Assembly: GCA_016742275.1 (NCBI GenBank)
Contig: JACVCD010000021.1
Location: forward strand, 1-64,000
Direction: 5' to 3'
Length of the DNA: 64,000 nucleotides
DNA from: Gemmatimonadaceae bacterium
GTDB lineage: Bacteria; Gemmatimonadota; Gemmatimonadetes; Gemmatimonadales; Gemmatimonadaceae
Below are positions 1 through 64,000 of this stretch, in pieces (positions within the stretch are counted from its first letter, which is position 1; each line of letters opens with the position of its first letter). The translations under genes were made by a program, and so were the position numbers. The notes beneath the pieces were generated by a model. The model saw only the letters and a list, made by a program, of their open reading frames with translations. It made no database searches and had not been told where the DNA came from.

Positions 1-81
1 CCCGAACACGGTCGTCAAGCCTGATAGCGCCGATGGTACTCCGGGCGAGAGCTCGCGGGAGAGTAGGCCGTTGCCGGCACC
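1..81 (+). rRNA. rrf: 5S ribosomal RNA, 3' part (window starts inside it)
   Basis: The first 81 bases match the 3' two-thirds of bacterial 5S rRNA. The conserved CCGAAC, TAGCGCCGATGGTA and GAGAGTAGG blocks appear in the right order and spacing, and the molecule closes with a TTGCCGGCAC 3' strand of helix I. The 5' part lies outside the window. A strong terminator begins 10 bases downstream, so this is the end of an rRNA operon transcribed on the plus strand. Its exact 3' end is estimated from E. coli 5S length. Confidence 0.88.
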
Positions 82-90
82 TTTTGCAGA

Positions 91-122
91 CCCCCGTCAT
101 TCTTCGGAATGGCGGGGGTTTT
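91..122 (+). terminator. Intrinsic terminator of the rRNA operon
   Basis: A 12-bp stem at 91-102 and 107-118 (with one G-U pair) closes a TTCG tetraloop at 103-106 and is followed by TTTT. It sits 10 bases after the 5S rRNA. The rest of the gap to 215 shows no gene or further signal. Confidence 0.92.
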
Positions 123-215
123 GCGTTTATACCTGCACAGCACAACAACAGCGAAAACACAAAGCGGCGGAATCGTGAATCACGATCCCACCGCTCTTGA
201 ATTGTTTCGGTTCGT

Positions 216-1481
216 TTAAGCCGATTGAATCATGTTCTTGATTCTTCCCACCGCTTCCGTCACCGCCTCTTCACTCGGCCCGAATGAGAAGCGCAGATAC
301 TGACGGAATCGCGACGTATGATCGGCGCGACGTTTGCCCGGATTGATGTCGAAGAACATGCCAGGCACAGTGATCACACGCTCGCGGAGTGCGGCCTCAA
401 AGAACGCCTCACCATCGTTGAACGGCGCGGGCAAACTGGCCACGCTCGCCCACACATAGAATCCGCCATCCGGTTCGTGCTCCACTGTCAGTCCGGCGGC
501 ACGTAGCCCGTCCACCAGAATGCGGCGCTTACGCGCAAACGCCTGATGGATAGCCATCACCTCGGCCCGTGCTCGCGACGGCTCCACAAGGGCACATGCG
601 GCCTCCTGTAGCGGTCTGTTGCCACCACCATCAAGGAAGCTGCCGGCGCTTGTCACGGCCTCAATCACTGCGGCAGGACCCACAATCCAGCTGATGCGCC
701 AACCCGGGCACCGCCATCCCTTGGTGAGACCATCGAGAATCACCACGGGATCACTGTTCACATCGTCCACGAATTCCGCCGCGCTCACCGTCGCGCCTTC
801 AACCAGTCCTTCATCCCACAGGTAGTGGCTGTAGAACTCGTCGAGCACGAGCGTGCACTTGAGCTCACGCGCTTCATGCACCCACGCCGACAGCGCACTG
901 CCACGCAGTACACGTCCCGTGGGATTGGCCGGGTTGCTGAGCAGCAATGCACCCAAGCCACGACCCGTGATTTCGCGCCGCAGATTCTTCGTGCTCAACG
1001 CGTAGCCCGCTTCCGGCTCGAGCAACAACGGAATGGCGTGAAAGGTGCCGAAGATTTCCAGCAACTCTTCGTACGCCGTGTAGTCGGGCAACACATGCCC
1101 GAGATTCACATTGCCGAGTGACGCCACCACCCGCGTAAGCGAGGAGCGACCACCACCGCAGATGCAGACATTCTCCGGCCCGTACTGCGACGCTTTGCCC
1201 TGGCGATAGCGTGCGTTGTACAAGTTGGCCACTGCACGACGCAAGGTGTCGATGCCACCAACCGGCGCGTACTCGTAGTCGTCGGCCGAAATGCTCACAT
1301 CACTCGGACGCGATGGCGATCCGGGAAGTGGACCGGTCTCCGGCTGACCCTGACCAAGATTGCACCACCCCGCAGCGCCCGAGCCATAACCGAACTGCTT
1401 GGCGCGGTCCATGACGTAGATGACGCCCGTGCGTGGTACCGGGCGAAACGCGGGAATGAGTGGGGAAGTGGTGTCGGTCAT
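216..1481 (-). CDS. Pyridoxal-phosphate aminotransferase, class I/II
   Basis: A fold-type I PLP aminotransferase of about 421 residues, the normal length for the family, which moves amino groups between amino acids and 2-oxo acids in the cytoplasm. Visible marks are a glycine-rich CGGGRSSL phosphate-binding stretch, the NPANPTGR substrate and cofactor segment, and LDGLTKGWRCPGWRISW, whose Lys is the expected Schiff-base residue. The C-terminal GGFYVWASV strand is also typical. The ATG at 1481 (MTDTTSPL) is preferred over one six codons upstream because the upstream one falls inside a palindrome. The substrate cannot be told from sequence. The gene stands alone, downstream of the S9 peptidase gene on the same strand. 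Confidence 0.85.
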   Translation of the reverse strand: MTDTTSPLIPAFRPVPRTGVIYVMDRAKQFGYGSGAAGWCNLGQGQPETGPLPGSPSRPSDVSISADDYEYAPVGGIDTLRRAVANLYNARYRQGKASQYGPENVCICGGGRSSLTRVVASLGNVNLGHVLPDYTAYEELLEIFGTFHAIPLLLEPEAGYALSTKNLRREITGRGLGALLLSNPANPTGRVLRGSALSAWVHEARELKCTLVLDEFYSHYLWDEGLVEGATVSAAEFVDDVNSDPVVILDGLTKGWRCPGWRISWIVGPAAVIEAVTSAGSFLDGGGNRPLQEAACALVEPSRARAEVMAIHQAFARKRRILVDGLRAAGLTVEHEPDGGFYVWASVASLPAPFNDGEAFFEAALRERVITVPGMFFDINPGKRRADHTSRFRQYLRFSFGPSEEAVTEAVGRIKNMIQSA

Positions 1482-1498
1482 GCTGCAATGTAGTTGCA

Positions 1499-1581
1499 CT
1501 CACGCTCGAAACTGGTCACTGACCACTCGGAACTGATGTGAAAACAGTTCCGAGTGCCGAGTGAACAGTGTCGAGTGTGAG
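1499..1581. repeat. Long imperfect palindrome, ACTC-rich (type 2, copy A)
   Basis: The core is a perfect 12-bp stem (CACTCGGAACTG at 1524-1535 with its complement at 1545-1556) around a 9-base loop. Outer arms starting CTCACGCTCGAAACTG match each other at about 18 of 22 positions. It fills the gap between two minus-strand genes and could act as an RNA hairpin terminator, although no T-tract follows. Related palindromes lie near 7.25 kb and 44.05 kb. Confidence 0.6.
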
Positions 1582-1594
1582 TCGTTGCGGCGAT

Positions 1595-4285
1595 TTACGG
1601 CACCAAAGCCTTCACAGGCTCCACCTTGCCGCCCTGCTTCACGTGCACGTCCATCCACGCCACCCAACGTGCCCAGAGATCGAGGTCGCTGGCGTATGTC
1701 GCCACGCTATGATCTTCGTACGGGTACATGTAGAGCGCGGCCGGCTTACCGAGTCCCTGAAGCGCCGCATACATGCGCGTGGATGACATGGGCGCCGTAC
1801 CCTGATTCTGATCTTCCCACGCGTGATAGAGCAGCAGTGCACCAGCGATCTTGTCGGCACGCAGGAACGGCGACATGTCGAGGTACGTGGACTGCGCCTG
1901 GAAGAAGTTGCGGCGCTCGCTCTGGAAGCCGAATGGCGTGAGCGTGCGGTTGTACATGCCGTCGCCGGCAATGCCTGCCTTGAAGTTGGGCATGAGCGAC
2001 ATGGCGTTCACGGTGCTGAACGCGCCGTAGCTGTGTCCACCCAATCCCATCTTGTTGCGATCGACGAATCCGGAATCGACAACGGCGTCGAGCACGGCGT
2101 CCAGATTTTCCTTGAGGTCGCGTGTGTAGTTGTCATTCATACGGCCGGCATCACCATAGATAGGGATGTCGGGCTGAATGAATGCGTATCCCTGCGACAC
2201 CCAGAGCTGCATGCTCGACGCGGGGCGCGCCGACGGCACCGCGGGGAACGCATTGATGTTGGTGCTGTAGCGCGAGCGCTCGTATTCGGTAGCCGTGGTG
2301 AATTCGCGCGGATAGAACCAGATGATACCGGGCAGCTTCTGGCCAGGCTTCCAGTCGCGCGGCAGTAGCACATCCACCCAGTACTTGGTGCCATCACGCG
2401 GGCGCGTGACCTGGAAACGCTTAGCGATGGCGCCACTGACTTCCGGGCCCACATCCACATTGCTGGTGAGCTTCTTCGCATCGCTCGCGCTGGCGCCGCG
2501 CAGCCACACATCGGGAATGGTGGTGCGTGATTCGCGCGTTACAAGGAACTGCGACACATCGCGATCGATGGCCGACACGAAGTCCTCGAACATGTCGGCA
2601 GGACTGTCCATGAGACGCGTGCGCGTACGGCTCGTGATGTCGAGACGATCCACCCACGGACGCGGCGCCTGCGTGTTCCAGTTGGTACCCGGCGTGCGGG
2701 TGCCATTCATGGCCACCTGCTTGCCGTCGGTGGAAAGCAGGATGTACGTGGCATTGCCTACGCGACGTGAAAGCAGTGTGCCCTGCGTGGAGTCGCTGGC
2801 CTGTGCTCCGCCACCAAATCCGCCACCGCCACCAAAGCCACCGCCCGTCGACGGCAACCGGACATTGCGACCCAGATTGAATCGCTCGGCCGGGTTCTTG
2901 GCGCGCACGGCGATGACCGCTCCACTGTCACTCACGAAGAGTGTGGTGCTGTCGATGGAGTACATCGCGTTGCTGAGCTGCGGACCACCGGAGTAGAGCA
3001 CGGTGGTGTCATTGGCTCCAAATGGTGCACGCCATAACACGAGCTGCGCACGCGGCGCCTGCACACGGATTGGTGCAGCAGCATTTGCGGCGCGAGCGGA
3101 CGGTCCACCTTCGTTGCGCTGCGGTGCGGCAGCCGCACCGGATGCGCTCGTCGGCACATTCTGCAGGTAGATGAGACCCGGACCAATGGGGTTCCACTGC
3201 AGATTGCGCTTGCCCGTATCGGCGGCTGCACCCGGAGCACCACCCCCACCCGGGCCGCCCTGGCTTTCACGCAGCGGCGTCACGGCGAGTGTGCTGACGA
3301 CACGACCGGTCGCGTCCCACAACTCCTGGACACCGCCAAAATTGTTCACCGGCACCAGATACGAGAACGGCTCGAGCATGCGCGTGACGCGCAGATAGCC
3401 ACCGTCCTGATTGGCGTCGACTGCACGGATCATCGCCGGTGCGCCGATGGTCTTGATGGCACGTGTGCGCACATCGAGCAACGCCACCTGACCTGTGGTG
3501 TGGTACTTGACCAGCGCCTTGTCATGCGGGTCCTGCAGCAACGAAAAGTGCACGGGCTGCGGAACGGCGCGTGATTCGGTGAGTCGCACCTGCGGACCAT
3601 CTTCGATATCGCCTTCACCATGTGTCGGCAGGGCACCACGATTGGTGGGCACGAGCACGGCAATCACATAGCGGCCATCACTCGTGAAATCGAGATCGGT
3701 GACGAGTGTGGCGAGCAGCGGGCGCTCAGACAGCCGCGTGCTGCGTCCCGTCGTGGCATCGGCCACGTAGGCGAAGCTGGCTGTGGCGAAGTTGACGATG
3801 AATGCCACATGCGTTCCGCGCGGCGACCATACCGGCGATGACAACGTCGCGCCGGCAGGAATCTGCACATCGATCGTACGGCCACTGGCCGGGTCGATGA
3901 TGCCGAGTGCGGTGCGTGTGCTGGTGGTGACACTGCGCGCACGGTTGGCGCGTGTATCGATCTGCAAACCACCGAGCCAGATGTGTGGGGCGCCGTACGC
4001 CTTGATATCACCACGGTCCGCACCGGTGGCGCGCAGGAAGCGTTTGCCGTCGGGGCTCTGATTGGTGAAGCTGATGTCTACACGCGGCGCCATCACCATG
4101 CGCTCGATATTGGCAGGCGGCTTGACGAAGGACTCCGTGCGCAGCACCTGCTGCGGGTCCCATCCGGCCGGCGCGGCGGCCGCGCCATTGGTGGGACCAT
4201 TCTGAGCGTGGAGGGTGGCGTGTAGAGGGACGGCCAGCGCGAGGGCTGCCGGCAGGGCGAGAGTGCGGCGGGACGACCGGGTCAT
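1595..4285 (-). CDS. Secreted prolyl oligopeptidase-family (S9) serine peptidase
   Basis: An exported S9 serine peptidase of 896 residues, likely cleaving peptides in the periplasm or outside the cell. It starts with a clear signal peptide (MTRSSRRTLALPAALALA, ending ALHAQ), which fixes the start at 4285 although the frame stays open for 93 more codons. A long beta-propeller-like region follows, with a Gly-rich insert near the middle, then the C-terminal alpha/beta-hydrolase domain. The catalytic triad is readable: Ser752 in GGHSYGAFS, Asp825 in HAWEDQNQGT and His859 in YEDHSVATY. The QNQGT context after the Asp resembles S9D glutamyl-endopeptidase-like members (inference). It is divergent from the next gene across 97 bp. 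Confidence 0.9.
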   Translation of the reverse strand: MTRSSRRTLALPAALALAVPLHATLHAQNGPTNGAAAAPAGWDPQQVLRTESFVKPPANIERMVMAPRVDISFTNQSPDGKRFLRATGADRGDIKAYGAPHIWLGGLQIDTRANRARSVTTSTRTALGIIDPASGRTIDVQIPAGATLSSPVWSPRGTHVAFIVNFATASFAYVADATTGRSTRLSERPLLATLVTDLDFTSDGRYVIAVLVPTNRGALPTHGEGDIEDGPQVRLTESRAVPQPVHFSLLQDPHDKALVKYHTTGQVALLDVRTRAIKTIGAPAMIRAVDANQDGGYLRVTRMLEPFSYLVPVNNFGGVQELWDATGRVVSTLAVTPLRESQGGPGGGGAPGAAADTGKRNLQWNPIGPGLIYLQNVPTSASGAAAAPQRNEGGPSARAANAAAPIRVQAPRAQLVLWRAPFGANDTTVLYSGGPQLSNAMYSIDSTTLFVSDSGAVIAVRAKNPAERFNLGRNVRLPSTGGGFGGGGGFGGGAQASDSTQGTLLSRRVGNATYILLSTDGKQVAMNGTRTPGTNWNTQAPRPWVDRLDITSRTRTRLMDSPADMFEDFVSAIDRDVSQFLVTRESRTTIPDVWLRGASASDAKKLTSNVDVGPEVSGAIAKRFQVTRPRDGTKYWVDVLLPRDWKPGQKLPGIIWFYPREFTTATEYERSRYSTNINAFPAVPSARPASSMQLWVSQGYAFIQPDIPIYGDAGRMNDNYTRDLKENLDAVLDAVVDSGFVDRNKMGLGGHSYGAFSTVNAMSLMPNFKAGIAGDGMYNRTLTPFGFQSERRNFFQAQSTYLDMSPFLRADKIAGALLLYHAWEDQNQGTAPMSSTRMYAALQGLGKPAALYMYPYEDHSVATYASDLDLWARWVAWMDVHVKQGGKVEPVKALVP

Positions 4286-4382
4286 GCAGGCTCCGATTGA
4301 GGGGCAACGGAAAATTACGCGCGAGGACCCATTGGCGTTTGCTCTGCGATTGCGTCGATTCTCCGAGGCGGTAGTTTCGCGC

Positions 4383-5234
4383 ATGGATCGTCGCCAATTC
4401 CTTGCCGTTTCCACTGGCACACTTGCTGCCAGCCGCCTCCCGGGCAGCCCGCTCCGGGACGCCTTGCCCGCTGAGGGGCGTCTTGAACGCATTGGGCTTG
4501 AGCTGTATGCCGTGCGGGCCGCCATGAAGGCGAATCCCGAGGGCACGTTCGACGCCATCGCCAAGATGGGCTACACCGATGTCGAGCTGCTCTGGAGCTT
4601 CAAGAACTTCGATCGTTCGGTGAAGCAGGTGAAGGATGCGCTCAAGGCGTCGGGGCTCAAGGCACCTTCGGCGCACATGGCACCGGAAACCATTCTCACG
4701 GAATGGGAGCAGCGGCTTTCTGAGGCCAAGGAACTGGGGCACCAGTATCTGATTGCGCCCAGTTTGCCGGCGGAAGCCAATCGCTCCATTGCCGCGGTAC
4801 GACTTTGGGCCAATCGATTCAATTCGGCGGGTGAAGTCGCGCGCCGATACGGCATTTGGCTGGCGCTGCACAATGAGCCCAATCACGAGAAGCCCATCAT
4901 GGGCGAATTGCCCATGGAGGTGTTTCTGCGTGAGACGGATCCCAAGGCCGTGCGCTTTCAGCTTGACGTGGGCAACATGCTCCTCGGTGGCGGCGATCCC
5001 ATGGCGTTTCTCGCCAAACATCACGATCGCTGCTGGTCATTTCACTTGAAGAATGTTGCAGCCGGCGCGACCCGCGACACGGAATTGTCCAAGGGACGCT
5101 TTGATCTGCGTGCGTTTCTCGCGCAGGTGAAAGACCTGAACAAGAAGCCGTGTTTTGTGGAGCAGGAGGGCAGTGGTGACGAACTCGCGAGTGCGCGGGA
5201 GAATCTCACGTATCTCAAGGCGCTGCGCTGGTAG
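4383..5234 (+). CDS. Tat-exported sugar phosphate isomerase/epimerase-like TIM-barrel protein
   Basis: A 283-residue member of the xylose-isomerase-like TIM-barrel superfamily, to which bacterial 'sugar phosphate isomerase/epimerase' proteins belong. The start at 4383 gives an N-terminus with a twin-arginine motif (MDRRQFLAVSTGTLAAS), so export in folded form is expected. The barrel begins at LERIGLELYAVR. Candidate metal ligands occur in YTDVELLW, the ALHNEPNHE segment, FQLDVGNM and the CWSFHLKN and FVEQEGSG strands, in the order expected for a divalent-metal site. The natural substrate is unknown; many exported homologues are annotated only by fold. Confidence 0.8.
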   Translation: MDRRQFLAVSTGTLAASRLPGSPLRDALPAEGRLERIGLELYAVRAAMKANPEGTFDAIAKMGYTDVELLWSFKNFDRSVKQVKDALKASGLKAPSAHMAPETILTEWEQRLSEAKELGHQYLIAPSLPAEANRSIAAVRLWANRFNSAGEVARRYGIWLALHNEPNHEKPIMGELPMEVFLRETDPKAVRFQLDVGNMLLGGGDPMAFLAKHHDRCWSFHLKNVAAGATRDTELSKGRFDLRAFLAQVKDLNKKPCFVEQEGSGDELASARENLTYLKALRW

Positions 5235-5257
5235 CCCATGGCAGCGGGAGCCCGCGT

Positions 5258-5809
5258 TCAGGGCTCCGCTGCCCGAAGCGCGGCGCGTCCGGCTTCGAGG
5301 ATTTCGTGCGAGAGTGCGTCGTCATCAACGGCACGAGCGAGGGCCATGGTGCCAACCAGCGTAGCGAAGGCGCGAATGGCTTCTTCGCGTCCGCCCGCCA
5401 TGGCCGTGAATTCCGCGAGATAGGCCTCGAGCCCCTCGGTATATGCGTGACGCACGGGCGTCGCCTGTCTCGCTACTTCGCCTGACAGGCTGGGAAAAAG
5501 GCAGGATCGATCCGGGTGATCGCGATTGCTGACCGAGAGATAATGATCGGCATATTCACCCAATGATTCGCCGCGTTCGACGCGTGCTCGCAGTCGCTCC
5601 GCCAACACGCCGAAATGATGCGTGAACGCTTGTGCCGCCATGTCCTCCTTCGAATCGAAGTAGGCATAGAAGCCGCCGTGCGTGAGGCCGGCTTCCTGCA
5701 TGACATCGGCCACGCGTACACCCTCGAAGCCGAGCCGACGGAATTCGGCGCCGGCCGCGTTGAGCAGGGTGGTGCGGTTTTTTTCGACCTGTTCCTTGGT
5801 GGAGCGCAT
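5258..5809 (-). CDS. TetR/AcrR-family transcriptional regulator
   Basis: A 183-residue TetR-type repressor with an N-terminal helix-turn-helix: AGAEFRRLGFEGVRVADVMQEAGLTHGGFYAYFDSKEDMAAQAF contains the diagnostic GFYAYFDSKEDM recognition region. The C-terminal half is the ligand-binding dimer domain. It is divergently transcribed from an MFS transporter gene, and two palindromic operator-like sites lie between them, so it most likely represses the transporter and itself. A GAGGA ribosome-binding site precedes the ATG at 5809. The inducing ligand is unknown. Confidence 0.88.
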   Translation of the reverse strand: MRSTKEQVEKNRTTLLNAAGAEFRRLGFEGVRVADVMQEAGLTHGGFYAYFDSKEDMAAQAFTHHFGVLAERLRARVERGESLGEYADHYLSVSNRDHPDRSCLFPSLSGEVARQATPVRHAYTEGLEAYLAEFTAMAGGREEAIRAFATLVGTMALARAVDDDALSHEILEAGRAALRAAEP

Positions 5810-5864
5810 GACAGCGGGTCCTCGCGACCGGAAAGCCCTCGAATACCTGGAGTAGCAATGAATC

Positions 5865-5918
5865 TTGACAATTTACATGATGGCCGTCATAAATCAAATA
5901 TGACGGTCATCATGTAAA
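5865..5918 (+). promoter_or_regulatory. MFS-gene promoter overlapping paired TetR operator-like palindromes
   Basis: A consensus -35 TTGACA at 5865-5870 is followed, 17 bases on, by CATAAA as a candidate -10. Two 19-bp arms, 5872-5890 and 5900-5918, are inverted repeats of each other with one mismatch and a 9-bp spacer. Each arm also holds its own imperfect dyad of the form ATGAYGGCCRTCAT. The sites cover the promoter core, which fits repression by the neighbouring TetR protein (inference). The start codon of the transporter is 16 bases downstream. Confidence 0.75.
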
Positions 5919-5934
5919 CGACTCAAGGGATCAC

Positions 5935-7215
5935 ATGCTCGCTACACGAGTTGCCGCGGCGTTAGAGCGTCGCCAGGTGCACTATGGCTGGGTGGTGGCC
6001 GGTGTCACGTTTGTCGTCATGCTGGTCACAGCCTCCGCCCTGGGGGCGCCCGGCGTGCTGATGCCGCCGCTGGAGCAGGAGTTTGGGTGGAGCACGGCGG
6101 ACATTTCCGGTGCGTTGGCGCTGCGGCTGGTGCTGTTCGGGCTTATTGCCCCATTTGCTGCATCGCTGATGATTCGCGTCGGGCTCAAGCGTGTGGTGGT
6201 GACAGCCTTGCTCCTCATTCTGGCGGGACTCGCGCTCTCCACCTTCATGTCAGCGCGTTGGCACCTCGCGGCGACATGGGGTCTCATTGTCGGTGTGGGC
6301 TCCGGTATGACGGCCATGGTGCTTGGCGCCACGGTTGCTGCGCGGTGGTTCACCAAGCGTCGTGGGCTCGTGATTGGTTTGCTGAGTGCTTCATCCGCGA
6401 CGGGGCAGTTGGCATTTCTTCCGTTGATTGCGAGTCTGTCATCGTCCAGCGGATGGCGGAGTGCCATCTTCCTGCTGACTGGCTTGCTGACCGTGGTGCT
6501 GGTCTTGGTGGTGTTGTTCATGAAGGACCGGCCGTCCGATGTTGGTCAGCGAGCCTATGGTGATGCGGCCGATGCGCCCCTGCCTCCGGCTCCAGTCATG
6601 GTGTCGCCGATTGGCACGCTCAGGGAAGTCAGTCGCTCGAAAACATTCTGGGCACTCTTTGCCACGTTTTTCATTTGTGGTGCGAGCACCAACGGCTTGG
6701 TGGGGACGCACTTCGTGTCGCTGTGCGGTGATCATGGAATGATTGCGGTCACGGCCGCATCCGTGCTCGCGATGATGGGCATCTTCGATTTCATCGGTAC
6801 GGTGGGATCGGGCTGGCTGTCCGATCGCTACGATGCGCGCAAGCTGCTGTTCTGGTACTACGGGCTGCGTGGACTGTCACTGCTTTATTTGCCTTATGCG
6901 GATTTCTCTCTGCAGGGATTGAGTCCGTTTGCAGTGTTCTACGGTCTCGATTGGATTGCCACGGTGCCGCCGACGCTCAAGCTCACCACCGACACCTTTG
7001 GCCGTGAAAAGGCCGGTGTGGTATTCGGTTGGGTCTTCATGGGGCACCAGCTTGGAGCCGCGTCGATTGCATGGACGGCAGGCATTATTCGCACCACGCT
7101 CGAGACCTACATGCCGGCGTTTATGCTGGCTGGCGCATTGTGCATGGTGGCGGCAGTTGTGGCGCTGCGGATCGAGCGGGTGGGGAGCCGAGTAGCGGTT
7201 CCGGTTGCCGCGTAG
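5935..7215 (+). CDS. Major facilitator superfamily transporter
   Basis: A 426-residue inner-membrane transporter with 12 predicted hydrophobic segments, the usual size for the MFS. The first segment begins after HYGWVVAGVTFVVMLV, a start common in oxalate/formate and monocarboxylate-type members. The loop between helices 2 and 3 (LMIRVGLKRVV) and the central loop at VLFMKDRPSDVG match the family layout. An AAGGGA ribosome-binding site precedes the ATG at 5935. Control by the divergent TetR gene is likely from the shared operator region. The substrate is not predictable beyond a guess at organic acids. Confidence 0.86.
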   Translation: MLATRVAAALERRQVHYGWVVAGVTFVVMLVTASALGAPGVLMPPLEQEFGWSTADISGALALRLVLFGLIAPFAASLMIRVGLKRVVVTALLLILAGLALSTFMSARWHLAATWGLIVGVGSGMTAMVLGATVAARWFTKRRGLVIGLLSASSATGQLAFLPLIASLSSSSGWRSAIFLLTGLLTVVLVLVVLFMKDRPSDVGQRAYGDAADAPLPPAPVMVSPIGTLREVSRSKTFWALFATFFICGASTNGLVGTHFVSLCGDHGMIAVTAASVLAMMGIFDFIGTVGSGWLSDRYDARKLLFWYYGLRGLSLLYLPYADFSLQGLSPFAVFYGLDWIATVPPTLKLTTDTFGREKAGVVFGWVFMGHQLGAASIAWTAGIIRTTLETYMPAFMLAGALCMVAAVVALRIERVGSRVAVPVAA

Positions 7216-7230
7216 GCGTTCAGCCTGGAG

Positions 7231-7323
7231 CTACTCAATACTCAATACTTTCACTCAAACCTCAGAGCTAACCGGGCGTTCGGTCAGCTCTGAGCTTTGA
7301 GTAGAAGTTCCTGAGTTGTCAGT
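7231..7323. repeat. Palindrome between convergent genes, terminator-like (type 2, copy B)
   Basis: A 17-bp stem with one mismatch (7253-7269 and 7286-7302, ACTCAAACCTCAGAGCT-type arms) encloses a 16-base loop. ACTCAATACT words flank it on the left and CTGAGTTGTCAGT on the right. It separates the convergent MFS and SDR genes and probably works as a bidirectional transcription stop. It shares its ACTC/AACT word style with palindromes at 1.5 and 44.05 kb. Confidence 0.6.
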
Positions 7324-7334
7324 ACGACAGCCGA

Positions 7335-8933
7335 CTACCAATCCGTCGGCTTGTAGTCCTTGAGGAACTTGCCCCACACATGCGTACCGGTGTTGATGCC
7401 GTCGATAATGGGATCAACAATGCGCGCGGCACCATCGACGATATCGAGCGGCGGATGGAAGCGATGTTCTTCCACCTTGCGCGCGGCAATGTGCACGGGG
7501 TCTTCGTCCGTCACCCAGCCGGTGTCCACGGCATTCATGTGAATGCCGTCGTTCACATAGTCGGCCGCTGACGTGCGCGTCATCATATTGAGCGCGGCCT
7601 TGGCCATGTTGGTGTGAGGGTGCCGCGTGGTCTTGAACTTCCGATAGAACTGTCCTTCCACCGCGCTCACATTCACGATGTGTTTGTCGCGTTCGGGCGT
7701 GCGCATCATGAGTGGCTTGAGACGCGCATTGAGCAGGAATGGTGCGATGGCATTGACCAGTTGCACCTCCAGGAGCTCGACGCTCGGCACTTCGTGCATG
7801 AGCAGGCGCCACGAATTGCGTTCGCGCAGATCGACCTGTTGCAGATCCTGATCGAGACGGCCTTCGGGGAAGAGATGGGCCTGATCCTGATGCTCCTCTG
7901 CAAGCAGCGCCACCTGCGACAGCTCGGCCGCATGAGTGATGCCCGCGACATCGGCAAGTGCCCGCGGCAGCGTGGCCGGCGTGATCATCTCGTCTTCACG
8001 GGCGACGCCCGCTTCCGGCAGCAGATGATAGCCGCGCACACCCTCGTAGGCGCCAAGCAGTTTGCGTGCCTGCTCGGGCATGTCGGTGAGTGACGCGCGC
8101 TCGATATCCATCATGTGCTTGTAGAAGTCGGGCGGACGCCGGACGGTCTGACAGGCATTGTTCACGATGAAGTCGAGGCGATCGTGCGTCTCCATCAAGT
8201 GATGGCAGAACGCTTCCACGCTCGGCGTGTGCCGCAGATCGAGACCATAGATCTCGAGACGGTGCTTCCACTGCTCGAAGTCGGGTTCGGCTGCGTAGCG
8301 CTGCGCCGAATCACGAGGAAAGCGCGTGGTGACAATGAGGTGTGCACCGGCCCGCAGCAACTTGATACCGGCCTGATAGCCGATCTTGACGCGACCACCC
8401 GTTAGTAGTGCCGTCCGTCCATGCAGGTCGGCCAGCTCACCACGCTTGCGGAAGTTGAACTCCGCGCACGTGGGGCACATCTGGTCATAGAAATGATGAA
8501 TGACCGTGAATTCCTGCTTACACACGTAGCAGTGCTGCGGCTCGAGCGCCTCGCGGAATTCCGGTTCATCCACCGTACCCTGCTCATCACTGGCAGGGAG
8601 CAGATAGTTCGGAGTGGTGAACACGGTCTGCCGACGGAGTCGGCGAATACCGGTCTCCTGCAACTGATTCTCGGCTTCCTGAATCTTGATCGTGCGCTCG
8701 ACCTTCTTCTGACGCTTGGTGGCCTTGACCATCTGGCGGCGCAGAATGGCATCGGGACGCGACACCTCGCCAGCCGCCTTGAGAAGCCGCGTGCGCTCCT
8801 CATCGGGAATGTCAAGCAGACCGGCGCGATCGTTGGCCAATTGCTCGAGCAGAGCCGTGGCTGCAGCAACCTGCTGCGCCAATGACGTGGCCGTGGAATC
8901 GGCCGACGGGGAGTTCAGGGGCGTTTCCGACAT
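7335..8933 (-). CDS. Zinc-ribbon/SDR fusion protein with altered active site
   Basis: A 532-residue protein, about twice the length of a classical short-chain dehydrogenase. Residues 1-110 are helical and charged. A four-Cys zinc-ribbon-like motif follows (C135, C138, C153, C156: CYVC and CPTC). From about 168 an SDR Rossmann domain runs to the end, with the dinucleotide motif written TGGRVKIGYQ (178-187), NNA at 258-260 and Ser423. The catalytic YxxxK reads T441-NMA-K445, so the usual Tyr is missing. About 80 extra residues sit between the NNA and catalytic segments. Function is unknown; altered chemistry or a non-catalytic NAD(P)-binding role is possible. It is convergent with the MFS gene. 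Confidence 0.78.
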   Translation of the reverse strand: MSETPLNSPSADSTATSLAQQVAAATALLEQLANDRAGLLDIPDEERTRLLKAAGEVSRPDAILRRQMVKATKRQKKVERTIKIQEAENQLQETGIRRLRRQTVFTTPNYLLPASDEQGTVDEPEFREALEPQHCYVCKQEFTVIHHFYDQMCPTCAEFNFRKRGELADLHGRTALLTGGRVKIGYQAGIKLLRAGAHLIVTTRFPRDSAQRYAAEPDFEQWKHRLEIYGLDLRHTPSVEAFCHHLMETHDRLDFIVNNACQTVRRPPDFYKHMMDIERASLTDMPEQARKLLGAYEGVRGYHLLPEAGVAREDEMITPATLPRALADVAGITHAAELSQVALLAEEHQDQAHLFPEGRLDQDLQQVDLRERNSWRLLMHEVPSVELLEVQLVNAIAPFLLNARLKPLMMRTPERDKHIVNVSAVEGQFYRKFKTTRHPHTNMAKAALNMMTRTSAADYVNDGIHMNAVDTGWVTDEDPVHIAARKVEEHRFHPPLDIVDGAARIVDPIIDGINTGTHVWGKFLKDYKPTDW

Positions 8934-8996
8934 AGCCCTGAAATCTAAGGGAACCGGCCCTCCGGACGAACCGGGGAAAACAGTCCGAACGACCCC

Positions 8997-9338
8997 TTAC
9001 TCGTGAAACGCCGGCCCAGGATGGGTGGGAAGCCGCCAGTAGTACCACTCCCGTTCCCGCTCCCACCCCTCGGCGGCTGCATTTTCGTCGCCCCAGGCGC
9101 AGCTTCCGGAGGGAAAGGTCTGCGCCTTGAATCGGGCATCCAGTCCGACAAGTGTGGCGTGGCGCGGATCCTGTTCGGGGAGTCCGTTCAGCGCGTGCCG
9201 AAGGTCGAGATCATTGAGATAGTCGTCGTACGTGAGCGCGTAACCGCTTTCGATCTCTTCGACAATTCGCGACCAGCGTTCGAGGCCATGCTCCCATGGA
9301 TCGCGTACGCTGTTCTGGTCGAGCGACGGATGCATCAT
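8997..9338 (-). CDS. Putative immunity protein for the adjacent RNase-like toxin
   Basis: A small acidic cytoplasmic protein of 113 residues with no signal peptide and many Trp residues (RWSRIV, AWGDEN, WEREREWYYWRLP). Its ATG at 9338 overlaps the TGA of the upstream gene by four bases (ATGA), so the two are translated as a coupled pair. Small, acidic, Trp-rich partners in this position are usual for immunity proteins of BECR-fold RNase toxins. The role is inferred from that pairing and from the overall look of the sequence, including the YDDYLNDLDLR segment. No enzymatic motif is visible. Confidence 0.6.
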   Translation of the reverse strand: MMHPSLDQNSVRDPWEHGLERWSRIVEEIESGYALTYDDYLNDLDLRHALNGLPEQDPRHATLVGLDARFKAQTFPSGSCAWGDENAAAEGWEREREWYYWRLPTHPGPAFHE

Positions 9339-9829
9339 GGCCGCGCTCCATCATTGCGTGGCAGGCGTTTCGCCTGACGCCGGAAGTATGCTTCGCCGTC
9401 GTTGGGTTTGAAGAACGTGCGAATGGTGCCGTCGGGATCCACGGCCAGAAACGCGCCGCTGCTGCGATCAAATCGGGAGATCACACCATCGGTTGGGCGA
9501 ACGATTTCAAGTACATCGTTGCCCCGTGGTGCATCGCGCAGTGACTGGGCGAGTGCGAGGTATTCGGCAGCACTCGATGCGCCGAACTCGGCGCCGTGTT
9601 TTTCGAAGTGATCCGCCAGATGCGGGACGGATCGAAAGCCCTTGGTGCTCGATCCACGAGCATTCGGCGCTGCTTCTGTTACGGAAGCCGTGGGGCGATC
9701 CGACGTCGCTTCCGGAACCGGCGTCTGGACAACGGGCGTTGGCACATCCGAACGCGGACTGCACAGTGCCATGGCGCCCAGTACGAGCACGCCGAGGGCA
9801 AACAGGAACGAACGCATCGCACGATTCAT
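9335..9829 (-). CDS. Exported protein with BECR (barnase/EndoU/colicin E5-like) RNase toxin domain
   Basis: A 164-residue protein. Residues 1-22 form a signal peptide (MNRAMRSFLFALGVLVLG) ending at ALC, a weak lipobox, and about 40 disordered Pro/Thr residues follow. The C-terminal 100 residues carry the hallmarks of contact-dependent RNase toxin domains: HFEKHGAEFGASSAAEYL (74-91) and a beta-hairpin ending DPDGTIRTFFKP (131-142). The start at 9829 is chosen because it begins the signal peptide. The next gene overlaps by ATGA and is a candidate immunity protein. Such domains are normally delivered by large toxins; here one appears as a small stand-alone exported or lipid-anchored protein. RNase activity is inferred from family resemblance only. 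Confidence 0.62.
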   Translation of the reverse strand: MNRAMRSFLFALGVLVLGAMALCSPRSDVPTPVVQTPVPEATSDRPTASVTEAAPNARGSSTKGFRSVPHLADHFEKHGAEFGASSAAEYLALAQSLRDAPRGNDVLEIVRPTDGVISRFDRSSGAFLAVDPDGTIRTFFKPNDGEAYFRRQAKRLPRNDGARP

Positions 9830-9898
9830 GGTCGACCGTCCACGTCGGTGGGGCAGGAGATTCCGCTCCCAATGCAAATTCTACTCTATATTCCCTTC

Positions 9899-10777
9899 AT
9901 GAGCATCGTCCATGAATTGCTGTCACTGCTCGAGCTCGAGAAGCTCGAGGTCAACATCTATCGCGGACAGAACCGCGACCTCGGCACCGGACGTGTTTTT
10001 GGCGGGCAAGTGTTTGCCCAGGCGCTGGTAGCCGCGAGGCGAACAGTGGACGAAGCCAGGGAAGCGCACTCAGTGCACGGCTATTTCCTGCGTCCCGGTG
10101 ATCTCAAGGCGCCGATCGTGTATTTCGTTGATCGCCCGCGCGATGGCGGCACATTCACCAGCCGACGGGTTACGGCCATTCAGCATGGTGAAGCCATCTT
10201 CCACTTGTCCGCATCGTTTCATGTGGTGGAAGATGGGCTCGATCATCAGGTGCCTATGCCTGATGTGCCGGATCCGGATTCGCTGCGGCCGGATCTGGAG
10301 CAGATTCGGGAACAGGCGGAGCGTCTGCCTGCTGCCGTTCGAAATGTGTTGACGCAGGATCGTCCACTCGATATCCGGTCGTCGCGATTGCACCTGGCAA
10401 GCAATCCTGGTGTGCAGGCCCCCGAACGATTCGTGTGGTTTCGCGTGATCGAGCGACTGCCCGATGACCCGATCACGCATCAGGCCATTCTCGCATACGC
10501 CAGCGACTACGGCTTTTTGCCCACAGCGCTGCTGCCCCACAATGTGGCGTATGGTGATCCACGATTGTTCGTGGCATCGCTCGACCACACGCTGTGGATG
10601 CATCGCCCGTTTCGCGCTGACGAATGGTTGCTCTATGTGATGGACAGTCCCTCGGCTGCTGGTGCGCGCGGTTTTGTGCGCGGCCAGGTTTTCCGACGTG
10701 ATGGCACGCTGGTGGCTTCTGTCGCACAGGAAGGGCTGCTGCGTCTCAAGGCGCCACTTGGTGCGGCGGGCGCATGA
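9899..10777 (+). CDS. tesB: Acyl-CoA thioesterase II
   Basis: A 292-residue double-hotdog thioesterase that hydrolyses acyl-CoA to free acid and CoA in the cytoplasm. The N-terminal motif RVFGGQVFAQALVAA and the signature HGYFLRPGD are typical of TesB. The second hotdog carries SLDHTLWMHRPFRADEWLLY, including the conserved Asp-His and the WLLY strand. The start at 9899 is preferred because it aligns with other TesB proteins (MSIVHELLSLLELEKLE); the frame is open further upstream into the toxin promoter region. The downstream gene overlaps it by four bases. Confidence 0.92.
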   Translation: MSIVHELLSLLELEKLEVNIYRGQNRDLGTGRVFGGQVFAQALVAARRTVDEAREAHSVHGYFLRPGDLKAPIVYFVDRPRDGGTFTSRRVTAIQHGEAIFHLSASFHVVEDGLDHQVPMPDVPDPDSLRPDLEQIREQAERLPAAVRNVLTQDRPLDIRSSRLHLASNPGVQAPERFVWFRVIERLPDDPITHQAILAYASDYGFLPTALLPHNVAYGDPRLFVASLDHTLWMHRPFRADEWLLYVMDSPSAAGARGFVRGQVFRRDGTLVASVAQEGLLRLKAPLGAAGA

Positions 10778-11289
10778 ACGCGCCAGTCAATCTGGAGTGG
10801 TGGCAGCGCGGGCCGATCGACGGTGTGCCCGCCGTGCTGCAGCCCGTTGCACATATGATGCTGCAGATGCGCGATGAGATAGCGGCAGCCGTGCGCGAGT
10901 TGCCGCTGGACGCATGGAACGCCAAGCCTGCCGGCGTGGCGAGTGTCGCCTTTCATGTGCGTCACATTCCGGGAGTTCTCGATCGACTGTTCACGTATGC
11001 ACGCGGCGGCGTTCTCAATGCCGAGCAGATTTCTGCATTGCGTGCTGACGGAAATGCGATCGAAAGTGAAGAAGAGTGTGCGGCGCTAGTGCAGCGATTG
11101 TCGGATCAGGTTGATGCCTGTCTTGCCGAGCTGCGCGGTATCGATCCGTCAACACTCGCCGAGGAGCGACTCATTGGCCGAGCCAAGCTCCCGAGCACCA
11201 TGATCGGCTGCATTGTGCATGGTGCTGAACATGGTATGCGTCACCTTGGACAACTGCTGGTGACGGTGCAGGTCGTGCGGCAGCCGTAG
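10774..11289 (+). CDS. DinB-fold (YfiT-like) metal-binding protein
   Basis: A 171-residue four-helix-bundle protein of the DinB/YfiT superfamily. Candidate metal-binding histidines lie in FHVRHIPGVLDRL and in the C-terminal HGAEHGMRHLGQLL, the usual positions for the three-His site. Members include thiol S-transferases and many proteins of unknown role. The ATG overlaps the tesB stop (ATGA), so the two are co-translated. Why a thioesterase and a DinB-fold protein are paired is not clear. Confidence 0.75.
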   Translation: MNAPVNLEWWQRGPIDGVPAVLQPVAHMMLQMRDEIAAAVRELPLDAWNAKPAGVASVAFHVRHIPGVLDRLFTYARGGVLNAEQISALRADGNAIESEEECAALVQRLSDQVDACLAELRGIDPSTLAEERLIGRAKLPSTMIGCIVHGAEHGMRHLGQLLVTVQVVRQP

Positions 11290-11316
11290 CTGCTACCGCC
11301 TCTTAGCGGATATCCG

Positions 11317-12309
11317 TCAGGGTCGAACGAACTGCACAATGCGCTGCACCACGCCGGCCGTCTGGCTTGGTGAGACAATACGTCCGGCGAGTACATGATC
11401 GTCCTCGCCTTCAATGGGGTACACCGGTACTCGTTCCAGTGAGGCGGTGCCGGATGCTGCGACGCGGTTCATCCATTCCTGCGTGCGCTTGGCGTCGACC
11501 ACTTCATCTCGCTCGTTTACGAACAGCAGCGTCGGCGCGCGATACTGCGTCCAATCCAGTCCGCGCACATGCTCGACCAGCGCCTGCATGGGGAACAGTG
11601 CCAGCGAAGGATAGCGCACGGTCCAGAAGCGCCGCTGTTCTTCGTTGGCGGGTGTCCATTCATGAAAGGGTATGGCACGTGGAAGAATAAGGCGTGCCCA
11701 AGGGAGTGTCAGCCAGCGAGTGCGCTGGTCAGCCGGGCCAAAGTTCGGAGAGATGAGCACGAGTCGTTGCAGACCACCGCCAATATTCGCCGGTTGAACG
11801 GCCAACCAGGCGGCCAGTGTGCCACCGGTAGACGTACCGATCACCACAACTGAATCACCCAATCGTCGACCGATCTCCATGGCTTCGATGGCATCGGCCA
11901 ACCATGCGGTCACCGTGGCACTCCCGAGCGAATCGCCGGGCAATCCGTGTCCATTCAATCGCGTTTCAAAGAGATTGGCGCGCAGCGAGTCGGCAACTGA
12001 TTCAGCGACTGGCGCCGTCTCCTGACGCGTTGCCGAAAAACCATGCAGGTACACGACGCTCCAGGCCGTACGACGTGGCGTCTGTGTATCGAAGAACCGG
12101 ATCCGTTTGGCTACCGCGGTATCCGCAATCCCAGCCGCGCGCTCACGCTGTGCGACCCACGCGGGAATGGCAGCAACTGCTGTGGGCATGCCCGCAATCA
12201 CTGCTGCCGGTTCCGGAGCGCGTGCGGATGTACGCGGACCGGCAACCAGCACCAGTGCTGCAATTCCTGCAATCCAGAGCCAACGCGGCACACGGCGCAG
12301 AGGGGCCAT
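11317..12309 (-). CDS. Exported alpha/beta hydrolase
   Basis: A 330-residue alpha/beta-hydrolase with an N-terminal membrane or signal segment (RWLWIAGIAALVLVAG). The oxyanion strand VVYLHGFSATRQE and the nucleophile elbow VIGTSTGGTLAAW place the catalytic Ser. The acid lies near LLFVNERDEVVD and the His in EGEDDHVLAG. Serine carboxylesterase or lipase chemistry in the periplasm is likely, with unknown substrate. It is the last gene of a minus-strand run headed by a His-rich protein and a TonB receptor, ten bases after the BNR-TlpA gene, so it is probably co-transcribed. Confidence 0.8.
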   Translation of the reverse strand: MAPLRRVPRWLWIAGIAALVLVAGPRTSARAPEPAAVIAGMPTAVAAIPAWVAQRERAAGIADTAVAKRIRFFDTQTPRRTAWSVVYLHGFSATRQETAPVAESVADSLRANLFETRLNGHGLPGDSLGSATVTAWLADAIEAMEIGRRLGDSVVVIGTSTGGTLAAWLAVQPANIGGGLQRLVLISPNFGPADQRTRWLTLPWARLILPRAIPFHEWTPANEEQRRFWTVRYPSLALFPMQALVEHVRGLDWTQYRAPTLLFVNERDEVVDAKRTQEWMNRVAASGTASLERVPVYPIEGEDDHVLAGRIVSPSQTAGVVQRIVQFVRP

Positions 12310-12318
12310 GGCCGCAAT

Positions 12319-14367
12319 CTATCGTGATGGAACCGTAATGTTGGCGTTAGATGCCGCGAGAGCGGCTTCGATGGCTGAACGCGCAGCGGGCAATGCACCG
12401 TGAATGTTTCCCGAGGTCTTCCAGGTCACACGGCCGGTTGCGTCGATGAGGTAGGTCTCCGGCACTCCCACCACACCAAATAGCGACTGGATCCGATTGG
12501 CCGGGTCATGCGCAATGGACATGCTCAGCTTCTCGCCGGTTGCATAGCGCACAATCTTATCCTGGCTGCCCTGATCCACACTCACGGCAACGACACGAAG
12601 TCCGCGCGAGGCATATGCATGATGCAGCGTGTCGAGATCAGCCATCTCTTCTCGGCATGAGGTGCACCAAGTGGCCCACACATTCACCAGTGTGACTGCG
12701 CCCGGTGCTGAGACTTCAAGACTGTCACCAGTGCGGGCTCCATGCACGACCCGCACACCATAAGCAGGTGCGAGATCGCCGGTGGCGACAGGGGCAAAGG
12801 CTTCACTGGTGGATGCCTGCTTTGTTCCGCCCGTCTTCAGTACACCTGTCCGGAGCAGCACCTGCGTGTTGCCAACGCTCGGCAGCGGCATGGAAGCCTT
12901 GGGGTCCTTCATGTTGGGTCGTGCCTTGGCTGCGGCCTGCGCCGCTTCAGCCGCTTGCTGCGACCATGCCACCATCACAGCTCCGTGCGACGCGTCGACC
13001 GCAAGAACCGGGAAGGCCGCAGCGGGCCCCGCCTCACTGATGGGCGTGGCTTCAGCGAACGACTGGCCACCATTCCCGGATGTGCGCATTACAACCTGCG
13101 GGACACGCAGTGTGCCGTCGTCCCACGCAGCAAGAACGCGCGATGGGGCACCAGTCTGATTCACAACCGCCAACTGCACATGTGCAGGCTGTGAAGCCTT
13201 GGCGACGCCGAGCGGCGTAGCTGGTGCGAATGAAAGACCGTTGTCTCGCGACTGCGTGTAGTAGACACCGGCTGCGCCCGGCTTGCCGGTCCACCACGCC
13301 ACGTGCAGCGTCTGCGCGTCGTCAACTGCCATGGACGGTCCAGCATGCGGACATCCATCGAAAACCCAGTCATCGTTGTGCACGCGTACGGGTGCGCTCC
13401 ACGTTTGTCCGCGATCGCTGCTGCGCGACACAACGATATCGCGGATGGTGGTGCGGGTGCCGCCCGCGCCGTGTTGCGCGTGTGGGTTTCCGCCAGCTGG
13501 TGCAGGTGCAGGTGCAGGTGCAGGTGCAGGTGTTGCTTTGCCAGACGATGTGTCCGCATCGATCACGGCGCGCCAGGCGAGGTACACTGTGCCCTTGGCA
13601 TCCGCGGCAATCGCCGTGCGGCAGCAGGGGCAGGCTTCGGTCATCGGTGAACTGGTGGCCACTACGCGCACATTGGGCGCCCAGGTCTTTCCGCCGTCTG
13701 TGGAGTGCGTGGTGTAGACAGCAGACTTGCCCGCGCGCCCATCCAGCCAGGCGACGTGGAACGTGCCGTCCGGTGCACCATGCAGTGCGTGAAAGTTGTG
13801 CGAGCCAAAGTGCGCGCCATCGGCAACCGATGCCGTAGTGTCGTCGGTGACGGTGACAGGCGCACTCCAGGTGGAGCCGTTGTCATCGGAACGCACGAAG
13901 CGCAGCGCACTGACGGGGAAGCGACGTCCGGGAATGACCTTGCCGACGACATAGAGCGCACCGAGCGTATTTCCAACGCCAGCACGTGCAACCCACGCCA
14001 GTTTCGGAGGCGCTTCTCCGTGTGGTTCGATTGGCCCCAGCGCATCCGTGAGTTCACGCACGACGGATCCTGAGTCGTTTCGTGGTGACACCATTACATG
14101 CAGTCGACCGTCGGTGCCGCCATTCGGGGCCGACACCCACGCCGTGGCGCGCACACCGTCAGGCGCGATGGCCAGAATCGGTGCCGCACCAACTACGGTC
14201 ATAGCCGAAATCGAGCGCGGTGCATCGAATGACACGGACACCAGACTGTCGGCACTCGCCCCACTCCCCCCCGCATCGCGCGATGCGGGGGCGTCTGTGC
14301 AGGCACCAACCATCAGTGCACCAACAACGAGAACAGGCGTTACGACAACACTTCGTGAAGCGCGCAT
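12319..14367 (-). CDS. Lipoprotein with BNR/sialidase-like propeller fused to a TlpA thioredoxin domain
   Basis: A 682-residue lipoprotein with lipobox VGAC (Cys23). Residues about 45-515 form a sialidase-like propeller with BNR/Asp-box repeats (RSDDNGSTWS, HSTDGGKTWA, SRSSDRGQTWS, QSRDNGLSF). A CPCC motif at 246-249 and a GCPH at 338-341 are unusual for a sialidase and could bind metal. No sialidase catalytic Arg triad was recognised. From about 530 a TlpA/ResA-like domain begins with WATWCTSC (redox Cys568 and Cys571) and a cis-Pro in GVPETYLID. A Pro-Ala run at 280-291 comes from a GGTGCA hexamer repeat. It starts 3 bases after the TonB receptor stop. The context suggests periplasmic metal or disulfide chemistry (inference). 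Confidence 0.82.
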   Translation of the reverse strand: MRASRSVVVTPVLVVGALMVGACTDAPASRDAGGSGASADSLVSVSFDAPRSISAMTVVGAAPILAIAPDGVRATAWVSAPNGGTDGRLHVMVSPRNDSGSVVRELTDALGPIEPHGEAPPKLAWVARAGVGNTLGALYVVGKVIPGRRFPVSALRFVRSDDNGSTWSAPVTVTDDTTASVADGAHFGSHNFHALHGAPDGTFHVAWLDGRAGKSAVYTTHSTDGGKTWAPNVRVVATSSPMTEACPCCRTAIAADAKGTVYLAWRAVIDADTSSGKATPAPAPAPAPAPAGGNPHAQHGAGGTRTTIRDIVVSRSSDRGQTWSAPVRVHNDDWVFDGCPHAGPSMAVDDAQTLHVAWWTGKPGAAGVYYTQSRDNGLSFAPATPLGVAKASQPAHVQLAVVNQTGAPSRVLAAWDDGTLRVPQVVMRTSGNGGQSFAEATPISEAGPAAAFPVLAVDASHGAVMVAWSQQAAEAAQAAAKARPNMKDPKASMPLPSVGNTQVLLRTGVLKTGGTKQASTSEAFAPVATGDLAPAYGVRVVHGARTGDSLEVSAPGAVTLVNVWATWCTSCREEMADLDTLHHAYASRGLRVVAVSVDQGSQDKIVRYATGEKLSMSIAHDPANRIQSLFGVVGVPETYLIDATGRVTWKTSGNIHGALPAARSAIEAALAASNANITVPSR
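13499..13528. repeat. In-frame hexanucleotide repeat (GGTGCA x5)
   Basis: Five perfect GGTGCA units on the plus strand encode the alternating Pro-Ala linker of the overlapping minus-strand lipoprotein. Changes in copy number would keep the frame and only alter linker length between propeller blades. Confidence 0.85.
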
Positions 14368-14370
14368 GCT

Positions 14371-16725
14371 TCAGCGTCCTCCGGTGGAGAGTGTCAGACC
14401 GGCATTGACTGCACGACCGGCACCCGGGAAGTAGAAACGACCGTTTCCGCTGTTGGTGGCAACGGCGGCAGCGAACCGCTTATCGAAAATGTTCTCGACA
14501 TTTACGAACAACTCAGCGCGCGAGGCGCCTGTGCGTGTACCACGCACTTCCGGCAGACGATAGCTGACCGTGGCGTGCGCGAGTCCGTACGCAGGTACTG
14601 CACCAAATGCCACTGGCACGATGGCCGGGGGACGACCGGTCTGTGTGACCTGCGTGTAGAGCGTGCCGCTACGCGTGTTGGCATTGTCCACGTACGTGCG
14701 GCTCTGCGCCTCACCCCACACCGTGATGCCAAGCGCTGAGGCGGGACGGAGACGCAATTCAACTGCGCCGCGCTGCGACGGTACACCTGGAATGCGCTTG
14801 CCGGCATAGTCCACCGACACGTTTTGCCCCTGCGCATTGATTTCGGTGCCGGTGAACTGCGTCATCTCGTAGCGCGCGTACGTATACGACGTCACCACGT
14901 CCATCCACGGTGCCACGAGTGTGGTGGCGCTCAATTCGAGACCTGTGCGACGCGTGCGGCCGACATTCTCGTAGATGGTGCGCGGGAATTGCACACCAGG
15001 AATCACCACCGTGCGCGAAAGAAATTCTCCCGTGACATTGGTGCGATACACGGCGGCGTCGAGCAGCACCTTGTTGGCCACGAGAGCCTTCGCACCCACT
15101 TCGTAGTTGATCAGCGACGACGGACGCAGATCGGTGTTGATGCCACGAATGGTATCGGGGCTGGCCGTCAGTTCGCTGTTGGTCGGCACTTCGAATCCGC
15201 GTGCCACACTGCTGTACACGCTGGTGCCGGGGCGAATGTCGTAGCGAACGGCAATGCGCGGTGAGACCTGATCAAACGACTGCTTGACCGACAGGTTGGG
15301 GCGGATGCGATCGTCGATGTCATACGTGACGCGGTCATATCGCGCACCGGCTGTGGCCGTGAACTTGCCACGTGTCACGTCGGCCGAGCTGTAGACACCC
15401 ACGCTCGGCAGCACCACGTACTGATCGGCGCAGGAGATGGATCGGATGTTGCGGGCTGGGTCGTTCACGCACGGCGTCGTGCGCCCCTGCGTGCCGGCCA
15501 CATTGGTCCACTGCCGCGAGTCACCGTACCAGCGATCGACATCGAGACCGGTGTTGATGCGGGTGGTGATGGCAGACGTGCCTTCACCGCTGCGGAAACC
15601 GATGGCGTGGCGCAGCCCACCCTGCACACGATGCGTGTTTTGATCGACGACGCGGAAGATCGGGTGGTCGATCGTGCGCGCTGTGCCGAATACAAAGGCG
15701 TCGAGTGAGCCGAGTTTGTCACCCAGCCCCTGCGAGGCGCGCGCGCCAAAACGCCACCGCTCTTCACGACGACCGTATGCACCCGTGACATTGAGTGGAT
15801 CGGCAGCCCACGGTTCATTGCGCCATCCGGCATCGGTAAGCGAGCCGGGGATCTGCATGTCGAGATTGCTGTAGGCGACATCGAGGCCAATACGCGTGGC
15901 GGTAGTCGCTGGCGCCGGGCGTCCTGATTCCTGACGTACCCAGTTGAGGCGCAGATTGGCGCGCTGCATGGTGTTTTCGTTCTGCACACGCATGCCGGCG
16001 AGATCTGTCATGCTGGCTTGAATGAGCCCATCGAATGCGCCGCGCGCGCCGCCGGCCTGCAGGTCGATCTTGCGGAGATTCACGCTGTCGAAGCCGAATC
16101 CACCACCCGTGAGGCGTGCCGAGATGCCCTGCATCTCACGACCACTGCGTGTGATGACATTGACCACACCGCCTGACGCTGCACCGCCGTACATCGCGCT
16201 GCCTGGACCACGCACGATTTCGATCGAACGGGCTGAGCCAAGATCGAGCTGATCGAGACGGGTCTGTCCATCAGGTTCGGTAATGGGCACGCCGTCCAGC
16301 AAGATGCCAACCCCACGCACGCCGAATCCGCCGCGCGCGCCTGAGCCACGAATGGAAAGACGCACATCGTCACCGCCGAACAGGTTGCCGGCAATCACGC
16401 CGGGCACAGTGCGCAGCGCTTCGGTGAGTGAAACCGTGCTGGTGCGCGAGAGTGTATTGGTGTCGATCACGGTGATGGACACCGGCAACTTGCGCAGTTC
16501 GCGCGCATCGCGCGTGGCAGTCGTCACCACTGGATTGAGCGCGCGGGCTCGCGAGGCCGAATCTTGGGCTGCGCGTGATGCGGAATCGGACACGGGGCGC
16601 TGCGCAGCAAGGGGCAGGGCAGCAAGTACGGACGAAGCGGCAAGCAACAGCGTGCGGGCTGGCAGCACACGTACGGATGTACGCGCGCGCTCAAGCCCCC
16701 GCGCGAAGAACGGCGAGGACAACAT
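14371..16725 (-). CDS. TonB-dependent outer-membrane receptor
   Basis: A 784-residue outer-membrane receptor. A signal peptide (about 1-42, ending PLAAQ) precedes a TonB-box-like LNPVVTTATRD. The plug domain spans about 70-200 with LTEALRTVPGV, SIRGSGARGG, GILLDGVPI and IEIVRGPGSAMYGGAASGG. The rest is a 22-strand barrel ending in NAGLTLSTGGR. It imports a ligand using TonB energy. The 5' neighbour is a His/Cys-rich exported protein and the 3' neighbour a BNR-TlpA lipoprotein. That setting points to metal or metal-complex uptake, but the ligand cannot be read from the sequence. Confidence 0.92.
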   Translation of the reverse strand: MLSSPFFARGLERARTSVRVLPARTLLLAASSVLAALPLAAQRPVSDSASRAAQDSASRARALNPVVTTATRDARELRKLPVSITVIDTNTLSRTSTVSLTEALRTVPGVIAGNLFGGDDVRLSIRGSGARGGFGVRGVGILLDGVPITEPDGQTRLDQLDLGSARSIEIVRGPGSAMYGGAASGGVVNVITRSGREMQGISARLTGGGFGFDSVNLRKIDLQAGGARGAFDGLIQASMTDLAGMRVQNENTMQRANLRLNWVRQESGRPAPATTATRIGLDVAYSNLDMQIPGSLTDAGWRNEPWAADPLNVTGAYGRREERWRFGARASQGLGDKLGSLDAFVFGTARTIDHPIFRVVDQNTHRVQGGLRHAIGFRSGEGTSAITTRINTGLDVDRWYGDSRQWTNVAGTQGRTTPCVNDPARNIRSISCADQYVVLPSVGVYSSADVTRGKFTATAGARYDRVTYDIDDRIRPNLSVKQSFDQVSPRIAVRYDIRPGTSVYSSVARGFEVPTNSELTASPDTIRGINTDLRPSSLINYEVGAKALVANKVLLDAAVYRTNVTGEFLSRTVVIPGVQFPRTIYENVGRTRRTGLELSATTLVAPWMDVVTSYTYARYEMTQFTGTEINAQGQNVSVDYAGKRIPGVPSQRGAVELRLRPASALGITVWGEAQSRTYVDNANTRSGTLYTQVTQTGRPPAIVPVAFGAVPAYGLAHATVSYRLPEVRGTRTGASRAELFVNVENIFDKRFAAAVATNSGNGRFYFPGAGRAVNAGLTLSTGGR

Positions 16726-16863
16726 GAGGTATTCCGGTTGTTGGGAGGTGGTCCGCGACCGATTGCACCGAATGGCGTATCAGTTCGCGCATCGAGTTCG
16801 TGTTACGAATCGCACGACAACGCACCCGGTGTGCTCACGGGTACTCGTGCTTGGCGCCTGAAA

Positions 16864-17301
16864 TCAGGCCTCGATGACAACCGGTGGAGCGGTACTGAAG
16901 GGAAGAACAAAATCCACCCACGAGGCCATCACCGCATGTGCGGCTCGACCAGGCTGTGTGGTGGACAGGCGCCGGATGTTCGTCAGCGCAAAGATGTCGG
17001 CGTCAGGAAGGTCAGGCGCCGAAAATGGGCAGCAGTGCCCAAGGCAATGGCACTCGCCATCGCCGTGTTGCTGGTGGTGATCGGTGGATTGGTCTGCAGA
17101 CTTTTCCACCACCTGCGTTGCGGCCTCATTCTCGTGATGCGAATGGGAATGAGCGTCGGCTGCATTCGTCACGACAGCGGAAGTCGTCTCCGGCAGCTTG
17201 GCTGACTCACAGGCGTGAAACACTCCGGCGTCGCTCTGTACGAGCGACAACCAGAATGCCAGCCCAAGAGCCAGCCACCGAACCGCCGGGGACTTCTGCA
17301 T
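16864..17301 (-). CDS. Exported His/Cys-rich, probably metal-binding, small protein
   Basis: A 145-residue protein with a signal peptide (MQKSPAVRWLALGLAFWLSL, ending SDAG). The middle has a His-rich stretch, AHSHSHHENE then STDHHQQHGDGE, followed by the Cys/His cluster CHCLGHCC. The C-terminal 55 residues are hydrophobic with no clear motif. This composition suggests binding of copper, zinc or a similar ion in the periplasm. It is 138 bp upstream of the TonB receptor on the same strand, and is likely the first gene of that operon. No named family was recognised. Confidence 0.7.
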   Translation of the reverse strand: MQKSPAVRWLALGLAFWLSLVQSDAGVFHACESAKLPETTSAVVTNAADAHSHSHHENEAATQVVEKSADQSTDHHQQHGDGECHCLGHCCPFSAPDLPDADIFALTNIRRLSTTQPGRAAHAVMASWVDFVLPFSTAPPVVIEA

Positions 17302-17319
17302 GATGAAACGCTAATCGCC

Positions 17320-18714
17320 TCAGACCGCGTCGGACAAGCTCGAGAAGTTGAAATCCCGGACCTTGATGGGGGGCATGGCCACACCATCACCACCCGCCGT
17401 GCGCACGCTCTTCCCGATGCCTTCGAGATTGTTAAGCATGAACAGCGGCGAGTCATTGAACCGGAAGTTCTTGATAGAGCGAAGAATCTTGCCGTTTTCT
17501 ATCAGGAACGTGCCGTCGCGGGTGAGACCCGTGTACATCAGCGTTCGTGCGTCGAGCGCACGCAGGTACCACAACCGTGTGACCAGCACACCACGCGTGG
17601 TGGATGCAATCATGGACTCCAGCGTGTCGGGGCCGTCGGCCATGCGCAGTCCTGATGTGCCACCGGTTGGTGTCTTGCCCTGCTTGCTGGCCCAGAAACG
17701 ATTGTAGGCGAGCTGATTGAGTACTCCATCCTTGACCCACGTCTGCCGAGACAAGGGCAGGCCTTCGCCATCGAATGGTGATGTGAGAATGAGTGGGTCG
17801 GACGGATCGGAGTAGAGTGTGACGCGGGGATCGACAATGCGCTCGCCAAGCTTGGTGCCGCCGGGCTTGGCAAAGGCCGAACGTCCTTCATCGGCAGCGC
17901 GCGCCTGAAATGCGCCACCCATCAGACTCACCAGATTGGCTGTCGCTTCCGGTTCAAAGATGACCGTGTAGCGACCCGGTTCTATTCCCACCGGGTTGCG
18001 ACTGCGACGCGCCTTGTCGATGGCCCGATCGGCGATGCTCTTGATATCGAGCTTGTCCCAGTCGGTGTCTTCTGCGCCAACCCAACCGGAGCCCGTACCA
18101 TCATTGGTGCGCGCCGTGAGTGTGTAGTTGGCGTTGGTGCTGCGCTGATAGGCGAAGAGCCCTGCATTGGTGCCGATGGCGGAGGCTGCCGCAGTGCACA
18201 CGAGATAGCCGGCCACCGTGAGCTCATTTCCCGCACGCGCCGGTGCCAGCGCCGACAGTGCGGCACGCGCACGATCCTCAGCGCTCAGGTTGGCCGTGCG
18301 ATCGGACCACGCTTCCACCGTGCGATACTGCTGCGGACCCAACTCACCCAGATACTCCGGGTCTTCGGGTGCGAGCTTGGCGAGTGCTTCGGACTGTTGC
18401 ACCGCGCGACGCAGTCCTTCATCGCTGCGATCGTTGGTGACCACGCTGGCTTTGCGCTTGCCGAATACACTCTGCACACGAATGGTGGTGTTGGTGGTGG
18501 CACCACTCGTGGACATCTGATTGTCGGCAAACCGCAGATTGGTTTCGCGGCTACTCTGCACGGTGACACGTACGGCGTCGGCGGTGCTGAGCTTTACGGC
18601 ACGCTCCACCAGTGCCTGTGCTTCATCACGTGTGAGGACACCGGCGGGCAGGCGCGGCACGGCAAACAGTGAGCGCGGAGCATCTGGGATGCGATGGCTG
18701 TTTGAGTTGCTCAC
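17320..18714 (-). CDS. TldE/PmbA-family protein (partner of TldD)
   Basis: A 464-residue TldE/PmbA-type subunit, which with TldD forms a heterodimeric metallopeptidase. Recognisable features are the N-terminal region with VTVQSSRETNLRFADNQM and the C-terminal half with GEGLPLSRQTWVKDGVLN and GTFLIENGKI. It lacks HExxxH, as TldE does. The start is taken as the GTG at 18714, because it overlaps the tldD stop as GTGA and gives the expected length; an upstream ATG would intrude 54 bases into tldD. No signal peptide is seen, unlike its partner. Translation is coupled to tldD. Confidence 0.88.
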   Translation of the reverse strand: MSNSNSHRIPDAPRSLFAVPRLPAGVLTRDEAQALVERAVKLSTADAVRVTVQSSRETNLRFADNQMSTSGATTNTTIRVQSVFGKRKASVVTNDRSDEGLRRAVQQSEALAKLAPEDPEYLGELGPQQYRTVEAWSDRTANLSAEDRARAALSALAPARAGNELTVAGYLVCTAAASAIGTNAGLFAYQRSTNANYTLTARTNDGTGSGWVGAEDTDWDKLDIKSIADRAIDKARRSRNPVGIEPGRYTVIFEPEATANLVSLMGGAFQARAADEGRSAFAKPGGTKLGERIVDPRVTLYSDPSDPLILTSPFDGEGLPLSRQTWVKDGVLNQLAYNRFWASKQGKTPTGGTSGLRMADGPDTLESMIASTTRGVLVTRLWYLRALDARTLMYTGLTRDGTFLIENGKILRSIKNFRFNDSPLFMLNNLEGIGKSVRTAGGDGVAMPPIKVRDFNFSSLSDAV

Positions 18715-20357
18715 AGCGTGCGCCCCGTGTTGATGATGTTGGCGTTCTTGAATCGAACCGGCGGGCATCCATGACTCACGGCATTGGCCTGGCTCGGCTG
18801 GCCCTTGCCGTCGTTGAATGTGCCGCCATGCATGTAACTCGATTTGCCACCCAGCATGTCGAGTGTGTTCCAGAAATCCGGCGTACGCATCTGATAGGCG
18901 GCGTCCTTGACCTGGCCAACGATCTTGCCGTTCCGGATCTCGTAGCAGAGCTGTGCGCCGAACTGTGCGTTGTAGCGCTGCTGATCGATTGAATACGACG
19001 CGCGACCAACCATCGCGATGCCGCGATCGGTTGCCGCGATGAGATCGTTCCAGGAAAGATCCTTCTCACCGGGCATGAGCGACACATTGGGCATGCGCTG
19101 GAAAGCCACATCAGCCCAACTCTGCGCGTACGAACAGCCGTGTGAGCGAACGGGCTTGCCGGACTTCTCATACCACGTACGCAACCACGGCGCCTGTTCT
19201 CGCGTGGTCTGATAGTCCACGAAGATGCCGTCCTTCACGATGTGGAACTCGTCAGGCTGCACACCATCGTCGTCATAGCCGATTGTCGCGAGCGCGCCCA
19301 CTTCGCTGCGATTGCCCACGAGATTCATCATCTGGGGCCCGAGCTTGAGTGAGCCGAGCACCTTGTCCGGCGGCGAGATGAAACTTGTGCCGGCGAAGTT
19401 GGCTTCGTAGCCCATGGCACGATCGAGCTCGGTGGGGTGCGCGAGGGATTCGTGAATGGTGAGGAAAAGCTGCGACGGATGCAGAATGAGATCGTAGCGT
19501 CCGGGTTCAACGGGCTTTGCGGTGAGCTTTTCCGCTGCTTCCGCTGCCCACACCTTGGCGTTGTTGACGATGTCCGCCTCAAGCACGTACTCCCAACCAC
19601 GTCCGGCAGGCTGCACCACTTCCGGACCACGAACGGCAGTGCCGCTGCGATCGGGCGATACGGCAGTGCAGGACATCGTCACCCAGCTCCGCACATAGTC
19701 CTGCGTGATGATGGAGCCGTCGGTGTTGGCGTAGTTGCGCTCTTCCTTCACGAACGACAGACCACTGTTCACGAAGCGCACATTGGCCACCGTGAGTGCG
19801 GCGGCATTGGCACGCAGCAACAAGTCGGCCTTTTCTTCCACGGCAATCGTGAATGGATCGACCGTGTACGATGAGCGCCAGGTCTTGTCGACCTGCGCCG
19901 GTGCCGGTGCCAGTTCAACACGACGATCGCGCGCGATGCGATTGGCTTTGGCAATGGCCGTGGCTTCCTGCGCCGCGCCACCAACACCGGCCTTGGTCAG
20001 TTCCTGCGTCGCGGCAAAACCCCAGCAACCATCCACGAGTACACGCACACCGCAACCGATGGTGTCGGTATCGACAACATCGGTGACCTGTCGTTCGCGC
20101 GTTTGCACGCTGTTGTTGCGATTGCGGGAAATGCGCACATCGGCCCATGACGCACCGGCACGCTTGGCGGCGTCGAGTGCCTCGAGCATCAGATCGCGCA
20201 CGACCGCATCAGCGGCGAGCGGTGGAAGCGGAGCGTAGGCGTTGGGGTGCAGCGGGCGCATGAACACGCCCGGTGATGCCTCGAGGAGGCGCGGGCCCAG
20301 GGCGAGGGCGCCAAGCGCACCGCTCGAGGTCGCAAGAAAGTCGCGGCGGGTCGTCAT
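18711..20357 (-). CDS. tldD: Tat-exported TldD-family metallopeptidase
   Basis: A 548-residue TldD-family metallopeptidase. The N-terminus is a twin-arginine signal (TTRRDFLATSSGALGALALG). The zinc-binding HExxxH motif is present as IHESLAHPTELDRA, with downstream YEANFAGTSFI as in TldD. In other bacteria TldD/TldE degrades unfolded or modified small peptides in the cytoplasm, for example in microcin maturation. The Tat signal puts this version in the periplasm. It overlaps tldE by four bases. The substrate is unknown. Confidence 0.9.
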   Translation of the reverse strand: MTTRRDFLATSSGALGALALGPRLLEASPGVFMRPLHPNAYAPLPPLAADAVVRDLMLEALDAAKRAGASWADVRISRNRNNSVQTRERQVTDVVDTDTIGCGVRVLVDGCWGFAATQELTKAGVGGAAQEATAIAKANRIARDRRVELAPAPAQVDKTWRSSYTVDPFTIAVEEKADLLLRANAAALTVANVRFVNSGLSFVKEERNYANTDGSIITQDYVRSWVTMSCTAVSPDRSGTAVRGPEVVQPAGRGWEYVLEADIVNNAKVWAAEAAEKLTAKPVEPGRYDLILHPSQLFLTIHESLAHPTELDRAMGYEANFAGTSFISPPDKVLGSLKLGPQMMNLVGNRSEVGALATIGYDDDGVQPDEFHIVKDGIFVDYQTTREQAPWLRTWYEKSGKPVRSHGCSYAQSWADVAFQRMPNVSLMPGEKDLSWNDLIAATDRGIAMVGRASYSIDQQRYNAQFGAQLCYEIRNGKIVGQVKDAAYQMRTPDFWNTLDMLGGKSSYMHGGTFNDGKGQPSQANAVSHGCPPVRFKNANIINTGRTL

Positions 20358-20375
20358 GCCTCAATTATGCACGAA

Positions 20376-20402
20376 CGCCCCGATCGTTGGGTGACCGGGG
20401 CG
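20376..20402 (-). terminator. Hairpin after the dienelactone hydrolase gene
   Basis: A 7-bp GC stem (CGCCCCG at 20376-20382 with its complement at 20396-20402) closes a 13-base loop between the dienelactone hydrolase stop and the tldD start. On the minus strand a short TTCGTGC run follows, so it is a weak intrinsic terminator at best. Confidence 0.45.
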
Positions 20403-20425
20403 CTTTCTGAGTCCAGTGGCAGGGA

Positions 20426-21313
20426 CTACTTGAGATGCGATTTGAAGAAGGCGAGTGACTTGGTCCAGGCCTCGGCGGCCACCTTGGCGTCGTACGACTG
20501 TCCGCTCGGATTGGCGAATGCGTGATTGGCGTTGGCAAAGACTTCGATCGTAGCCTGCTGACCGGCCTTCTTGATCTGGGCCTCCATGGCACGCACGCTG
20601 TCGAGCGGAATGCCGGTGTCCTTGCCGCCGAACAAGCCGAGCAGCGGGGCCTTGAGTCGTGCGAGTTGCGCGGGATTGGTGATGGGCGCGCCATAGTACA
20701 TGACCACGGCATTCACCTGCGACCCCGCCACGAGTCCGGTACGGAGTGACCAGTGTCCGCCGAAGCAGTAGCCCACCGAACCCACCGAGGTGGCACCGTG
20801 GCTTCGCAGGTAAGACACCGCGGCCGCGACGTTCTGCTCACCCGCGGCAATGTTGCTCATGCCGGCCTGGTAGAGCTTCATCGCGGCGTCCGATGTGGTG
20901 GCTACCTGTCCACCAAAGAGATCGACTGCGAGCACGGCATAACCTTCTCCCGCGTAGCGATCGGCCATCGACTTGATGTTGTCGTTGATGCCCCACCATT
21001 CATGGACCATCACGATGGCTGGTCCGCGGCGATAGGTCGCGGGCTTGGTGAGATAACCACGCACCTGCTTGCCATCGATGGTGGTGTACACGACCATCTC
21101 ACCGGTGACCGGTACGCGGGGCGCGGCCACGGCGGCGCCTGATGCGGTCGGAGCTTCGTGCTTGTGGGCACGATGCATGGCGGAGGCGTAGTCAGTGTTG
21201 GCACCGGTGCTACCGCCGGTATTGGCGCTGCGGTTCTGCTGAGCGCCGAGCTGGCTGGTGTGGAGCGCAGCCAGGGCGATGGCCATGGCTGGAGCGAAGC
21301 GATTGAGCCTCAT
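20426..21313 (-). CDS. Exported dienelactone hydrolase-family protein
   Basis: A 295-residue alpha/beta-hydrolase with signal peptide (ending LGAQQ) and a Gly/Thr-rich linker. The dienelactone hydrolase signature is complete: HEWWG with Glu105, the Cys183 nucleophile in GYCFGGHW, Asp232 in GGKDTGIP and His264 in NANHAF. It should cleave lactone or ester bonds in the periplasm. Its ATG overlaps the previous gene's TGA (ATGA), making it the third gene of a coupled operon with a TetR regulator and a dehalogenase-like hydrolase. Confidence 0.9.
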   Translation of the reverse strand: MRLNRFAPAMAIALAALHTSQLGAQQNRSANTGGSTGANTDYASAMHRAHKHEAPTASGAAVAAPRVPVTGEMVVYTTIDGKQVRGYLTKPATYRRGPAIVMVHEWWGINDNIKSMADRYAGEGYAVLAVDLFGGQVATTSDAAMKLYQAGMSNIAAGEQNVAAAVSYLRSHGATSVGSVGYCFGGHWSLRTGLVAGSQVNAVVMYYGAPITNPAQLARLKAPLLGLFGGKDTGIPLDSVRAMEAQIKKAGQQATIEVFANANHAFANPSGQSYDAKVAAEAWTKSLAFFKSHLK

Positions 21314-22242
21314 GGGGCACCTGAAGGCGGAGAGTCCTGACCAGAGTCGCGATGGAGCAGGGCGACCAGCGCAGGAACAAACATCTCGGGGGCTTCTTCG
21401 TGGGGCCAGTGGCCCACGCCCTCGAAACGCTCAATCGTGACGTGCGGAAACCCCTGTTTCCATACTTCCAGCATGTGTGGTGGAAATGCGGAATCCGCCA
21501 ATCCCCACAGAATGTGAAGCGGAGTTCTATTCAGGGCCGCGCGGCGATTCCATAGGCCCTCGAAGTAGGGGCTGCTGGCGGTCAGTGACTGAGCCAGTGC
21601 GAACAGGACCCGCTCTCTGACTTCTGCCGTGTCAAAGACCGCCTGATAGTTGGCGTGCACACCGCGGGGTAATCGTTTGCGATCACCGTAGGCGCCGGGC
21701 AGGAGAAAGCGCGGCGACGCATTGAGTTGTCGGTACAGCCATCGCACGAGGCCTGTCCCGGCCACCTTCGCTCGGCGCCACATGACCGGATCCCGTTCGA
21801 GACTCCAGCACCAGCTGTTCACCACCACCACTCGGGCGATGCATTCGGGATGACTGGAGGCGCAGTCCAGGATCCAATCGAGGGCAATGGGACCACCAAA
21901 GTCGTGCACGACGACCGTGAGTGGCGGTTGGCCTGAGTGGTCGAGCGCGAGAGCGGATATGAACTCTTTGAATCGCCTGGCGTGTGCTTCGGGGGTGTAG
22001 TCAGCGCCCGTTGGCCGATCGCTGCGTCCAAACCCCAGATGGTCAACTGCAATCACACGGTTGGTGGCTTTGAGCGCTTCGATGGCATACCGCCATTCGA
22101 AACTCCAGGTAGGCGTGCCGTGCACGAACAGCACTGGCGCGCCCTCGCCCTCGTCGATGTAGTGCAGGCGGCCATCAGACGTTTCGCACCAACGAGGCTC
22201 ATAGGGCCAGGCATTGGTGTCGACCCAGTGTGGTGTGCTCAT
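21310..22242 (-). CDS. Haloalkane dehalogenase/epoxide hydrolase-like alpha/beta hydrolase
   Basis: A 310-residue cytoplasmic alpha/beta-hydrolase with an Asp nucleophile: Asp114 in VVHDFGGPIAL, oxyanion motif HGTPTWSFEW (41-50), acid Asp250 in GLADSAFPP and His278 in VGHWPHEE. This set is typical of haloalkane dehalogenases and epoxide hydrolases. The Trp that follows the nucleophile and holds halide in many dehalogenases is Phe115 here, so halide chemistry is uncertain. The ATG at 22242 overlaps the tetR stop (ATGA); the open frame beyond it is the tetR gene in another frame. Confidence 0.86.
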   Translation of the reverse strand: MSTPHWVDTNAWPYEPRWCETSDGRLHYIDEGEGAPVLFVHGTPTWSFEWRYAIEALKATNRVIAVDHLGFGRSDRPTGADYTPEAHARRFKEFISALALDHSGQPPLTVVVHDFGGPIALDWILDCASSHPECIARVVVVNSWCWSLERDPVMWRRAKVAGTGLVRWLYRQLNASPRFLLPGAYGDRKRLPRGVHANYQAVFDTAEVRERVLFALAQSLTASSPYFEGLWNRRAALNRTPLHILWGLADSAFPPHMLEVWKQGFPHVTIERFEGVGHWPHEEAPEMFVPALVALLHRDSGQDSPPSGAP

Positions 22243-22865
22243 GTGGTATGTCCTCCAGCCTTCCATTGGCGGAGCAGGGCATCGGTGACGGCGTCGATCG
22301 GATAGTGCTCGGGATCGGCAGCGTAGTGCTGGCAGACGCCATCGATGTGGGCGAAGAGAGCGAGCGCTGTTGCCCGGTCGTCGGATGTGCTGGTGGCTAT
22401 GGGCGCCGCCGCTCGATCGGCCGCCACGATCTGCGCGAGCGTTTCGACGATTTCGCTCTGCCATGCACCGAGTCTGGGTCCCAGGACCGACAGCACCTCG
22501 GGTTGATGACGGAGGGCGTAGGTGAGCTGCCAGAACTCCAGGTGATCGCGCACGGTACCAACGGCGGCGCGGACCAGAACGGCAATCGGTGAGTCCGTAG
22601 GAGCGTTTTGCGGTACCGGCTGCAGTGCGGCCGCGAATGTGTCCTGGACCTGCAGCATGCCCTGCGCAAAGACCGTGAGGAGCAGGGTGTCCTTGCTGTC
22701 GAAGTGCGCATATACCAGACCGATGGCCACTCCGGCCTCGGCGGCGATGGTCCGGACGCTGGTTCCGGCGAACCCGTGACGGCTGAAGCAGCGCTGGGCG
22801 GCCTCCAGGAGCTTTTCCCTGGTGGCGATGCGGAGGGCGTCGTTGGCGGCGGCGGTTCTGGGCAT
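22239..22865 (-). CDS. TetR/AcrR-family transcriptional regulator
   Basis: A 208-residue TetR-type regulator. The HTH region reads REKLLEAAQRCFSRHGFAGTSVRTIAAEAGVAIGLVYAHFDSKDTLL, with the typical GLVYAHFDSKDTL recognition end. It is the first gene of a three-gene operon with a dehalogenase-like hydrolase and a dienelactone hydrolase, joined by two ATGA overlaps. It probably controls its own operon in response to a substrate of those enzymes (inference). A short inverted repeat lies just upstream of the start. Confidence 0.88.
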   Translation of the reverse strand: MPRTAAANDALRIATREKLLEAAQRCFSRHGFAGTSVRTIAAEAGVAIGLVYAHFDSKDTLLLTVFAQGMLQVQDTFAAALQPVPQNAPTDSPIAVLVRAAVGTVRDHLEFWQLTYALRHQPEVLSVLGPRLGAWQSEIVETLAQIVAADRAAAPIATSTSDDRATALALFAHIDGVCQHYAADPEHYPIDAVTDALLRQWKAGGHTT

Positions 22866-22894
22866 ATTGAATAATGAGCGAACAGTCGTTCAAT
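22866..22894 (-). promoter_or_regulatory. Candidate autoregulatory operator upstream of tetR
   Basis: ATTGAA at 22866-22871 and TTCAAT at 22889-22894 form an inverted repeat, with GAAC and GTTC words inside it, immediately upstream of the tetR start codon. This is the usual place for a TetR self-operator. The arms are short, so the call is tentative. Confidence 0.4.
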
Positions 22895-23041
22895 GGCAAA
22901 TGCTGAAAATTCTGTCAACCCTTTGTCTCGGATGAGGAGCGGCAATTGACGAATAGTGTTCCCGATCTGACGTTGCGCCACCAATCACGATGTTCAGTCG
23001 AATGTGAAAGTCTCACGCATCTGACAGCTGTCGAGGACCCC

Positions 23042-24466
23042 ATGTGCCGCGCACGAATTGGACGTTTTCTGATCCACCTATGCCTGATTGGACTGGGTCT
23101 GACGTCACGTGCGACCCAATCGACTGCGCAAAGCGCGATGCGCAATGACACCAATACCGCTGCCAGAGTGACGCAGCTTATCCGGCTCAAGGAATTCGAT
23201 GCTGCGGTGAAAATCGGGCGACTTGGACTCGCAAACCCGCGCGGGACTCTTGCAAGACCTGCCGAGTGCCGTACGCTAACCGGAGTGGTGTATGCGGAAT
23301 GGGCGCGCAATCAGCAGGTGAGAGCTACCGAAGCCCTATCGCTACTTGATCGAACATGCCGAAATGTCAATGTCGAAATTGGGCGCGGCTATCTGGAATA
23401 TTTGAATTTGGCGCGGGCGGCATTGGCTGCGGGGACGCCTTCGCGAGAGGTTCGTTCTCCAGAGGCAACCCGCGTATCGAGCGAGCCCTATGCCTTGCCG
23501 CCGTCAGCACTTGATGATGGGCTGCTGCCTCGCGTGGCGCCTGGAGCTACGGGACTGGATACGAGTGTGTTGCTATTGCACCGTGACTTGTGTGCACGAT
23601 CAAACGCGGATGCCTGCGTTATTGTGCACAAGGGGCGCATCGTCCAGGAGTGGTATGGGCAGATGTATCGAGAGCCCATGCATGCGATGTCCTCAACCAA
23701 ATCCATCACAGGTCTTCTGGTCGGCATGCTGTTGGCCGAAGGCAAATTGCGCTCGATCGACGAACGTGTTTGCACTTTTCTTGCAGACTGGTGCGACGGA
23801 CTACGCGGACGTGTCACACTTAGGCATTTGATGTCGATGACGGCGGGACTGCCGAACATCACCGATCGAAGAAGAAGTGTTGGATTTGCAAACGACAAGA
23901 ATGCACTGGTTCGTTCGCTCACCCCCACATCAGAGCCCGGTTCCCAGTGGGCATATAGCAACGAGGGAGTGCAGCTATTGTCTCCTATTCTCGACCGGGC
24001 AGCAGGGGAACCCATCCACAAGTACGCGAAACGCAAGCTGTTTGACCCACTTGGTTTGCAGCATACGCGGTTGATGGTTGATGAAAAACTGCACGCATGG
24101 ACGTATGCCGATATGATCACAACTCCTCGCGAGTTGGCCCGTATCGGCGTCATGGTGGCTCAGAAAGGTGTTTGGCGTGGTCGACGCATTGTCGACGCGA
24201 GCTGGATTGAACTGAGCGCACAGCCGTCGCAGCAACTAAACGATCAATACGGATTGCTATGGTGGACGGCCATGCCGCACGAGCAGCGGTTCGCGGCATT
24301 GGGATCTCTCAATACGGATGTCCACATCATGCCGGACCGCGAAATCGTCGTGGTCCGGATGCAGCGAAAGGCGGCGCAGGGGAATCCATACAAACCAGAC
24401 GCCTACGAGTTGTTCTCTCGATTGTCAGAAAAGGCAGTCTCGCCGCGAACTACTAAGAACCAATAG
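23042..24466 (+). CDS. Exported serine hydrolase (beta-lactamase class C/penicillin-binding-like)
   Basis: A 474-residue exported serine hydrolase. A signal peptide (LIHLCLIGLGL, ending STAQS) fixes the start at 23042. Residues 35-140 are a helical tail with no assigned family. The catalytic domain has the SxxK motif at 217-220 (SSTK), YSN at 305-307 and the RHLMSMTAGLPN segment of class C beta-lactamase-like enzymes. Known relatives act as esterases, D-aminopeptidases or 6-aminohexanoate hydrolases, so antibiotic resistance should not be assumed. The gene is visibly less GC-rich than its neighbours and ends beside a tRNA-Ala fragment, which suggests acquisition by transfer. Confidence 0.87.
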   Translation: MCRARIGRFLIHLCLIGLGLTSRATQSTAQSAMRNDTNTAARVTQLIRLKEFDAAVKIGRLGLANPRGTLARPAECRTLTGVVYAEWARNQQVRATEALSLLDRTCRNVNVEIGRGYLEYLNLARAALAAGTPSREVRSPEATRVSSEPYALPPSALDDGLLPRVAPGATGLDTSVLLLHRDLCARSNADACVIVHKGRIVQEWYGQMYREPMHAMSSTKSITGLLVGMLLAEGKLRSIDERVCTFLADWCDGLRGRVTLRHLMSMTAGLPNITDRRRSVGFANDKNALVRSLTPTSEPGSQWAYSNEGVQLLSPILDRAAGEPIHKYAKRKLFDPLGLQHTRLMVDEKLHAWTYADMITTPRELARIGVMVAQKGVWRGRRIVDASWIELSAQPSQQLNDQYGLLWWTAMPHEQRFAALGSLNTDVHIMPDREIVVVRMQRKAAQGNPYKPDAYELFSRLSEKAVSPRTTKNQ

Positions 24467-24473
24467 AGGAGAC

Positions 24474-24511
24474 CCGATGACCCCCTGCTTGCAAAGCACG
24501 GGCTCTCCCAG
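24474..24511 (-). pseudogene. tRNA-Ala(TGC) fragment (partial tRNA, possible integration scar)
   Basis: On the minus strand the sequence reads like tRNA-Ala(TGC) from the D-loop (CTGGGAGAGC) through the anticodon arm (TTTGCAAGCAGG) and variable loop to the start of the T-stem (GGTCATCGG). It then stops matching, where TTCGAA is expected. The acceptor stem and the rest of the T-arm are missing. Two substitutions break the anticodon stem. The fragment fills nearly all of the 45-bp gap between two convergent stop codons. Integrating elements often use tRNA genes, so a scar is likely, but no integrase is near. Confidence 0.72.
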
Positions 24512-25498
24512 TTAAGCGCTTACCGCCCGCGCCAGAATCGCCGGATCGATATTGCCGCCGGATACAACCACGAGCGTGGTCTTTCCCGCTGTTTCGATCT
24601 GGCCATTCAGCAATGCCGTGAGCGCGGCCGCCCCACCGGGCTCGATCACCAGCTTGAGCTCACGCACGGCAAAGGCAATGGCCTTGAGCGCCTGATCATC
24701 GGTCATGCGAAGGCCACGTCCCACACGCGGCTGATTGATGCTGAACGTGAGTTCACCCGGGATGTCGGTGACAATGGCATCGCAGATGGAGCGGTGCCCC
24801 GGCTCATTGGCGACGCGGTAGCCGAGTTCAAGAGAACGCACCATGTCATCAAAGTTCACCGGCTCGACGGGGTGCACCTTGATGCCGGGCGCAACCCCCT
24901 CGGCGGCGAGAGCTGACCCGGCGGTCAGACCACCACCACCACAGGGGACAAGAATCTGATCCACCGTCTCGCCGCGCTGGGAGGCCTGCTCCAGGGCTTC
25001 GAGTACCAGCGTGCCCTGACCGGCAATGATGTGCGGATCTTCGAATGGCGGCACCACCACGGCACCGCGCTCACGGGCAATCGCGCCGCCGATGGCCACA
25101 CGATCCTCCGTGTAACGGTCGTACAGCACCACATCGGCGCCGAATGCGCGTGTGCGCTCCACTTTGATGGCCGGCGCGTCCTTGGGCATCACAATCACCG
25201 ACGGCATACCCAGCAACGTGGCGCTGTACGCCACGGCCTGGGCGTGATTGCCGGACGAGTACGCCACCACACCACGGGGGCGGGCCTCCTCATCGATCTG
25301 CAGCAATCGGTTCAAGGCTCCGCGCAGCTTGAACGAACCTGTGTGCTGCAGCACCTCGGCTTTGAGCAACACCCGTCCACCGGCGGCGGCGTCGAGCGCC
25401 GGCGAATGAATCAGCGGGGTGACCGCAATGTGCGGCGCAATACGGGCGCGTGCCGCCTGAACGTCGGCAAAGGTCGGAGCAATGAGTGAGGTGGTCAT
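24512..25498 (-). CDS. Threonine/serine dehydratase (PLP-dependent, catabolic type)
   Basis: A 328-residue fold-type II PLP enzyme that deaminates threonine or serine to 2-oxobutyrate or pyruvate. The Schiff-base Lys is in TGSFKLRGALN, SSGNHAQAVA binds the cofactor, and CGGGGLTAG holds the phosphate. There is no C-terminal ACT regulatory domain, so it is the short catabolic or serine-racemase-like form and not the biosynthetic IlvA type. The start is set at MTTSLIAP (25498), because the upstream open frame carries no sequence typical of the family. Confidence 0.88.
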   Translation of the reverse strand: MTTSLIAPTFADVQAARARIAPHIAVTPLIHSPALDAAAGGRVLLKAEVLQHTGSFKLRGALNRLLQIDEEARPRGVVAYSSGNHAQAVAYSATLLGMPSVIVMPKDAPAIKVERTRAFGADVVLYDRYTEDRVAIGGAIARERGAVVVPPFEDPHIIAGQGTLVLEALEQASQRGETVDQILVPCGGGGLTAGSALAAEGVAPGIKVHPVEPVNFDDMVRSLELGYRVANEPGHRSICDAIVTDIPGELTFSINQPRVGRGLRMTDDQALKAIAFAVRELKLVIEPGGAAALTALLNGQIETAGKTTLVVVSGGNIDPAILARAVSA

Positions 25499-25635
25499 GC
25501 TCGAATGTTCGCGGGATGCGCGCGTGGAAACCAGCGGGGAGTGTTTGGACGCGGTATTGTCTCCCGAGTCGCCGGTTTGTCGGTTCGGGGCCGCACCCCG
25601 AGCCAACCCGTAGTCTGGAGTCATACTGGAGTCTC

Positions 25636-27516
25636 ATGCGCCTCCCATTGCAGGTCGCAGTCGGGCTTTCCATTTCAGCAGGACTCTGGCTCGGGGCGCT
25701 CACGTCGGGACCTGCTGTCGCGACCGAAGCCGAAGCCGGGGCCAACGACAATCGGCAGTCCGCCATCGCCGAGAGTGCCACGGCACTCACGATCGATATC
25801 GTGGATGCCACCTGGCGACCGGAGGGCAACGACGGTCCGTCGCTGGCGGTGTGGGCGTTTGCCGTGGCTGGCGAAGCACCAACGATCCCCGGTCCATTGC
25901 TACGTCGCCGACTTGGTGCCGCACCGGTGCGCATCACCCTCGTGAACAAGGTGAAGGACACGATTGATGTGCACGGGCTGTCTGCGGCCGATGCACCGAT
26001 GGTTTTGGCGCCCGGCGCATCCCGCACCGCAACGCTGACCACACAGAGAGCGGGTAATCATCTCTACTGGGGAGCACGCCACGGTCAGCCTTTCGATTCC
26101 CGCGAATGGGAGGAAGGGCAGTTGACCGGTGCAGTGGTGATCGAGACACCACAGGAACGCCTACGCGCAGATCGTGTCATGGTGGTCACGGAATCCTTTC
26201 GATTTGACAGCGTGGCCGGACGCGAAGAGATCGCGTCACAACTGGCGGTGAATGGACGTTGGTGGCCGCATACGGAACGGCTCGAGTATGCAGCGAACGA
26301 TTCGGTCCATTGGCGCTTCATGAATGGCGCTACGATATCGCATCCCATGCATCTCCATGGGTTCTACTTCCGCGTGTCGCGTCTGGGCACGCTGGTATCC
26401 GATACGGCGATTGCTGCGGCACGACAGCCACTCGTGGTGACGGAATTCATTCCGCCCGGCAATACCATGTCGCTCAATTTCAAACCGCATGAGCCGGGCA
26501 ATTGGGTGTTTCACTGTCACTTTGCGATGCATGTGAACGCCGTGTCATCCATGGACTCGACGTATCGCGATGTGGAGCGGGGAAAAAAGTACACCGCAGA
26601 CGGGCGGCACATGGGCGGTCTAGTCATGGGGTTTCACGTGCGCTCGAGTGCACCATCGCCTGCCGTTCCTGTCGCGCGATCGATGCATCTGGTGATTGAC
26701 CGCAAGGGCACACCATTTGTTCACGGCGGGCCCGGATTCTCATTCGCGCTCGCCGACAGTGGTGTCCGTGATCTACCGGCCGCCAAGCGACGCGTTCCCG
26801 GGCCGGTGCTGCTGCTCAAACGCGGAGAGCGTGTCGCCATCACGTTGCACAATCGTCTGCCTCGTCCGACGTCGGTGCACTGGCATGGCCTCGAGATTGA
26901 AAGCTTCCCCGACGGTGTGCCGCATGTGAGTGGCCGAGATGGTCGTCTGCTGCACCCGGTGCCTGCACGCGATTCACTGACGGTGGAGTTCACACCACCG
27001 CGCAGTGGCACCTTCATGTATCACTCGCACTTCAGCGAGCACGAGCAGATGAATGGCGGATTGTACGGAGCCATCATCGTGGTCGATGATCCGTCGAAAT
27101 TCCGTCCATCGCACGATCACGTCTTGGTTGTTGGCGGTGGCGGCGTTCCCGACGTGCCACTCGGCATCGAAAGCCCGTGGGGACTGGTGAACGGGCGCAT
27201 CAACCCACCACCAATCGAGATGCGTGTGGGCGAAACCCATCGCTTGCGATTAGCGAGCATTCATCCCGACTGGAAAATTCTCGCGACACTCGGCTCTGAA
27301 ACACGCGCCTGGACCTGGCGCCCCGTAGCCAAGGATGGCGCAGCGCTGCCACTGGCCTTGCAAACTCCAGCCCTGGCGACATGGGCCGCAGGTCCCGGTC
27401 AAACGGCCGACTTCGAGGTCACGCCGACGACGCCGGGTGACTATCGTTTGCTTGTGCGCGGCGACGGCTCCGGTTGGGCTGTTTCCGTACCGGTGACTGT
27501 GTCGCCGCGACGTTGA
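25636..27516 (+). CDS. Multicopper oxidase with reversed copper-site order
   Basis: A 626-residue exported multicopper oxidase (signal peptide 1-30, ending AVATE). All copper ligands are present: HPMHLHG (236-242) and HCHFAMH (293-299) in the first half, and HWHG (415-418) and HSH (463-465) in the second. In ordinary laccase-type enzymes the HWHG/HSH part comes first and the HCH part last. Four cupredoxin-like stretches can be counted; the first and last lack ligands. Type 1 copper ligands are His236, Cys294 and His299. The substrate is unknown. The start at 25636 leads straight into the signal peptide. A short gap separates it from the cyanophycinase gene. Confidence 0.85.
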   Translation: MRLPLQVAVGLSISAGLWLGALTSGPAVATEAEAGANDNRQSAIAESATALTIDIVDATWRPEGNDGPSLAVWAFAVAGEAPTIPGPLLRRRLGAAPVRITLVNKVKDTIDVHGLSAADAPMVLAPGASRTATLTTQRAGNHLYWGARHGQPFDSREWEEGQLTGAVVIETPQERLRADRVMVVTESFRFDSVAGREEIASQLAVNGRWWPHTERLEYAANDSVHWRFMNGATISHPMHLHGFYFRVSRLGTLVSDTAIAAARQPLVVTEFIPPGNTMSLNFKPHEPGNWVFHCHFAMHVNAVSSMDSTYRDVERGKKYTADGRHMGGLVMGFHVRSSAPSPAVPVARSMHLVIDRKGTPFVHGGPGFSFALADSGVRDLPAAKRRVPGPVLLLKRGERVAITLHNRLPRPTSVHWHGLEIESFPDGVPHVSGRDGRLLHPVPARDSLTVEFTPPRSGTFMYHSHFSEHEQMNGGLYGAIIVVDDPSKFRPSHDHVLVVGGGGVPDVPLGIESPWGLVNGRINPPPIEMRVGETHRLRLASIHPDWKILATLGSETRAWTWRPVAKDGAALPLALQTPALATWAAGPGQTADFEVTPTTPGDYRLLVRGDGSGWAVSVPVTVSPRR

Positions 27517-27547
27517 TGTCCGGTTTCTCCTTCAATCCGCCCGCTCC

Positions 27548-28438
27548 GTGATCAACACTCTCCAGCGCATTCTGCTTGGCGCCCTTCTCTGCGCTTCGAG
27601 CACCGTGGTGCACACCGTCGAGGCGCAGTCTGCTGCCAACCGCGGCACCCTGTTCATCGTGGGCGGCGGAACACAACCCGCGTCGCTGGTTCAGGACTTC
27701 GTGACCCGGGCAGGTGGTTCGGGGAAGGCGAACATCATCGTATTCGCCCAGGCCAGTGTGAATGGTGAGAAGAGCGGCGAATCAAAGGCTGAGGACTTCC
27801 GTAAGCTTGGAGCCACATCACGTTCGCTCTGGATCACACGCGAACAGGCCAATGTCGATTCCATCGTGCGACTGCTCGATGGCGCGACGGGAATCTGGTT
27901 TGGTGGTGGTGATCAGAATCGTCTGACCGCCGTGTTGCGTGGCACGAAGGTGGAGCGCGCCATTCGCGCGCGTTTTGATGCCGGTGCCGTAGTCGGTGGT
28001 ACTTCAGCCGGCGCGGCCGTGATCTCCACGCCCATGATCACTGGCGATGAACTCGGCACACGCCGCGACACCACCGAATCCTGGACACGTGTGGCGCGTG
28101 GCAGTGTGGCTGTCGACAGCGGCTTCGGCTATCTCACCGACGCCATCATCGATCAGCACTTCCTCCGTCGGAAGCGCCACAATCGACTGCTCAGTCTCGT
28201 GCTGGGCGAAGGACCGCATCTCGGCGCGGGTATCGACGAAGGCACAGCACTGATTGTGGAGCCCAGTGGACTGTGGCGTATTGCCGGCGCGAGTTCCGTG
28301 CTGATCGTGGATGCACGGGCGGCGAAGCGTACAGCGGCATCGGCCAATGTGCTTGGCGCCGCAGGGGTGCAGATGCACTTGTTGCCACATGGAGCAACGT
28401 TCGACCCGAAGAGCGGCAAGACGGAACTGCCCCGCTAA
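27548..28438 (+). CDS. Exported cyanophycinase-like S51 peptidase
   Basis: A 296-residue serine peptidase of the cyanophycinase/peptidase E (S51) family. A signal peptide (LLGALLCASS, ending VEAQS) indicates export. The body starts GTLFIVGGGTQ, and the nucleophile Ser153 sits in VVGGTSAGAAVIS, the family signature. DEL and the C-terminal HLLPHGATFD segment also fit. Exported members of this family degrade extracellular cyanophycin or other beta-Asp-Arg peptides. It starts with GTG at 27548, 31 bases after the multicopper oxidase stop, and may share its transcript. Confidence 0.86.
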   Translation: MINTLQRILLGALLCASSTVVHTVEAQSAANRGTLFIVGGGTQPASLVQDFVTRAGGSGKANIIVFAQASVNGEKSGESKAEDFRKLGATSRSLWITREQANVDSIVRLLDGATGIWFGGGDQNRLTAVLRGTKVERAIRARFDAGAVVGGTSAGAAVISTPMITGDELGTRRDTTESWTRVARGSVAVDSGFGYLTDAIIDQHFLRRKRHNRLLSLVLGEGPHLGAGIDEGTALIVEPSGLWRIAGASSVLIVDARAAKRTAASANVLGAAGVQMHLLPHGATFDPKSGKTELPR

Positions 28439-28462
28439 TGGGTACGGATTAACATGGGTACG

Positions 28463-28561
28463 GATTAACACGGATTTCTCGGACAACAAAAGAAACCACA
28501 GGATGACTCGTGCCTTGTCATCCTGTGGTTTCTATTTTTTCGCGGTTTCCGTGTGAATCAG
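28463..28561. repeat. Palindromic intergenic element, type 1, copy 1
   Basis: The core hairpin is a perfect 17-bp stem (28491-28507 and 28517-28533, AGAAACCACAGGATGAC) with a 9-base loop, followed by a T-rich run. Outer arms starting GATTAACACGGAT pair with TCCGTGTGAATC on the far side, so the whole unit of about 99 bp is one long dyad. It lies between the convergent cyanophycinase and ispE genes and must also act as a bidirectional terminator. A 16-bp tandem duplication (GGGTACGGATTAACA twice) precedes it. Copies 2 and 3 are at 57586 and 61546. Confidence 0.88.
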
Positions 28562-28562
28562 T

Positions 28563-29462
28563 TTACAACGTAGACGTACGCACTGTTTGCGCGTCGGTCG
28601 GAAGGTGCAGCGTCGGCGCAACATCCAGTGGATGCAGTACACAGCACGTCGCACCGCTGCCACTCATGAAGCCGGCGGCAACATGACCCTCCGCCTGTAA
28701 CGCTGCTGCGCAACGCCGTACTTCGGGAAGAACGACACGCACACCCGCATGCATGGCTGGGACGACCGATTCGAAGTCGTTCACCACGGCATGCGAGATG
28801 CCGTGCCACGACTGCAGTATGTCGACTGAGAATGCGTGCGCGGGTACGGCTGTGTTTCCCTGAGCACTCTCGCGCGCTCGTGCAAATGCACCGTAGGCCG
28901 CACCCGTGTTCACGCCTTCGGTAAAGGCGACGAGCGTGACGCCCATGGCCGGCAATGCGGGAAGGGAGAGCAGGCGATCGCCGCGCCCCCACCCCCACGC
29001 GCGTGCAGCACCCGACGCGAGAAACGCGACGTCGGCACCAAGTGTACCGCCCAGTTCCACCAGCGCACCTGATGCCAATGGAGCAGGGCACAATGCATTG
29101 AGCGCTTGAAGCACGGCCGCCGCATCGGCACTGCCACCACCAAGACCACCGCCCACCGGAATGTGCTTGGTGACATCGATCGCAAACCCCGTATCCCATC
29201 GGGCGGCTTCACAGAATGCCAGGGCTGCGCGCCACGCGAGATTCTGTTCTACCGGACCCAGGCCTCCCGATGGCATGGTGGGGCCATGACAATGCAGTTC
29301 GCGCGCTGAATCAGCGACACGCACACGGACGATGTCGTGCAGCGCGAGGCGCTGAAACAACGTTTCGATGCCGTGATATCCACTCGCTTCGCGCGCAAGA
29401 ATCCGCAGCACGAGATTGATCTTCGCGTGCGCGGCAACCGTCGTCTCCACTCGAGCGTCCAA
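28563..29462 (-). CDS. ispE: 4-diphosphocytidyl-2-C-methyl-D-erythritol kinase
   Basis: A 299-residue GHMP kinase that phosphorylates CDP-ME in the non-mevalonate isoprenoid pathway. The N-terminus AHAKINLVLRIL and GYHGIETLFQRL are IspE-specific, and the ATP-binding GHMP loop reads IPVGGGLGGGSADAAA. The C-terminal GSGATCCVLHPL completes the fold. Length fits the family. It lies 12 bases after the HPt-like gene on the same strand and is probably co-transcribed with it and pdxJ. Confidence 0.93.
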   Translation of the reverse strand: MDARVETTVAAHAKINLVLRILAREASGYHGIETLFQRLALHDIVRVRVADSARELHCHGPTMPSGGLGPVEQNLAWRAALAFCEAARWDTGFAIDVTKHIPVGGGLGGGSADAAAVLQALNALCPAPLASGALVELGGTLGADVAFLASGAARAWGWGRGDRLLSLPALPAMGVTLVAFTEGVNTGAAYGAFARARESAQGNTAVPAHAFSVDILQSWHGISHAVVNDFESVVPAMHAGVRVVLPEVRRCAAALQAEGHVAAGFMSGSGATCCVLHPLDVAPTLHLPTDAQTVRTSTL

Positions 29463-29474
29463 TGACCGCTGGAC

Positions 29475-30488
29475 TCAGGTGGTGACAGCCAGATCGAGCA
29501 GGTCGCTCAACTCTTCGAACAATGCGTGTGCGTCTGGCTCGGTGAGCGTTCCCCGCTGACGATGCTGATTGAGCTGATCGCGCACTTCGCGCGCACGGGC
29601 GACCGCTGAATGTCCCCGATAGAGCAGTGACTCGATGGACACGATGGCCGGTTCCGGCGTCGCCGCACCGGCCCACGTGAGACCCGTCTGCTTGACCTGA
29701 GCGGCGAGCTGCGAATCGGTGAGCTCGCGGTCCATCAGCAGACGAGCCAGTGCCTGCACGCTGGCGCGTTCACTGGACGCCGCGAGCGGTGCGCGTGCCA
29801 TGCGCGTGGCCAGCGTGGTGATGCTGGCCGCACCATAACTCTCCGCCACATCGGCCAGCCCAAGTAGGGAGCGCCGTACGCCATCGGTCACGGCCAGTTG
29901 CGCTGGTCCCGCCGGTGTGGTGGCCAACGTCGCGGACTCGCGCGCCACGCCATCGGCTGCCGCGGCGATGTCCTGTCGAAAACGCTGGGCCAGTGTCATG
30001 GGCGGATTGGGATTCCGCTGCACAATGGCGGGCAATCCATCGTCAGGGAAAAACCGCGCGATCGGCACGATCTGCATGGCGGGTGAATCCGCCGGTGCGG
30101 CCAGCGCGAGGTAACCTGCGGCTACCGCAGCCAATGCCACCGACTGTGTGCGACTGCGACGGGTTTCGGAGTCACTCCACACCGCCGCGCGCTCGACCAG
30201 CGATCGCAATTCCGCCAGCGCACCACGAACGGCGAAGTGCATACGCTGATCCCATCGCAGTTCCTGATCGCGCCATCCACTGGCAATGCGTTCCACCGTG
30301 GACGCGAAGTCGGGCAGTCCATCGAGACGTGTCATCGTGGCGCTGCCGCGCAGCGCGCGCGCGCTGGCCAGAAATGCTGCAGCATCCGGCCCCTGACTCT
30401 CGCCTGCGGACAGCAGCTGGTCGAGCCGATCGAGATATTCGACCGCCTCCTTCTGAAAGAATTCGATCAGGGCCTGCGGAGCGCTCAT
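29475..30488 (-). CDS. Uncharacterised helical protein with degenerate HPt-like N-terminus
   Basis: A 337-residue Ala-rich helical protein with no signal peptide. The first 100 residues look like a histidine phosphotransfer (HPt) domain: an FFQKEAVEYLDRLDQLL helix and then ARALRGSATMTRLDGLPDFA, which matches the HxLKGSA turn. The phospho-accepting His position is Arg44, so phosphotransfer is not expected. A hydrophobic stretch (SVALAAVAAGYLALA) lies near 120-135. The remainder (about 150-337) is unassigned helix. It could be a binding partner of a two-component or chemotaxis system; no kinase is adjacent. It sits between pdxJ and ispE. Confidence 0.6.
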   Translation of the reverse strand: MSAPQALIEFFQKEAVEYLDRLDQLLSAGESQGPDAAAFLASARALRGSATMTRLDGLPDFASTVERIASGWRDQELRWDQRMHFAVRGALAELRSLVERAAVWSDSETRRSRTQSVALAAVAAGYLALAAPADSPAMQIVPIARFFPDDGLPAIVQRNPNPPMTLAQRFRQDIAAAADGVARESATLATTPAGPAQLAVTDGVRRSLLGLADVAESYGAASITTLATRMARAPLAASSERASVQALARLLMDRELTDSQLAAQVKQTGLTWAGAATPEPAIVSIESLLYRGHSAVARAREVRDQLNQHRQRGTLTEPDAHALFEELSDLLDLAVTT

Positions 30489-30539
30489 GGTCAGAATTGG
30501 CTGCGAGACAGTGAAATCAGGTCGTATCAGAATCGATCT

Positions 30540-31283
30540 TTAGAATCGATCCGCGGCGCGCGCGTCGTCCATGGCCTCACGAATTTCCTGCACGGCGCGC
30601 TCCATCCCGATAAAGATGCTGCGCCCCACAATGGCGTGCCCGATGTTGAGCTCCTCGATCTCGGGAATTGCGGCTACCGGTCCCACATTGTGTACAGAAA
30701 GGCCATGGCCGGCATGGACGGCCAGCCCGATGGAGGCCCCCAGAGCCGCAGCGGCCTTAAGGGCTGCCAGCGGCCCGCCCGTACGCGGGGCATGGGAATA
30801 GGGGCCGGTGTGCAGTTCGATGGCGTCCGCACCTACGTCCTTCGATACGCGAACCGCGGCTTCGTCGGCATCAATGAAGAGACTGGTGCGAATACCGACC
30901 GCCTTGAGACGCGCCACCGCTGCCTGCACGGCTTCTCGGTGCCCCACCACATCGAGTCCACCTTCGGTGGTGATTTCTTCACGACGTTCCGGCACCAGGG
31001 TGACTTGCGCCGGGCGAAGTGTTTCGGCCAGCCGGAGCATGTCGTCGGTAATGGCACACTCGAGGTTCAGCACCGTGGTCACGGTGGTCGCCAGACGCTG
31101 GATGTCGTCGTCCTGAATGTGTCGACGATCTTCGCGCAGGTGAGCCGTGATCCCATCGGCCCCGGCCTTTTCGCAGAGGACGGCGGCGGCAACCGGATCG
31201 GGTTCGGCGCTGCGCCGTGCCTGACGAACGGTGGCCACATGGTCGATGTTCACATAGAGGCGCTGATAGCGGAGCGACGTCAC
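30540..31283 (-). CDS. pdxJ: Pyridoxine 5'-phosphate synthase
   Basis: A 247-residue TIM-barrel enzyme that joins 1-deoxyxylulose 5-phosphate and 3-amino-2-oxopropyl phosphate to make pyridoxine 5'-phosphate. Diagnostic segments are LYVNIDHVATVRQAR, ITAHLREDRRHI, TLVPERREEITTEGG, ELHTGPYS and the C-terminal LAVHAGHGLSVHNV with NIGHAIVGRSIF. Length is normal. It is the first of a run with the HPt-like gene and ispE. Confidence 0.94.
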   Translation of the reverse strand: MTSLRYQRLYVNIDHVATVRQARRSAEPDPVAAAVLCEKAGADGITAHLREDRRHIQDDDIQRLATTVTTVLNLECAITDDMLRLAETLRPAQVTLVPERREEITTEGGLDVVGHREAVQAAVARLKAVGIRTSLFIDADEAAVRVSKDVGADAIELHTGPYSHAPRTGGPLAALKAAAALGASIGLAVHAGHGLSVHNVGPVAAIPEIEELNIGHAIVGRSIFIGMERAVQEIREAMDDARAADRF

Positions 31284-31412
31284 GGGCAGTAATCCGGCGA
31301 ATTGTGTACAGTTGCAGGCAGAGCGGGGTATTCCGATTGCGGGGTATCCAGCGCTCTGGCGGGTACTAGCTTCGTACTAGGTTCGTGCTGGCGTCAAACA
31401 ACAAGTAAATCT

Positions 31413-31438
31413 CGTAGTGGACCGCGTGATACACTACG
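31413..31438 (+). promoter_or_regulatory. Inverted repeat in the divergent pdxJ/lipoprotein gap
   Basis: CGTAGTG at 31413-31419 and CACTACG at 31432-31438 are perfect 7-bp arms around a 12-base spacer, 36 bases upstream of the lipoprotein start. It could be an operator or a 5'-leader hairpin. The rest of the 190-bp gap has a TACTAG direct repeat near 31366-31380 but no clear promoter. Confidence 0.4.
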
Positions 31439-31473
31439 TACCAACCGATCCACGACGAAGGAAGGAGGCCTTG

Positions 31474-31995
31474 GTGGAACAGTTCCCGGCAATGAACGTT
31501 CGCTCGCGCATGATGCGCGGGCTGGGCGTGCTGATGATGACGGCTTTGGCGACCAGTGCCTGTGCGCGCCAGATGGTATCGACTAACAGCTCACTCCCTG
31601 GTGCTGCGGCGCCATCGGCGGGTGGCACTCCGACCGATGTGGGCGGCGCCTCCGGGCGTGGAGCCATCGATGCCTTCCTCAAGGCGGTGAATGCGCAGGA
31701 TCTTCAGGCCATGTCGGCGTACTGGGGCAACACCAAGGGCTTGGCACGCGACCAGTTCAAGCGGGACGAGCTCGAGAAGCGTCTCATCGTGATGCAGTGC
31801 CTCATGCAGCATGACAAGTACGCGTTTGTCGAGGATCGCCCACGTTTGATGGCGGGTGGTGTGCAGGAGTATCTCGTCGAGCTGACCAAGGGGAAAATCA
31901 GCTCCCGCACCACGTTCTCCACCGTGACCGGTCCTGGTGGCAAATGGCTGGTGCAGGATGTGGATGTCAGCAAACTGCGCGACTTCTGTCGCTGA
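31474..31995 (+). CDS. Putative lipoprotein of unknown function
   Basis: A 173-residue exported lipoprotein. After a short N-region the hydrophobic core MMRGLGVLMMTALATSAC ends in a lipobox. The mature part has a Gly/Ser/Pro linker and then a compact domain with AIDAFLKAVNAQDLQAMSAYWG, reminiscent of NTF2-like or DUF4878-type folds (tentative). The start is placed at the GTG at 31474, because a strong AAGGAGG site lies 5 bases upstream; the ATG at 31492 is the alternative. It is transcribed divergently from pdxJ. No function can be assigned. Confidence 0.65.
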   Translation: MEQFPAMNVRSRMMRGLGVLMMTALATSACARQMVSTNSSLPGAAAPSAGGTPTDVGGASGRGAIDAFLKAVNAQDLQAMSAYWGNTKGLARDQFKRDELEKRLIVMQCLMQHDKYAFVEDRPRLMAGGVQEYLVELTKGKISSRTTFSTVTGPGGKWLVQDVDVSKLRDFCR

Positions 31996-32043
31996 CACAT
32001 CTGCCGACACACCGACGTTCCAGACGCTCCAGTCATGTTTTGC

Positions 32044-32075
32044 ACCAGCCCGCGGCCTTCCGGCCCCGGGCTGGT
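32044..32075. terminator. Hairpin between convergent genes
   Basis: A 14-bp GC-rich stem with one mismatch (32044-32057 and 32062-32075) closes a 4-base TTCC loop. It lies between the convergent lipoprotein and methylmalonyl-CoA epimerase stops. T-rich runs are short on both sides, so it is a moderate bidirectional terminator. Confidence 0.6.
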
Positions 32076-32092
32076 TCTGCTTCCGGCCCTGA

Positions 32093-32503
32093 CTAGTATT
32101 CGGACAGTTCGACGAGAACGCCGCCGGTTGAGCTCGGATGCAGGAATGCAATGCGCTTGCCTTCCGCGCCGATCCGTGGGGTTTCGTCGATGAGTCGGAG
32201 ACCGGCATCACGGCAGCGCTGCATCATGCCGTCGAGGTCGTCCACGGCGAAGCACACGTGATGAATACCGGGACCGCGCTTGGCGACATATTTGCCGATC
32301 GGGGTATCCTCAGCGGTGGCCTGCAGCAGTTCTACGAGTGATTCACCAGAGGCGAGCCCAACGATGGTCGCGCCATCTGAATCACCAAGTGGAACCTCGG
32401 GCATCTGCAACACATCACGCATGATGGGCAACAGCTCGTCGATGGCGCGTACGGCGACCCCGATGTGGGCGATGCGCGTGCCGCGGCGAACGGATTGGGT
32501 CAT
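32093..32503 (-). CDS. mce: Methylmalonyl-CoA epimerase
   Basis: A 136-residue VOC-fold protein that interconverts (R)- and (S)-methylmalonyl-CoA in propionate metabolism. The metal-binding pattern fits: His in RIAHIGVAV, the central GPGIHHVCFAVDDLDG and the C-terminal GVLVELSEY. Length is typical for bacterial epimerases. No mutase gene is nearby, so the assignment rests on sequence alone. Confidence 0.86.
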   Translation of the reverse strand: MTQSVRRGTRIAHIGVAVRAIDELLPIMRDVLQMPEVPLGDSDGATIVGLASGESLVELLQATAEDTPIGKYVAKRGPGIHHVCFAVDDLDGMMQRCRDAGLRLIDETPRIGAEGKRIAFLHPSSTGGVLVELSEY

Positions 32504-32606
32504 GGCGGTCTAGTAAAGGACGTCGGTGACAGGATCCGAATCTTAATCCCGCATTCGGAGGACAGCGCAGGGGCACAGGCCACCGCGCGCCTCCCACGGA
32601 GCTACG

Positions 32607-32930
32607 ATGGCGAACGCAGTCGAAGTGAAGGACGATACGTTTGCGACCGAGATCGAGCAGCATCAGGGGCTCGCGGTCGTGGATTTCTGGGCGACGTGGT
32701 GTGCTCCGTGTCGCATGATTGCCCCGATTGTCGAGCAGCTGGCTGTGGACTACCAGGGCAAGGCCAAGGTGGCCAAGCTCGATGTCGACAACAATCAGCG
32801 CACGGCAGCGCGCTTCAACGTGCGATCCATCCCGACCATCCTGTTCTTCAAGGACGGCAAGCTGGTGGATCAGGTTGTTGGTGCGGTACCGCGCCCGGCG
32901 CTTGAAGCGAAGTTCAAGGAGCACGCCTGA
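32607..32930 (+). CDS. trxA: Thioredoxin
   Basis: A 107-residue classical thioredoxin, a cytoplasmic dithiol reductant. The active site is FWATWCAPCRM, and the cis-Pro loop RSIPTILFFKDG and the Lys in AKLDVDNN are present. It has no signal peptide. It is 80 bases upstream of the rsmI start region, and an AAGGAG site inside its last codons may serve the next gene. Confidence 0.95.
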   Translation: MANAVEVKDDTFATEIEQHQGLAVVDFWATWCAPCRMIAPIVEQLAVDYQGKAKVAKLDVDNNQRTAARFNVRSIPTILFFKDGKLVDQVVGAVPRPALEAKFKEHA

Positions 32931-32981
32931 CCGAGCGGTCGGATGCGCTCGCGTCGCTAGCGCAGGCAGCGTCGCAGGAAT

Positions 32982-33007
32982 GGCCCCAGGCGGTAACGCC
33001 TGGGGCC
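32982..33007 (+). other. GNRA-capped hairpin between trxA and rsmI
   Basis: A perfect 11-bp stem (32982-32992 and 32997-33007) is capped by a GTAA (GNRA) tetraloop. It ends one base before the TTG that could start rsmI. No T-tract follows, so it is not a normal terminator. It would bury any ribosome-binding site for that TTG. Confidence 0.8.
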
Positions 33008-33817
33008 TTGCACGTTGTCAGCACCCCGATCGGTCATCTCGGGGACATGACGCTGCGGGCGCTTGCCGTGCTGCAGCAGGTGACGCTGATCTGCTGCGAG
33101 GATACGCGTCACAGTCGACCGTTACTCGATCGCTTTGGTATTCGCGCGGCGACGCTGGCGCTGCATGAGCACAATGAGGCGAGCGCGGTTCCGCGCCTGA
33201 TCGAACGACTGCAGGCAGGTGAGTCGCTGGCGCTGATCAGTGATGCCGGCACCCCATTGGTGTCCGACCCGGGCAGTCGTCTGGTCGAGGCAACGCTCGA
33301 TGCCGGTCTTCGTGTCATACCGGTTCCAGGAGCATCCGCCACCTTGGCGGCCCTCGTTGCGTCGGGGATCACACCGCACCCCTTTACGGTGCTCGGATTT
33401 CTGCCGCGAAAAGGAAAAGAACGCGAAGACCATCTCGCGTTGGCGGCACGGTCGCCGCACGCCGTTGTGGTATTCGAATCACCAAATCGGTTGGTCGACA
33501 CGCTGCGGGAACTCGCGTCGGTGGGTGGTGCCCAGAGGCGCGTGGCGGTGGCGCGGGAGCTGACCAAGCATTTTGAGGACATCCAGCGCGGAACGCTGCT
33601 CGATGTCGCCGCGTATTACGAGGCGACCCCTCCGCGCGGCGAAATCGTCATCGTGCTGGCCGGGGCGGTCGCTGCGGAGGTGACGGAAGACGGGTTGCAG
33701 GCCGCTGCTCAGGCCTGGCGCGAGCAAGGATTCCGTCCGCGTGATATCGTCCGAATGCTGATGGACGAGCACGGCGCCAGCCGCAATCTCGCCTATCGTC
33801 TCGCCCACGACACCTGA
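33008..33817 (+). CDS. rsmI: 16S rRNA 2'-O-methyltransferase RsmI (C1402)
   Basis: A tetrapyrrole-methylase-fold SAM enzyme that 2'-O-methylates C1402 of 16S rRNA. Motifs are VVSTPIGHLGDMTLRAL, ICCEDTRHS, LISDAGTPLVSDPGSRLV and PVPGASATLAALVASG. The drawn start is the TTG at 33008, giving 269 residues. The same frame is open upstream to a CTG at 32927 that overlaps the trxA stop (CTGA) and has an AAGGAG site 5 bases ahead, so translation may truly begin there with 27 extra residues. Confidence 0.9.
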   Translation: MHVVSTPIGHLGDMTLRALAVLQQVTLICCEDTRHSRPLLDRFGIRAATLALHEHNEASAVPRLIERLQAGESLALISDAGTPLVSDPGSRLVEATLDAGLRVIPVPGASATLAALVASGITPHPFTVLGFLPRKGKEREDHLALAARSPHAVVVFESPNRLVDTLRELASVGGAQRRVAVARELTKHFEDIQRGTLLDVAAYYEATPPRGEIVIVLAGAVAAEVTEDGLQAAAQAWREQGFRPRDIVRMLMDEHGASRNLAYRLAHDT

Positions 33818-33834
33818 GCCCTACCCGAGTCGCC

Positions 33835-34539
33835 ATGCTGTCTGCTGCTGCGCCGCGTGTTCTTCGCAGGACCCTGATGGCGGCGTGTCTGCTCGCTCCG
33901 CTCGGACTCATGGCGGCCTCCTATGGCGGTCCCGGGCGATTGGCCATTGCCCGTGTGCAGTATGAAGGCGGCGGCGATTGGTACGCCAACCCATCCAGTC
34001 TGCCCAATCTCATTCGCGCGGTGGCCGAGCGCACGTCGTTGCCCATTGAGCGTGCCGAAGCACGTGTGCGTCTCACTGACTCTGCGCTCTTTGATTTTCC
34101 CTTCCTGCACATCACGGGACACGGCGAGATCAAGTTGAGCGAAGTCGAAGTGACGCGACTGCGCGAGTATCTCACCCGCGGCGGCTTCCTGCATGCCGAC
34201 GACAATTACGGGCTCGATGAAAGTCTGCGGCGCGAACTCGCGCGCGTCTTTCCTGATCGTCAGCTCGTTGAAGTGCCAACGTCGCATCCGATCTACCACC
34301 TGGTGTATGACTTCCCGGGTGGTGTGCCAAAGATTCATGAGCATGACGGCAAGCCGGCCAAGGGCTACGGCATCTTCATCGGCAATCGCCTCGCCGTTTA
34401 CTACACCTATTCGACCGACCTCGGCAACGGATGGGAAGACATCGGGACCTACCCGGATCCGCCGGCGCTGCATGAATCGGCCATTCGTCTCGGTGTCAAT
34501 CTCTTCACGTACGCTATCACTTCACGCGTAACGCCATGA
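33835..34539 (+). CDS. Exported DUF4159 protein
   Basis: A 234-residue DUF4159 protein with a signal-like N-terminus (RRTLMAACLLAPLGLMAAS). The body has LAIARVQYEGGGDWYANPSSL, GGFLHADDNYG and GIFIGNRLAVYYTYSTDLGNGW, the conserved blocks of this family. DUF4159 domains often occur beside MoxR ATPase, DUF58 and other cell-envelope genes. Here the neighbours are rsmI 17 bases upstream and a giant DUF4175 membrane protein downstream, consistent with one operon. Its biochemical role is unknown. Confidence 0.82.
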   Translation: MLSAAAPRVLRRTLMAACLLAPLGLMAASYGGPGRLAIARVQYEGGGDWYANPSSLPNLIRAVAERTSLPIERAEARVRLTDSALFDFPFLHITGHGEIKLSEVEVTRLREYLTRGGFLHADDNYGLDESLRRELARVFPDRQLVEVPTSHPIYHLVYDFPGGVPKIHEHDGKPAKGYGIFIGNRLAVYYTYSTDLGNGWEDIGTYPDPPALHESAIRLGVNLFTYAITSRVTP

Positions 34540-34606
34540 TCAGCAATCATGACCTGCTGGCGAATTCTTCAGTGAACATGCTGGACGATGTCGCGCCGAG
34601 GTGTGC

Positions 34607-37600
34607 ATGACGGCTCCAGCAATTCGCACGCGTGGTGCCGAGCGCGCCGCTGAAGGAGCCGCGCTCGACGCGCGACTGGCACAGGAACAGGGAGGACTGC
34701 AGGCACGTGTAACCGCCGCGTCCGTCTTACTGGTCATTGCCGTGCTGGCGGGCGCTGTCGCCATCGGCGCGTGGGCATTGGCCGATGGGCGTTGGATGCG
34801 TTGGCCGCGGGTCATGCCATTCGTGTTCTGGTTTGCCGGTGCAGGTGGCGCATGGCTGGCTGTTCGTCAGTGGCGCGCACGCAATGCTGGTGTGCTGTCG
34901 CGTGTTGGATTGGCGGGCGTGATCGAGGCCGAACAGTCACTGCGTGCAGGTTCGTTGCGCGGTGCGCTCGAAGTGGCCAACAGTGGACCACTTGGCGCGC
35001 GTGCGGCGCGTGATGTGGCGCATCGATTGGTGCCGGGGCCGCTGGTGCCACGCGAGGCGCGTCGTCTGCTGCAGGGTGTGACGATTGCCGGTGTGGCTGC
35101 GGCGATTGGTGCGGCCGGTGTGGGTTCAGCGGCACGCATGGTGCCCGATGGTTTGGCGGCCATGCGTCGTCCGATTGCGGCGTGGCGTGGCACATTGTTG
35201 CCAGCCATGGCATTTGATCGCCTGCCCACGCGTGTGCCGCGTGGTATGCCGGTCACGCTGAGGGTTGTGGCACCGGGGCGTGAAAACATTGTCGTGTCGC
35301 GGCGCGCTGAAGGTGAAGCGTGGCAGGACACCACATTGCAGGTGAGTGATGAAGGCACGGCTGCGTTGGCGCTTGGTCCGATGCGTGCGCCGACCACGGT
35401 GCGCGTGTCCGATGGACGTGCGACACCGCTCGAGGCCGCGCTGATTATCGAAGACCGTGGATGGATTGGTGATGTGTCGCTCCGCGCGCACTACCCGTCG
35501 TACCTCGGCCGGACGGACGAATCGCTTGAGCCCGTGCCGCCGCTCCGCGTGCCGCGTGGCACGCGTGTACGCGTGCGCATCATGCTGCATGCGGGCGCAC
35601 GCAACGCTGTGCTGGTGAATGGGCGCGACACCGTGCCGCTGATTCCTGCGGGTGATCTGGTTGGCACTGGCCAGCCCGCAGAGGCGCTGATTCCCATCGA
35701 TCGTGATGGCACGTGGACTTGGCGTGCCGATGCGACGCCACGCGCCGATGGTGTGGCATTGCCACCGGAATTGCCCGATGCGTTGCCGTTTACGACCATC
35801 CCCGATCAGTCGCCAGATGTGCAGATCGTGGCACCGGTAACCGATACAGCCATTGGTCCGACGGGCGAAGTGGCAGTGCTGGTCGATGCCAGCGACGATC
35901 ATGGCGTGGCCCGCGTGCACCTCATGGTGTGGCGTGAAGCGGCGGGTGGTGATGTCCCGGTGACGCGTGAGCGCGTCGAAGTGGCTTCGCCAGCGTCGCC
36001 AGTTTTTGAAGGTGGCACCACCATTACGCTCGATGGCCGCAAGCTCGAGCCGGGCGACAAGCTGCATGTGACGGCCGTAGCGACCGACGATTCGCCGTGG
36101 GCACAACAGGCGGTGAGTGCGGAAATCATTCTGCGTATGCCGACACTGGCCGAGCAGCGCTCGATGGCGCGTGCGCTGGCGGACTCGCTGGCGCAGCGGG
36201 CCAAGCAGTTGGCGCAGCAGGAGCGTCAGTTGCAGCAGAACACGAGTGATGCCTCACGCAATCGTGAGCTCAAGGGATCGCCCGGCGAGCAGAATCAGTC
36301 GAACGGTGCCAAGAGTGAAGGCAACAAGTCCCAGTCCATGTCATTCAGCGCGGCCGAAAAGGCGCGGCAGATGGCCCGGGATCAGCAGCAGCTGAGCTCC
36401 AAGGTGGATTCGCTGCGTCAGAGTGCGCAGGAACTCGAGTCACGTCTGCGCAATGCGAACGCACTCGATACCACACTGGCGTCGCGCATGCGGGACATTC
36501 AGAAGATGCTGCGCGATGCGATGACGCCCGAGATGCAGAAGCAGCTCGAGGAGCTCAATCGTAATGCAGAGCGTTTGAGCGGCTCGCAGGCGCAACAGTC
36601 CATGCAGCAGTTGTCCGAGCAGCAGAAGCAGATGCGCGAGCAGCTCGAGAAGAGCGCGGAGATGCTGAAGCGCGCGGCGCTTGAAGGGGCGATGCAGACT
36701 CTCAAGGACGATGCGCGCGATCTGTCGAAGGAACAGCGACAGATGGCCGAACGTATGGACGGCGCCAAGCGTGAAGGTGCGAATGGCAAGCCGGGCGAGA
36801 GCAAGGAGGGCGCGGAGCAGCGTGCCTCACAGGATCCGCGCGAACTGGCGGAGCGGTCGCGCGAAATTCAGCGACAGGTCGAGCAGCTCGCCAAGAAGCT
36901 CGAAGAAGCTGGCGCGCGTCAGGGTGCACAGAAAACGCGCGAAGCGGAGCCAATGGCCAAGCAGGCTGCGGATGCCATGTCTCAGGCCGCTCGGGAAGCG
37001 CAGCGTCAGCAGCAACAGGGCCAGCAGCAGCAAGGCCAGCAGGGGCAACAAGGCCAGCAGGGGCAACAAGGCCAGCAGCAGCAGGGCCAGCAAGGACAGC
37101 AAGGCCAACAGCAACAGGGTCAACAAGGCCAACAGGGTCAGCAAGGACAGCAAGGCCAGCAGCAACAGGGTCAACAAGGCCAGCAGGGTCAACAAGGACA
37201 GCAAGGCCAACAGGGGCAGCAGGGCAGGCCGCAAGGACAGCAGGGTGGTCCGCCGCAGTCCGGTGGTCAGGGTGATCCATCGCAGCAGGCTCGCCAGGCT
37301 GCAGATGCGATGGACAAGGCTGCGCAACAGCTTGGACAGGCGCGCGACGCACAGGTGAATGCATGGAAGGGTGAGTTGTCGGACCAGCTCGATCAGTCCA
37401 TCAACGAGACCATGCAGTTGGCGCGTCAGCAGGCCGAGCTCGAAAAGCGCGCGCGTCAGGACGGATCGCAGGGTATGCAGGGCGAGCAGAGTGCACTGCA
37501 GCAGGGTGTGCAGCAGGCGGCCGAGCGTCTCGAAGAAGCGGGCCGGTCGTCGTCGCTGCTGTCGCAGCGTTCACAGAAGGCCATGGGTGAAGCGCAGCGT

Positions 37601-38296
37601 CGGGTTGAGCAGGCTACGCAGGCCATGCAGCAGCAGGGGCAGCCTGGTGGGTCCGAGCAGGCGCAGAACGCGATGAAGGATGCCAGTGAAGCGCTCAATC
37701 AGGCGCTGTCATCGCTGGTGCGTGATCGCGAGCGTGTGAACAACGCGAAATCGGCGTCGGGCTTCACTGAGATGATGGAGCAACTCAAGCAGTTGGCGCA
37801 GCAGCAGGGGCAGCTCAATAGCCAGATGCAGGGCCTCAACATGATGCCGGGTGGTGCCAAGGGTGATCAGGCGCAGCAGCAGGCACGCGTGTTGGCTCGC
37901 CAGCAGCGTGATGTGGCGCGCAGCCTGACCGATGTGTCCGATCTCGATGAGACCGGGCGCACCGATGCACTCGCGCGTGAGGCTCAGCAGTTGGCGCAGC
38001 AACTCGAACGCAATGGACTCGATCCCGCTGTGGCGCAGCGACAGCAGTCGTTGTATCGCCGTTTGCTGGATGCGGGTCGATTCCTCGAGCAGGATGAGCG
38101 TGACGATCAGGGGCCGCGTGAAGCGAAGGCCGGCAGTGGACTCAACACCGGTCGCGTTGATGGTCCGCAGTCGGGACGCGCGGCCAGCAAGTTCCCGCCG
38201 CCGACGTGGAACGATCTGCGTGGACTGGGCGCCGATGATCGTCGTCTGGTGATCGAGTACTTCCGCCGCCTCAATGGCACGCTGCCACCGCAATAA
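34607..38296 (+). CDS. Giant DUF4175 membrane protein with coiled-coil and Gln/Gly repeat
   Basis: A 1229-residue membrane protein. Three hydrophobic segments (ASVLLVIAVLAGAVAIGAW, FVFWFAGAGGAW, VTIAGVAAAIGAAGVG) lie in the first 175 residues. A beta-rich region follows to about residue 500 and includes ADDHGVARVHLMV. From 510 on it is almost entirely Gln/Glu/Lys/Arg-rich coiled coil (RAKQLAQQERQLQQ and many more), broken by a Gly-Gln repeat near residues 800-880. This layout fits the DUF4175 family. It is probably an envelope scaffold (inference). The ATG at 34607 is chosen over a GTG two codons earlier. It overlaps the next gene by 23 bases. Confidence 0.82.
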   Translation: MTAPAIRTRGAERAAEGAALDARLAQEQGGLQARVTAASVLLVIAVLAGAVAIGAWALADGRWMRWPRVMPFVFWFAGAGGAWLAVRQWRARNAGVLSRVGLAGVIEAEQSLRAGSLRGALEVANSGPLGARAARDVAHRLVPGPLVPREARRLLQGVTIAGVAAAIGAAGVGSAARMVPDGLAAMRRPIAAWRGTLLPAMAFDRLPTRVPRGMPVTLRVVAPGRENIVVSRRAEGEAWQDTTLQVSDEGTAALALGPMRAPTTVRVSDGRATPLEAALIIEDRGWIGDVSLRAHYPSYLGRTDESLEPVPPLRVPRGTRVRVRIMLHAGARNAVLVNGRDTVPLIPAGDLVGTGQPAEALIPIDRDGTWTWRADATPRADGVALPPELPDALPFTTIPDQSPDVQIVAPVTDTAIGPTGEVAVLVDASDDHGVARVHLMVWREAAGGDVPVTRERVEVASPASPVFEGGTTITLDGRKLEPGDKLHVTAVATDDSPWAQQAVSAEIILRMPTLAEQRSMARALADSLAQRAKQLAQQERQLQQNTSDASRNRELKGSPGEQNQSNGAKSEGNKSQSMSFSAAEKARQMARDQQQLSSKVDSLRQSAQELESRLRNANALDTTLASRMRDIQKMLRDAMTPEMQKQLEELNRNAERLSGSQAQQSMQQLSEQQKQMREQLEKSAEMLKRAALEGAMQTLKDDARDLSKEQRQMAERMDGAKREGANGKPGESKEGAEQRASQDPRELAERSREIQRQVEQLAKKLEEAGARQGAQKTREAEPMAKQAADAMSQAAREAQRQQQQGQQQQGQQGQQGQQGQQGQQQQGQQGQQGQQQQGQQGQQGQQGQQGQQQQGQQGQQGQQGQQGQQGQQGRPQGQQGGPPQSGGQGDPSQQARQAADAMDKAAQQLGQARDAQVNAWKGELSDQLDQSINETMQLARQQAELEKRARQDGSQGMQGEQSALQQGVQQAAERLEEAGRSSSLLSQRSQKAMGEAQRRVEQATQAMQQQGQPGGSEQAQNAMKDASEALNQALSSLVRDRERVNNAKSASGFTEMMEQLKQLAQQQGQLNSQMQGLNMMPGGAKGDQAQQQARVLARQQRDVARSLTDVSDLDETGRTDALAREAQQLAQQLERNGLDPAVAQRQQSLYRRLLDAGRFLEQDERDDQGPREAKAGSGLNTGRVDGPQSGRAASKFPPPTWNDLRGLGADDRRLVIEYFRRLNGTLPPQ
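37007..37248 (+). repeat. In-frame GQQ/GQQQQ tandem repeat
   Basis: About 240 bases repeat 9- and 15-base units (CAGCAAGGC, CAACAGGGT and variants) that encode roughly 20 GQQ or GQQQQ units in the DUF4175 protein. All units stay in frame. Near-identical units make this a likely site of replication slippage and strain-to-strain length change. Confidence 0.9.
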
Positions 38297-40124
38297 TCTG
38301 CGAGTCCTGTTGGTGTCGGGCGTTGCGCTATCCGGCTTGTTAGCCGGCGCGCAGCGCCTCGAGGCCCAGGGCTCACGTATGCCGCCAGCGTCGGCTTCAC
38401 CGCCGACAATGACGGACCCGCTCGCGCGCGCGCTCGACGCCGAAGACAAGGGCAATCGGGCGGTTGCCGTCGCCGCCTACAAGGACGTCGTGACTCAAGT
38501 CATGGCCGATGGTGGCAGCGATGGCAATCGCCTGGCCGTCGCGATGCTTGGACTTGAGCGCGTCTGGTATGAGCAGGGCGCACTCGATTCCATCGTGCCC
38601 ATGGTGCGACGCATTCTGCAGCGACGGCCAACCGATCCCACGGCGCATCAGATTCACCTGCGTGCCCTCATCATGATGGCTCGTGATGAGGACGCACGAT
38701 TCGCGTTCGTCGCCTGGCGACGCGCCACTGGCAACGATGGTGCGCCGTATCGCGAGTATGCGCGTTTGCTGATGCAGCGTGGACGTTCACTGGCCGCCGA
38801 CTCGGTACTCAAGGAAGCCACGCGGTTGTTGGGCACGGCTGGAGCCATCACTGGCGAGACGGCGCAGTTACACGTGTCGCTCGGGCGATGGTTCGAAGCG
38901 GCCACGGCGTATCGCAATGCGCTGGTGGATCAACCGTATCTCGAAACAGCGGCCCTCTATGGCATGCAGCGCGCGCCCGGACCGGCGCGCGATTCCATTC
39001 GTTCTGTGCTCAGTGCGCCGCCGGCAGAGTTGGTGACGCGTCGATTGCTGTCGTCGCTCGAGTTCGCATGGAACGAACCGCGACGCGCATGGGTGGCCAT
39101 GTCGACGCTTCCGGCGAATGACAGCACGATTGCCGCGTGGCGGGCTTTTGGCGAACGCGCGGAACTCAATCAGTCGTGGCTGGTGGCTCGTGAAGCCTGG
39201 CGCGCCGTCTTTGCGCGCACGGGAGATCTGGAAAGTCAGCGTCGTTCGGCCGAAGCCGCACTACGGAGTGGGGATGCGGCGTTGGCGCTGACCATTCTGA
39301 ACACCAAGCCGCGGAGTGGTGATACCACCAGTGCCGCGGTGCGATCACGTGCGCTGTTACCACTCGAAATCGAAGCGTTGGGCGAAAGCGGGAAGGTGGC
39401 CGAAGCGCAGGCGGCGCTCGATCGTGAACGGTCGCGCCTCGATGCGGCATCGGTATCCATGCTCACACGTCCGCTGGTCAACGCGTGGCTGCGAGCCGGC
39501 GATGTCGAAAAGGCACGCCGGGCGATGGCCGATACGGATTTGCAAGATGACGACGAGATTGCCGGCTCCCTCGCATTGTATGATGGGGATCTGGCAACGG
39601 CGCGTCGGCATCTGGTGCGCGCGGCATCGCAGCGCTCTGAACTGGTGGATGCGCTGGGTTTGCTGGCACGAGTGCGATTGGATCGCTCGCAGGCAGTAGG
39701 GCGAGCGTTCCTCACGTTAGCGAAGCGCGACTCCGTCAGTGCGGCCACACAGTTTGCTGCGCTGGCCGATTCGGTTGGTACGGCGGCCCCCGCGGTACTT
39801 GCACTGAGCGCACGTATCGGTCGCCCCGACGGTGCTACGGCAGTGTGGGAGCGCATCGTGACCACGTATCCCAAGAGTCCGGAGGCGCCGGAGGCGCTAC
39901 TTGCATGGGCACGTTGGCTGCGCGCGCGCGGCGATACTGCAGGCGCGCGAACACGCCTTGAACAGTTGCTGGTGGATTACACGAACAGCGCGCTTGCGCC
40001 CCAGGCGCGACGTGAGCTCGAACAACTCAAGGGTACGGTGCCTCCGGCGGAGTCAACTGCCGACGTGTCGGCCATCGACTTCTCTGTTGCCATGGCATCA
40101 CCGACTAGATTTCTCACATGCTGA
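38274..40124 (+). CDS. Exported TPR-like repeat protein
   Basis: A 616-residue exported protein. The signal peptide (NLRVLLVSGVALSGLLAG, ending RLEAQ) supports the start at 38274. The rest is a series of helical pairs in tetratricopeptide style: AVAAYKDVVTQV, AQAALDRERSRLDAAS, ARRHLVRAASQRSELVDALGLLARV and a closing AVWERIVTTYPKSPEAPEALLAWARWL. The latter resembles the YbgF/BamD-type repeat. It likely binds partners in the periplasm. The gene overlaps its upstream neighbour by 23 bases and its downstream one by 7, so it is a tightly packed operon member. Confidence 0.8.
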   Translation: MARCHRNNLRVLLVSGVALSGLLAGAQRLEAQGSRMPPASASPPTMTDPLARALDAEDKGNRAVAVAAYKDVVTQVMADGGSDGNRLAVAMLGLERVWYEQGALDSIVPMVRRILQRRPTDPTAHQIHLRALIMMARDEDARFAFVAWRRATGNDGAPYREYARLLMQRGRSLAADSVLKEATRLLGTAGAITGETAQLHVSLGRWFEAATAYRNALVDQPYLETAALYGMQRAPGPARDSIRSVLSAPPAELVTRRLLSSLEFAWNEPRRAWVAMSTLPANDSTIAAWRAFGERAELNQSWLVAREAWRAVFARTGDLESQRRSAEAALRSGDAALALTILNTKPRSGDTTSAAVRSRALLPLEIEALGESGKVAEAQAALDRERSRLDAASVSMLTRPLVNAWLRAGDVEKARRAMADTDLQDDDEIAGSLALYDGDLATARRHLVRAASQRSELVDALGLLARVRLDRSQAVGRAFLTLAKRDSVSAATQFAALADSVGTAAPAVLALSARIGRPDGATAVWERIVTTYPKSPEAPEALLAWARWLRARGDTAGARTRLEQLLVDYTNSALAPQARRELEQLKGTVPPAESTADVSAIDFSVAMASPTRFLTC

Positions 40125-41407
40125 CGCTCGCCAAGAGTCTCGTGCTGATGCGACGGATGTTCGCCGCACTGGTCCTGTTGTGTGCGTTTATGCCCCGTGC
40201 AGAGGCGCAGCACTTGCTGCTGCCCATGGATGACGCGCAGCGCAATCACCTCAAGGCCTATGGGGTGACCTATACGGCCATCAAGAATGGGCAGAAGGCG
40301 GAGTGGTTCCTCAACTATCGGGGCGGAGCATTCCTGCTTCCCGATGCACCAGACATCCGTAAGCGTGCCGCTCTCGACGGTGTCTCCATCGAGCCGTGGA
40401 CCGATGCGGACGTTGCCCGTGCACGCGCCGAGCTTGCCGGTGGCAACATGGATGCCGTGGTCCTCGAGCGGGCGCCGCGTGTTGCCATCTATCGTCCGGT
40501 GGACCAGCCACCCTGGGACGATGCCGTCACGCTCGCCCTGACCTATGCCGGCATCGACTTTGTGTCGGTGTGGGACGACGATGTCATGCGCGGCGACCTG
40601 TCCAAGTACGACTGGGTGCACCTGCATCACGAGGATTTCACGGGGCAGTACAACAAGTTGTACCTCGCCTATCGTGATGCGCCGTGGTTCATCGCGCAGC
40701 GGGAACGCGATCTGTCGACGGGGCGTCGCTTCGGCAAGAACGATGTGCCGGCTCTCAAGAAGGCCGTGGCCGACAACATTCGTGGTTTCGTGGAGCGCGG
40801 TGGATTTCTCTTCGCCATGTGCGGAGCTACTGAATCACTGGATCTCTCCATCGCGTCATTTGCGGTGGACATCGCCGGTCCGTTCTCCGATGGTTCGCCG
40901 CCGGCGCCCGATGCGGATGCGCGTCTCGACTGGACGCGTGCGCTCGCCTTTCAGGGTGCGCATGTGGAACCGTCGCCATACGTAAACGCGCTCAGCGATA
41001 TCGATGGCCATCAAGTCAACGTGCCGTCCCGTCGACAGCCGCTCGGTGCCTTTACGCTGTTCGGATTCTCGGCCAAGCTCGATCCAGTGGCCACCATGCT
41101 GGTGCAGAATCATCGCACGGTGGTGCCCGATTTCTATGGCGTGACCACGAGCTTCAATCGTGCCGTGGTGAAGAGCGGCGTAACCGTGCTCGCGCAGGAA
41201 GAGGGCGCACCGTGGACCAAGTACCTGCACGGTGACTACGGCAAGGGTTCGTGGACCTTCCTCGGTGGCCATGATCCGGAAGATCCGCAGCATGCCATTG
41301 GCAGCGCGCCGACAGATCTGTCGTTGCATCCCAACTCGCCGGGCTATCGTTTGATTCTCAACAACGTGCTCTTCCCGGCCGCGAAGAAGAAGCCACGCAA
41401 GACCTGA
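40118..41407 (+). CDS. Exported conserved protein (commonly mislabelled asparagine synthetase B)
   Basis: A 429-residue exported protein of a family strongly conserved in Bacteroidota and Gemmatimonadota. It opens with a signal peptide (FAALVLLCAFMPRAEAQ), then LLLPMDDAQRNHLKAYGV, LNYRGGAFLLP, YDWVHLHHEDFTGQYNKLY, GGFLFAMCGATESLDL, GGHDPEDPQHAIG and SPGYRLILNNVLFPAAKKK. Family members are often annotated 'asparagine synthetase B', but it has neither the N-terminal Cys of a glutamine amidotransferase nor an ATP-pyrophosphatase SGGxDS loop. A class I GATase-like Rossmann fold is possible. The gene starts 7 bases before the previous stop. Confidence 0.75.
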   Translation: MLTLAKSLVLMRRMFAALVLLCAFMPRAEAQHLLLPMDDAQRNHLKAYGVTYTAIKNGQKAEWFLNYRGGAFLLPDAPDIRKRAALDGVSIEPWTDADVARARAELAGGNMDAVVLERAPRVAIYRPVDQPPWDDAVTLALTYAGIDFVSVWDDDVMRGDLSKYDWVHLHHEDFTGQYNKLYLAYRDAPWFIAQRERDLSTGRRFGKNDVPALKKAVADNIRGFVERGGFLFAMCGATESLDLSIASFAVDIAGPFSDGSPPAPDADARLDWTRALAFQGAHVEPSPYVNALSDIDGHQVNVPSRRQPLGAFTLFGFSAKLDPVATMLVQNHRTVVPDFYGVTTSFNRAVVKSGVTVLAQEEGAPWTKYLHGDYGKGSWTFLGGHDPEDPQHAIGSAPTDLSLHPNSPGYRLILNNVLFPAAKKKPRKT

Positions 41408-41459
41408 GTACCGTCGTATCGCAAAGGGCGTGGGAAGTAAGGGTGCAGGGCGCACAACA

Positions 41460-44000
41460 ATGGGTGAAGCGCGGCTGAGCAAACCGGCCGCGCAAGCCGT
41501 GCGCACGCAGATCATGCTGCACGGTGGCAATGAGGTGTGTTTTGTCTGCACCGTCGAGAAAGACGGGACCATTGCCAGTGCGCGCAAAGTCGCTGCCGGT
41601 GATGTGAGCAGCGTGCTCGCATTGCCTGGGGTGGCAGAGCGCGGGCAGCTGCTGCTGCACAATCATCCCTCGGGTGATCTCACACCAAGCGATGCGGACC
41701 ACGAAGTCGCATGCCGGTTGCATGGCAATGGCGTGGGGTTTGCCATCTGCGACAATGGCGCAACGCGCGTGTATGTCGTGGCCGAGGTGCCTTCGCAGCG
41801 TGCCAAGGTGCCGGTGTCGCTCGATTCCGTGCACGACACACTGGGCCCCGATGGACTGATTGCCCAGGCCATGCAAACGGTGCATGGCGCGCGCGACTAC
41901 GAAGACCGGCCGAGTCAGCGGGACATGGCAGCTGCCGTAGCGGAACGCTACAACAGGGGCGGAGTGGCGCTGCTCGAGGCGGGAACCGGTGTTGGCAAAT
42001 CACTCGGCTATCTGATTCCGGCGCTGCGTTGGTCAGCGGCCAATGGCGAGCGCACGGTGGTGAGCACGAACACCATCACGCTGCAGGAGCAGTTGGTCGC
42101 CAAGGATTTGCCATTTCTCAAGCGCGCACTGACCGATCAACCCGTGTCGTTTGCGTTGCTCAAAGGTTGGCGGAATTACCTCTGTCTCAATCGTCTCGAG
42201 CAAGCCAGCGGTGCGGGTGCGGCGTTGTTTGAAGATGGATTGTCGGCGGACATCGAACGTATCGCCGAGTGGGCGAAGCACACACAGGATGGTTCGCTGG
42301 CGGATTTGCCGTCGCCACCGCGTCCCGATGTGTGGGATGAGGTGAGCGCGGAGCCCGATTTGTGCGGCCGCATGAAGTGCACGCACTACAACGACTGCTT
42401 TCTGTTCAAGGCGCGAAAGGACGCCGCAGCGGCTGATGTGGTGGTGGTCAATCATCACTTACTACTCAGTGATGTGGCGGTGCGTCGTCAGGTGCAGAAC
42501 TGGGAAGATTCAGCAGTGCTGCCGGCCTATCGTCGACTAGTGATCGATGAAGGTCATCATCTCGAGGAAGCGGCTGGGGCGCACCTCGGCAACAGTGTCA
42601 CGCGGCGTTCGCTGGCGCGGTTGTTTGCACGCCTCGAACGACGCGGTCGTGGTCTGCTTCCCACGTTGGTGTCGCGATTGGTAGGCAAGAAGGACCTGCT
42701 CAGCACCGCGAGTCTCGATCTGATCGAGAGCGGGTTGTTCTCGAGTACCGTGACGGCGCGCGACCGCTCGCACCTGTTGTTCGAGTTGCTGTCTGCGGTC
42801 CTCGAGCAGGATGGCGTAGCCGTGCTGCGTCTGACTCCGGCGTTTCATCAGCATCCGCTGTGGCTCGCTGGCATCGCCAGTACACTCGGTGAACTGCTCA
42901 CGGAAATCGATGCGCTGGGCTCAGGGCTCGAAGTGGTGCGTGATCGCTTCGAAAGCGATCGCACGCGCGCGCAGGAAATGGAGCCACTGCTGAACGAGAT
43001 CCGCGCAGTGATTCGGCGACTGCAGACGGCCGGTGATGGATTGGGGAAGGCCCTCAATCCCACTGATGAAGGGCCGCCGATGGTGCGTTGGATGGAGTTT
43101 CAGGGAAAGCCGTCACCGCAAACGGGTGAGCGCAATGTGGCGGTCCACTGCGTGCCGCTCGATCTCGCTCCTGTGCTGCGCGAAGATCTGTTCGAACGCG
43201 TCGAATCTGCCGTCGTGACCAGCGCCACGCTGGCCACGGACGGTGGTTTCACATTTCTCGAGCGTCGACTCGGCATCGACAGCGCGAAGCGTGAGAAGGC
43301 GAGTGCCATTTTCCCTTCGCCATTCGACTATCCACGTCAGGCACTGCTGGTCGTGCCCACCGATATACCGGCACCCAACGAAGATGCGCGCACGCATTTC
43401 GCTGGCGTATCGCGACATCTGGTCGATCTCGCGTCGGCCAGTGACGGTGGGCTCTTTGGCCTCTTTACCAGCCATCGCGATGTGCGTGAGATGGCAGAGT
43501 GGTTGCGTCGCGAAGGGCACGCCGGGAAGTGGCCGTTGCTGGTGCATGGTGAAGAATCGCGCGATGTGCTGCTGCAACGCTTCCGTGATTCGGGGCGCGC
43601 GATTCTGCTCGGCACCGCCACCTTCTGGGAAGGCATCGATGTTCCGGGTGATGCACTGCGCGGACTGCTGATTGCCAAGCTGCCATTCCGTGTGCCAACG
43701 GAGCCTGTGGTCGCCGCTCAGTGTGAGTCCATCGAAGCGCGAGGTGGCAACAGCTTCATGGAGTTCATGCTGCCGCATGCTGCCCTGCGTCTCAAACAGG
43801 GCTTTGGTCGACTCATTCGTACGGGGACCGACGCGGGCGTTGTCGTGCTGAGTGATCCACGCGTAATGACCAAACGTTACGGGCGAGCCTTGCTCGATGG
43901 ATTGCCACCGGCACGACGCGTGACCGGCGCATGGGGTTCGGTCGTGGGACAGGTGTCTGGGTTCTACGAAGCTCGGGCAAGAGACCGGAGTCGCCGGTAG
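41460..44000 (+). CDS. DinG-family Fe-S helicase with N-terminal RadC/JAMM domain
   Basis: An 846-residue fusion. Residues 15-110 form a RadC/JAB-like domain with a full JAMM zinc motif HNHPSGDLTPSDAD (His67, His69, Ser77, Asp80). From about 125 it is a DinG/XPD-like superfamily 2 helicase: AGTGVGKS (174-181, Walker A), a 4Fe-4S cluster site with Cys242, Cys302, Cys307 and Cys313, and DEGHH (363-367, Walker B). The C-terminal helicase domain includes GLFTSHRDVREMAEWL, FWEGIDVPGDALRG and QGFGRLIRTGTDAG. It should unwind DNA with ATP, perhaps in recombination or lagging-strand repair. The zinc-domain role is unknown. The ATG at 41460 is preferred to a GTG ten codons upstream. Confidence 0.88.
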   Translation: MGEARLSKPAAQAVRTQIMLHGGNEVCFVCTVEKDGTIASARKVAAGDVSSVLALPGVAERGQLLLHNHPSGDLTPSDADHEVACRLHGNGVGFAICDNGATRVYVVAEVPSQRAKVPVSLDSVHDTLGPDGLIAQAMQTVHGARDYEDRPSQRDMAAAVAERYNRGGVALLEAGTGVGKSLGYLIPALRWSAANGERTVVSTNTITLQEQLVAKDLPFLKRALTDQPVSFALLKGWRNYLCLNRLEQASGAGAALFEDGLSADIERIAEWAKHTQDGSLADLPSPPRPDVWDEVSAEPDLCGRMKCTHYNDCFLFKARKDAAAADVVVVNHHLLLSDVAVRRQVQNWEDSAVLPAYRRLVIDEGHHLEEAAGAHLGNSVTRRSLARLFARLERRGRGLLPTLVSRLVGKKDLLSTASLDLIESGLFSSTVTARDRSHLLFELLSAVLEQDGVAVLRLTPAFHQHPLWLAGIASTLGELLTEIDALGSGLEVVRDRFESDRTRAQEMEPLLNEIRAVIRRLQTAGDGLGKALNPTDEGPPMVRWMEFQGKPSPQTGERNVAVHCVPLDLAPVLREDLFERVESAVVTSATLATDGGFTFLERRLGIDSAKREKASAIFPSPFDYPRQALLVVPTDIPAPNEDARTHFAGVSRHLVDLASASDGGLFGLFTSHRDVREMAEWLRREGHAGKWPLLVHGEESRDVLLQRFRDSGRAILLGTATFWEGIDVPGDALRGLLIAKLPFRVPTEPVVAAQCESIEARGGNSFMEFMLPHAALRLKQGFGRLIRTGTDAGVVVLSDPRVMTKRYGRALLDGLPPARRVTGAWGSVVGQVSGFYEARARDRSRR

Positions 44001-44015
44001 AGCATTGCGTTGGTC

Positions 44016-44096
44016 AACTCCTTACTCGAAACTTCAACACAGAACCCAGCACTGATCGGTTCTGAGTAGAGAGTTGGAGTCTCGAGTGTTGAGATA
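44016..44096. repeat. ACTC-rich palindrome (type 2, copy C)
   Basis: CAGAACC (44040-44046) and GGTTCTG (44058-44064) form the core, and ACTCGAAACTTCAAC (44023-44037) pairs with GTTGGAGTCTCGAGT (44073-44087) at 13 of 15 positions. It lies between dinG and the FAH-family gene. The ACTCGAAACT word is shared with the palindrome at 1499. Confidence 0.55.
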
Positions 44097-44123
44097 CACT
44101 CCCCGCCTTCATACCAGTCTCCC

Positions 44124-44741
44124 GTGCAAACACCCTCGAAGATCGTCTGCGTTGGTCGCAACTACGTGGCCCACGCCAAGGAAATGGGCAACGATGTGCC
44201 GAAGGAGCCGCTGCTGTTCCTCAAGCCACCGTCGTCCATCATTCGCGAAGGCCAGTCCATCGTGCTGCATCCGGTGTCATCGCACGTGGAATTCGAGGGT
44301 GAAATCGCAGTCGTGATTGGCACTCGGCTTTCGAAGGCCAAGAGCGAAGACGAAGCGCGTGCGGCCATCGGCGGCATTGTCGCGCTCAACGATGTCACGG
44401 CGCGCGATCTCCAGCGCAACGATGGGCAGTGGGCGCGAGCCAAGGGACTCGACACCTTCTGTCCTGTGGGAACTCCGGCACCCGCGCCAGCAGACCTGGA
44501 AACCATTCAGCTGGTGACACGTGTCAACGGACAGGTAGTGCAGGAAGCGACAGGTGCGGACATGGTGTTCAAGATCCCGTTCCTGCTTCACTACATCTCG
44601 CAGTACCTCACGCTCGAGCCGGGTGATTTGGTGGCCACGGGCACACCGGCGGGGACCCGTCCACTCGTCCCTGGCGACGTGGTCGAGGTGGAACTGGTGG
44701 GGTTGAGTCGGGTCTCAAACCCTGTCGTTGCGCCCGCCTAA
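44124..44741 (+). CDS. Fumarylacetoacetate hydrolase-family protein
   Basis: A 205-residue FAH-family enzyme of the short YcgM/FAHD1-like type, which cleaves acylpyruvates or decarboxylates oxaloacetate. The N-terminus IVCVGRNYVAHAKEMGN, the metal-binding EFEGEIAVVIG, NDVTARDLQ and the C-terminal GDLVATGTPAGTRPLVPGD are diagnostic. It starts at GTG 44124; the sequence before it contains no earlier in-frame family motif. It stands alone between a palindrome and a small hairpin. Confidence 0.9.
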   Translation: MQTPSKIVCVGRNYVAHAKEMGNDVPKEPLLFLKPPSSIIREGQSIVLHPVSSHVEFEGEIAVVIGTRLSKAKSEDEARAAIGGIVALNDVTARDLQRNDGQWARAKGLDTFCPVGTPAPAPADLETIQLVTRVNGQVVQEATGADMVFKIPFLLHYISQYLTLEPGDLVATGTPAGTRPLVPGDVVEVELVGLSRVSNPVVAPA

Positions 44742-44750
44742 CGTGATCCT

Positions 44751-44770
44751 GGAGCGCCTCAGGGCGCTCC
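44751..44770. terminator. Small hairpin after the FAH-family gene
   Basis: GGAGCGCC and GGCGCTCC form an 8-bp perfect stem with a TCAG loop, 10 bases after the stop codon. No T-tract follows, so termination is uncertain; it may instead stabilise the 3' end. Confidence 0.4.
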
Positions 44771-44810
44771 CAAGCCCGTCACAGGCTGGAAAACCGACTA
44801 TCTTTACCAG

Positions 44811-45848
44811 ATGACGACACGCGTTCCCCCCAATTCGCCAGAGGGCGAGCACGAGTCGCCCACACAGGGCGGGGCGGGGGAACGCGGTGCCCGCAAAAGC
44901 GGTCGTGGACCGCTCGGTCGGCGATTGCAGGGACTCCCTGATCGTGAGCGTCGGTCACCCAAGGTCGTTGCGTTCACGATCCTTCTGCACGTCGTAGTTG
45001 TGGCTGCGTTTATTCAGGTCATTCCCATGGGATACGGCCTGAGCCGCTTCATGTCGTTCAAAAAGCGCGACACGCCGCAGGAACGACTCACGTTCGTCAC
45101 GCCGACTGAAACACCGAGGCCAGCTGTTGCCGAACGGCCGCGACAGGTGCGTGATGTGGCGCCCAGTACCGCGCCGACACCGAACGCGTTGCCCCCGGCT
45201 GCCACTCCGTCGGTTGCCACGCCGATTCGTCCGGCACCGGGTGATACGGGTAGTCGTCCACCGGCACACAACGGGGTTGGCGCACTCGATCCCAACGTGC
45301 GCGGCGTGCGTCCGGGTTACAACGACGAACGTGTGTGGCGTGGACCGGTGGGAAGCGGCGGCGGCGGCGGTGGAGGAGTGCAGGGCGATCGCGCCGACAA
45401 CATTGGTGAAATGATGCGCGGTGTCCTCATGGCGGCGCAGGATTCCGTTGACTCACTGGCGCGTGCACGTGGTCAGACCGGCCGTCAGCCTGGTGACTGG
45501 ACCAAGACCGATGGCAACGGCAATCGCTGGGGCTGGGATCAGCAAGGCATTCGCCTTGGCAAGGTGACCATTCCCAACGCTCTTCTCGGCTTATTGCCGA
45601 TGAATGCTGCGACGGCCGCACAGTTCTCAGCCAATCCATCCGCGATGAGCAGCGCGGCGCGTCTGTCGCAGTCACGTGCTGACATTCAGCGCATGTCGGC
45701 GCGTGGTATTGGCGAGGCTGAGTTCCGCCGTGTCGTGAAGGAAATGGATGCGCGGCGTGATACGGAACGTCGCGAGCGCCTGCGTGCACCGAGTGCCAGT
45801 GTGGCCGCGCCGGTGCGCACGGCCGACAGCAAGGAACCGCCGCGCTAA
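44811..45848 (+). CDS. TonB-like single-pass proline-rich membrane protein of unknown function
   Basis: A 345-residue protein laid out like TonB: a basic cytoplasmic N-terminus, one membrane helix (VVAFTILLHVVVVAAFIQVIP, about 50-70), then a Pro/Thr/Ala-rich periplasmic linker (100-160) and a Gly-rich stretch (GSGGGGGGGVQGD). No TonB C-terminal domain was recognised. The distal part has KTDGNGNRWGWDQQGIRLGKV and an Arg/Glu-rich end. It converges tail to tail, 17 bases apart, with a large Oar-type TonB receptor, which hints at a related envelope role (inference only). Confidence 0.62.
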   Translation: MTTRVPPNSPEGEHESPTQGGAGERGARKSGRGPLGRRLQGLPDRERRSPKVVAFTILLHVVVVAAFIQVIPMGYGLSRFMSFKKRDTPQERLTFVTPTETPRPAVAERPRQVRDVAPSTAPTPNALPPAATPSVATPIRPAPGDTGSRPPAHNGVGALDPNVRGVRPGYNDERVWRGPVGSGGGGGGGVQGDRADNIGEMMRGVLMAAQDSVDSLARARGQTGRQPGDWTKTDGNGNRWGWDQQGIRLGKVTIPNALLGLLPMNAATAAQFSANPSAMSSAARLSQSRADIQRMSARGIGEAEFRRVVKEMDARRDTERRERLRAPSASVAAPVRTADSKEPPR

Positions 45849-45865
45849 TCGCTGGCGATCCGCCC

Positions 45866-48800
45866 TTAAGGCGGTGGACCAACGCCGGCGGATGAGCCGT
45901 CATCCGCAAAGAACCATCGAGGCCAGCGCTGCGGATCCGGTGTCGGCTGGTAGGCCATGATCATCTTGATGATCTGTGGCATCACATCCAGCTGCATCGG
46001 GGTGAGAATCTGTCGCACGGGGTCCTGCTGCGCCCAGAACCGACGCTGATAGGCAAACTCCGTTGCACGAATGTCGCTCAATGCGGCCGCTACATCGAAC
46101 GGACGCTGCAACGCAGACAGGCGAGCCGCGAGCGGATGATAGAGCGCACGGGCTTCCTGCTGGAACACCGAATCGGCGGTACGCAGTCGATCGATCTGAT
46201 CGCGCGTGAGGAAGAGTGTGTCGGAGAATGCGAGCAGCACGCGGTGCACGCTCGACACCTGACGCGTGAGCACCCGCTGCATGTCTTCGACCGTTGGTGA
46301 CTGCCATGTGCCATTGCGGCGCACCGGCTCCAATGTGCGCGCCAAACGCTGCTCGGCAATAGGCCGCGTGAAATCGAGTGAGAAGTCGAGCGCTACACGG
46401 AATGGTGTACGCAGCAGTGTATTGCCTGGACGTGTGCTGCCGAATCGCGGATTCACCGCATAGTCGAATCGCTCACCATTGCCATCGAAACCCCGCGGAA
46501 CGAGCAGGACAGGATCCGGCGCCGCGGGATTGCCCCATCCGCGGGGATTGTCGCCATTCAGCAGCAGGTCGGCACCGCTGGCGAGATTTTCGATGTTCAG
46601 TGCCGCGCGCAGTCTACGACCGGCCACTTGCATTGGGACATCAAAGTCGAGCCGCGCATTTGATGAGAGTGTCCATGGCCCCGAGCATCCCTGACGTGTG
46701 GCTACGCGACCCAGCTGTGATTCGAGGCATCGACGCACATGTGGGTCTGCGCCTTGCAAAAGAGCCTGCATGGCTGCCGCACGTTCCGGCATGCGATCGA
46801 CCGCGGGATCGAACACGAAAGCGCGATCACCTGGTGTGCCATCACCATCAATGTCCCCACGTACGATGGGCGTGAATGGCAGTCCGGATTGCAGACGGGT
46901 GAAGAGCGTGAACGTCCCCAGTCGACGTGGCATGGGATACGCGGCCTGCAACTGCATGATGTGGCGTGCATCGCTCACACCACGGGCCCATTCGATGGCG
47001 CGTGGGTCGCCGTAGTTGCCACCATCAGCACCGCGATACTGTTGGCGCACGCTCTGCAATGTCCAGGTCAGAGCGTAGTACTGCGTGCGCCAGCGAAACA
47101 TGTCGGTGGTGAGACCGAAGGACAGTTGCCCCGCTTCCGAACGAAGATCGCTGCGTACTTCGTGCACCAGACCGAGTGCATCGTCGACGCGACTGGCGCG
47201 TGGAGAGACCGCTCCGGACCGCGAATCGATTGATCCAGGCGAGACATAGATCGCTCGTCCTTCGTCACTGAGCGTGAACACCGGTGTGCCGATGAGATTG
47301 CGATCGACCACACTCGGCAACGCACGATTGATTGCGCCCATGACTTCGACCCGCCCGAGGAACGGACCGACATTGCGCGCGTAGTTCACATAGCCGCGCC
47401 ACGCACTGGGCACATCGTATTGCGGTGACAGCGTACGAAGTGACGCCACACGCTGGCCAAGTCCTGAGCCATCACGACATTGTGTCGGTTGCGATGGCGC
47501 GCCGGACGAATTCCATGGCGCGAGAGGTGCAGCATCACCCACACAGAGCAGGGAAATGGCATTGGCTGCATCACCCGATTCGCGCAGGTCGGCAAGCGTG
47601 CCCGCGGAATAGAGATCGCGGAATTCGCCGATGCCTGCGCGTAGCACGCCCATGGTGGGTCGTACGACCGTGCCGTAGGAGGCGTTCATCTGTGCGCTGC
47701 GCGGATCGCCTCGCCCGACGTTCCAGGTCACACCGAGCCGAGGACTGGCGTGCACACGTGCAATCGATGGTGTGGACGCGCCGTCCATCATGTTGCCTTC
47801 CACGCGCACACCAGACAACACATGAACTGATGGAGAGGCCCGCCACTGGTGCGAAAGGGCCAGTGCGCTGTTCCATGCAGTGCCCGAACGAACGGGTTGG
47901 CTGATAGTGCGTGTGTAAAGCGCGGGAACACCGTTGGCATAGTCGGCGAGTGAGGCGAAACGCCACGTACCGAACGCATCGGGCACGCTGGCGTCACGCA
48001 CTCCGTCGGCGCGAAGCCAGGCAATGGCCTTGAAGCGATGCGCCGCCGCACCGGGAACACCCGGGGCATCTCGGCCGGCCAGCCATGCCCATTCGCTGGC
48101 CCCTTCGGCGGTCCAGCCATTGCGATCACGGCCAGCCATTGGCGACGCACCCAGTACAGCGAGCCCACCGTTCTCCATGTCGGTGACTACAAGGGCGGTC
48201 GGCTCGATGCCCCGCGACTGTGTGTTCGATTGGGTATGCGTCAGTGCGAGACGGTTTTCGTTGAAAGCCGAGAGGCGTCGAACCGTTCGCTGATTGAGCA
48301 ATTGTACATTGAGCGCCAGGTCTGACTGACGCATCGTGGAATTGGGAGACAACTGCGGTGACGCGCCGATCCCGTTGCGCAGCGTACCAGATGCGAATGT
48401 CGTGAGTGCCAGCACACGAGTGGTGTCGCGTGTGTCATCGAGGCGACCGAGTATGCTCCAGGTATCCGTGCTTCGAGTGAGTGCGTTGCCTGGTGCTGGA
48501 CCTTGTGTGCCGTTGAGCGCGAGCAAACGCGCTGCACTATCCGGCACCAGTCCGACTGCACGCAGTAGTGTCGGGTCAGCATCAACGAGCGTAGTCGGAT
48601 CCGATGCCGTGCGCGCATAATCGGCACTCACGTTGTAGGTAAGCGCGCGGCGAATGGCTTCACCGTCGGCGCTGGCAGATAGTCGCGCCATGCCTGCTGT
48701 GGCACCGCTTGCGCGACCAATGTGATCACTCGCCTGCAGAAGCTCAGGACTCAGTGTGCCCCACATACGTCGTCGCTGTATATCGCGATTGCCCGCCGCG

Positions 48801-49519
48801 AGACGGACATCTACCTGTCCTCCGGCAAAGCCGCCACGTGTCGCATCCATTGAACCAGCGGAATATCGAATATCCACCGGTGCACCACGCGGCAATTGGC
48901 CGGCTGGCAGCGCGGTGCCATTCAATGTGGTCAGGTTGGATGTTGATGAAGCACCAAGCAGCGATGCACCATCGGCACCGGCAACGACATTGCCAACGGT
49001 GGCCTGCATGGCCGTGAGATCGCCGCGTACCGTGGGAGGCAGTGCAGCGGTAACACCGTCCATCCAGCGGTCCGATGCACCGACTTCTTCACTGCCCAAA
49101 CGGACACCGTTGTCCGGGCGTGGTTTCCCCTGAGCCTGAACTCGCACGGCTGTCAGTTGGGCGGCGCCAGCGCGAACCAGCACGACGTCCACCACGAACT
49201 CGCGCTCGGCATCCTGACGTTGTATTCGTCGGCGCACGCTCTGAAACCCCGGTGCCGAGACAAACACCAGATAGTCGCCAGATCCTTCTTCGAATCGCAC
49301 CGACCAGCGGCCCTCGCTGTCTGAGACGACCTGTTGTACGCTGCGGTCCGTGCTTCTGGTGACGAAAACCGATGCACCATTGACGGACCGTGCCGAATCG
49401 TCCGCGACACGACCGCGAAGTGTCTCTGCTGTCGCTTGGGCGGATGCAATACGCGGCAACAGCAACAGGAGCACCAGGCCATATAGGCTGGCGGCATACC
49501 TCGGGCAAAGAATGCGCAT
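45866..49519 (-). CDS. Oar-type TonB-dependent receptor with carboxypeptidase-regulatory domain
   Basis: A 1217-residue outer-membrane receptor. A signal peptide (SLYGLVLLLLLPRIASAQ) sets the start at 49519. A carboxypeptidase-regulatory-like beta-sandwich comes next (LRGRVADDSARSVNGASVFV to about 120), then a degenerate plug and a long barrel. The C-terminal 200 residues add GDRAFVFDPAVDRMPE and helical sequence, as in Oar-like proteins. Such receptors take up large ligands such as peptides or glycans. The ligand is unknown. It lies between a TonB-like protein (convergent) and gltX. Confidence 0.85.
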   Translation of the reverse strand: MRILCPRYAASLYGLVLLLLLPRIASAQATAETLRGRVADDSARSVNGASVFVTRSTDRSVQQVVSDSEGRWSVRFEEGSGDYLVFVSAPGFQSVRRRIQRQDAEREFVVDVVLVRAGAAQLTAVRVQAQGKPRPDNGVRLGSEEVGASDRWMDGVTAALPPTVRGDLTAMQATVGNVVAGADGASLLGASSTSNLTTLNGTALPAGQLPRGAPVDIRYSAGSMDATRGGFAGGQVDVRLAAGNRDIQRRRMWGTLSPELLQASDHIGRASGATAGMARLSASADGEAIRRALTYNVSADYARTASDPTTLVDADPTLLRAVGLVPDSAARLLALNGTQGPAPGNALTRSTDTWSILGRLDDTRDTTRVLALTTFASGTLRNGIGASPQLSPNSTMRQSDLALNVQLLNQRTVRRLSAFNENRLALTHTQSNTQSRGIEPTALVVTDMENGGLAVLGASPMAGRDRNGWTAEGASEWAWLAGRDAPGVPGAAAHRFKAIAWLRADGVRDASVPDAFGTWRFASLADYANGVPALYTRTISQPVRSGTAWNSALALSHQWRASPSVHVLSGVRVEGNMMDGASTPSIARVHASPRLGVTWNVGRGDPRSAQMNASYGTVVRPTMGVLRAGIGEFRDLYSAGTLADLRESGDAANAISLLCVGDAAPLAPWNSSGAPSQPTQCRDGSGLGQRVASLRTLSPQYDVPSAWRGYVNYARNVGPFLGRVEVMGAINRALPSVVDRNLIGTPVFTLSDEGRAIYVSPGSIDSRSGAVSPRASRVDDALGLVHEVRSDLRSEAGQLSFGLTTDMFRWRTQYYALTWTLQSVRQQYRGADGGNYGDPRAIEWARGVSDARHIMQLQAAYPMPRRLGTFTLFTRLQSGLPFTPIVRGDIDGDGTPGDRAFVFDPAVDRMPERAAAMQALLQGADPHVRRCLESQLGRVATRQGCSGPWTLSSNARLDFDVPMQVAGRRLRAALNIENLASGADLLLNGDNPRGWGNPAAPDPVLLVPRGFDGNGERFDYAVNPRFGSTRPGNTLLRTPFRVALDFSLDFTRPIAEQRLARTLEPVRRNGTWQSPTVEDMQRVLTRQVSSVHRVLLAFSDTLFLTRDQIDRLRTADSVFQQEARALYHPLAARLSALQRPFDVAAALSDIRATEFAYQRRFWAQQDPVRQILTPMQLDVMPQIIKMIMAYQPTPDPQRWPRWFFADDGSSAGVGPPP

Positions 49520-49614
49520 ATCGATTGGGAATCGACTGGAGGGGAGCAAGGCGGGCGGGAGTTCCTGCTCTACATCCGTGTATTGCTACTGAATGCACAT
49601 TCCGGAAAACACAC

Positions 49615-49651
49615 CAGCGCATCCACCCCCTATGTGGGAGCGAATGCGCTG
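49615..49651 (-). terminator. Hairpin after gltX
   Basis: CAGCGCAT (49615-49622) and ATGCGCTG (49644-49651) form a perfect 8-bp stem with further pairing inside the loop. On the minus strand it follows the gltX stop by about 22 bases and leads into TGTGTTTTCC, consistent with a terminator before the receptor gene. Confidence 0.55.
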
Positions 49652-49673
49652 ATGACCTGCCGTTGGCGAATGG

Positions 49674-51158
49674 TCAGCCGTTTTTCAGGAACTGCACCGC
49701 GGCAGCAATGCGTGCCAACGATCGGTCGCGTCCGACGTAGAGCAGCACATCGAAAATGCCGGGACTGACGGTGAGTCCAAACAGCGCCACGCGAAGCGGT
49801 TGAAAAATCTTGCCGCCCGAAATGCCAAGCGACTCGGCCAGGGTGCGCAGCGCTTCTTCCATCGCGGCTGGCTCCCACGCATCAAGTGAAGCCAGACGAT
49901 CGTGTGTGGCCTGCAGAATGCCTGCCGCTGCATTGGCGTCACGCCACAGCTTGCTGACCGCGTCCGGATCGTACTCCACGGTGTCTGTGAAGAATGGACC
50001 AGCCTGCGCCACGATTTCGTCGGTGAGACGCGCACGCACGCGCAGCAACTCCAGCACACCATGGAACCATTCAGCGCGCGCCGACAAATCGGCCGCCGTA
50101 GCCAGCCCCGCACGTTCGAACATCGGCGCTACGATCGCCGCCAACTCGGCAATCGGAATCTGCGCGAGATGCTGACCGTTCATCCACTCGAGTTTCTTGG
50201 TGTCGAACACGGCGGCCTTCTTCTGCAGACCGCGCACGTGAAACTTCTCCACCAGCTCAGCGAGTGTCATGACTTCGGTATCGTCACCCGGTGACCAGCC
50301 GAGCAGTGCGAGAAAGTTGAGCATGGACTGCGGCAACAATCCCTGATGCTGATAGTCACCAACCGCTGTCGCACCATGGCGCTTGCTCAGTTTCTTGCCA
50401 TCGGCGCCATGGATCATGGGCACATGGCCGAACTGCGGCTCATCGGCACCAAGCGCACGATAGAGCAGGATTTGCTTTGGTGTGTTGGAGATGTGATCGT
50501 CGCCGCGCATCACCAGCGTGATGCGCATGGCAATGTCATCGGATACCACGGCCATGTTGTACACGGGCGTGCCATCCGAGCGGAGGATCACGAAATCCTC
50601 GATGTCCTTGTTGGGGAATGCGATGCGCTCGTGTACGAGATCATCCCATGCGGTCTCTCCTTCAGGCACCTTGAAGCGAATCGCAAACGGCTCGTTGGCC
50701 GCGAGCTTACTCGCGACTTCGGCTTCGCTGAGCATCACCCGGGCGCGATCGAATCGAAATACTTCACCACGTGCTTCGGCCTCTGCGCGCAAGCGATCGA
50801 GTTCGGCGGCCGGTGTGAAGTCGCGGTACGCGGCGCCAGTCTCGAGCAGGCGATGCGCATCGGCGTAGTGGCGCGCGACATTGGCGCCCTGGTATACCAC
50901 TTCCTCATCCCAGGTGAGGCCAAGCCATTCCAAGCCTTCGAAGATCGCGCGTGTGCTTTCGTCGGTGCTGCGCTGACGATCGGTGTCTTCGATGCGGAGC
51001 AGGAACTGTCCACCGAATTTCTTGGCGAACAGCCAATTGAAGAGGGCCGTACGCGCTCCACCCACGTGCAGAAAGCCCGTGGGCGACGGTGCAAACCGCA
51101 CGCGCGGCTGCTTCGCAGAGGCGGAGCCAGGAGCGACCGCTGGGGCAACTGAGGTCAT
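49674..51158 (-). CDS. gltX: Glutamyl-tRNA synthetase
   Basis: A class I aminoacyl-tRNA synthetase of about 494 residues that charges tRNA-Glu. The HIGH-equivalent motif is SPTGFLHVGGARTALFNW, and the KMSKS-equivalent is GKKLSKRHGATAV. LLRIEDTDRQRS is also typical, and GDDHISNTPKQILLYRALG completes the catalytic core. The ATG at 51158 is preferred; an in-frame GTG lies three codons upstream. A terminator and tRNA-Ser lie upstream on the same strand. Confidence 0.95.
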   Translation of the reverse strand: MTSVAPAVAPGSASAKQPRVRFAPSPTGFLHVGGARTALFNWLFAKKFGGQFLLRIEDTDRQRSTDESTRAIFEGLEWLGLTWDEEVVYQGANVARHYADAHRLLETGAAYRDFTPAAELDRLRAEAEARGEVFRFDRARVMLSEAEVASKLAANEPFAIRFKVPEGETAWDDLVHERIAFPNKDIEDFVILRSDGTPVYNMAVVSDDIAMRITLVMRGDDHISNTPKQILLYRALGADEPQFGHVPMIHGADGKKLSKRHGATAVGDYQHQGLLPQSMLNFLALLGWSPGDDTEVMTLAELVEKFHVRGLQKKAAVFDTKKLEWMNGQHLAQIPIAELAAIVAPMFERAGLATAADLSARAEWFHGVLELLRVRARLTDEIVAQAGPFFTDTVEYDPDAVSKLWRDANAAAGILQATHDRLASLDAWEPAAMEEALRTLAESLGISGGKIFQPLRVALFGLTVSPGIFDVLLYVGRDRSLARIAAAVQFLKNG

Positions 51159-51250
51159 ATGCACCACAGACCGATTGGTCGGTAAAGCCGATCACCACAC
51201 CGCGCGCCAGACGGTTCGCAGCGGGAGCACAGCATGAAACAGCATGAAAT

Positions 51251-51289
51251 AAAAACCGCGGGTCCGCCGACAAAGCAGCGGACCCGCGG
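51251..51289 (-). terminator. Intrinsic terminator of tRNA-Ser(GCT)
   Basis: A perfect 12-bp stem (51256-51267 and 51278-51289) with a 10-base loop is followed on the minus strand by TTTTT (51255-51251). It begins 2 bases after the tRNA 3' end. Confidence 0.92.
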
Positions 51290-51291
51290 AA

Positions 51292-51381
51292 CGGAGGGAG
51301 CGGGATTCGAACCCGCGATAGGGGTTGACCCCCTATGCCGGTTTAGCAAACCGGTGCCTTCAGCCTCTCGGCCATCCCTCC
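51292..51381 (-). tRNA. tRNA-Ser (anticodon GCT)
   Basis: A 90-nt tRNA on the minus strand with a 7-bp acceptor stem GGAGGGA/TCCCTCC and discriminator G. The anticodon loop TTTGCTAAA gives GCT (serine AGC/AGU codons). A long variable arm (ATAGGGGGTCAACCCCTAT) is the class II feature expected for serine, and the T-loop reads GGTTCGAATCC. CCA is not encoded. Confidence 0.96.
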
Positions 51382-51506
51382 AGTACCCCACGTGCCCCCA
51401 CTGAATTGCCAGAGGACTACGTGCCACCGTGGCGCGCGTCAGACGCGCGAACCATGACAGATCGGGAATCTACACGGCCGGGTACGCTCCGGGCAATGGC
51501 GGTCGA

Positions 51507-53249
51507 TCAGGGAGCCTTGGTCTTGCCCTTGGCCGACAGCACACTGTCGCGCTTGGCCTTGAACTCCGTCCCCGGCTTCCATGTCGGCCATGTGTCGGTC
51601 ATCGCGACACGGTAGCCCACAGTGAGCAGCACCTTGGTGTCTTCGACGGCGCCGCTCAAGTCCCAGTCTGACTTCACTTCATCACTCGGCTGGTGATAGT
51701 CGCGCGATGTGTATTCCTCGCGCTTCTGCTTGCCGAACGCCGGATCCTTGCCGACAAACTTGTCGCCGGCATCCGTGTAGAGTGCGGGCACGCCCTGCTT
51801 CGCGAACTCGAAGTGATCGGAGCGATAGAAGTATCCCTTCTCGGGTTCCTGATCCGGGCCGACGATGCGACCGAGTGGCTTGAGCACATCGGCCAGCACA
51901 TCATCGAGTGTGCTGTTGCCATAGCCGACCACGATGATATCGCTCGTGGGTCCCCACTGATTGACGCCATCCATGTTGATGTTCGCCAGCACATTCGCCA
52001 AGGGTACCGGCGGCTGCGAAGCAAAGTAGCGTGCACCGAGCAAGCCTTTCTCTTCGGCCGTAAGTGCCACGAACATGATGGAGCGCTTGGGCTTCGTTGG
52101 CAGCGCAGCAAAGCCCTTGGCAATCGACAACATCTGCGCGGTGCCTGACGCATTGTCGAGTGCGCCGTTGAAGATCTGGTCACCCTTCAGCGTTGTATCG
52201 CGACCCATGTGATCCCAGTGCGCCGAATAGATCACGTATTCGTTGCGCAGCGTGCTGTCGCTGCCGGGAAGAGTGGCCACGACATTGCGTGACTGCACCG
52301 TGCTGAGGTCACTCGCGAGACGCACGCGCGCCCTTGCACCGAGCGCGACCGGCTTGAAATCCTTGCGCAACGCGGCAGCCTTGAGCTTGGCAAAGTCCTG
52401 ACCCGATGCCGTCAGCAGTTCTTCAGCCTTCGGTTGGGTGAGCCATGCTTCGAACCCCGTACGCGATGCGTTGCCGTCGGGCGACTTGATGTCGAGGTTC
52501 TCGCGCGCGAGGCTCGACAGTGCCGCGAATGGATAGCCCGCGGGGCCTGTTTCGTGAATGATGATGGCACCGGCAGCGCCCTTGGCGCTCGCGATCTCGT
52601 ACTTGTACGTCCACCGGCCGTAGTACGTCATGGCCGATCCCTTGAACATGGTGCTGTCGAGCTTCGTGGAATCGGCCGGGTCGGGAATAGCCGGATCATT
52701 CACGAGCATCACCAGCACCTTGCCCTTCACGTCAACGCCCTTGTAGTCGTCCCATCCATACTCGGGCGCCACGACACCATAGCCAACAAACACCAACTCG
52801 GCATCCGCTTCCACCAATGCCTGTTCGCGGCGCGTGACCATGTAGTAGTCAGCGGGGTGCGAGAGCGGGATGACACGACTACCCACGTGGAACGATGCTT
52901 CCGGATGCGGTACCGCGCGCACCAGCGTCACGTTCTGTACAAATGATCCATCGGGCATTCCACCGACCAATCCCATCGCCTTGAACTGCGCTTCGAGATA
53001 GCGCACGGTTTTTTCTTCACCGGGCGATGCAGGTGCTCGGCCTTCAAGAGAATCGTCGGCCAGGACCTTTGTGTGAGCGAGAATGTCATCGGCGGTGATC
53101 GCTCCGTACGCTGGCGCGAGCGCGGTCGAGTCATCCACTGGAGCTGAGGATTCACTGCCTCCACACGCGGTGAGCAACAATGCCAATGCGAGCGTGCGCA
53201 CGCCGAATGGCGAACGACGGGTCGGGTCCTTGAGGCGGAGTGTATTCAC
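51507..53249 (-). CDS. M28-family zinc peptidase lipoprotein
   Basis: A 580-residue exported M28 peptidase with a PA insert domain. The lipobox is LLLTAC, which sets a GTG start at 53249; a longer open frame upstream has no signal-like sequence. The zinc site is readable: YSAHWDHMG, the bridging Asp in [19 protein letters not shown] (catalytic Glu and ligand), ANINMDGVN and the C-terminal HQPSDE. It should act as an aminopeptidase or similar enzyme in the periplasm or at the cell surface. It precedes the Ycf48-like gene's stop by 41 bases on the same strand and may be co-transcribed with it. Confidence 0.9.
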
Positions 53250-53290
53250 GGTGGGAGAAGTGAAGTGGGGAATGTGACTTGATATTCGGT

Positions 53291-54364
53291 TCAGAACTCG
53301 ATGCGCCAGATGCGACCAGTGCCGCCCACGAGAATGGCGGTACGTCCGACAGCAACCACACTGGTGGTGACCTGATCGGTGATGCGTGTCCATGTGGCGC
53401 CGGCGTCGAGGGAGTAGCTCGCGCCACCGTAGCTGGCTACCACGAGAATGCGATCGCCATTCGCGGGAACCCATGACGCACTGACAATGGCACCCGGTTG
53501 CGATGGCCGCGGCCGCATGGACCATGTGCGTCCGGCATCATTGGTGATGCCGATGACCGCACTCGATGTATCGGTGCGCAGTGCGTTGATGTCGCCAGCA
53601 ACGGCAACCGCACGTTGCGGTGTGGCAAATGCGATACCCGTGAGACCGGCTACGGCACCCCGTACGAATGGCGTGCTATCGGCGCGCCACGTGCGGCCAC
53701 CATCATGGCTCGAGAGCAAACGCGCACCCGGCGAACCTGTCGTGATCACCACATGTGATGGCGACGCATGCGCAACACATTGTCCGCTGGCCGCGAATGC
53801 GCCTTCGCCATTCAATGGGGCGGGGACGTCGGAGACCGGACGCAGTGTCCAAGCTGCACCGCCATTCGAAGTCTGGAGAATGTTGGTGCGACCACCCGAC
53901 GCATCGCTGAATGCCACACCGGATGTTGGTGAGCCAAACGACAGACAATCGTAGAAGGCGGCAGTATCGGCATTGAGAAATTGCAACGCCCACTGCTTGC
54001 CGCCGTCTGTCGTGCGATAGATGCGTGACTTGGCACCAGCGCCGGCCGATAGAATCCACGCCGTGTCGGCGCCCATGCCGTGCACGTCGCGATACTCGAG
54101 TGAATCACCAGATGGTGTCGGAAGCTTTTCCCACGTGCGTCCGGCATCGCGTGAGCGCAGCACCGTACCACGATGTCCTGCCGCCCACACTACGGAGTCG
54201 CCGGCGGCGTGCACCGACTGCAGCAGTGGAGTCACGCCTGAGGTGACGGGCGTGATGCGAGGCTGTGCGTTCAAGGCCGTGGCCGATACGACAATCGCCA
54301 CCAGACCGCAGGCGGCCCGAGTGGCGATTGTACAAAACGTCGGTGTCACCAAAGTGCGCACCAT
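53291..54364 (-). CDS. Exported Ycf48/BNR-type beta-propeller protein
   Basis: A 357-residue exported propeller. A signal peptide ([15 protein letters not shown]) supports the start at 54364. At least six BNR/Asp-box repeats are visible: [50 protein letters not shown] and [10 protein letters not shown]. This matches the Ycf48-like photosystem-assembly family and other exported BNR proteins. No sialidase catalytic residues were seen. It is upstream of the M28 peptidase lipoprotein. The role is unknown; protein or cofactor binding is likely. Confidence 0.82.
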
Positions 54365-54393
54365 GTTGGGGTGATTCGGCAGGAACTGCATAG

Positions 54394-54480
54394 CGGGAGG
54401 AGTGGGATTCGAACCCACGGTACCGTTGCCGGTACGCCGGTTTTCAAGACCGGAGCCTTAAACCACTCGACCATCCTCCC
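54394..54480 (-). tRNA. tRNA-Ser (anticodon TGA)
   Basis: An 87-nt tRNA on the minus strand. The acceptor stem is GGGAGGA/TCCTCCC with discriminator G. The anticodon loop CTTGAAA gives TGA (serine UCA and UCG codons). The long variable arm (GTACCGGCAACGGTAC) fits class II serine tRNAs and the T-loop is GGTTCGAATCC. CCA is not encoded. Confidence 0.96.
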
Positions 54481-54571
54481 TGGTCCGGCATTTGGGTGCC
54501 GGGCCGCGAAATGTAGTCAGGGGGCGGCGAATGGCGAACGTATCGGCCGAGAAAAGGAAATTCAAAGCCGA

Positions 54572-54601
54572 TTGACATAGTCGGGTATAAATACATATAC
54601 T
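54572..54601 (+). promoter_or_regulatory. Sigma-70-like promoter with dyad before the CbiX-like gene
   Basis: TTGACA at 54572-54577 is separated by 18 bases from TATACT at 54596-54601. The spacer region contains GTATAAATACATATAC, an inverted repeat (GTATA/TATAC) that overlaps the -10 and could be a repressor site. The start codon is 51 bases downstream, so there is a short 5' leader. The remainder of the gap from the tRNA shows nothing else. Confidence 0.7.
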
Positions 54602-54651
54602 CGGATGTCCGTAGTTGAAAGCCATTCTCAACAAGAACGTTCGGAGTTCCG

Positions 54652-55620
54652 ATGTCTGTCGTTTCGAGCGCCGCAGGGCGCCTTTCGCTGGTTGCGATGA
54701 TGGCGCTGAGCGCCGGTTCGGTGAGCCCGGTTGCGGCCCAGGCGACGCGCCAGGTGGCGTCCTCGGCCCCCACGGCGGCGTCGGTCGCCACGATCATCGT
54801 CGCCCATGGCGGTGACTCGATCTGGAACTCCCACGTGTTCGACGTGGCGCGCCAGGCCAAGACCGGCGGTCCGGTTGAAGTCTCGTTCCTCATGGGACCG
54901 GCGGCCGCGCAGACGCGCTTCCAGGACGTGGTTGCCAAGCTCGAGAAGGGCGGTGCCTCGCGCATTGTGGTGATCCCGATGCTCGTATCGAGCCACAGCG
55001 GACACTATGACCAGATCCGCTACCTCGCCGGCGAGAATGTGAAGCTCGACGAAACCATGGAGCATCACCTGCACATGTCGGGCATCGCCAAGCCGACCAC
55101 GCGCGTGCCGATGGTCATCACCAAGGCCATCGACAGCTCACCGGAACTGGCCGACGTACTGACCGATCGCGCCAAGGCCATGACCAATGCGCCGCGCGAA
55201 CATGCGCTCATGATCGTCGGCCACGGCCCGAATGACGCTGAGGAGTATGCACACTGGATGCGTCACCTCCGCATTGTGGCTGATTCGGTGAAGGCGCGTA
55301 CGGGTTACCGCGATGTGCGTCTCGAGATGGTGCGTGATGACGCGCCGCCTCATGTGCGCGCCGAGGCTGTGATCCGCGTGCGCGAACTGATCGACATGCA
55401 GAGCCAGATCACGGGCCGCGACGTGATGGTCATCCCGGTGCTGCTGTCGCGCGGTTCGGTGAGCCGCAGCAAGGTGGCCGCGGACATTGCTGGCACGAAG
55501 TCCAAGTACGTGGCGGAAACCATTCTGCCGCACCCCGCCATGGCGCGCTGGGTGGAGTCGCGTGTGCGTGAGGCTTCGGCCGCGAGCACCAGCGCCAGTA
55601 AGGCCGCTTCGTCCAACTGA
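54652..55620 (+). CDS. Exported sirohydrochlorin chelatase-like (CbiX) protein
   Basis: A 322-residue protein with signal peptide (LVAMMALSAGSVSPVAAQ). Two CbiX-type half-domains can be seen: the first starts TIIVAHGGDSIWN and continues with IPMLVSSHSGHYDQIRYL, the second starts MIVGHGPNDAEEY and includes VIPVLLSRGSV. The His in each HG motif is the expected metal ligand. Cytoplasmic CbiX/SirB enzymes insert cobalt or iron into sirohydrochlorin. An exported copy cannot do that biosynthetic step in the usual place, so metal binding or sensing is a fair alternative. Confidence 0.78.
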   Translation: MSVVSSAAGRLSLVAMMALSAGSVSPVAAQATRQVASSAPTAASVATIIVAHGGDSIWNSHVFDVARQAKTGGPVEVSFLMGPAAAQTRFQDVVAKLEKGGASRIVVIPMLVSSHSGHYDQIRYLAGENVKLDETMEHHLHMSGIAKPTTRVPMVITKAIDSSPELADVLTDRAKAMTNAPREHALMIVGHGPNDAEEYAHWMRHLRIVADSVKARTGYRDVRLEMVRDDAPPHVRAEAVIRVRELIDMQSQITGRDVMVIPVLLSRGSVSRSKVAADIAGTKSKYVAETILPHPAMARWVESRVREASAASTSASKAASSN

Positions 55621-55639
55621 AATTGGGTCGTAGTACTCT

Positions 55640-55677
55640 CAAGGCCTCACTGCGGCTGGCGCTGCGGTGAGGCCTTG
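55640..55677 (+). terminator. Hairpin between the CbiX-like gene and the DUF1611 gene
   Basis: CAAGGCCTCAC (55640-55650) and GTGAGGCCTTG (55667-55677) form a perfect 11-bp stem around a 16-base loop, 19 bases after the stop. Only TTG follows, so it is a weak terminator. Confidence 0.55.
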
Positions 55678-55692
55678 TCGCATGTTGCAGAT

Positions 55693-56700
55693 ATGCTGAC
55701 TCTGCGGACTCCCTATCTGTTGTACCTTGGCGACGCACGAAGTGAGACGGACGCCAAGACGGCCAAAGGCCTTCGTGATTGGTGCCCTGGGCAGGTACTT
55801 GGCGAGTGGAGTCTGCCGACGTGCGCGGTGCAATTGGGATTGCCGCGATTGTCACCGGCTGAAGCCGGGGCACGTGGAGCTGGCAGTCTGGTTATTGGTA
55901 TCGCGTCGGTTGGTGGTGCACTCCCCGATGCATGGGTGCCTGATCTCCTGGCTGCTATTGAAGCCGGCATGGATATCGTGAGTGGGATGCACACGCGTCT
56001 TACGTCATTCCCCGCGCTTGTGGATGCCGCTGCACGACGTGGTGTACGTCTCGTGGATGTGCGGCATATGCAAACGCCGTATCCCGCGGGCACGGGGCGC
56101 AAACGTACCGGTATGCGCATCGCCACTGTCGGCACTGACTGCGCACTCGGCAAGAAATACACGGCCTTGGCACTCACGCGTGCGCTCGAGGCACGCGGTG
56201 CCAAGGCGACGTTTCGCGCCACAGGACAGACCGGCATCATGATTGCCGGCAGCGGCATCCCGATCGATGCGGTGATCTCGGATTTTGTGGCCGGTGCTGC
56301 GGAAGTGCTGTCACCCGACAATGACGCCGATCATTGGGATGTGATCGAAGGGCAGGGATCGCTGTTTCATCCGGCCTATGCTGCCGTCACGTTGGGGCTG
56401 CTGCACGGATCACAGCCCGACTATCTGGTGCTCTGCCACGATCCCACCCGGCGTACTATCGAGTTCCGACCCGATTTTCCGGTGCCACCGCTCGACGAAG
56501 CTGCTGCGCTCTATCTGCAGCTGGCTCGGCTCACCAATCGGCAGGTGCGGCTTGCCGGAGTGAGCATCAACTCCTCATCGCAAACTGAGGAGGAGTGGGC
56601 GCGCTATCGCGGGGAGCTGGAAGCGCTGTTGCAGGTCCCGGTTAGTGACCCCATCCGAAACGGTATGGATCCGATCGTTTCCACCTTGCCCGGGGTATGA
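55693..56700 (+). CDS. DUF1611 (DgcN-like) P-loop protein
   Basis: A 335-residue DUF1611 protein. The N-terminal domain starts YLLYLGDARSETDAKTAKGL. A P-loop-like segment, IATVGTDCALGKKYTALALTRAL, and TFRATGQTGIMIAGSGIPIDA follow; both are family hallmarks. Characterised relatives (DgcN) act in D-glutamate utilisation with an epimerase partner. No partner gene lies here. The ATG at 55693 is chosen over a TTG six codons upstream. The exact reaction is uncertain. Confidence 0.8.
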   Translation: MLTLRTPYLLYLGDARSETDAKTAKGLRDWCPGQVLGEWSLPTCAVQLGLPRLSPAEAGARGAGSLVIGIASVGGALPDAWVPDLLAAIEAGMDIVSGMHTRLTSFPALVDAAARRGVRLVDVRHMQTPYPAGTGRKRTGMRIATVGTDCALGKKYTALALTRALEARGAKATFRATGQTGIMIAGSGIPIDAVISDFVAGAAEVLSPDNDADHWDVIEGQGSLFHPAYAAVTLGLLHGSQPDYLVLCHDPTRRTIEFRPDFPVPPLDEAAALYLQLARLTNRQVRLAGVSINSSSQTEEEWARYRGELEALLQVPVSDPIRNGMDPIVSTLPGV

Positions 56701-56810
56701 TCCGGGGCTGATACTCCAAGTAGAAGCTCACTCGCAGTTCCTGCAGTAGCTGATTGGCTGGCGCGGTTTTCCTGCGCTGGCAGCCTTTTGACCCGGAACC
56801 ACAGGGACCC

Positions 56811-57560
56811 ATGCGCAGCAACAATCCGGTGCTCTCCAAGTTCGCCGACACCGCCCGCAACACACTCGGGCTGGATACCACCGACTCCATGACGGTGGCG
56901 GGCACCGCCGGCAAGGCGGGCGTTCTGCTGCTCGTTCTTGCCTTTTCGTCGGCACTGACCTGGCAGCAGGTGTCTGCGGGTCGTATCGAACTCATTACGC
57001 CGGCCATGCTCATTGGTGGCATCGGTGGATTCATTGTTGCGCTGGTGACGGCATTCAAGCCGCAGTGGGCCAAGTGGACCGCGCCCATCTACGCCTCGCT
57101 CGAGGGCGTGTTCCTGGGCGGCATTTCCGCGCTGTACAACCTGCGATTTGCCGGTCTGCCTCAGCAGGCCGTGTTGCTCACGATGGGTGTGGCGGGCGGT
57201 GTGTTCCTGCTGTACCGCTTCCGCATTCTGCGTGCGACGGAAGGCTTCAAGCGCATGATGGTCGCGGCCATGATGGGCATCATGCTTTTCTACATCGGCT
57301 CAATGGTGCTCGGCCTGTTCGGTGTGAACATCGGTTACTTCACGTCGTCGGGGCCGTTGGCCATTGGTGTCAATCTCGCCATTGCCGGTGTTGCCGCGCT
57401 CAACCTCGTGCTCGACTTCGATCGCATCGAAGAGGGCGTTCGCATGCGCGCGCCCAAGGCCATGGAATGGTTTGCGGCGTTCGGCCTCATGGTCACGCTG
57501 GTGTGGCTCTATCTCGAGTTGCTGCGACTGCTGTCGCGCTTGCAGGGTCGGCGCGACTAA
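56811..57560 (+). CDS. Bax inhibitor-1/YccA-family membrane protein
   Basis: A 249-residue inner-membrane protein with seven hydrophobic segments. The N-terminal MRSNNPVLSKFADTA and the family strand GIMLFYIGSMVLGLFGVN fit the YccA/Bax1-I group. The C-terminal DFDRIEEGVRMRAPKAMEWFAAFGLMVTLVWLYLELLRLL is highly conserved in this family. In E. coli YccA interacts with the FtsH protease; other members leak Ca2+. The role here is not known. It converges with the amidohydrolase gene, with a palindromic element between. Confidence 0.88.
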   Translation: MRSNNPVLSKFADTARNTLGLDTTDSMTVAGTAGKAGVLLLVLAFSSALTWQQVSAGRIELITPAMLIGGIGGFIVALVTAFKPQWAKWTAPIYASLEGVFLGGISALYNLRFAGLPQQAVLLTMGVAGGVFLLYRFRILRATEGFKRMMVAAMMGIMLFYIGSMVLGLFGVNIGYFTSSGPLAIGVNLAIAGVAALNLVLDFDRIEEGVRMRAPKAMEWFAAFGLMVTLVWLYLELLRLLSRLQGRRD

Positions 57561-57585
57561 GAGCCTCGATGCCGTGGTCCGTTGA

Positions 57586-57686
57586 CTGATTCACGCGGAT
57601 TACACAGACAACAAAAGAAACCACAGGACGATATCAGCAAATCATCCTGTGGTTTCTTTTTTGTCCGCGCAATCCGTGTTGATCAG
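57586..57686. repeat. Palindromic intergenic element, type 1, copy 2
   Basis: The core stem (57616-57632 and 57641-57657) matches copy 1 closely and has one wobble pair. Outer arms CTGATTCACGCGGATT and AATCCGTGTTGATCAG pair across the whole element of 101 bp. It lies between convergent genes and ends in a T-run, so it should also terminate transcription both ways. Confidence 0.88.
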
Positions 57687-57692
57687 TAGGGC

Positions 57693-58895
57693 TTACTTTG
57701 GCCAACCCGTCTGCGGCACGGCCGGCATGATGCGCAGCGCATTCTGGTAGTAGACCTTCTTCAGTACCGCGTCCGGCAGATCGATACCGTACAACTTCCA
57801 GAAGGCGTGGTAGTCGCGGTAGTAGTCGAAGTAGTCATCGCGAGTTTCGAGCACACGCCAGTAGTACGGATACTCTTCTGGCTGGAAGCTGTCCTTGCCG
57901 AAAAGAATGCGATCCTGATACTTGATGAAGAAGTCGTGCGCCGCGCGTGGCTGACGACCCACGTCATACAACACCGCGCCCATTTCACCGAGCACGTTGG
58001 GCATTTCGTCGAACATCTTGCCCAGGCGGCCGAGATCGTTGGCGTGCCAGCCCAGGTGCGCGGCCACGAATGTGGTGCGCGGGTTCTCGCGGAAGAGACT
58101 GTCGCGCTCATTCATGAGTTGTTCAAAGCTCGGATAGCGATCCTGCGGGTAGCGGCGCTCTGGGAACAGCGACTGCTCAAGCCACCGCTCGTTGGTGTAG
58201 TCCACCGCGCGGAAGAACTCCTGCGGATCGGCCGTGTGAATGAACACTGCCAGCTTGAGACGCGCGGCTGCCGCCCACACCGGCTTGAGCTCGGGATCGT
58301 TCAGCTTGAGGCGTGAACCATCGGCCTTGCGGGAGGAGAGACCAAAACCCTTGCCCACTTCGCCAATACCCACCGCACCAGCCTTCGCGTCGGCTTCGAG
58401 CTGCGCTACCGCGCGATCCGCCCAACCTGGCGAGCCCACGCCGGTGAAGTTGATGCCCGTGAGGAAGACCACGCGATCCTTCATGGCCGGCGACTGCTTC
58501 ACGAGGGCGATGCCCTGCGTGAGACGATCACCGGACACATTGCCGGCCACCACCATGAGCCGCACGTTGATCGAATCGAGTGTGCCGGCAAACTTCTGCA
58601 GTGCTTCCACACTCCCGATCTGCGGGCCGCCCGGATGTCCGTGGTAATCGACTACCGGGAACTTGGCCTTCATGCGCATGTTGGCGGGCACCTTCAGCGT
58701 GGATTTTGGGCGATAGTCCACGATACTTGGCACGGTACCTTCCGGCGCGAGACAGTTGCGCGGACGGACCTCCGTCATGCCGGGAGGGCACTGCTCCCCG
58801 TCCTTGATCTGCGTGCCTCCGCGGAATCCACCCTGCGCACTGAGTGCAGCGGGAATCAACGCGGCGGATGCGGTCACCACGAGTAGACGACGCAC
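57693..58895 (-). CDS. Exported amidohydrolase (Amidohydrolase_2 fold)
   Basis: A 400-residue exported metal-dependent hydrolase. A signal peptide (LLVVTASAALIPAALSAQ) is present. The first HxH metal motif is VVDYHGHPGG. AVFIHTADPQ, FVAAHLGWHANDL and ILFGKDSFQPEEYPYYW supply the remaining ligands of an amidohydrolase TIM barrel. EMGAVLYDVGRQPRAA is also typical. Related proteins include decarboxylases and esterases; the substrate is unknown. It is the last gene before a palindromic element. Confidence 0.87.
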   Translation of the reverse strand: MRRLLVVTASAALIPAALSAQGGFRGGTQIKDGEQCPPGMTEVRPRNCLAPEGTVPSIVDYRPKSTLKVPANMRMKAKFPVVDYHGHPGGPQIGSVEALQKFAGTLDSINVRLMVVAGNVSGDRLTQGIALVKQSPAMKDRVVFLTGINFTGVGSPGWADRAVAQLEADAKAGAVGIGEVGKGFGLSSRKADGSRLKLNDPELKPVWAAAARLKLAVFIHTADPQEFFRAVDYTNERWLEQSLFPERRYPQDRYPSFEQLMNERDSLFRENPRTTFVAAHLGWHANDLGRLGKMFDEMPNVLGEMGAVLYDVGRQPRAAHDFFIKYQDRILFGKDSFQPEEYPYYWRVLETRDDYFDYYRDYHAFWKLYGIDLPDAVLKKVYYQNALRIMPAVPQTGWPK

Positions 58896-58971
58896 GGACG
58901 ACTCCTGAGAGAGGAAACGACGCGGGGATCAACAATGTGTTGATCCCCGGCGTGCAATGCGGAACGAACGC

Positions 58972-61317
58972 TTACTTCTTGCTGGTGTCAGCCTGGAGCA
59001 ACAACTGCTGCGCAGCGGTGTCCATACCCGGCTGCGCAAACGGCTGCGGCGCACGATCAAATCCGAACACCGCTTCGCGGCGCATCGCCTTGGCGATGTT
59101 GCGCGACTGCTGATACACGGAATCAGAGCGCGCCATCCGGCCCGACTGCGCGAGCGCTTCGGCGAGCGTGATACCGCTGATCACGTACAGGTCGGGAATG
59201 CCGACCGACGCATCGTCCACCCAACCATTACGAGCCGCGAGCGACTTGTTGGCGGTGAATACGTTGTTCCACAGCTCGTAGGAGCGCTTCACGTCCACCA
59301 GTCCTTCGCCCGGAATGGCCACGAGATCGCCACCCGGCTCCTGCGGATCGGGCAGCAGCTTCTTGGCCATACCATGCGTGACCACGTAACGCTCGAGCCC
59401 AAGCTCGTACGGATAGCCACCAGCGGTGCGGCTGAAGTAGATCGGACGGCCCGGGAACGCATCACGAATCATGAAGAACGTGAGCTGATCCGACTTCATG
59501 AGCTGACGCAGTCGCGGCTGGGCAATGAGGTTGCCCTTTTGGAAGGCGGCGTTTTCCGGTGTGGCGATCACCAGCGGCAGCGCATCCATCTCGTTGTACG
59601 TGAGATTCACCGGCGGGCCACTGGGCTTCTGCCAGTTGCCACCCTTGTAGATGGCCGGGCCGTTGGCTTCGTCGTACTCACGCACCGGATTGCGCAGCAT
59701 CTGACGCGCATACCAGTCCGTGTTCATCAGCGACGTATTGGCAACGATCACGTCCTTGCGGATGCCTTCGACTTCCTGCGCATACCACAGCGGGAAGGTG
59801 TCGTTGTCGCCAACCGTGATGAGAATACCGTACGGCTCGACCGAGTTGAGCAGGTCACGCGCAAAGTCGGTGGTATCCGTCTGACCCGCGCGGGACGCCT
59901 GCGTCCAGTTGCCGAACAGCGGGATAAACGCCACCGCGAGCAGCGGTGACGCCAGTGCAAAGCTGCGCGGACGCGGCTCCACAACGGTGTTCTTGCCAAG
60001 CTTCACTTCATCGGCGCCGAACAGCGTGGCCACTGTCTCCCACAGGTAGAACATGCCGAGCGCAGCCCACACGGAAAGGGCCGAGAAGCTCCACAAGTAG
60101 AAGTAGTCACGATCACGCACTTCGCGGGGGACTGAGTCCCCAAGCTCCGGCGACTGTGAATGCCCGTACTTGAAATTGAGATAGAAGATCAGCCCCAGTG
60201 TCATGGTGAACACGAGAGGCCCGAAGAACCAGAAGCTTCGTCGGTCCTTCTGGAAGTGCATCCATCCACCAAGGATGATGAGGATGAAGTAGAAAACCGC
60301 GAGACCGTTTTGCCATCCCGGATTCTCGTTGTAGGCGTCGCGGAGCCACTGCCACTTGAAGTACAGCCAGTACATCCCCAACTGCGCCGTGAAGGGCGCC
60401 TGGCGCTCACCGAGCTCCGGCTTGCCGTACTGGCCGCGATTGAAGTTGTACATGAAGCGCTCGTAGGTGAGCGCGCTGAACGTACAATCGAGCTTGATCT
60501 CGGTCAGACAGCCGGTGGGCTCACCCTCGTTGATCGCAGGGAAGTGCGCCGCGCGAATGGGCTGTGTGGCAAACGGTGTGAGACCAAACACGACAGCGGC
60601 TGCACACGCCACGAGCAGCTTCCACCGCATCAGGGTCTGCGGGCGACGAATGAGCACCGCGAGACCGACGGCCGGAACGGCAAGCATACCGGCCATGTGA
60701 TTGGTGTAGCCCAAACCACAGAGATAGGCCACGAGCACGAGGATACGATCGGCCAGTGGGCCTTCCGGATCGTCGCACCACCGCACGGTGAGCCAGCAGA
60801 TGACTGCCAGGCCGACCAGCGACACGGTGTACACCTTCTCATTCACGACCGACTGGTTCCACACCGTGAACGCCGTGGCGCCAATGAGCACGGCGAGCGA
60901 GCCACCCATGATGCGCTGCCAGCGCCGCGGCATCCAGCCAACGAGCACGCGCTCGGTGACGAGGAACCAGAAAGCGGCAGACACGGCACTCGACAACGCG
61001 GCCAGCACATTGATGCGCATGGCGACGGTGGGTGCGATGGGCAGCACCGCGAACACACGTCCGATCAATACGAAGAACGGATTGCCGGGCGGGTGAGGGA
61101 GGCCCAGCACGTAGGCCGCCGCGATGTACTCGCTGGTGTCCCACATGGACGTCGTGGGAGCGAGCGTGACCATGTAGAGCAGAAAGGTCACGAGCCCCGC
61201 CACCGAGGCGGCGAGGTAGGACGGGCGGTAGTCGAGTTCGGCCGCACCGGCGCGAGCACCGGTGCTGGAGGCCGTAGTCGCGGAAGCGTTCGCGGTAGCA
61301 GTCGCGGCGACGGTCAT
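58972..61317 (-). CDS. DUF2723 multi-spanning membrane protein (GT-C-like)
   Basis: A 781-residue inner-membrane protein with about 11 hydrophobic segments. The N-terminal domain carries the DUF2723 hallmark MWDTSEYIAAAYVLGLPHPPGNPFFVLIGRVF, whose DTxEY is the GT-C glycosyltransferase acidic motif. The C-terminal 350 residues include VGDNDTFPLWYAQEVEGIRKDV, a conserved soluble-domain strand. A protein O-glycosylation role has been proposed for the family; the sugar donor is unknown. The start at 61317 is taken because an Ala/Thr-rich tail then leads directly to the first helix. Confidence 0.85.
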   Translation of the reverse strand: MTVAATATANASATTASSTGARAGAAELDYRPSYLAASVAGLVTFLLYMVTLAPTTSMWDTSEYIAAAYVLGLPHPPGNPFFVLIGRVFAVLPIAPTVAMRINVLAALSSAVSAAFWFLVTERVLVGWMPRRWQRIMGGSLAVLIGATAFTVWNQSVVNEKVYTVSLVGLAVICWLTVRWCDDPEGPLADRILVLVAYLCGLGYTNHMAGMLAVPAVGLAVLIRRPQTLMRWKLLVACAAAVVFGLTPFATQPIRAAHFPAINEGEPTGCLTEIKLDCTFSALTYERFMYNFNRGQYGKPELGERQAPFTAQLGMYWLYFKWQWLRDAYNENPGWQNGLAVFYFILIILGGWMHFQKDRRSFWFFGPLVFTMTLGLIFYLNFKYGHSQSPELGDSVPREVRDRDYFYLWSFSALSVWAALGMFYLWETVATLFGADEVKLGKNTVVEPRPRSFALASPLLAVAFIPLFGNWTQASRAGQTDTTDFARDLLNSVEPYGILITVGDNDTFPLWYAQEVEGIRKDVIVANTSLMNTDWYARQMLRNPVREYDEANGPAIYKGGNWQKPSGPPVNLTYNEMDALPLVIATPENAAFQKGNLIAQPRLRQLMKSDQLTFFMIRDAFPGRPIYFSRTAGGYPYELGLERYVVTHGMAKKLLPDPQEPGGDLVAIPGEGLVDVKRSYELWNNVFTANKSLAARNGWVDDASVGIPDLYVISGITLAEALAQSGRMARSDSVYQQSRNIAKAMRREAVFGFDRAPQPFAQPGMDTAAQQLLLQADTSKK

Positions 61318-61545
61318 GGACGGGACAAATAGTGAGGCCGCCCCTTGGTCGATGGAACGGGCGGGGGGCGGGCAGAATTCCGGTAACCTCCTAACCTCGC
61401 CACCCGTGCCACCGGACACAACCGCCCGGGCGTCTCTCGTCCCCAATTGGCACAAAGCCATTGGCTCAAGGTCATCGGGAGGCCATTGGCCGGCGGTCAC
61501 TTTGCCGGACGCCGTCCCGCAGACGGGGGCCCAATTAAGTCAAAA
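61318..61545. other. Non-coding leader region upstream of the DUF2723 gene
   Basis: This 228-base stretch has no supported gene. It contains a direct repeat of GCCATTGGC (about 61457-61465 and 61481-61489) and a short CCGTC/GACGG hairpin near 61513. An open frame extends into it from the DUF2723 gene, but the translated part has no family match. With the palindromic element that follows it makes up the gap to purH. Confidence 0.6.
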
Positions 61546-61642
61546 GATCAACGCGGAGTCCACAGACAAAAAAGAAACCACAGGATGATTTGAGGATGTC
61601 ATCCTGTGGTTTCTCTTTTGTCCGTGGTAGTCCGCGATGGTC
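61546..61642. repeat. Palindromic intergenic element, type 1, copy 3
   Basis: A perfect 16-bp core stem (61573-61588 and 61599-61614) has the same AGAAACCACAGGATGA arms as copies 1 and 2. Outer arms GATCAACGCGGA and TCCGCGATGGTC flank it, giving a unit of about 97 bp. Here it lies between genes on the same strand (purH stop and DUF2723 start), unlike the two convergent copies. Confidence 0.88.
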
Positions 61643-61682
61643 AGCTTTGATAGTCAGTTCTCCAGAAGTGACCGCGGACTAC

Positions 61683-63212
61683 TCAGTGGCGGAACAACCG
61701 CTCGCCAGTGAACACCATGGCAATGCCGTGCGCGTTGGCCGCCTCAATGACTTCGGCGTCGCGTACCGAGCCACCCGGCTGCACAATGGCCGTCACACCG
61801 GCCGCTGCTGCCTGATCGATACCGTCGCGGAACGGGAAGAAGGCATCCGAGCCCAGTGACGAGCCCTTGGTGTCATGCCCCAGCGTGGTGGCCTTGTGCA
61901 CCGCCACAAAGCTTGCATCCACGCGGCTCATCTGACCGGCACCAATGCCAATCGTGGCGCCGTTCCGTGCCAGCACGATGGCGTTGCTCTTGACGCTGGC
62001 CACCGCCTTCCAGGCAAACAGCAGGTCGCGCTGTTCTTCGGCCGTAGGCGGACGCGAGGTGACCACGTTCCACTGCTGCGGGTCGGTCGGCGATGGGGCA
62101 CGATCCTGCACCAGCAAACCACCGCGCACGCGCTTGAGATCCATGGTACCGGCGGGCCAGGAGGCCGAGCCCTCAAGGACACGCAGATTCTTCTTGCGGC
62201 CCAGAATCTCCACCGCTTCGTCGGCGAACTTGGGCGCCACGATGCACTCCACGAAGAGACTGCTGATCGCTTCGGCCGCGGCCACGTCAACCGGCACCGA
62301 GAACGCGATCACACTGCCGAACGCGCTGACGGGATCACAGGCCAATGCCTTCTTGTAGGCATCGAGCGCATCACTGCCGGTGGCGAGACCGCAGGGGGTG
62401 GTGTGCTTGATGATCGCGCAGGCGGGTTGTCCACCGTACGGTTCGATGGCGAGCAGCGCGCCTTCGAGGTCGAGCAGGTTGTTGAACGACAACTCCTTGC
62501 CACCCTTCTGCACCAGCGCCCCAAGACCCGTGCCCGGCTTTTCGACGTAGAACGCGGCGCGCTGCTGCGGGTTTTCGCCGTAGCGGAGTGCCTGCTGCTT
62601 CTCGAAGGCCAGCGGATAGCGATCAGGGAACGGCTCGCCGCGCTGCTGCGCAAACCACTGCGCGATCGCTGCGTCGTAGGCGCTGGTGTGCGCATACACC
62701 TTTTCCGCGAGCAGGCGACGGAGCGTGGCATCTTCGGTGCCGGCGTTCACATGATCGAGCACCCGCGCGTAGTCGCTCGGGTCCACGATCACCCACACCG
62801 ACTCGAAATTCTTGGCGGCCGATCGCAGCATGGACGGGCCACCGATATCGATGTTTTCGATCACCTCTTCCGGGTGCACCCCGGCGCGCGCCGCCGTCTC
62901 GCGGAACGGATAGAGATTCACGACGACCAGATCGATGGTGCCGATATTGTGCGCCTTGATCGCGTCCATGTGCTCGGGCAGATCACGGCGAGCCAGCAGG
63001 CCACCGTGCACCACCGGATGCAGCGTCTTCACGCGTCCATCGAGCATCTCCGGAAAACCGGTGATCTCACTGATGTCCTTCACGGCCAGACCCGCGTCAC
63101 GCAGGGTGCGCGCGGTACCGCCAGTGGAGACCAGTTCGACGCCCTTGGCCGCGAGGCCCTGGGCAAAGGGGACGAGTCCGGATTTGTCGGATACGGAGAG
63201 CAGGGCGCGCAT
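61683..63212 (-). CDS. purH: Bifunctional AICAR transformylase/IMP cyclohydrolase
   Basis: A 509-residue enzyme for the last two steps of IMP synthesis. The N-terminal MGS-like IMP cyclohydrolase domain (about 1-190) has [30 protein letters not shown] and [11 protein letters not shown]. The AICAR transformylase domain has [36 protein letters not shown] and [13 protein letters not shown] near the end. All are diagnostic. It follows purN by 46 bases, a usual purine-operon arrangement. Confidence 0.96.
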
Positions 63213-63258
63213 GACGTCTAGATCGAGAGGGCGGTGGAGGAATTACAGCGCGTCGTGA

Positions 63259-63984
63259 TCAACGCGGAAAAAGTCGGGCAATACTGACACCAAGTCGCGC
63301 GCCAACATCCGCGTCATCTGGCGTCAAAGCAAACTGCCACTCGGGTGCATCGGGACCGACAGGAATATCGAGATGCCCATGTACGCGGCCGTCGGCGCCC
63401 AGTACAATGGCGCCGCTGGCAACGGCGGCAACACAGAGTGGCAGGAGCACATGCTCGATGCGCAGCACCCGTGCGGCAAGCAGTGACGGTGTGTCGCCCG
63501 GCAAGACCGGCACCGGCCACTGCGCGATGATGGGGCCGCGGTCAAACACTTCATCGACGAAGTGGACGGTGACACCAGTGATCGTCGCACCATGCTCCAA
63601 CACGGCCGCATGAATGCGCTGACCGTACATGCCCGGACCGCCAAAAGCCGGGAGCAGTGCAGGGTGCACATTGAGTACACGCCCGCGAAATGCCTGAACG
63701 ACTTCAGGCGGCACCAGTTTGAGGTAGCCAGCCAAGACCACTGTGTCGACACGCGCGGCACGCAATGTGGCTGTGAGGGCCTCACCATCGCGTGGTGCAC
63801 GAATGAACACAGTGGCGACGCCGCGCGCGCGCGCGCGTGACAGTGCACCTGCCGATTCCTTGTCCGACCCGACCCACACGATGTCACCGATGCTATTGGC
63901 CGGTCCACTGAAGTGATCGAGTACGGCCTGCAGATTCGATCCACCACCGGAAGCGAGCACACCGATGCGCGCGCGTGTTTTCAT
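63259..63984 (-). CDS. purN: Phosphoribosylglycinamide formyltransferase
   Basis: A 241-residue GART enzyme that formylates GAR with 10-formyl-THF in purine synthesis. The phosphate-binding GVLASGGGSNLQAVLDH, the catalytic LNVHPALLPAFGGPGMYG (Asn and His) and TVHFVDEVFDRGPIIAQ (Asp) are complete. It is a little longer than usual (about 210), with extra sequence at the C-terminus. It begins 16 bases before the window end; its promoter is outside. purH lies directly downstream. Confidence 0.94.
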   Translation of the reverse strand: MKTRARIGVLASGGGSNLQAVLDHFSGPANSIGDIVWVGSDKESAGALSRARARGVATVFIRAPRDGEALTATLRAARVDTVVLAGYLKLVPPEVVQAFRGRVLNVHPALLPAFGGPGMYGQRIHAAVLEHGATITGVTVHFVDEVFDRGPIIAQWPVPVLPGDTPSLLAARVLRIEHVLLPLCVAAVASGAIVLGADGRVHGHLDIPVGPDAPEWQFALTPDDADVGARLGVSIARLFPR

Positions 63985-64000
63985 GAACGGTCCGAACTGG

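Follow-up and report, generated by a model that had tools for sequence, protein, structure and literature searches.

The described system closest to the locus analyzed here is CruR-BfrG/CrtA of Bordetella pertussis (PMC9426467, PMC12914433). Its leader, the DUF2946 protein CruR, carries a CXXC motif followed by 45 residues, an RAPP motif and a 162-bp gap, after which comes the gene for a TonB receptor (PMC9426467). Leaders of this type act through copper-dependent ribosome stalling and Rho termination, and the receptor CrtA has a six-residue binding site that includes the essential His358, with a PepSY_TM gene downstream at more than 75% of loci. CutF-CutO-CutG of Rhodobacter capsulatus and CopL-CopA-CopB of Xanthomonas/Stenotrophomonas are alike in placing an exported leader with a Cys motif and a Pro-rich end upstream of a copper protein (PMC9973294).

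A comparable arrangement is found in the window, by which we mean the whole 64,000-nucleotide stretch of Gemmatimonadaceae contig JACVCD010000021.1 that was analyzed. As in Bordetella, an exported leader with a Cys motif, a 45-residue spacing, an xAPP motif and a long gap precede a TonB receptor, so the set, for which the preliminary description knew of no described system, is not without precedent. The genes lie on the minus strand in the order H (16864..17301), R (14371..16725), B (12319..14367) and L (11317..12309). All four had been proposed as one operon with short gaps; the open reading frames stand, and the spacing claim stands in part, with 18 nt between tldE and H, 3 nt between R and B and 9 nt between B and L, but 138 nt between H and R. 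Pfam comparison bears out the earlier assignments of R as a TonB receptor (Plug and TonB barrel) and of B as a propeller-thioredoxin lipoprotein (BNR_2 and AhpC-TSA), places L in Hydrolase_4, and gives no family match for H.

Conservation of gene order separates the first three genes from the fourth. The H-R-B order recurs at seven other loci of the same genus, making eight with the window, and at eight more outside it, in other genera and a sister family, so that H, R and B form a real module, above chance. A receptor conserved in the absence of the BNR and His-rich genes had been named as what would refute the grouping; for the module, no such case was observed. In contrast, the 330-residue alpha/beta hydrolase L, originally counted in the set, is separable and lies outside the module, as it directly follows tldE in genomes that lack H-R-B and is present in 21 of 30 genomes of the genus versus 9 of 30 for R.

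H, a predicted copper-responsive nascent chain of 145 residues, contains both motifs first noticed in its translation. The His-rich AHSHSHH spans residues 50 to 56 (17134..17154, minus strand), with H56 invariant in a 15-row alignment, and the candidate copper site CHCLGHCC spans residues 84 to 91 (17029..17052, minus strand), with C84 invariant and C86 nearly so. A third motif, LPFSTAPP at residues 133 to 140 (16882..16905, minus strand), is a candidate ribosome-arrest motif comparable to the RAPP of CruR (PMC9426467). The layout is thus a signal peptide, a Cys/His cluster, 45 residues (between C91 and T137), xAPP near the C terminus, a 138-nt gap and a TonB receptor. In the genus set, xAPP always follows the last Cys by exactly 45 residues; measured from the cluster, the spacing lies between 42 and 50, with a mode of 45, in 44 of the 45 relatives inspected, and all 45 have [AG]PP within their last 16 residues. 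Total length varies among the relatives from 122 to 230 residues, a value that depends on the chosen start in some distant members. By hydropathy and inspection, every complete row of the 15-row alignment begins with a hydrophobic segment (L038 is cut off by a contig edge). H also has every feature in the CutF-like rule set of PMC9973294 (fewer than 150 residues, PP in the last 15 residues, a signal peptide and a same-strand gene within 1,000 nt), being 145 residues long with P139-P140, a hydrophobic N terminus and R at 138 nt.

In its motifs H differs from CruR, having CxCxxxCC with His instead of CXXC, and LPFSTAPP, ending in TAPP, instead of RAPP. Window H has no match to DUF2946 (PF11162), three of the 15 rows match it weakly (best E value, 0.029, below the Pfam gathering cut-off), and in a profile comparison with DUF2946 the alignment is confined to the signal peptide. 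Against the CopL family (NF033807), window H scores 16.7 bits, under the NCBIfam cut-off of 40 bits, and 9 of the 15 rows match weakly (best E value, 9.5e-5); this is the only family touched by most rows. With scores below the cut-offs and a profile alignment limited to the signal peptide, common descent of H and CruR is not shown, and homology to DUF2946 was set aside.

The distribution of H and its cargo points to a role in copper regulation. Searched with a profile of H, 298 Gemmatimonadota genomes yield about 107 places, spread over 91 of them. Downstream of the fetched members lie genes for TonB receptors, MbnP, MauG/MbnH, CopC, CopD, PCuAC, SCO1 and YcnI-type DUF1775 proteins, arranged as sets headed by H: TonB receptors, MbnP-MbnH-CopC-CopD (a type that also occurs in the window's genome), PCuAC-SCO1 and CopC/CopD-YcnI. 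The identified cargo is copper-related. Copper operons with CruR and a TonB receptor are already known, while the divergent family of H-type leaders appears to be undescribed.

The preliminary description took the His/Cys-rich peptide for a secreted metal carrier, and the signal peptide, His-rich region and Cys cluster found in every member would also suit a mature periplasmic copper-binding protein, a chaperone or sponge partnering R and B, with the C-terminal motif as a folded part or sorting tail. We consider this unlikely. The part of constant length is that from the cluster to APP, ending 1 to 9 residues from the C terminus, as for an arrest peptide; besides R, H stands in front of operons whose cargo is unrelated, something one would not expect of a dedicated partner; and outside the motifs it is poorly conserved, with 20 to 26% identity between genera. 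The carrier reading is probably wrong, a regulatory nascent-chain leader being the likelier role for H.

In the 138-nt region between H and R (16726..16863, minus strand), C exceeds G, which is only suggestive of Rho termination. No Shine-Dalgarno sequence was found before the R start, and neither a conserved RNA fold nor a CutF-type stem-loop over the next ribosome-binding site was found in the gap; an RNA switch or stem-loop there was rejected on the missing conserved fold. A 9-pair hairpin with two double changes lies just past the R start codon and is too weak to claim. At the other end, H starts 18 nt after tldE in this genus, which makes it uncertain that H opens a transcript of its own.

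R, a TonB-dependent outer-membrane receptor of 784 residues, differs in type from that of the CruR operon. The locus also departs from the CutF and CopL systems, in that a receptor and a propeller, not an oxidase, make up the cargo. No PepSY_TM gene lies downstream of R, where B and then L are found instead, leaving this feature of CrtA loci without a counterpart. The CxxxM half of the OprC-type CxxxM-HxM copper site, as the motif is given in PMC11836926, is absent from the R translation. The nearest solved relative is PqqU/YncD (E value, 3.7e-48), and 183 Gemmatimonadetes are reported to have PqqU (PMC12124388); both points would fit an importer of PQQ whose neighbors serve a quinoprotein rather than copper. 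Nevertheless, R scores 224 bits against a cut-off of 1,200, and of the signature residues Y/F/W99, R304 and R365, which align with F134, A349 and S403, two of three differ. These two replacements are seen in all seven genus sequences and in three alignment modes, with Arg350 and Arg404 one position away, which could mean that the register is off by one residue. In other genera, the receptors of this module reach only about 25 to 30% identity. On the signature, PQQ import was rejected as the function of R and is, in our judgment, very improbable.

B, a lipoprotein of 682 residues, takes the place of the PepSY gene. Its propeller (residues 45 to 515; 12823..14235, minus strand) has seven repeat units by sequence and, in an AlphaFold2 model, best matches seven-bladed structures (Z score, 35), with sialidases at about 25. 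B shares BNR/Asp-box repeats and the propeller fold with GH33 and related BNR propellers, but differs from them in its best structural matches, its predicted Cys/His ring and the copper gene neighbors of its relatives. GH33 sialidases have six blades, seven being predicted for B, and a catalytic Arg triad, Asp and Tyr/Glu. The CPCC (residues 246 to 249; 13621..13632, minus strand) and GCPH (residues 338 to 341; 13345..13356, minus strand) motifs, once read as metal or redox sites, fall at predicted blade-entry loops. C-x-C-C and C339-P340 are invariant in 32 of 32 relatives, whereas H341 is D or V in relatives, so that GCPH as a whole was discarded as a metal site. Position in the model and conservation suggest a candidate metal site. 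N2O reductase, with a His-ligated copper site borne on a propeller, offers a loose comparison for such a ring.

The thioredoxin domain of B (12352..12789, minus strand) is TlpA/ResA/DsbE-like, with the redox motif CTSC at 12655-12666 within WCTSC, an AhpC-TSA match (E value, 7.3e-16) and matching structures 3kcm and 3gl3. Thiol reductases of the TlpA/ScoI type serve copper-enzyme assembly, and the domain in B could likewise reduce copper-binding cysteines, although its partner, by fusion or as a neighboring gene, is a propeller rather than SCO or CoxB. Fusion is seen in the window genus and at L065, adjacency at seven loci (L040, L041, L042, L053, L060, L064 and L140) and proximity at L156.

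Relatives of B, annotated as sialidases, adjoin CopC (L040, L063 and Methylomagnum), a copper ATPase with a CsoR-type repressor and a cupredoxin (L057), and multicopper oxidases or copper ATPases. CopC, multicopper oxidases or copper ATPases are their neighbors in other phyla as well, and such neighborhoods lend good support to the early guess of copper handled with a thiol-disulfide lipoprotein. On the plasmids of Roseivivax and Methylomagnum, 50-kb control stretches taken at a distance from the locus contain zero copper-annotated genes. That of Roseobacter is metal-rich over its whole length, and its linkage of propeller and copper therefore says little. We found no description of a copper-linked sialidase or BNR propeller, or of a Gemmatimonas copper TonB receptor, in open-licence papers, and the propeller appears to be undescribed.

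Several of these associations could also indicate detoxification, in which a copper-induced module of CutF-like sign would have B sequester or oxidize excess periplasmic copper. CutF and CopL are activators (PMC9973294), class B propellers occur on plasmids with multicopper oxidase, CusA and copper ATPases, and CopA, a CsoR-type repressor and a cupredoxin adjoin the module at L057. Yet the first cargo gene here encodes a TonB receptor, an importer type, and other members of the H family precede cargo for acquisition or cuproenzyme assembly (MbnP-MbnH and PCuAC-SCO1), leaving detoxification by the module doubtful. As a separate observation, the class B propellers of copper-resistance islands suggest that B alone may serve detoxification. 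A supply line mainly for the copper enzyme N2O reductase (NosZ) seems more improbable still: clade II NosZ is found in 15 of 19 genomes with class A propellers versus 87 of 279 others, an association confounded by phylogeny, and within the genus, where G055, G078 and G249 have the module but no NosZ match and others have NosZ but no module, this phylum-wide enrichment is absent. A supply dedicated to NosZ was therefore rejected.

On balance we favor, with moderate confidence, H-R-B as a module for copper acquisition and handling under a CruR/CutF-type leader. The Cys/His cluster of H would sense copper during translation and export, and LPFSTAPP, 45 residues past it, would stall the ribosome; whether the stall then persists or is released would depend on copper and decide if R and B are made. 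By analogy with CruR, copper would switch the operon off, R and B being made when it is scarce. R would carry copper, probably in complexed form, through the outer membrane, and B would receive it in the periplasm at a ring at the propeller mouth (E118, H193, C246, C248, C249, C339 and H396), whose cysteines the TlpA domain may keep reduced. More tentatively, B may represent a new class of extracytoplasmic copper protein, with a Cys/His/Glu ring at the mouth of a seven-bladed channel and its own TlpA service, under a phylum-specific family of nascent-chain copper sensors with an arrest motif, LPF[AS][NT][AG]PP, unlike those of CruR and CutF.

Outer-membrane copper uptake is poorly understood, and R, if this reading is true, is a candidate copper importer, while a widespread propeller annotated as a sialidase becomes a testable copper protein. 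So far, copper sensing by nascent peptides is known from a handful of cases in proteobacteria. A divergent family that keeps the 45-residue ruler, present in about one-third of the sampled genomes of another phylum and heading varied copper cargo, would, if true, make the mechanism broad, and H-type leaders would then serve as predictors of unrecognized copper operons.

The four minus-strand open reading frames of the preliminary description were confirmed: H, an exported His/Cys-rich protein of 145 residues (16864..17301); R, a TonB receptor (14371..16725); B, a propeller-TlpA lipoprotein (12319..14367); and L, an alpha/beta hydrolase (11317..12309), with gaps of 138 nt (H-R), 3 nt (R-B), and 9 nt (B-L). 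Pfam assigns Plug and TonB barrel domains to R, BNR_2 and AhpC-TSA to B, and Hydrolase_4 to L, with no match for H. Upstream, tldD and tldE (17320-20357, minus strand), strongly conserved within the genus, end 18 nt from H. The H-R-B-L order recurs at same-genus loci (L038, L039/L050, which are one contig, L046, L047, L048, and L105), and in L049 of this genus L sits between tldE and H. H-R-B is kept without L in other genera and a sister family (L051-L055, L057, L058, and L062), where the receptors are divergent, with ~25-30% identity to R. As L directly follows tldE in two complete genomes without the module (G039 and G073) and is found in 21 of 30 genus genomes versus 9 of 30 for R, it is part of the tldDE neighborhood; the proposed four-gene set thus stands as H-R-B. 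In this genus, the copper module adjoins tldD/tldE and may share their transcript, with H co-transcribed with tldDE.

H, previously grouped into a candidate metal-handling operon, is probably a leader and not a carrier, a reading favored by fixed Cys-APP spacing and varied downstream cargo. Alignment of 15 H sequences shows invariant C31, H56, C84, P134, P139, and P140. The last cluster Cys lies 45 residues from the residue preceding APP in every genus member and 42 to 46 in the remaining rows, despite total lengths of 122 to 169. In 30 further profile-matched loci, [AG]PP always falls inside the final 16 residues, and spacing is 42 to 50 (mode, 45) in 44 of all 45 proteins; the pattern did not parse L158, where the last-Cys gap is 45. 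The profile includes the motif, making this constancy partly built in, and the spacing is also kept in members with E-values near 1e-10. CruR of Bordetella pertussis, also 145 residues, has a CXXC separated by 45 residues from an RAPP motif that lies three residues short of its end, and is first in a TonB-receptor operon (PMC9426467). Its nascent chain senses copper, which relieves arrest and leads to Rho termination (PMC9426467); CutF relies on these same elements but to the reverse effect (PMC9973294). H shares the 45-residue distance with CruR, and its gap to the receptor is 138 nt versus 162 bp (PMC9426467). At the level of sequence, an architecture common to H and the CruR/CutF leaders is shown. 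The matches of most H rows to CopL_fam, which is also a CutF-like family, stay under that family's cut-off. The phylum does have true DUF2946 proteins in other places (at E 0.01 in 66 of 298 genomes, with 17 exceeding the cut-off), but a profile comparison with H aligned signal peptides only and did not show common descent.

The strongest test of the leader reading was a search of 298 Gemmatimonadota genomes with the H profile, which matched 91 of them at about 107 places. Several kinds of genes follow the leader in the 30 additional loci fetched. A TonB receptor is next in 18 by reading (ten Pfam-checked), and the other cargo includes, each Pfam-checked, MbnP-MauG/MbnH-CopC-CopD (L139 among them), PCuAC-SCO1, and CopC/CopD with DUF1775 (YcnI type); of the remaining next genes, two encode beta-barrel-like proteins without a Pfam match and two are unclear. 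Cargo this varied would be surprising behind a dedicated partner of R but not behind a regulatory leader, which is how H is read. L139 lies in the same genome outside the window (G000:C26, about 63757-64158), a second H-type leader heading MbnP, a MauG/MbnH-like di-heme protein, CopC, and CopD. The beta-barrel-like protein behind the leaders of L152 and L165, rich in Met/His (GVMGDHTHHAGEWML) and without a Pfam match, is a candidate copper outer-membrane protein. In L155 and L163, the leader precedes an unassigned protein whose C-terminus is a cytochrome-like domain with CxxCH, and PCuAC and SCO1 come next.

The H-R gap has more C than G (ratio 1.2-1.7 in the genus versus about 1.1 in R), an excess that fits a Rho site but does not show one; a search of this region for a conserved RNA fold gave none. 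R starts without a Shine-Dalgarno sequence (16700-16730, minus strand), and a 9-pair hairpin just 3' of its ATG, in the same interval, shows two double changes when the seven sequences from the genus are compared.

Evidence of a copper link is apparent for B, a copper-linked propeller. Its AlphaFold2 model (8 sequences; mean pLDDT, 73.6) places a propeller at about 45-515 beside a thioredoxin fold. The top VIA-align matches are seven-bladed propellers (CylK at Z 35.4 and PLL-type lectins at about 30), above sialidases at about 25, and the sequence has seven repeat units. Propellers of classes A1 and A2 conserve E118, H193, C246, C248, C249, C339, and H396, in or beside the loop preceding the innermost strand of five successive blades; from loop equivalence between blades, we infer that these would converge around the channel mouth. 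C246, C248, C249, C339, and P340 are invariant across 32 relatives, and of the seven A1/A2 residues, class B relatives retain these four Cys alone. CopC lies near relatives in L040 (Rhodothermales), L063, and Methylomagnum (12-bp spacing); a CsoR-type repressor, copper-type P-ATPase, and cupredoxin in L057; CopC/CopD/multicopper oxidase in Roseobacter; copper ATPases in Adhaeribacter; and multicopper oxidase in Tritonibacter, Marinovum, Roseivivax, Pseudosulfitobacter, Phaeobacter, Sulfitobacter, and Leisingera, some of which have the same island. All ten plasmid-borne propeller proteins carry C-x-C-C and CP; two of three plasmids had no copper genes when sampled 50 kb away from the propeller locus, and the third is metal-rich throughout. 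A TlpA-type gene is fused to the propeller in genus members and L065, adjacent in L040, L041, L042, L053, L060, L064, and L140, and near B in L156. MsrPQ-like genes (molybdopterin reductase and heme membrane partner) come before the propeller in L061 and are located upstream of it in L058, hinting at methionine repair tied to copper. A paralogue in a 455-residue frame with CDCCQ and GCPV lies outside the window (L006/L008; G000:C7, about 290977-291588) and is of the class found on Roseobacter-group plasmids.

The nearest solved relative of R is PqqU, whose signature is Y/F/W99, R304, and R365 (PMC12124388). All seven genus sequences have F134, A349, and S403 there, a mismatch less than absolute, as arginines lie one residue away. 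R also lacks the CxxxM of OprC. From context only, we infer copper as its substrate.

Most likely, H would stall at APP when copper is low, so that R and B are made. R would import copper and B receive it, with the TlpA domain holding B thiols reduced; excess copper would free H and turn the operon off. The sign of this response is borrowed by analogy from CruR, and the true sign could be opposite. The preliminary description recognized no described system; a TonB copper operon under leader control is an already known kind, but the open papers searched hold no description of the divergent leader family, its Gemmatimonadota spread, or a copper role for the C-x-C-C propeller.

Follow-up and report, generated by a model that had tools for sequence, protein, structure and literature searches.

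Three intergenic elements in the window, i.e. the whole stretch of 64,000 nucleotides that was analysed (contig C33 of a genome of 4.57 Mb with a completeness of 99.6%), belong to a real dispersed family of gene-end palindromes. By a covariance model and an arm search the family has at least 28 copies in 25 places of the genome. It is of a known general kind, odd in its block periodicity and nesting, and found here in a genome without a Y1 transposase. The reading that we prefer, and consider fairly probable, is that the family consists of dispersed quasi-palindromes of about 100 bp at gene 3' ends, and that the window copies act as predicted bidirectional terminators. Judged from the sequence, the window copies probably terminate transcription; for the other copies such a function is unproven.

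Table 1. Location of the family copies in the window and of other palindromes in the same genome.
Feature	Location	Strand	Description
Family copy 1	28460..28562	.	imperfect dyad, ~103 bp
Copy 1, core hairpin arms	28491-28506 and 28518-28533		
16-bp tandem duplication	28438..28469	+	at the outer end of copy 1
Family copy 2	57585..57687	.	imperfect dyad, ~103 bp; T-rich side of the core hairpin on both strands
Family copy 3	61543..61645	.	imperfect dyad, ~103 bp; between co-directional genes
Copy 3, core hairpin	61573-61614		T-rich side on both strands
GAGGATnT-arm copies	L240 4882-5062, L240 13440-13591, L258 7671-7830, L259 1024-1189		
GCGTAAGG-word and CGCAGAG-word periodic palindromes	L257 18603-18851, L243 7087-7205; L242 2861-3001, L250 6587-6796, L251 1466-1615		intergenic, same genome

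The first-pass annotation of the window had described three long dyads with a common core. All three are present, with limits of ~103 bp in our analysis compared with the 97-101 bp claimed, Table 1. The near-identity of the 16-17-bp core arms is also borne out, as five of the six arms in the window carry the 16-bp sequence AGAAACCACAGGATGA exactly and the sixth, on the left side of copy 2, departs from it at one base. The outer arms of copy 1 contain GATTnnCRCGGA and its complement. Folded as RNA, copies 1, 2 and 3 obtain z-scores of -7.4, -11.9 and -10.6, respectively, and none of the 200 shuffles made for each copy is as stable. The described gene context is correct as well: the genes on either side of copies 1 and 2 are convergent, those of copy 2 being 56811-57560 (plus strand) and 57693-58895 (minus strand), and copy 3 is located in a co-directional junction, 37 bp downstream of the minus-strand gene 61683-63212. 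The 16-bp tandem duplication claimed before copy 1 exists, at 28438-28469. It takes in the outer end of the left arm, and we therefore regard it as a duplication of the arm end and not of a target site. It starts at 28438, the base with which the stop codon of the plus-strand gene 27548-28438 finishes.

In the window copies, the core stem is flanked by an A-rich and a T-rich run. With such runs on both sides, the hairpin would be expected to act as a bidirectional Rho-independent terminator where genes converge. Among 27 copies, the three in the window are the only ones that combine a stable hairpin with at least six T in the eight bases after the stem on both strands. For these counts the stem end was set by a crude motif that failed on one strand of three copies. 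A terminator scan found copies 2 and 3 and missed copy 1, which has a loop of nine bases while the limit of the scan is eight. The suggestion that the elements may double as bidirectional terminators is thus supported for the window copies, as a prediction, by the folding, the position at stop codons, the T-runs and the comparison at the copy-2 site described below, with copies 2 and 3 also found by the scan. The copy missed by the scan counts against this reading, and so does the rarity of T-runs in the family at large, where only 10 out of 27 copies have at least six T of eight on any strand. Intrinsic bidirectional terminators of the tail-to-tail type are similar to the window copies in their location between convergent genes and in having a strong hairpin with A-rich and T-rich sides (according to the available part of PMC1852404), but the family is ~100 bp long, homologous across the genome, and most of its copies are without T-runs on both strands.

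A BLAST search with copy 1 as the query gave 24 matching pieces in the genome. The covariance model, built from 15 copies, obtained 55 hits at E <= 1 on the two strands, corresponding to 27 copies in 24 places; a weak hit (C13:122841, E 0.18) was dropped from the copy count. An extra copy on C29, with a loop of ~115 bases, was found through its arm. Four copies form a tandem array with a period of ~144 bp (C20:8162-8701). When the model was run over 41 genomes, using stricter filters than in the search of this genome, 22 genomes matched, and they make up 22 of the 25 members of the same genus (this genome included). The number of hits per matching genome in the genus varies from 1 to 59 on the two strands, with the highest number in G023 and about 44-49 in each of G001, G022, G016 and G014. 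Under the stricter filters, no family hits were found in G003, G006 and G011 of the same genus, nor in any of the 16 genomes from other genera of the order. In G023 we also observed three tandem copies of a species-specific subfamily with a spacing of ~230 bp (L261 100-900, G023:C451).

The family is not matched by Rfam, which at gathering thresholds identifies two tRNAs and a 5S rRNA only. Two pattern scans of a named genome collection, from which records near this genome may be left out, gave zero matches each. Among the matches listed from the open-licence literature, no described family was recognised as the same.

All 25 places are at a stop codon, 17 of them between convergent genes, 8 between co-directional genes and none between divergent genes; most places thus have the position expected of a bidirectional intrinsic terminator, at the stop codons of convergent genes. 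Gene calls throughout are from a home-made codon-usage caller, and in 5 of the 24 covariance-model places the end of a called gene extends 4-47 bases into the element. These 24 places alone are divided into 17 convergent, 7 co-directional and 0 divergent; the copy on C29 is co-directional, 22 bp past a stop. For comparison, 54 of the 327 junctions in a 464-kb survey of the same genome are convergent and 53 divergent. The 20 chunks of the survey were picked with the family positions already known, and no listed copy is in them. Given 54 convergent junctions out of 327, the probability to obtain at least 17 out of 24 by chance is 5e-9, and the probability of no divergent place among 24 is 0.014. 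In G001 and G022 together, the 23 places among the matches listed are 10 convergent, 12 co-directional and one divergent, and for the listed convergent and co-directional ones the nearest stop is at most 149 bp away. The sole divergent case listed, G001 C5, has one flank in common with the convergent G022 C173, so that the divergent call may be a gene-calling error.

Such a distribution could also be obtained without any function. Palindromes might arise and spread passively, by template switching or some other process, and be merely tolerated at gene ends because neither promoters nor coding sequences are damaged there. We regard this neutral origin as possible, if somewhat improbable. It is consistent with most copies having no T-run on at least one strand, with the GCAACN-type simple repeats that are present on one or both sides of some copies, and with several unrelated long quasi-palindromes that likewise favour convergent junctions. 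However, avoidance of promoters alone would not account for the enrichment of convergent over co-directional junctions.

The arms of the elements show paired changes. In the alignment of 15 copies, 93.5% of the cells pair, compared with 86.8% in shuffles, and 11 out of 30 consensus pairs vary on both sides. A covariation score of 0.226 was obtained, whereas shuffles give 0.119 and none of 500 is as high; slid controls obtain 0.03-0.07, a comparison in which the tested structure has an advantage as it was derived from the same alignment. According to the first-pass annotation, finding only these three copies in the genome, with no compensatory changes in the arms, would have argued for simple local terminators. 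With the copy number and the double-sided changes reported here this does not hold, and a dispersed palindromic family with paired changes is supported by both the genome-wide search and the covariation.

Pairing is not all that is conserved. The arms carry CRCGGA blocks ~9 bp apart, and the spacers pair in a third to half of the copies. We could anchor 25 of 27 copies for a count by position. In the outer CRCGGA block, the arms match at five of the six positions in 0.96-1.00 of the copies and at the R position in 0.72. The match is 0.40-0.92 at the positions of the second block, which is blurred by spacers of three and four bases, and 0.32-0.52 at the three spacer positions next to the outer block. 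The outer block is kept as sequence and the spacers are not kept as pairs. Base pairing does not account for the words kept in the arms, one idea considered for the CRCGGA block being a CsrA site, and a near-invariant outer block next to such spacers is not predicted by a pure hairpin role. This counts against the reading that we prefer, as does the rarity of block-wise paired change between species: a block changed in both arms at just one of nine orthologous sets compared. In this pair (P8), the arm is GATGGGGCCGG in G022 and GAACCCGACGG in the present genome, each with a perfect complement opposite. Single-sided changes were also seen in other sets among the nine.

Of the 27 relatives matching at the copy-2 junction, we read the seven in which the two genes are close together. 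G001 and G022 have the element, which carries a long insert there. In G003, G042, G017, G005 and G044 the spacer contains a short GC-rich hairpin of unrelated sequence, by eye. Copy 2 occupies a spacer where, by eye, relatives have ordinary terminator-like hairpins, and this comparison is the best hint of a function; it also argues against a neutral origin. At the copy-3 site, 27 relatives were compared (L226 is not interpretable); the element is present in G022 and absent from G001, and some other relatives show unrelated quasi-palindromes by eye. None of 11 relatives has the element at the copy-1 site, where a long quasi-palindrome of unrelated sequence was seen by eye in G003. The presence of the element in 0 of 11 and 1 of 27 relatives at these two sites speaks against the terminator reading, and orthologous sites that are mostly empty or hold unrelated sequence fit neutral by-products.

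Comparing 48 places by their flanks, we found at least five that are common to this genome and G022 by both flanks, with 73-89% identity, and the copy-3 site is common by one flank. These common sites count against passive by-products. G022 and G001 also have at least five places in common by both flanks and a sixth by one flank. As these comparisons suggest, copies of the family can stay at their sites while species diverge, and turnover occurs as well.

The loop of the copy-2 element in G001 and G022 contains ~300 extra bases. In G022 the insert has an inner perfect 43-bp inverted repeat, and by eye the centre between the inner arms is in opposite directions in the two genomes. Other compound copies, of ~250-650 bp, in G001 and G022 hold further palindromic modules, of the AACAGCTCACGCAGAG and AACTGCCTTGTCGCGGAT kinds. 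They have no stop-free stretch longer than 167 codons, and one contains a run of N. In yeast, the outcomes of template switching by DNA polymerase are arm homogenisation and spacer inversion (in the available part of PMC8604942). The paired block change at P8 and the inverted nested centre of G001 and G022 fit these two outcomes, and by this analogy template switching is a likely way in which the arms are renewed.

Returning to the terminator reading, a family element transcribed from either side would form a strong hairpin, at which transcription may terminate. Copy 3 would mainly be a one-way terminator or a 3'-end protector. The family presumably spreads to new sites, and the complementarity of the arms may be renewed both by DNA template switching between the arms and by selection.

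A different explanation of the dispersal is that the elements are MITEs, i.e. non-autonomous elements moved by a DNA transposase that recognises AACTGATTnnCRCGGAnnnCRCGGA ends. The arms are conserved at both ends in inverted orientation as in MITE terminal repeats, the copies are dispersed to unrelated sites, and the subfamilies differ between species. We nevertheless consider this explanation unlikely. No target-site duplication is evident by eye in the flanks of the copies in this genome; among the relatives compared, no close one with an alignable empty site was found, the spacers at the copy sites not being alignable. Arms with at most two mismatches in this genome are all in elements of no more than ~225 bp, and the widest arm pairs inspected in G001 and G022 span ~650 bp, with the absence of longer reading frames noted above. 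No autonomous parent with the same ends was found in this genome or among the arm pairs inspected in G001 and G022, and an autonomous element flanked by family arms is made less likely as far as these were searched. The description of the elements as MITE-like is not confirmed, as neither a target duplication nor an autonomous element with these arms was seen in the genomes searched.

The elements had also been called REP-like. REPs are palindromes of 20-40 bp with a GTAG or CGTC tag at one end; the GTAG type is attributed to a transposase dedicated to it, RAYT, and CGTC repeats apparently have none (PMC3733652, available part), so the absence of a dedicated transposase is not unique to our family. 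The likeness to REP/BIME elements is that both are intergenic palindromes located mainly at convergent or co-directional junctions and sometimes compound (PMC2817692 and PMC3733652, both as far as available). Our family is likewise located at gene 3' ends, its compound inverted arrangements in G001 and G022 look BIME-like, and a Y1 transposase is present in 8 out of 30 genomes of the genus, including G023 that has most hits. However, the element is ~103 bp long with ~28 copies, its ends are AACTGATT...AATCAGTT, and it has neither a GTAG nor a CGTC tag. A search for a REP-associated tyrosine transposase with the PF01797 (Y1_Tnp) profile gave zero matches in this genome, and also in G001, G022, G016, G014 and G019, all of which carry the family. 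The enzyme does not track the copy number, as it is absent from G001, G022, G016 and G014 and present in G023. Without a Y1 transposase in the genome, a RAYT-driven REP is rejected here, unless a diverged RAYT escaped the PF01797 profile or the enzyme disappeared once the elements had spread, and we find a REP/BIME system highly improbable as the source of the family.

Lone or degenerate integron attC sites were considered since many arms end in AAC...GTT. AAC[AT]G is found at the left end in 20 out of 28 copies and C[AT]GTT at the right end in 22 out of 28. An integron integrase (TIGR02249) is present in 18 out of 30 genomes of the genus and, above the cut-off, in this genome (C4:120898-121827). 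The consensus of the attC core boxes is RYYYAAC and GTTRRRY. None of the 28 copies contains both boxes, which is the weaker evidence because the strict box test is also negative beside the integrase of this genome. The argument is carried by the sequence: the repeats that neighbour the integrase have GCMTAAC...GTTATGC ends and differ from the family, so that no array of the family lies beside it, and on that contig ~20 kb separate the integrase from the closest family copy. On the lack of copies with both boxes and the different repeats at the integrase, attC identity is rejected, and we give lone or degenerate sites a very low probability. The integrase itself is intact (384 bits with TIGR02249; L376 8899-9828, equal to G000:C4:120898-121827), and attC-like repeats of ~107 bp are located near it at L376 10686 and 12927.

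Uptake signals resemble the family in that inverted pairs of a conserved word form terminator hairpins, and DUS/USS words have about 1000 or more copies per genome (PMC1852404, in the part available). The family word AACACGGAT is no such genome-wide signal: it occurs three times, and ACACGGATT four times, on both strands of 464 kb. A DUS-like uptake signal is ruled out by these word counts in the 464-kb sample. Enterococcal repeats have a terminator role. ERIC, Efa-1 and other stem-loop repeats are, like our family, intergenic single or double hairpins of moderate copy number (according to the available part of PMC2267715), but the family has blocks with a 9-bp period and nested kinds of palindromes, a comparison made by description only.

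In the survey of this genome, 16 out of 327 junctions have a palindrome score of at least 40, while dinucleotide shuffles give none. The high-scoring palindromes are located at 8 of 54 convergent, 6 of 220 co-directional and 2 of 53 divergent junctions. Three of the 16 junctions are of the family, all in the window, and the others use words such as GAGGATnT or GCGTAAGG, Table 1. At the same score, palindromes are found at 3 out of 155 junctions in G020, of the same genus, and at 0 out of 148 in G031, which is from another genus. The palindromes with the GAGGATnT word form a family with four copies in the sampled 400 kb of this genome. In the window, two more long intergenic quasi-palindromes (1498-1582 and 7232-7324) contain ACTC/ACTG-type words, unlike the family.

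The phylum has a related motif in other genera too. With a strict pattern, in which two CACGGA blocks stand opposite two TCCGTG blocks, matches were obtained in 15 out of 395 genomes of the phylum (four of the same genus), representing 10 out of 138 genera, and none with the reversed control. The pattern undercounts, since it has only one match in this genome. It is also present in 33 stretches of viral contigs from IMG/VR (L331-L363). Tentatively, and with considerable doubt, the family could be seen as a branch of phylum-wide palindromes with a 9-bp period, (CRCGGAnnn)n facing (TCCGYGnnn)n, that also exist in viral contigs. It would have no transposase of its own and spread either by template switching or with the help of a host protein whose recognition sites are the CRCGGA blocks of both strands, nest in its own hairpin loops, and be kept as a ready-made bidirectional terminator.

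The family adds another case of dispersed palindromes in an almost complete genome without a RAYT. It provides a testable case both for the replacement of terminators by mobile or self-renewing palindromes and for how long arms remain complementary across species divergence. Repeats of another type are found within a reading frame of the window (34601-38296), where dense 9- and 15-base repeats at 36995-37240 encode a stretch rich in Gln and Gly.
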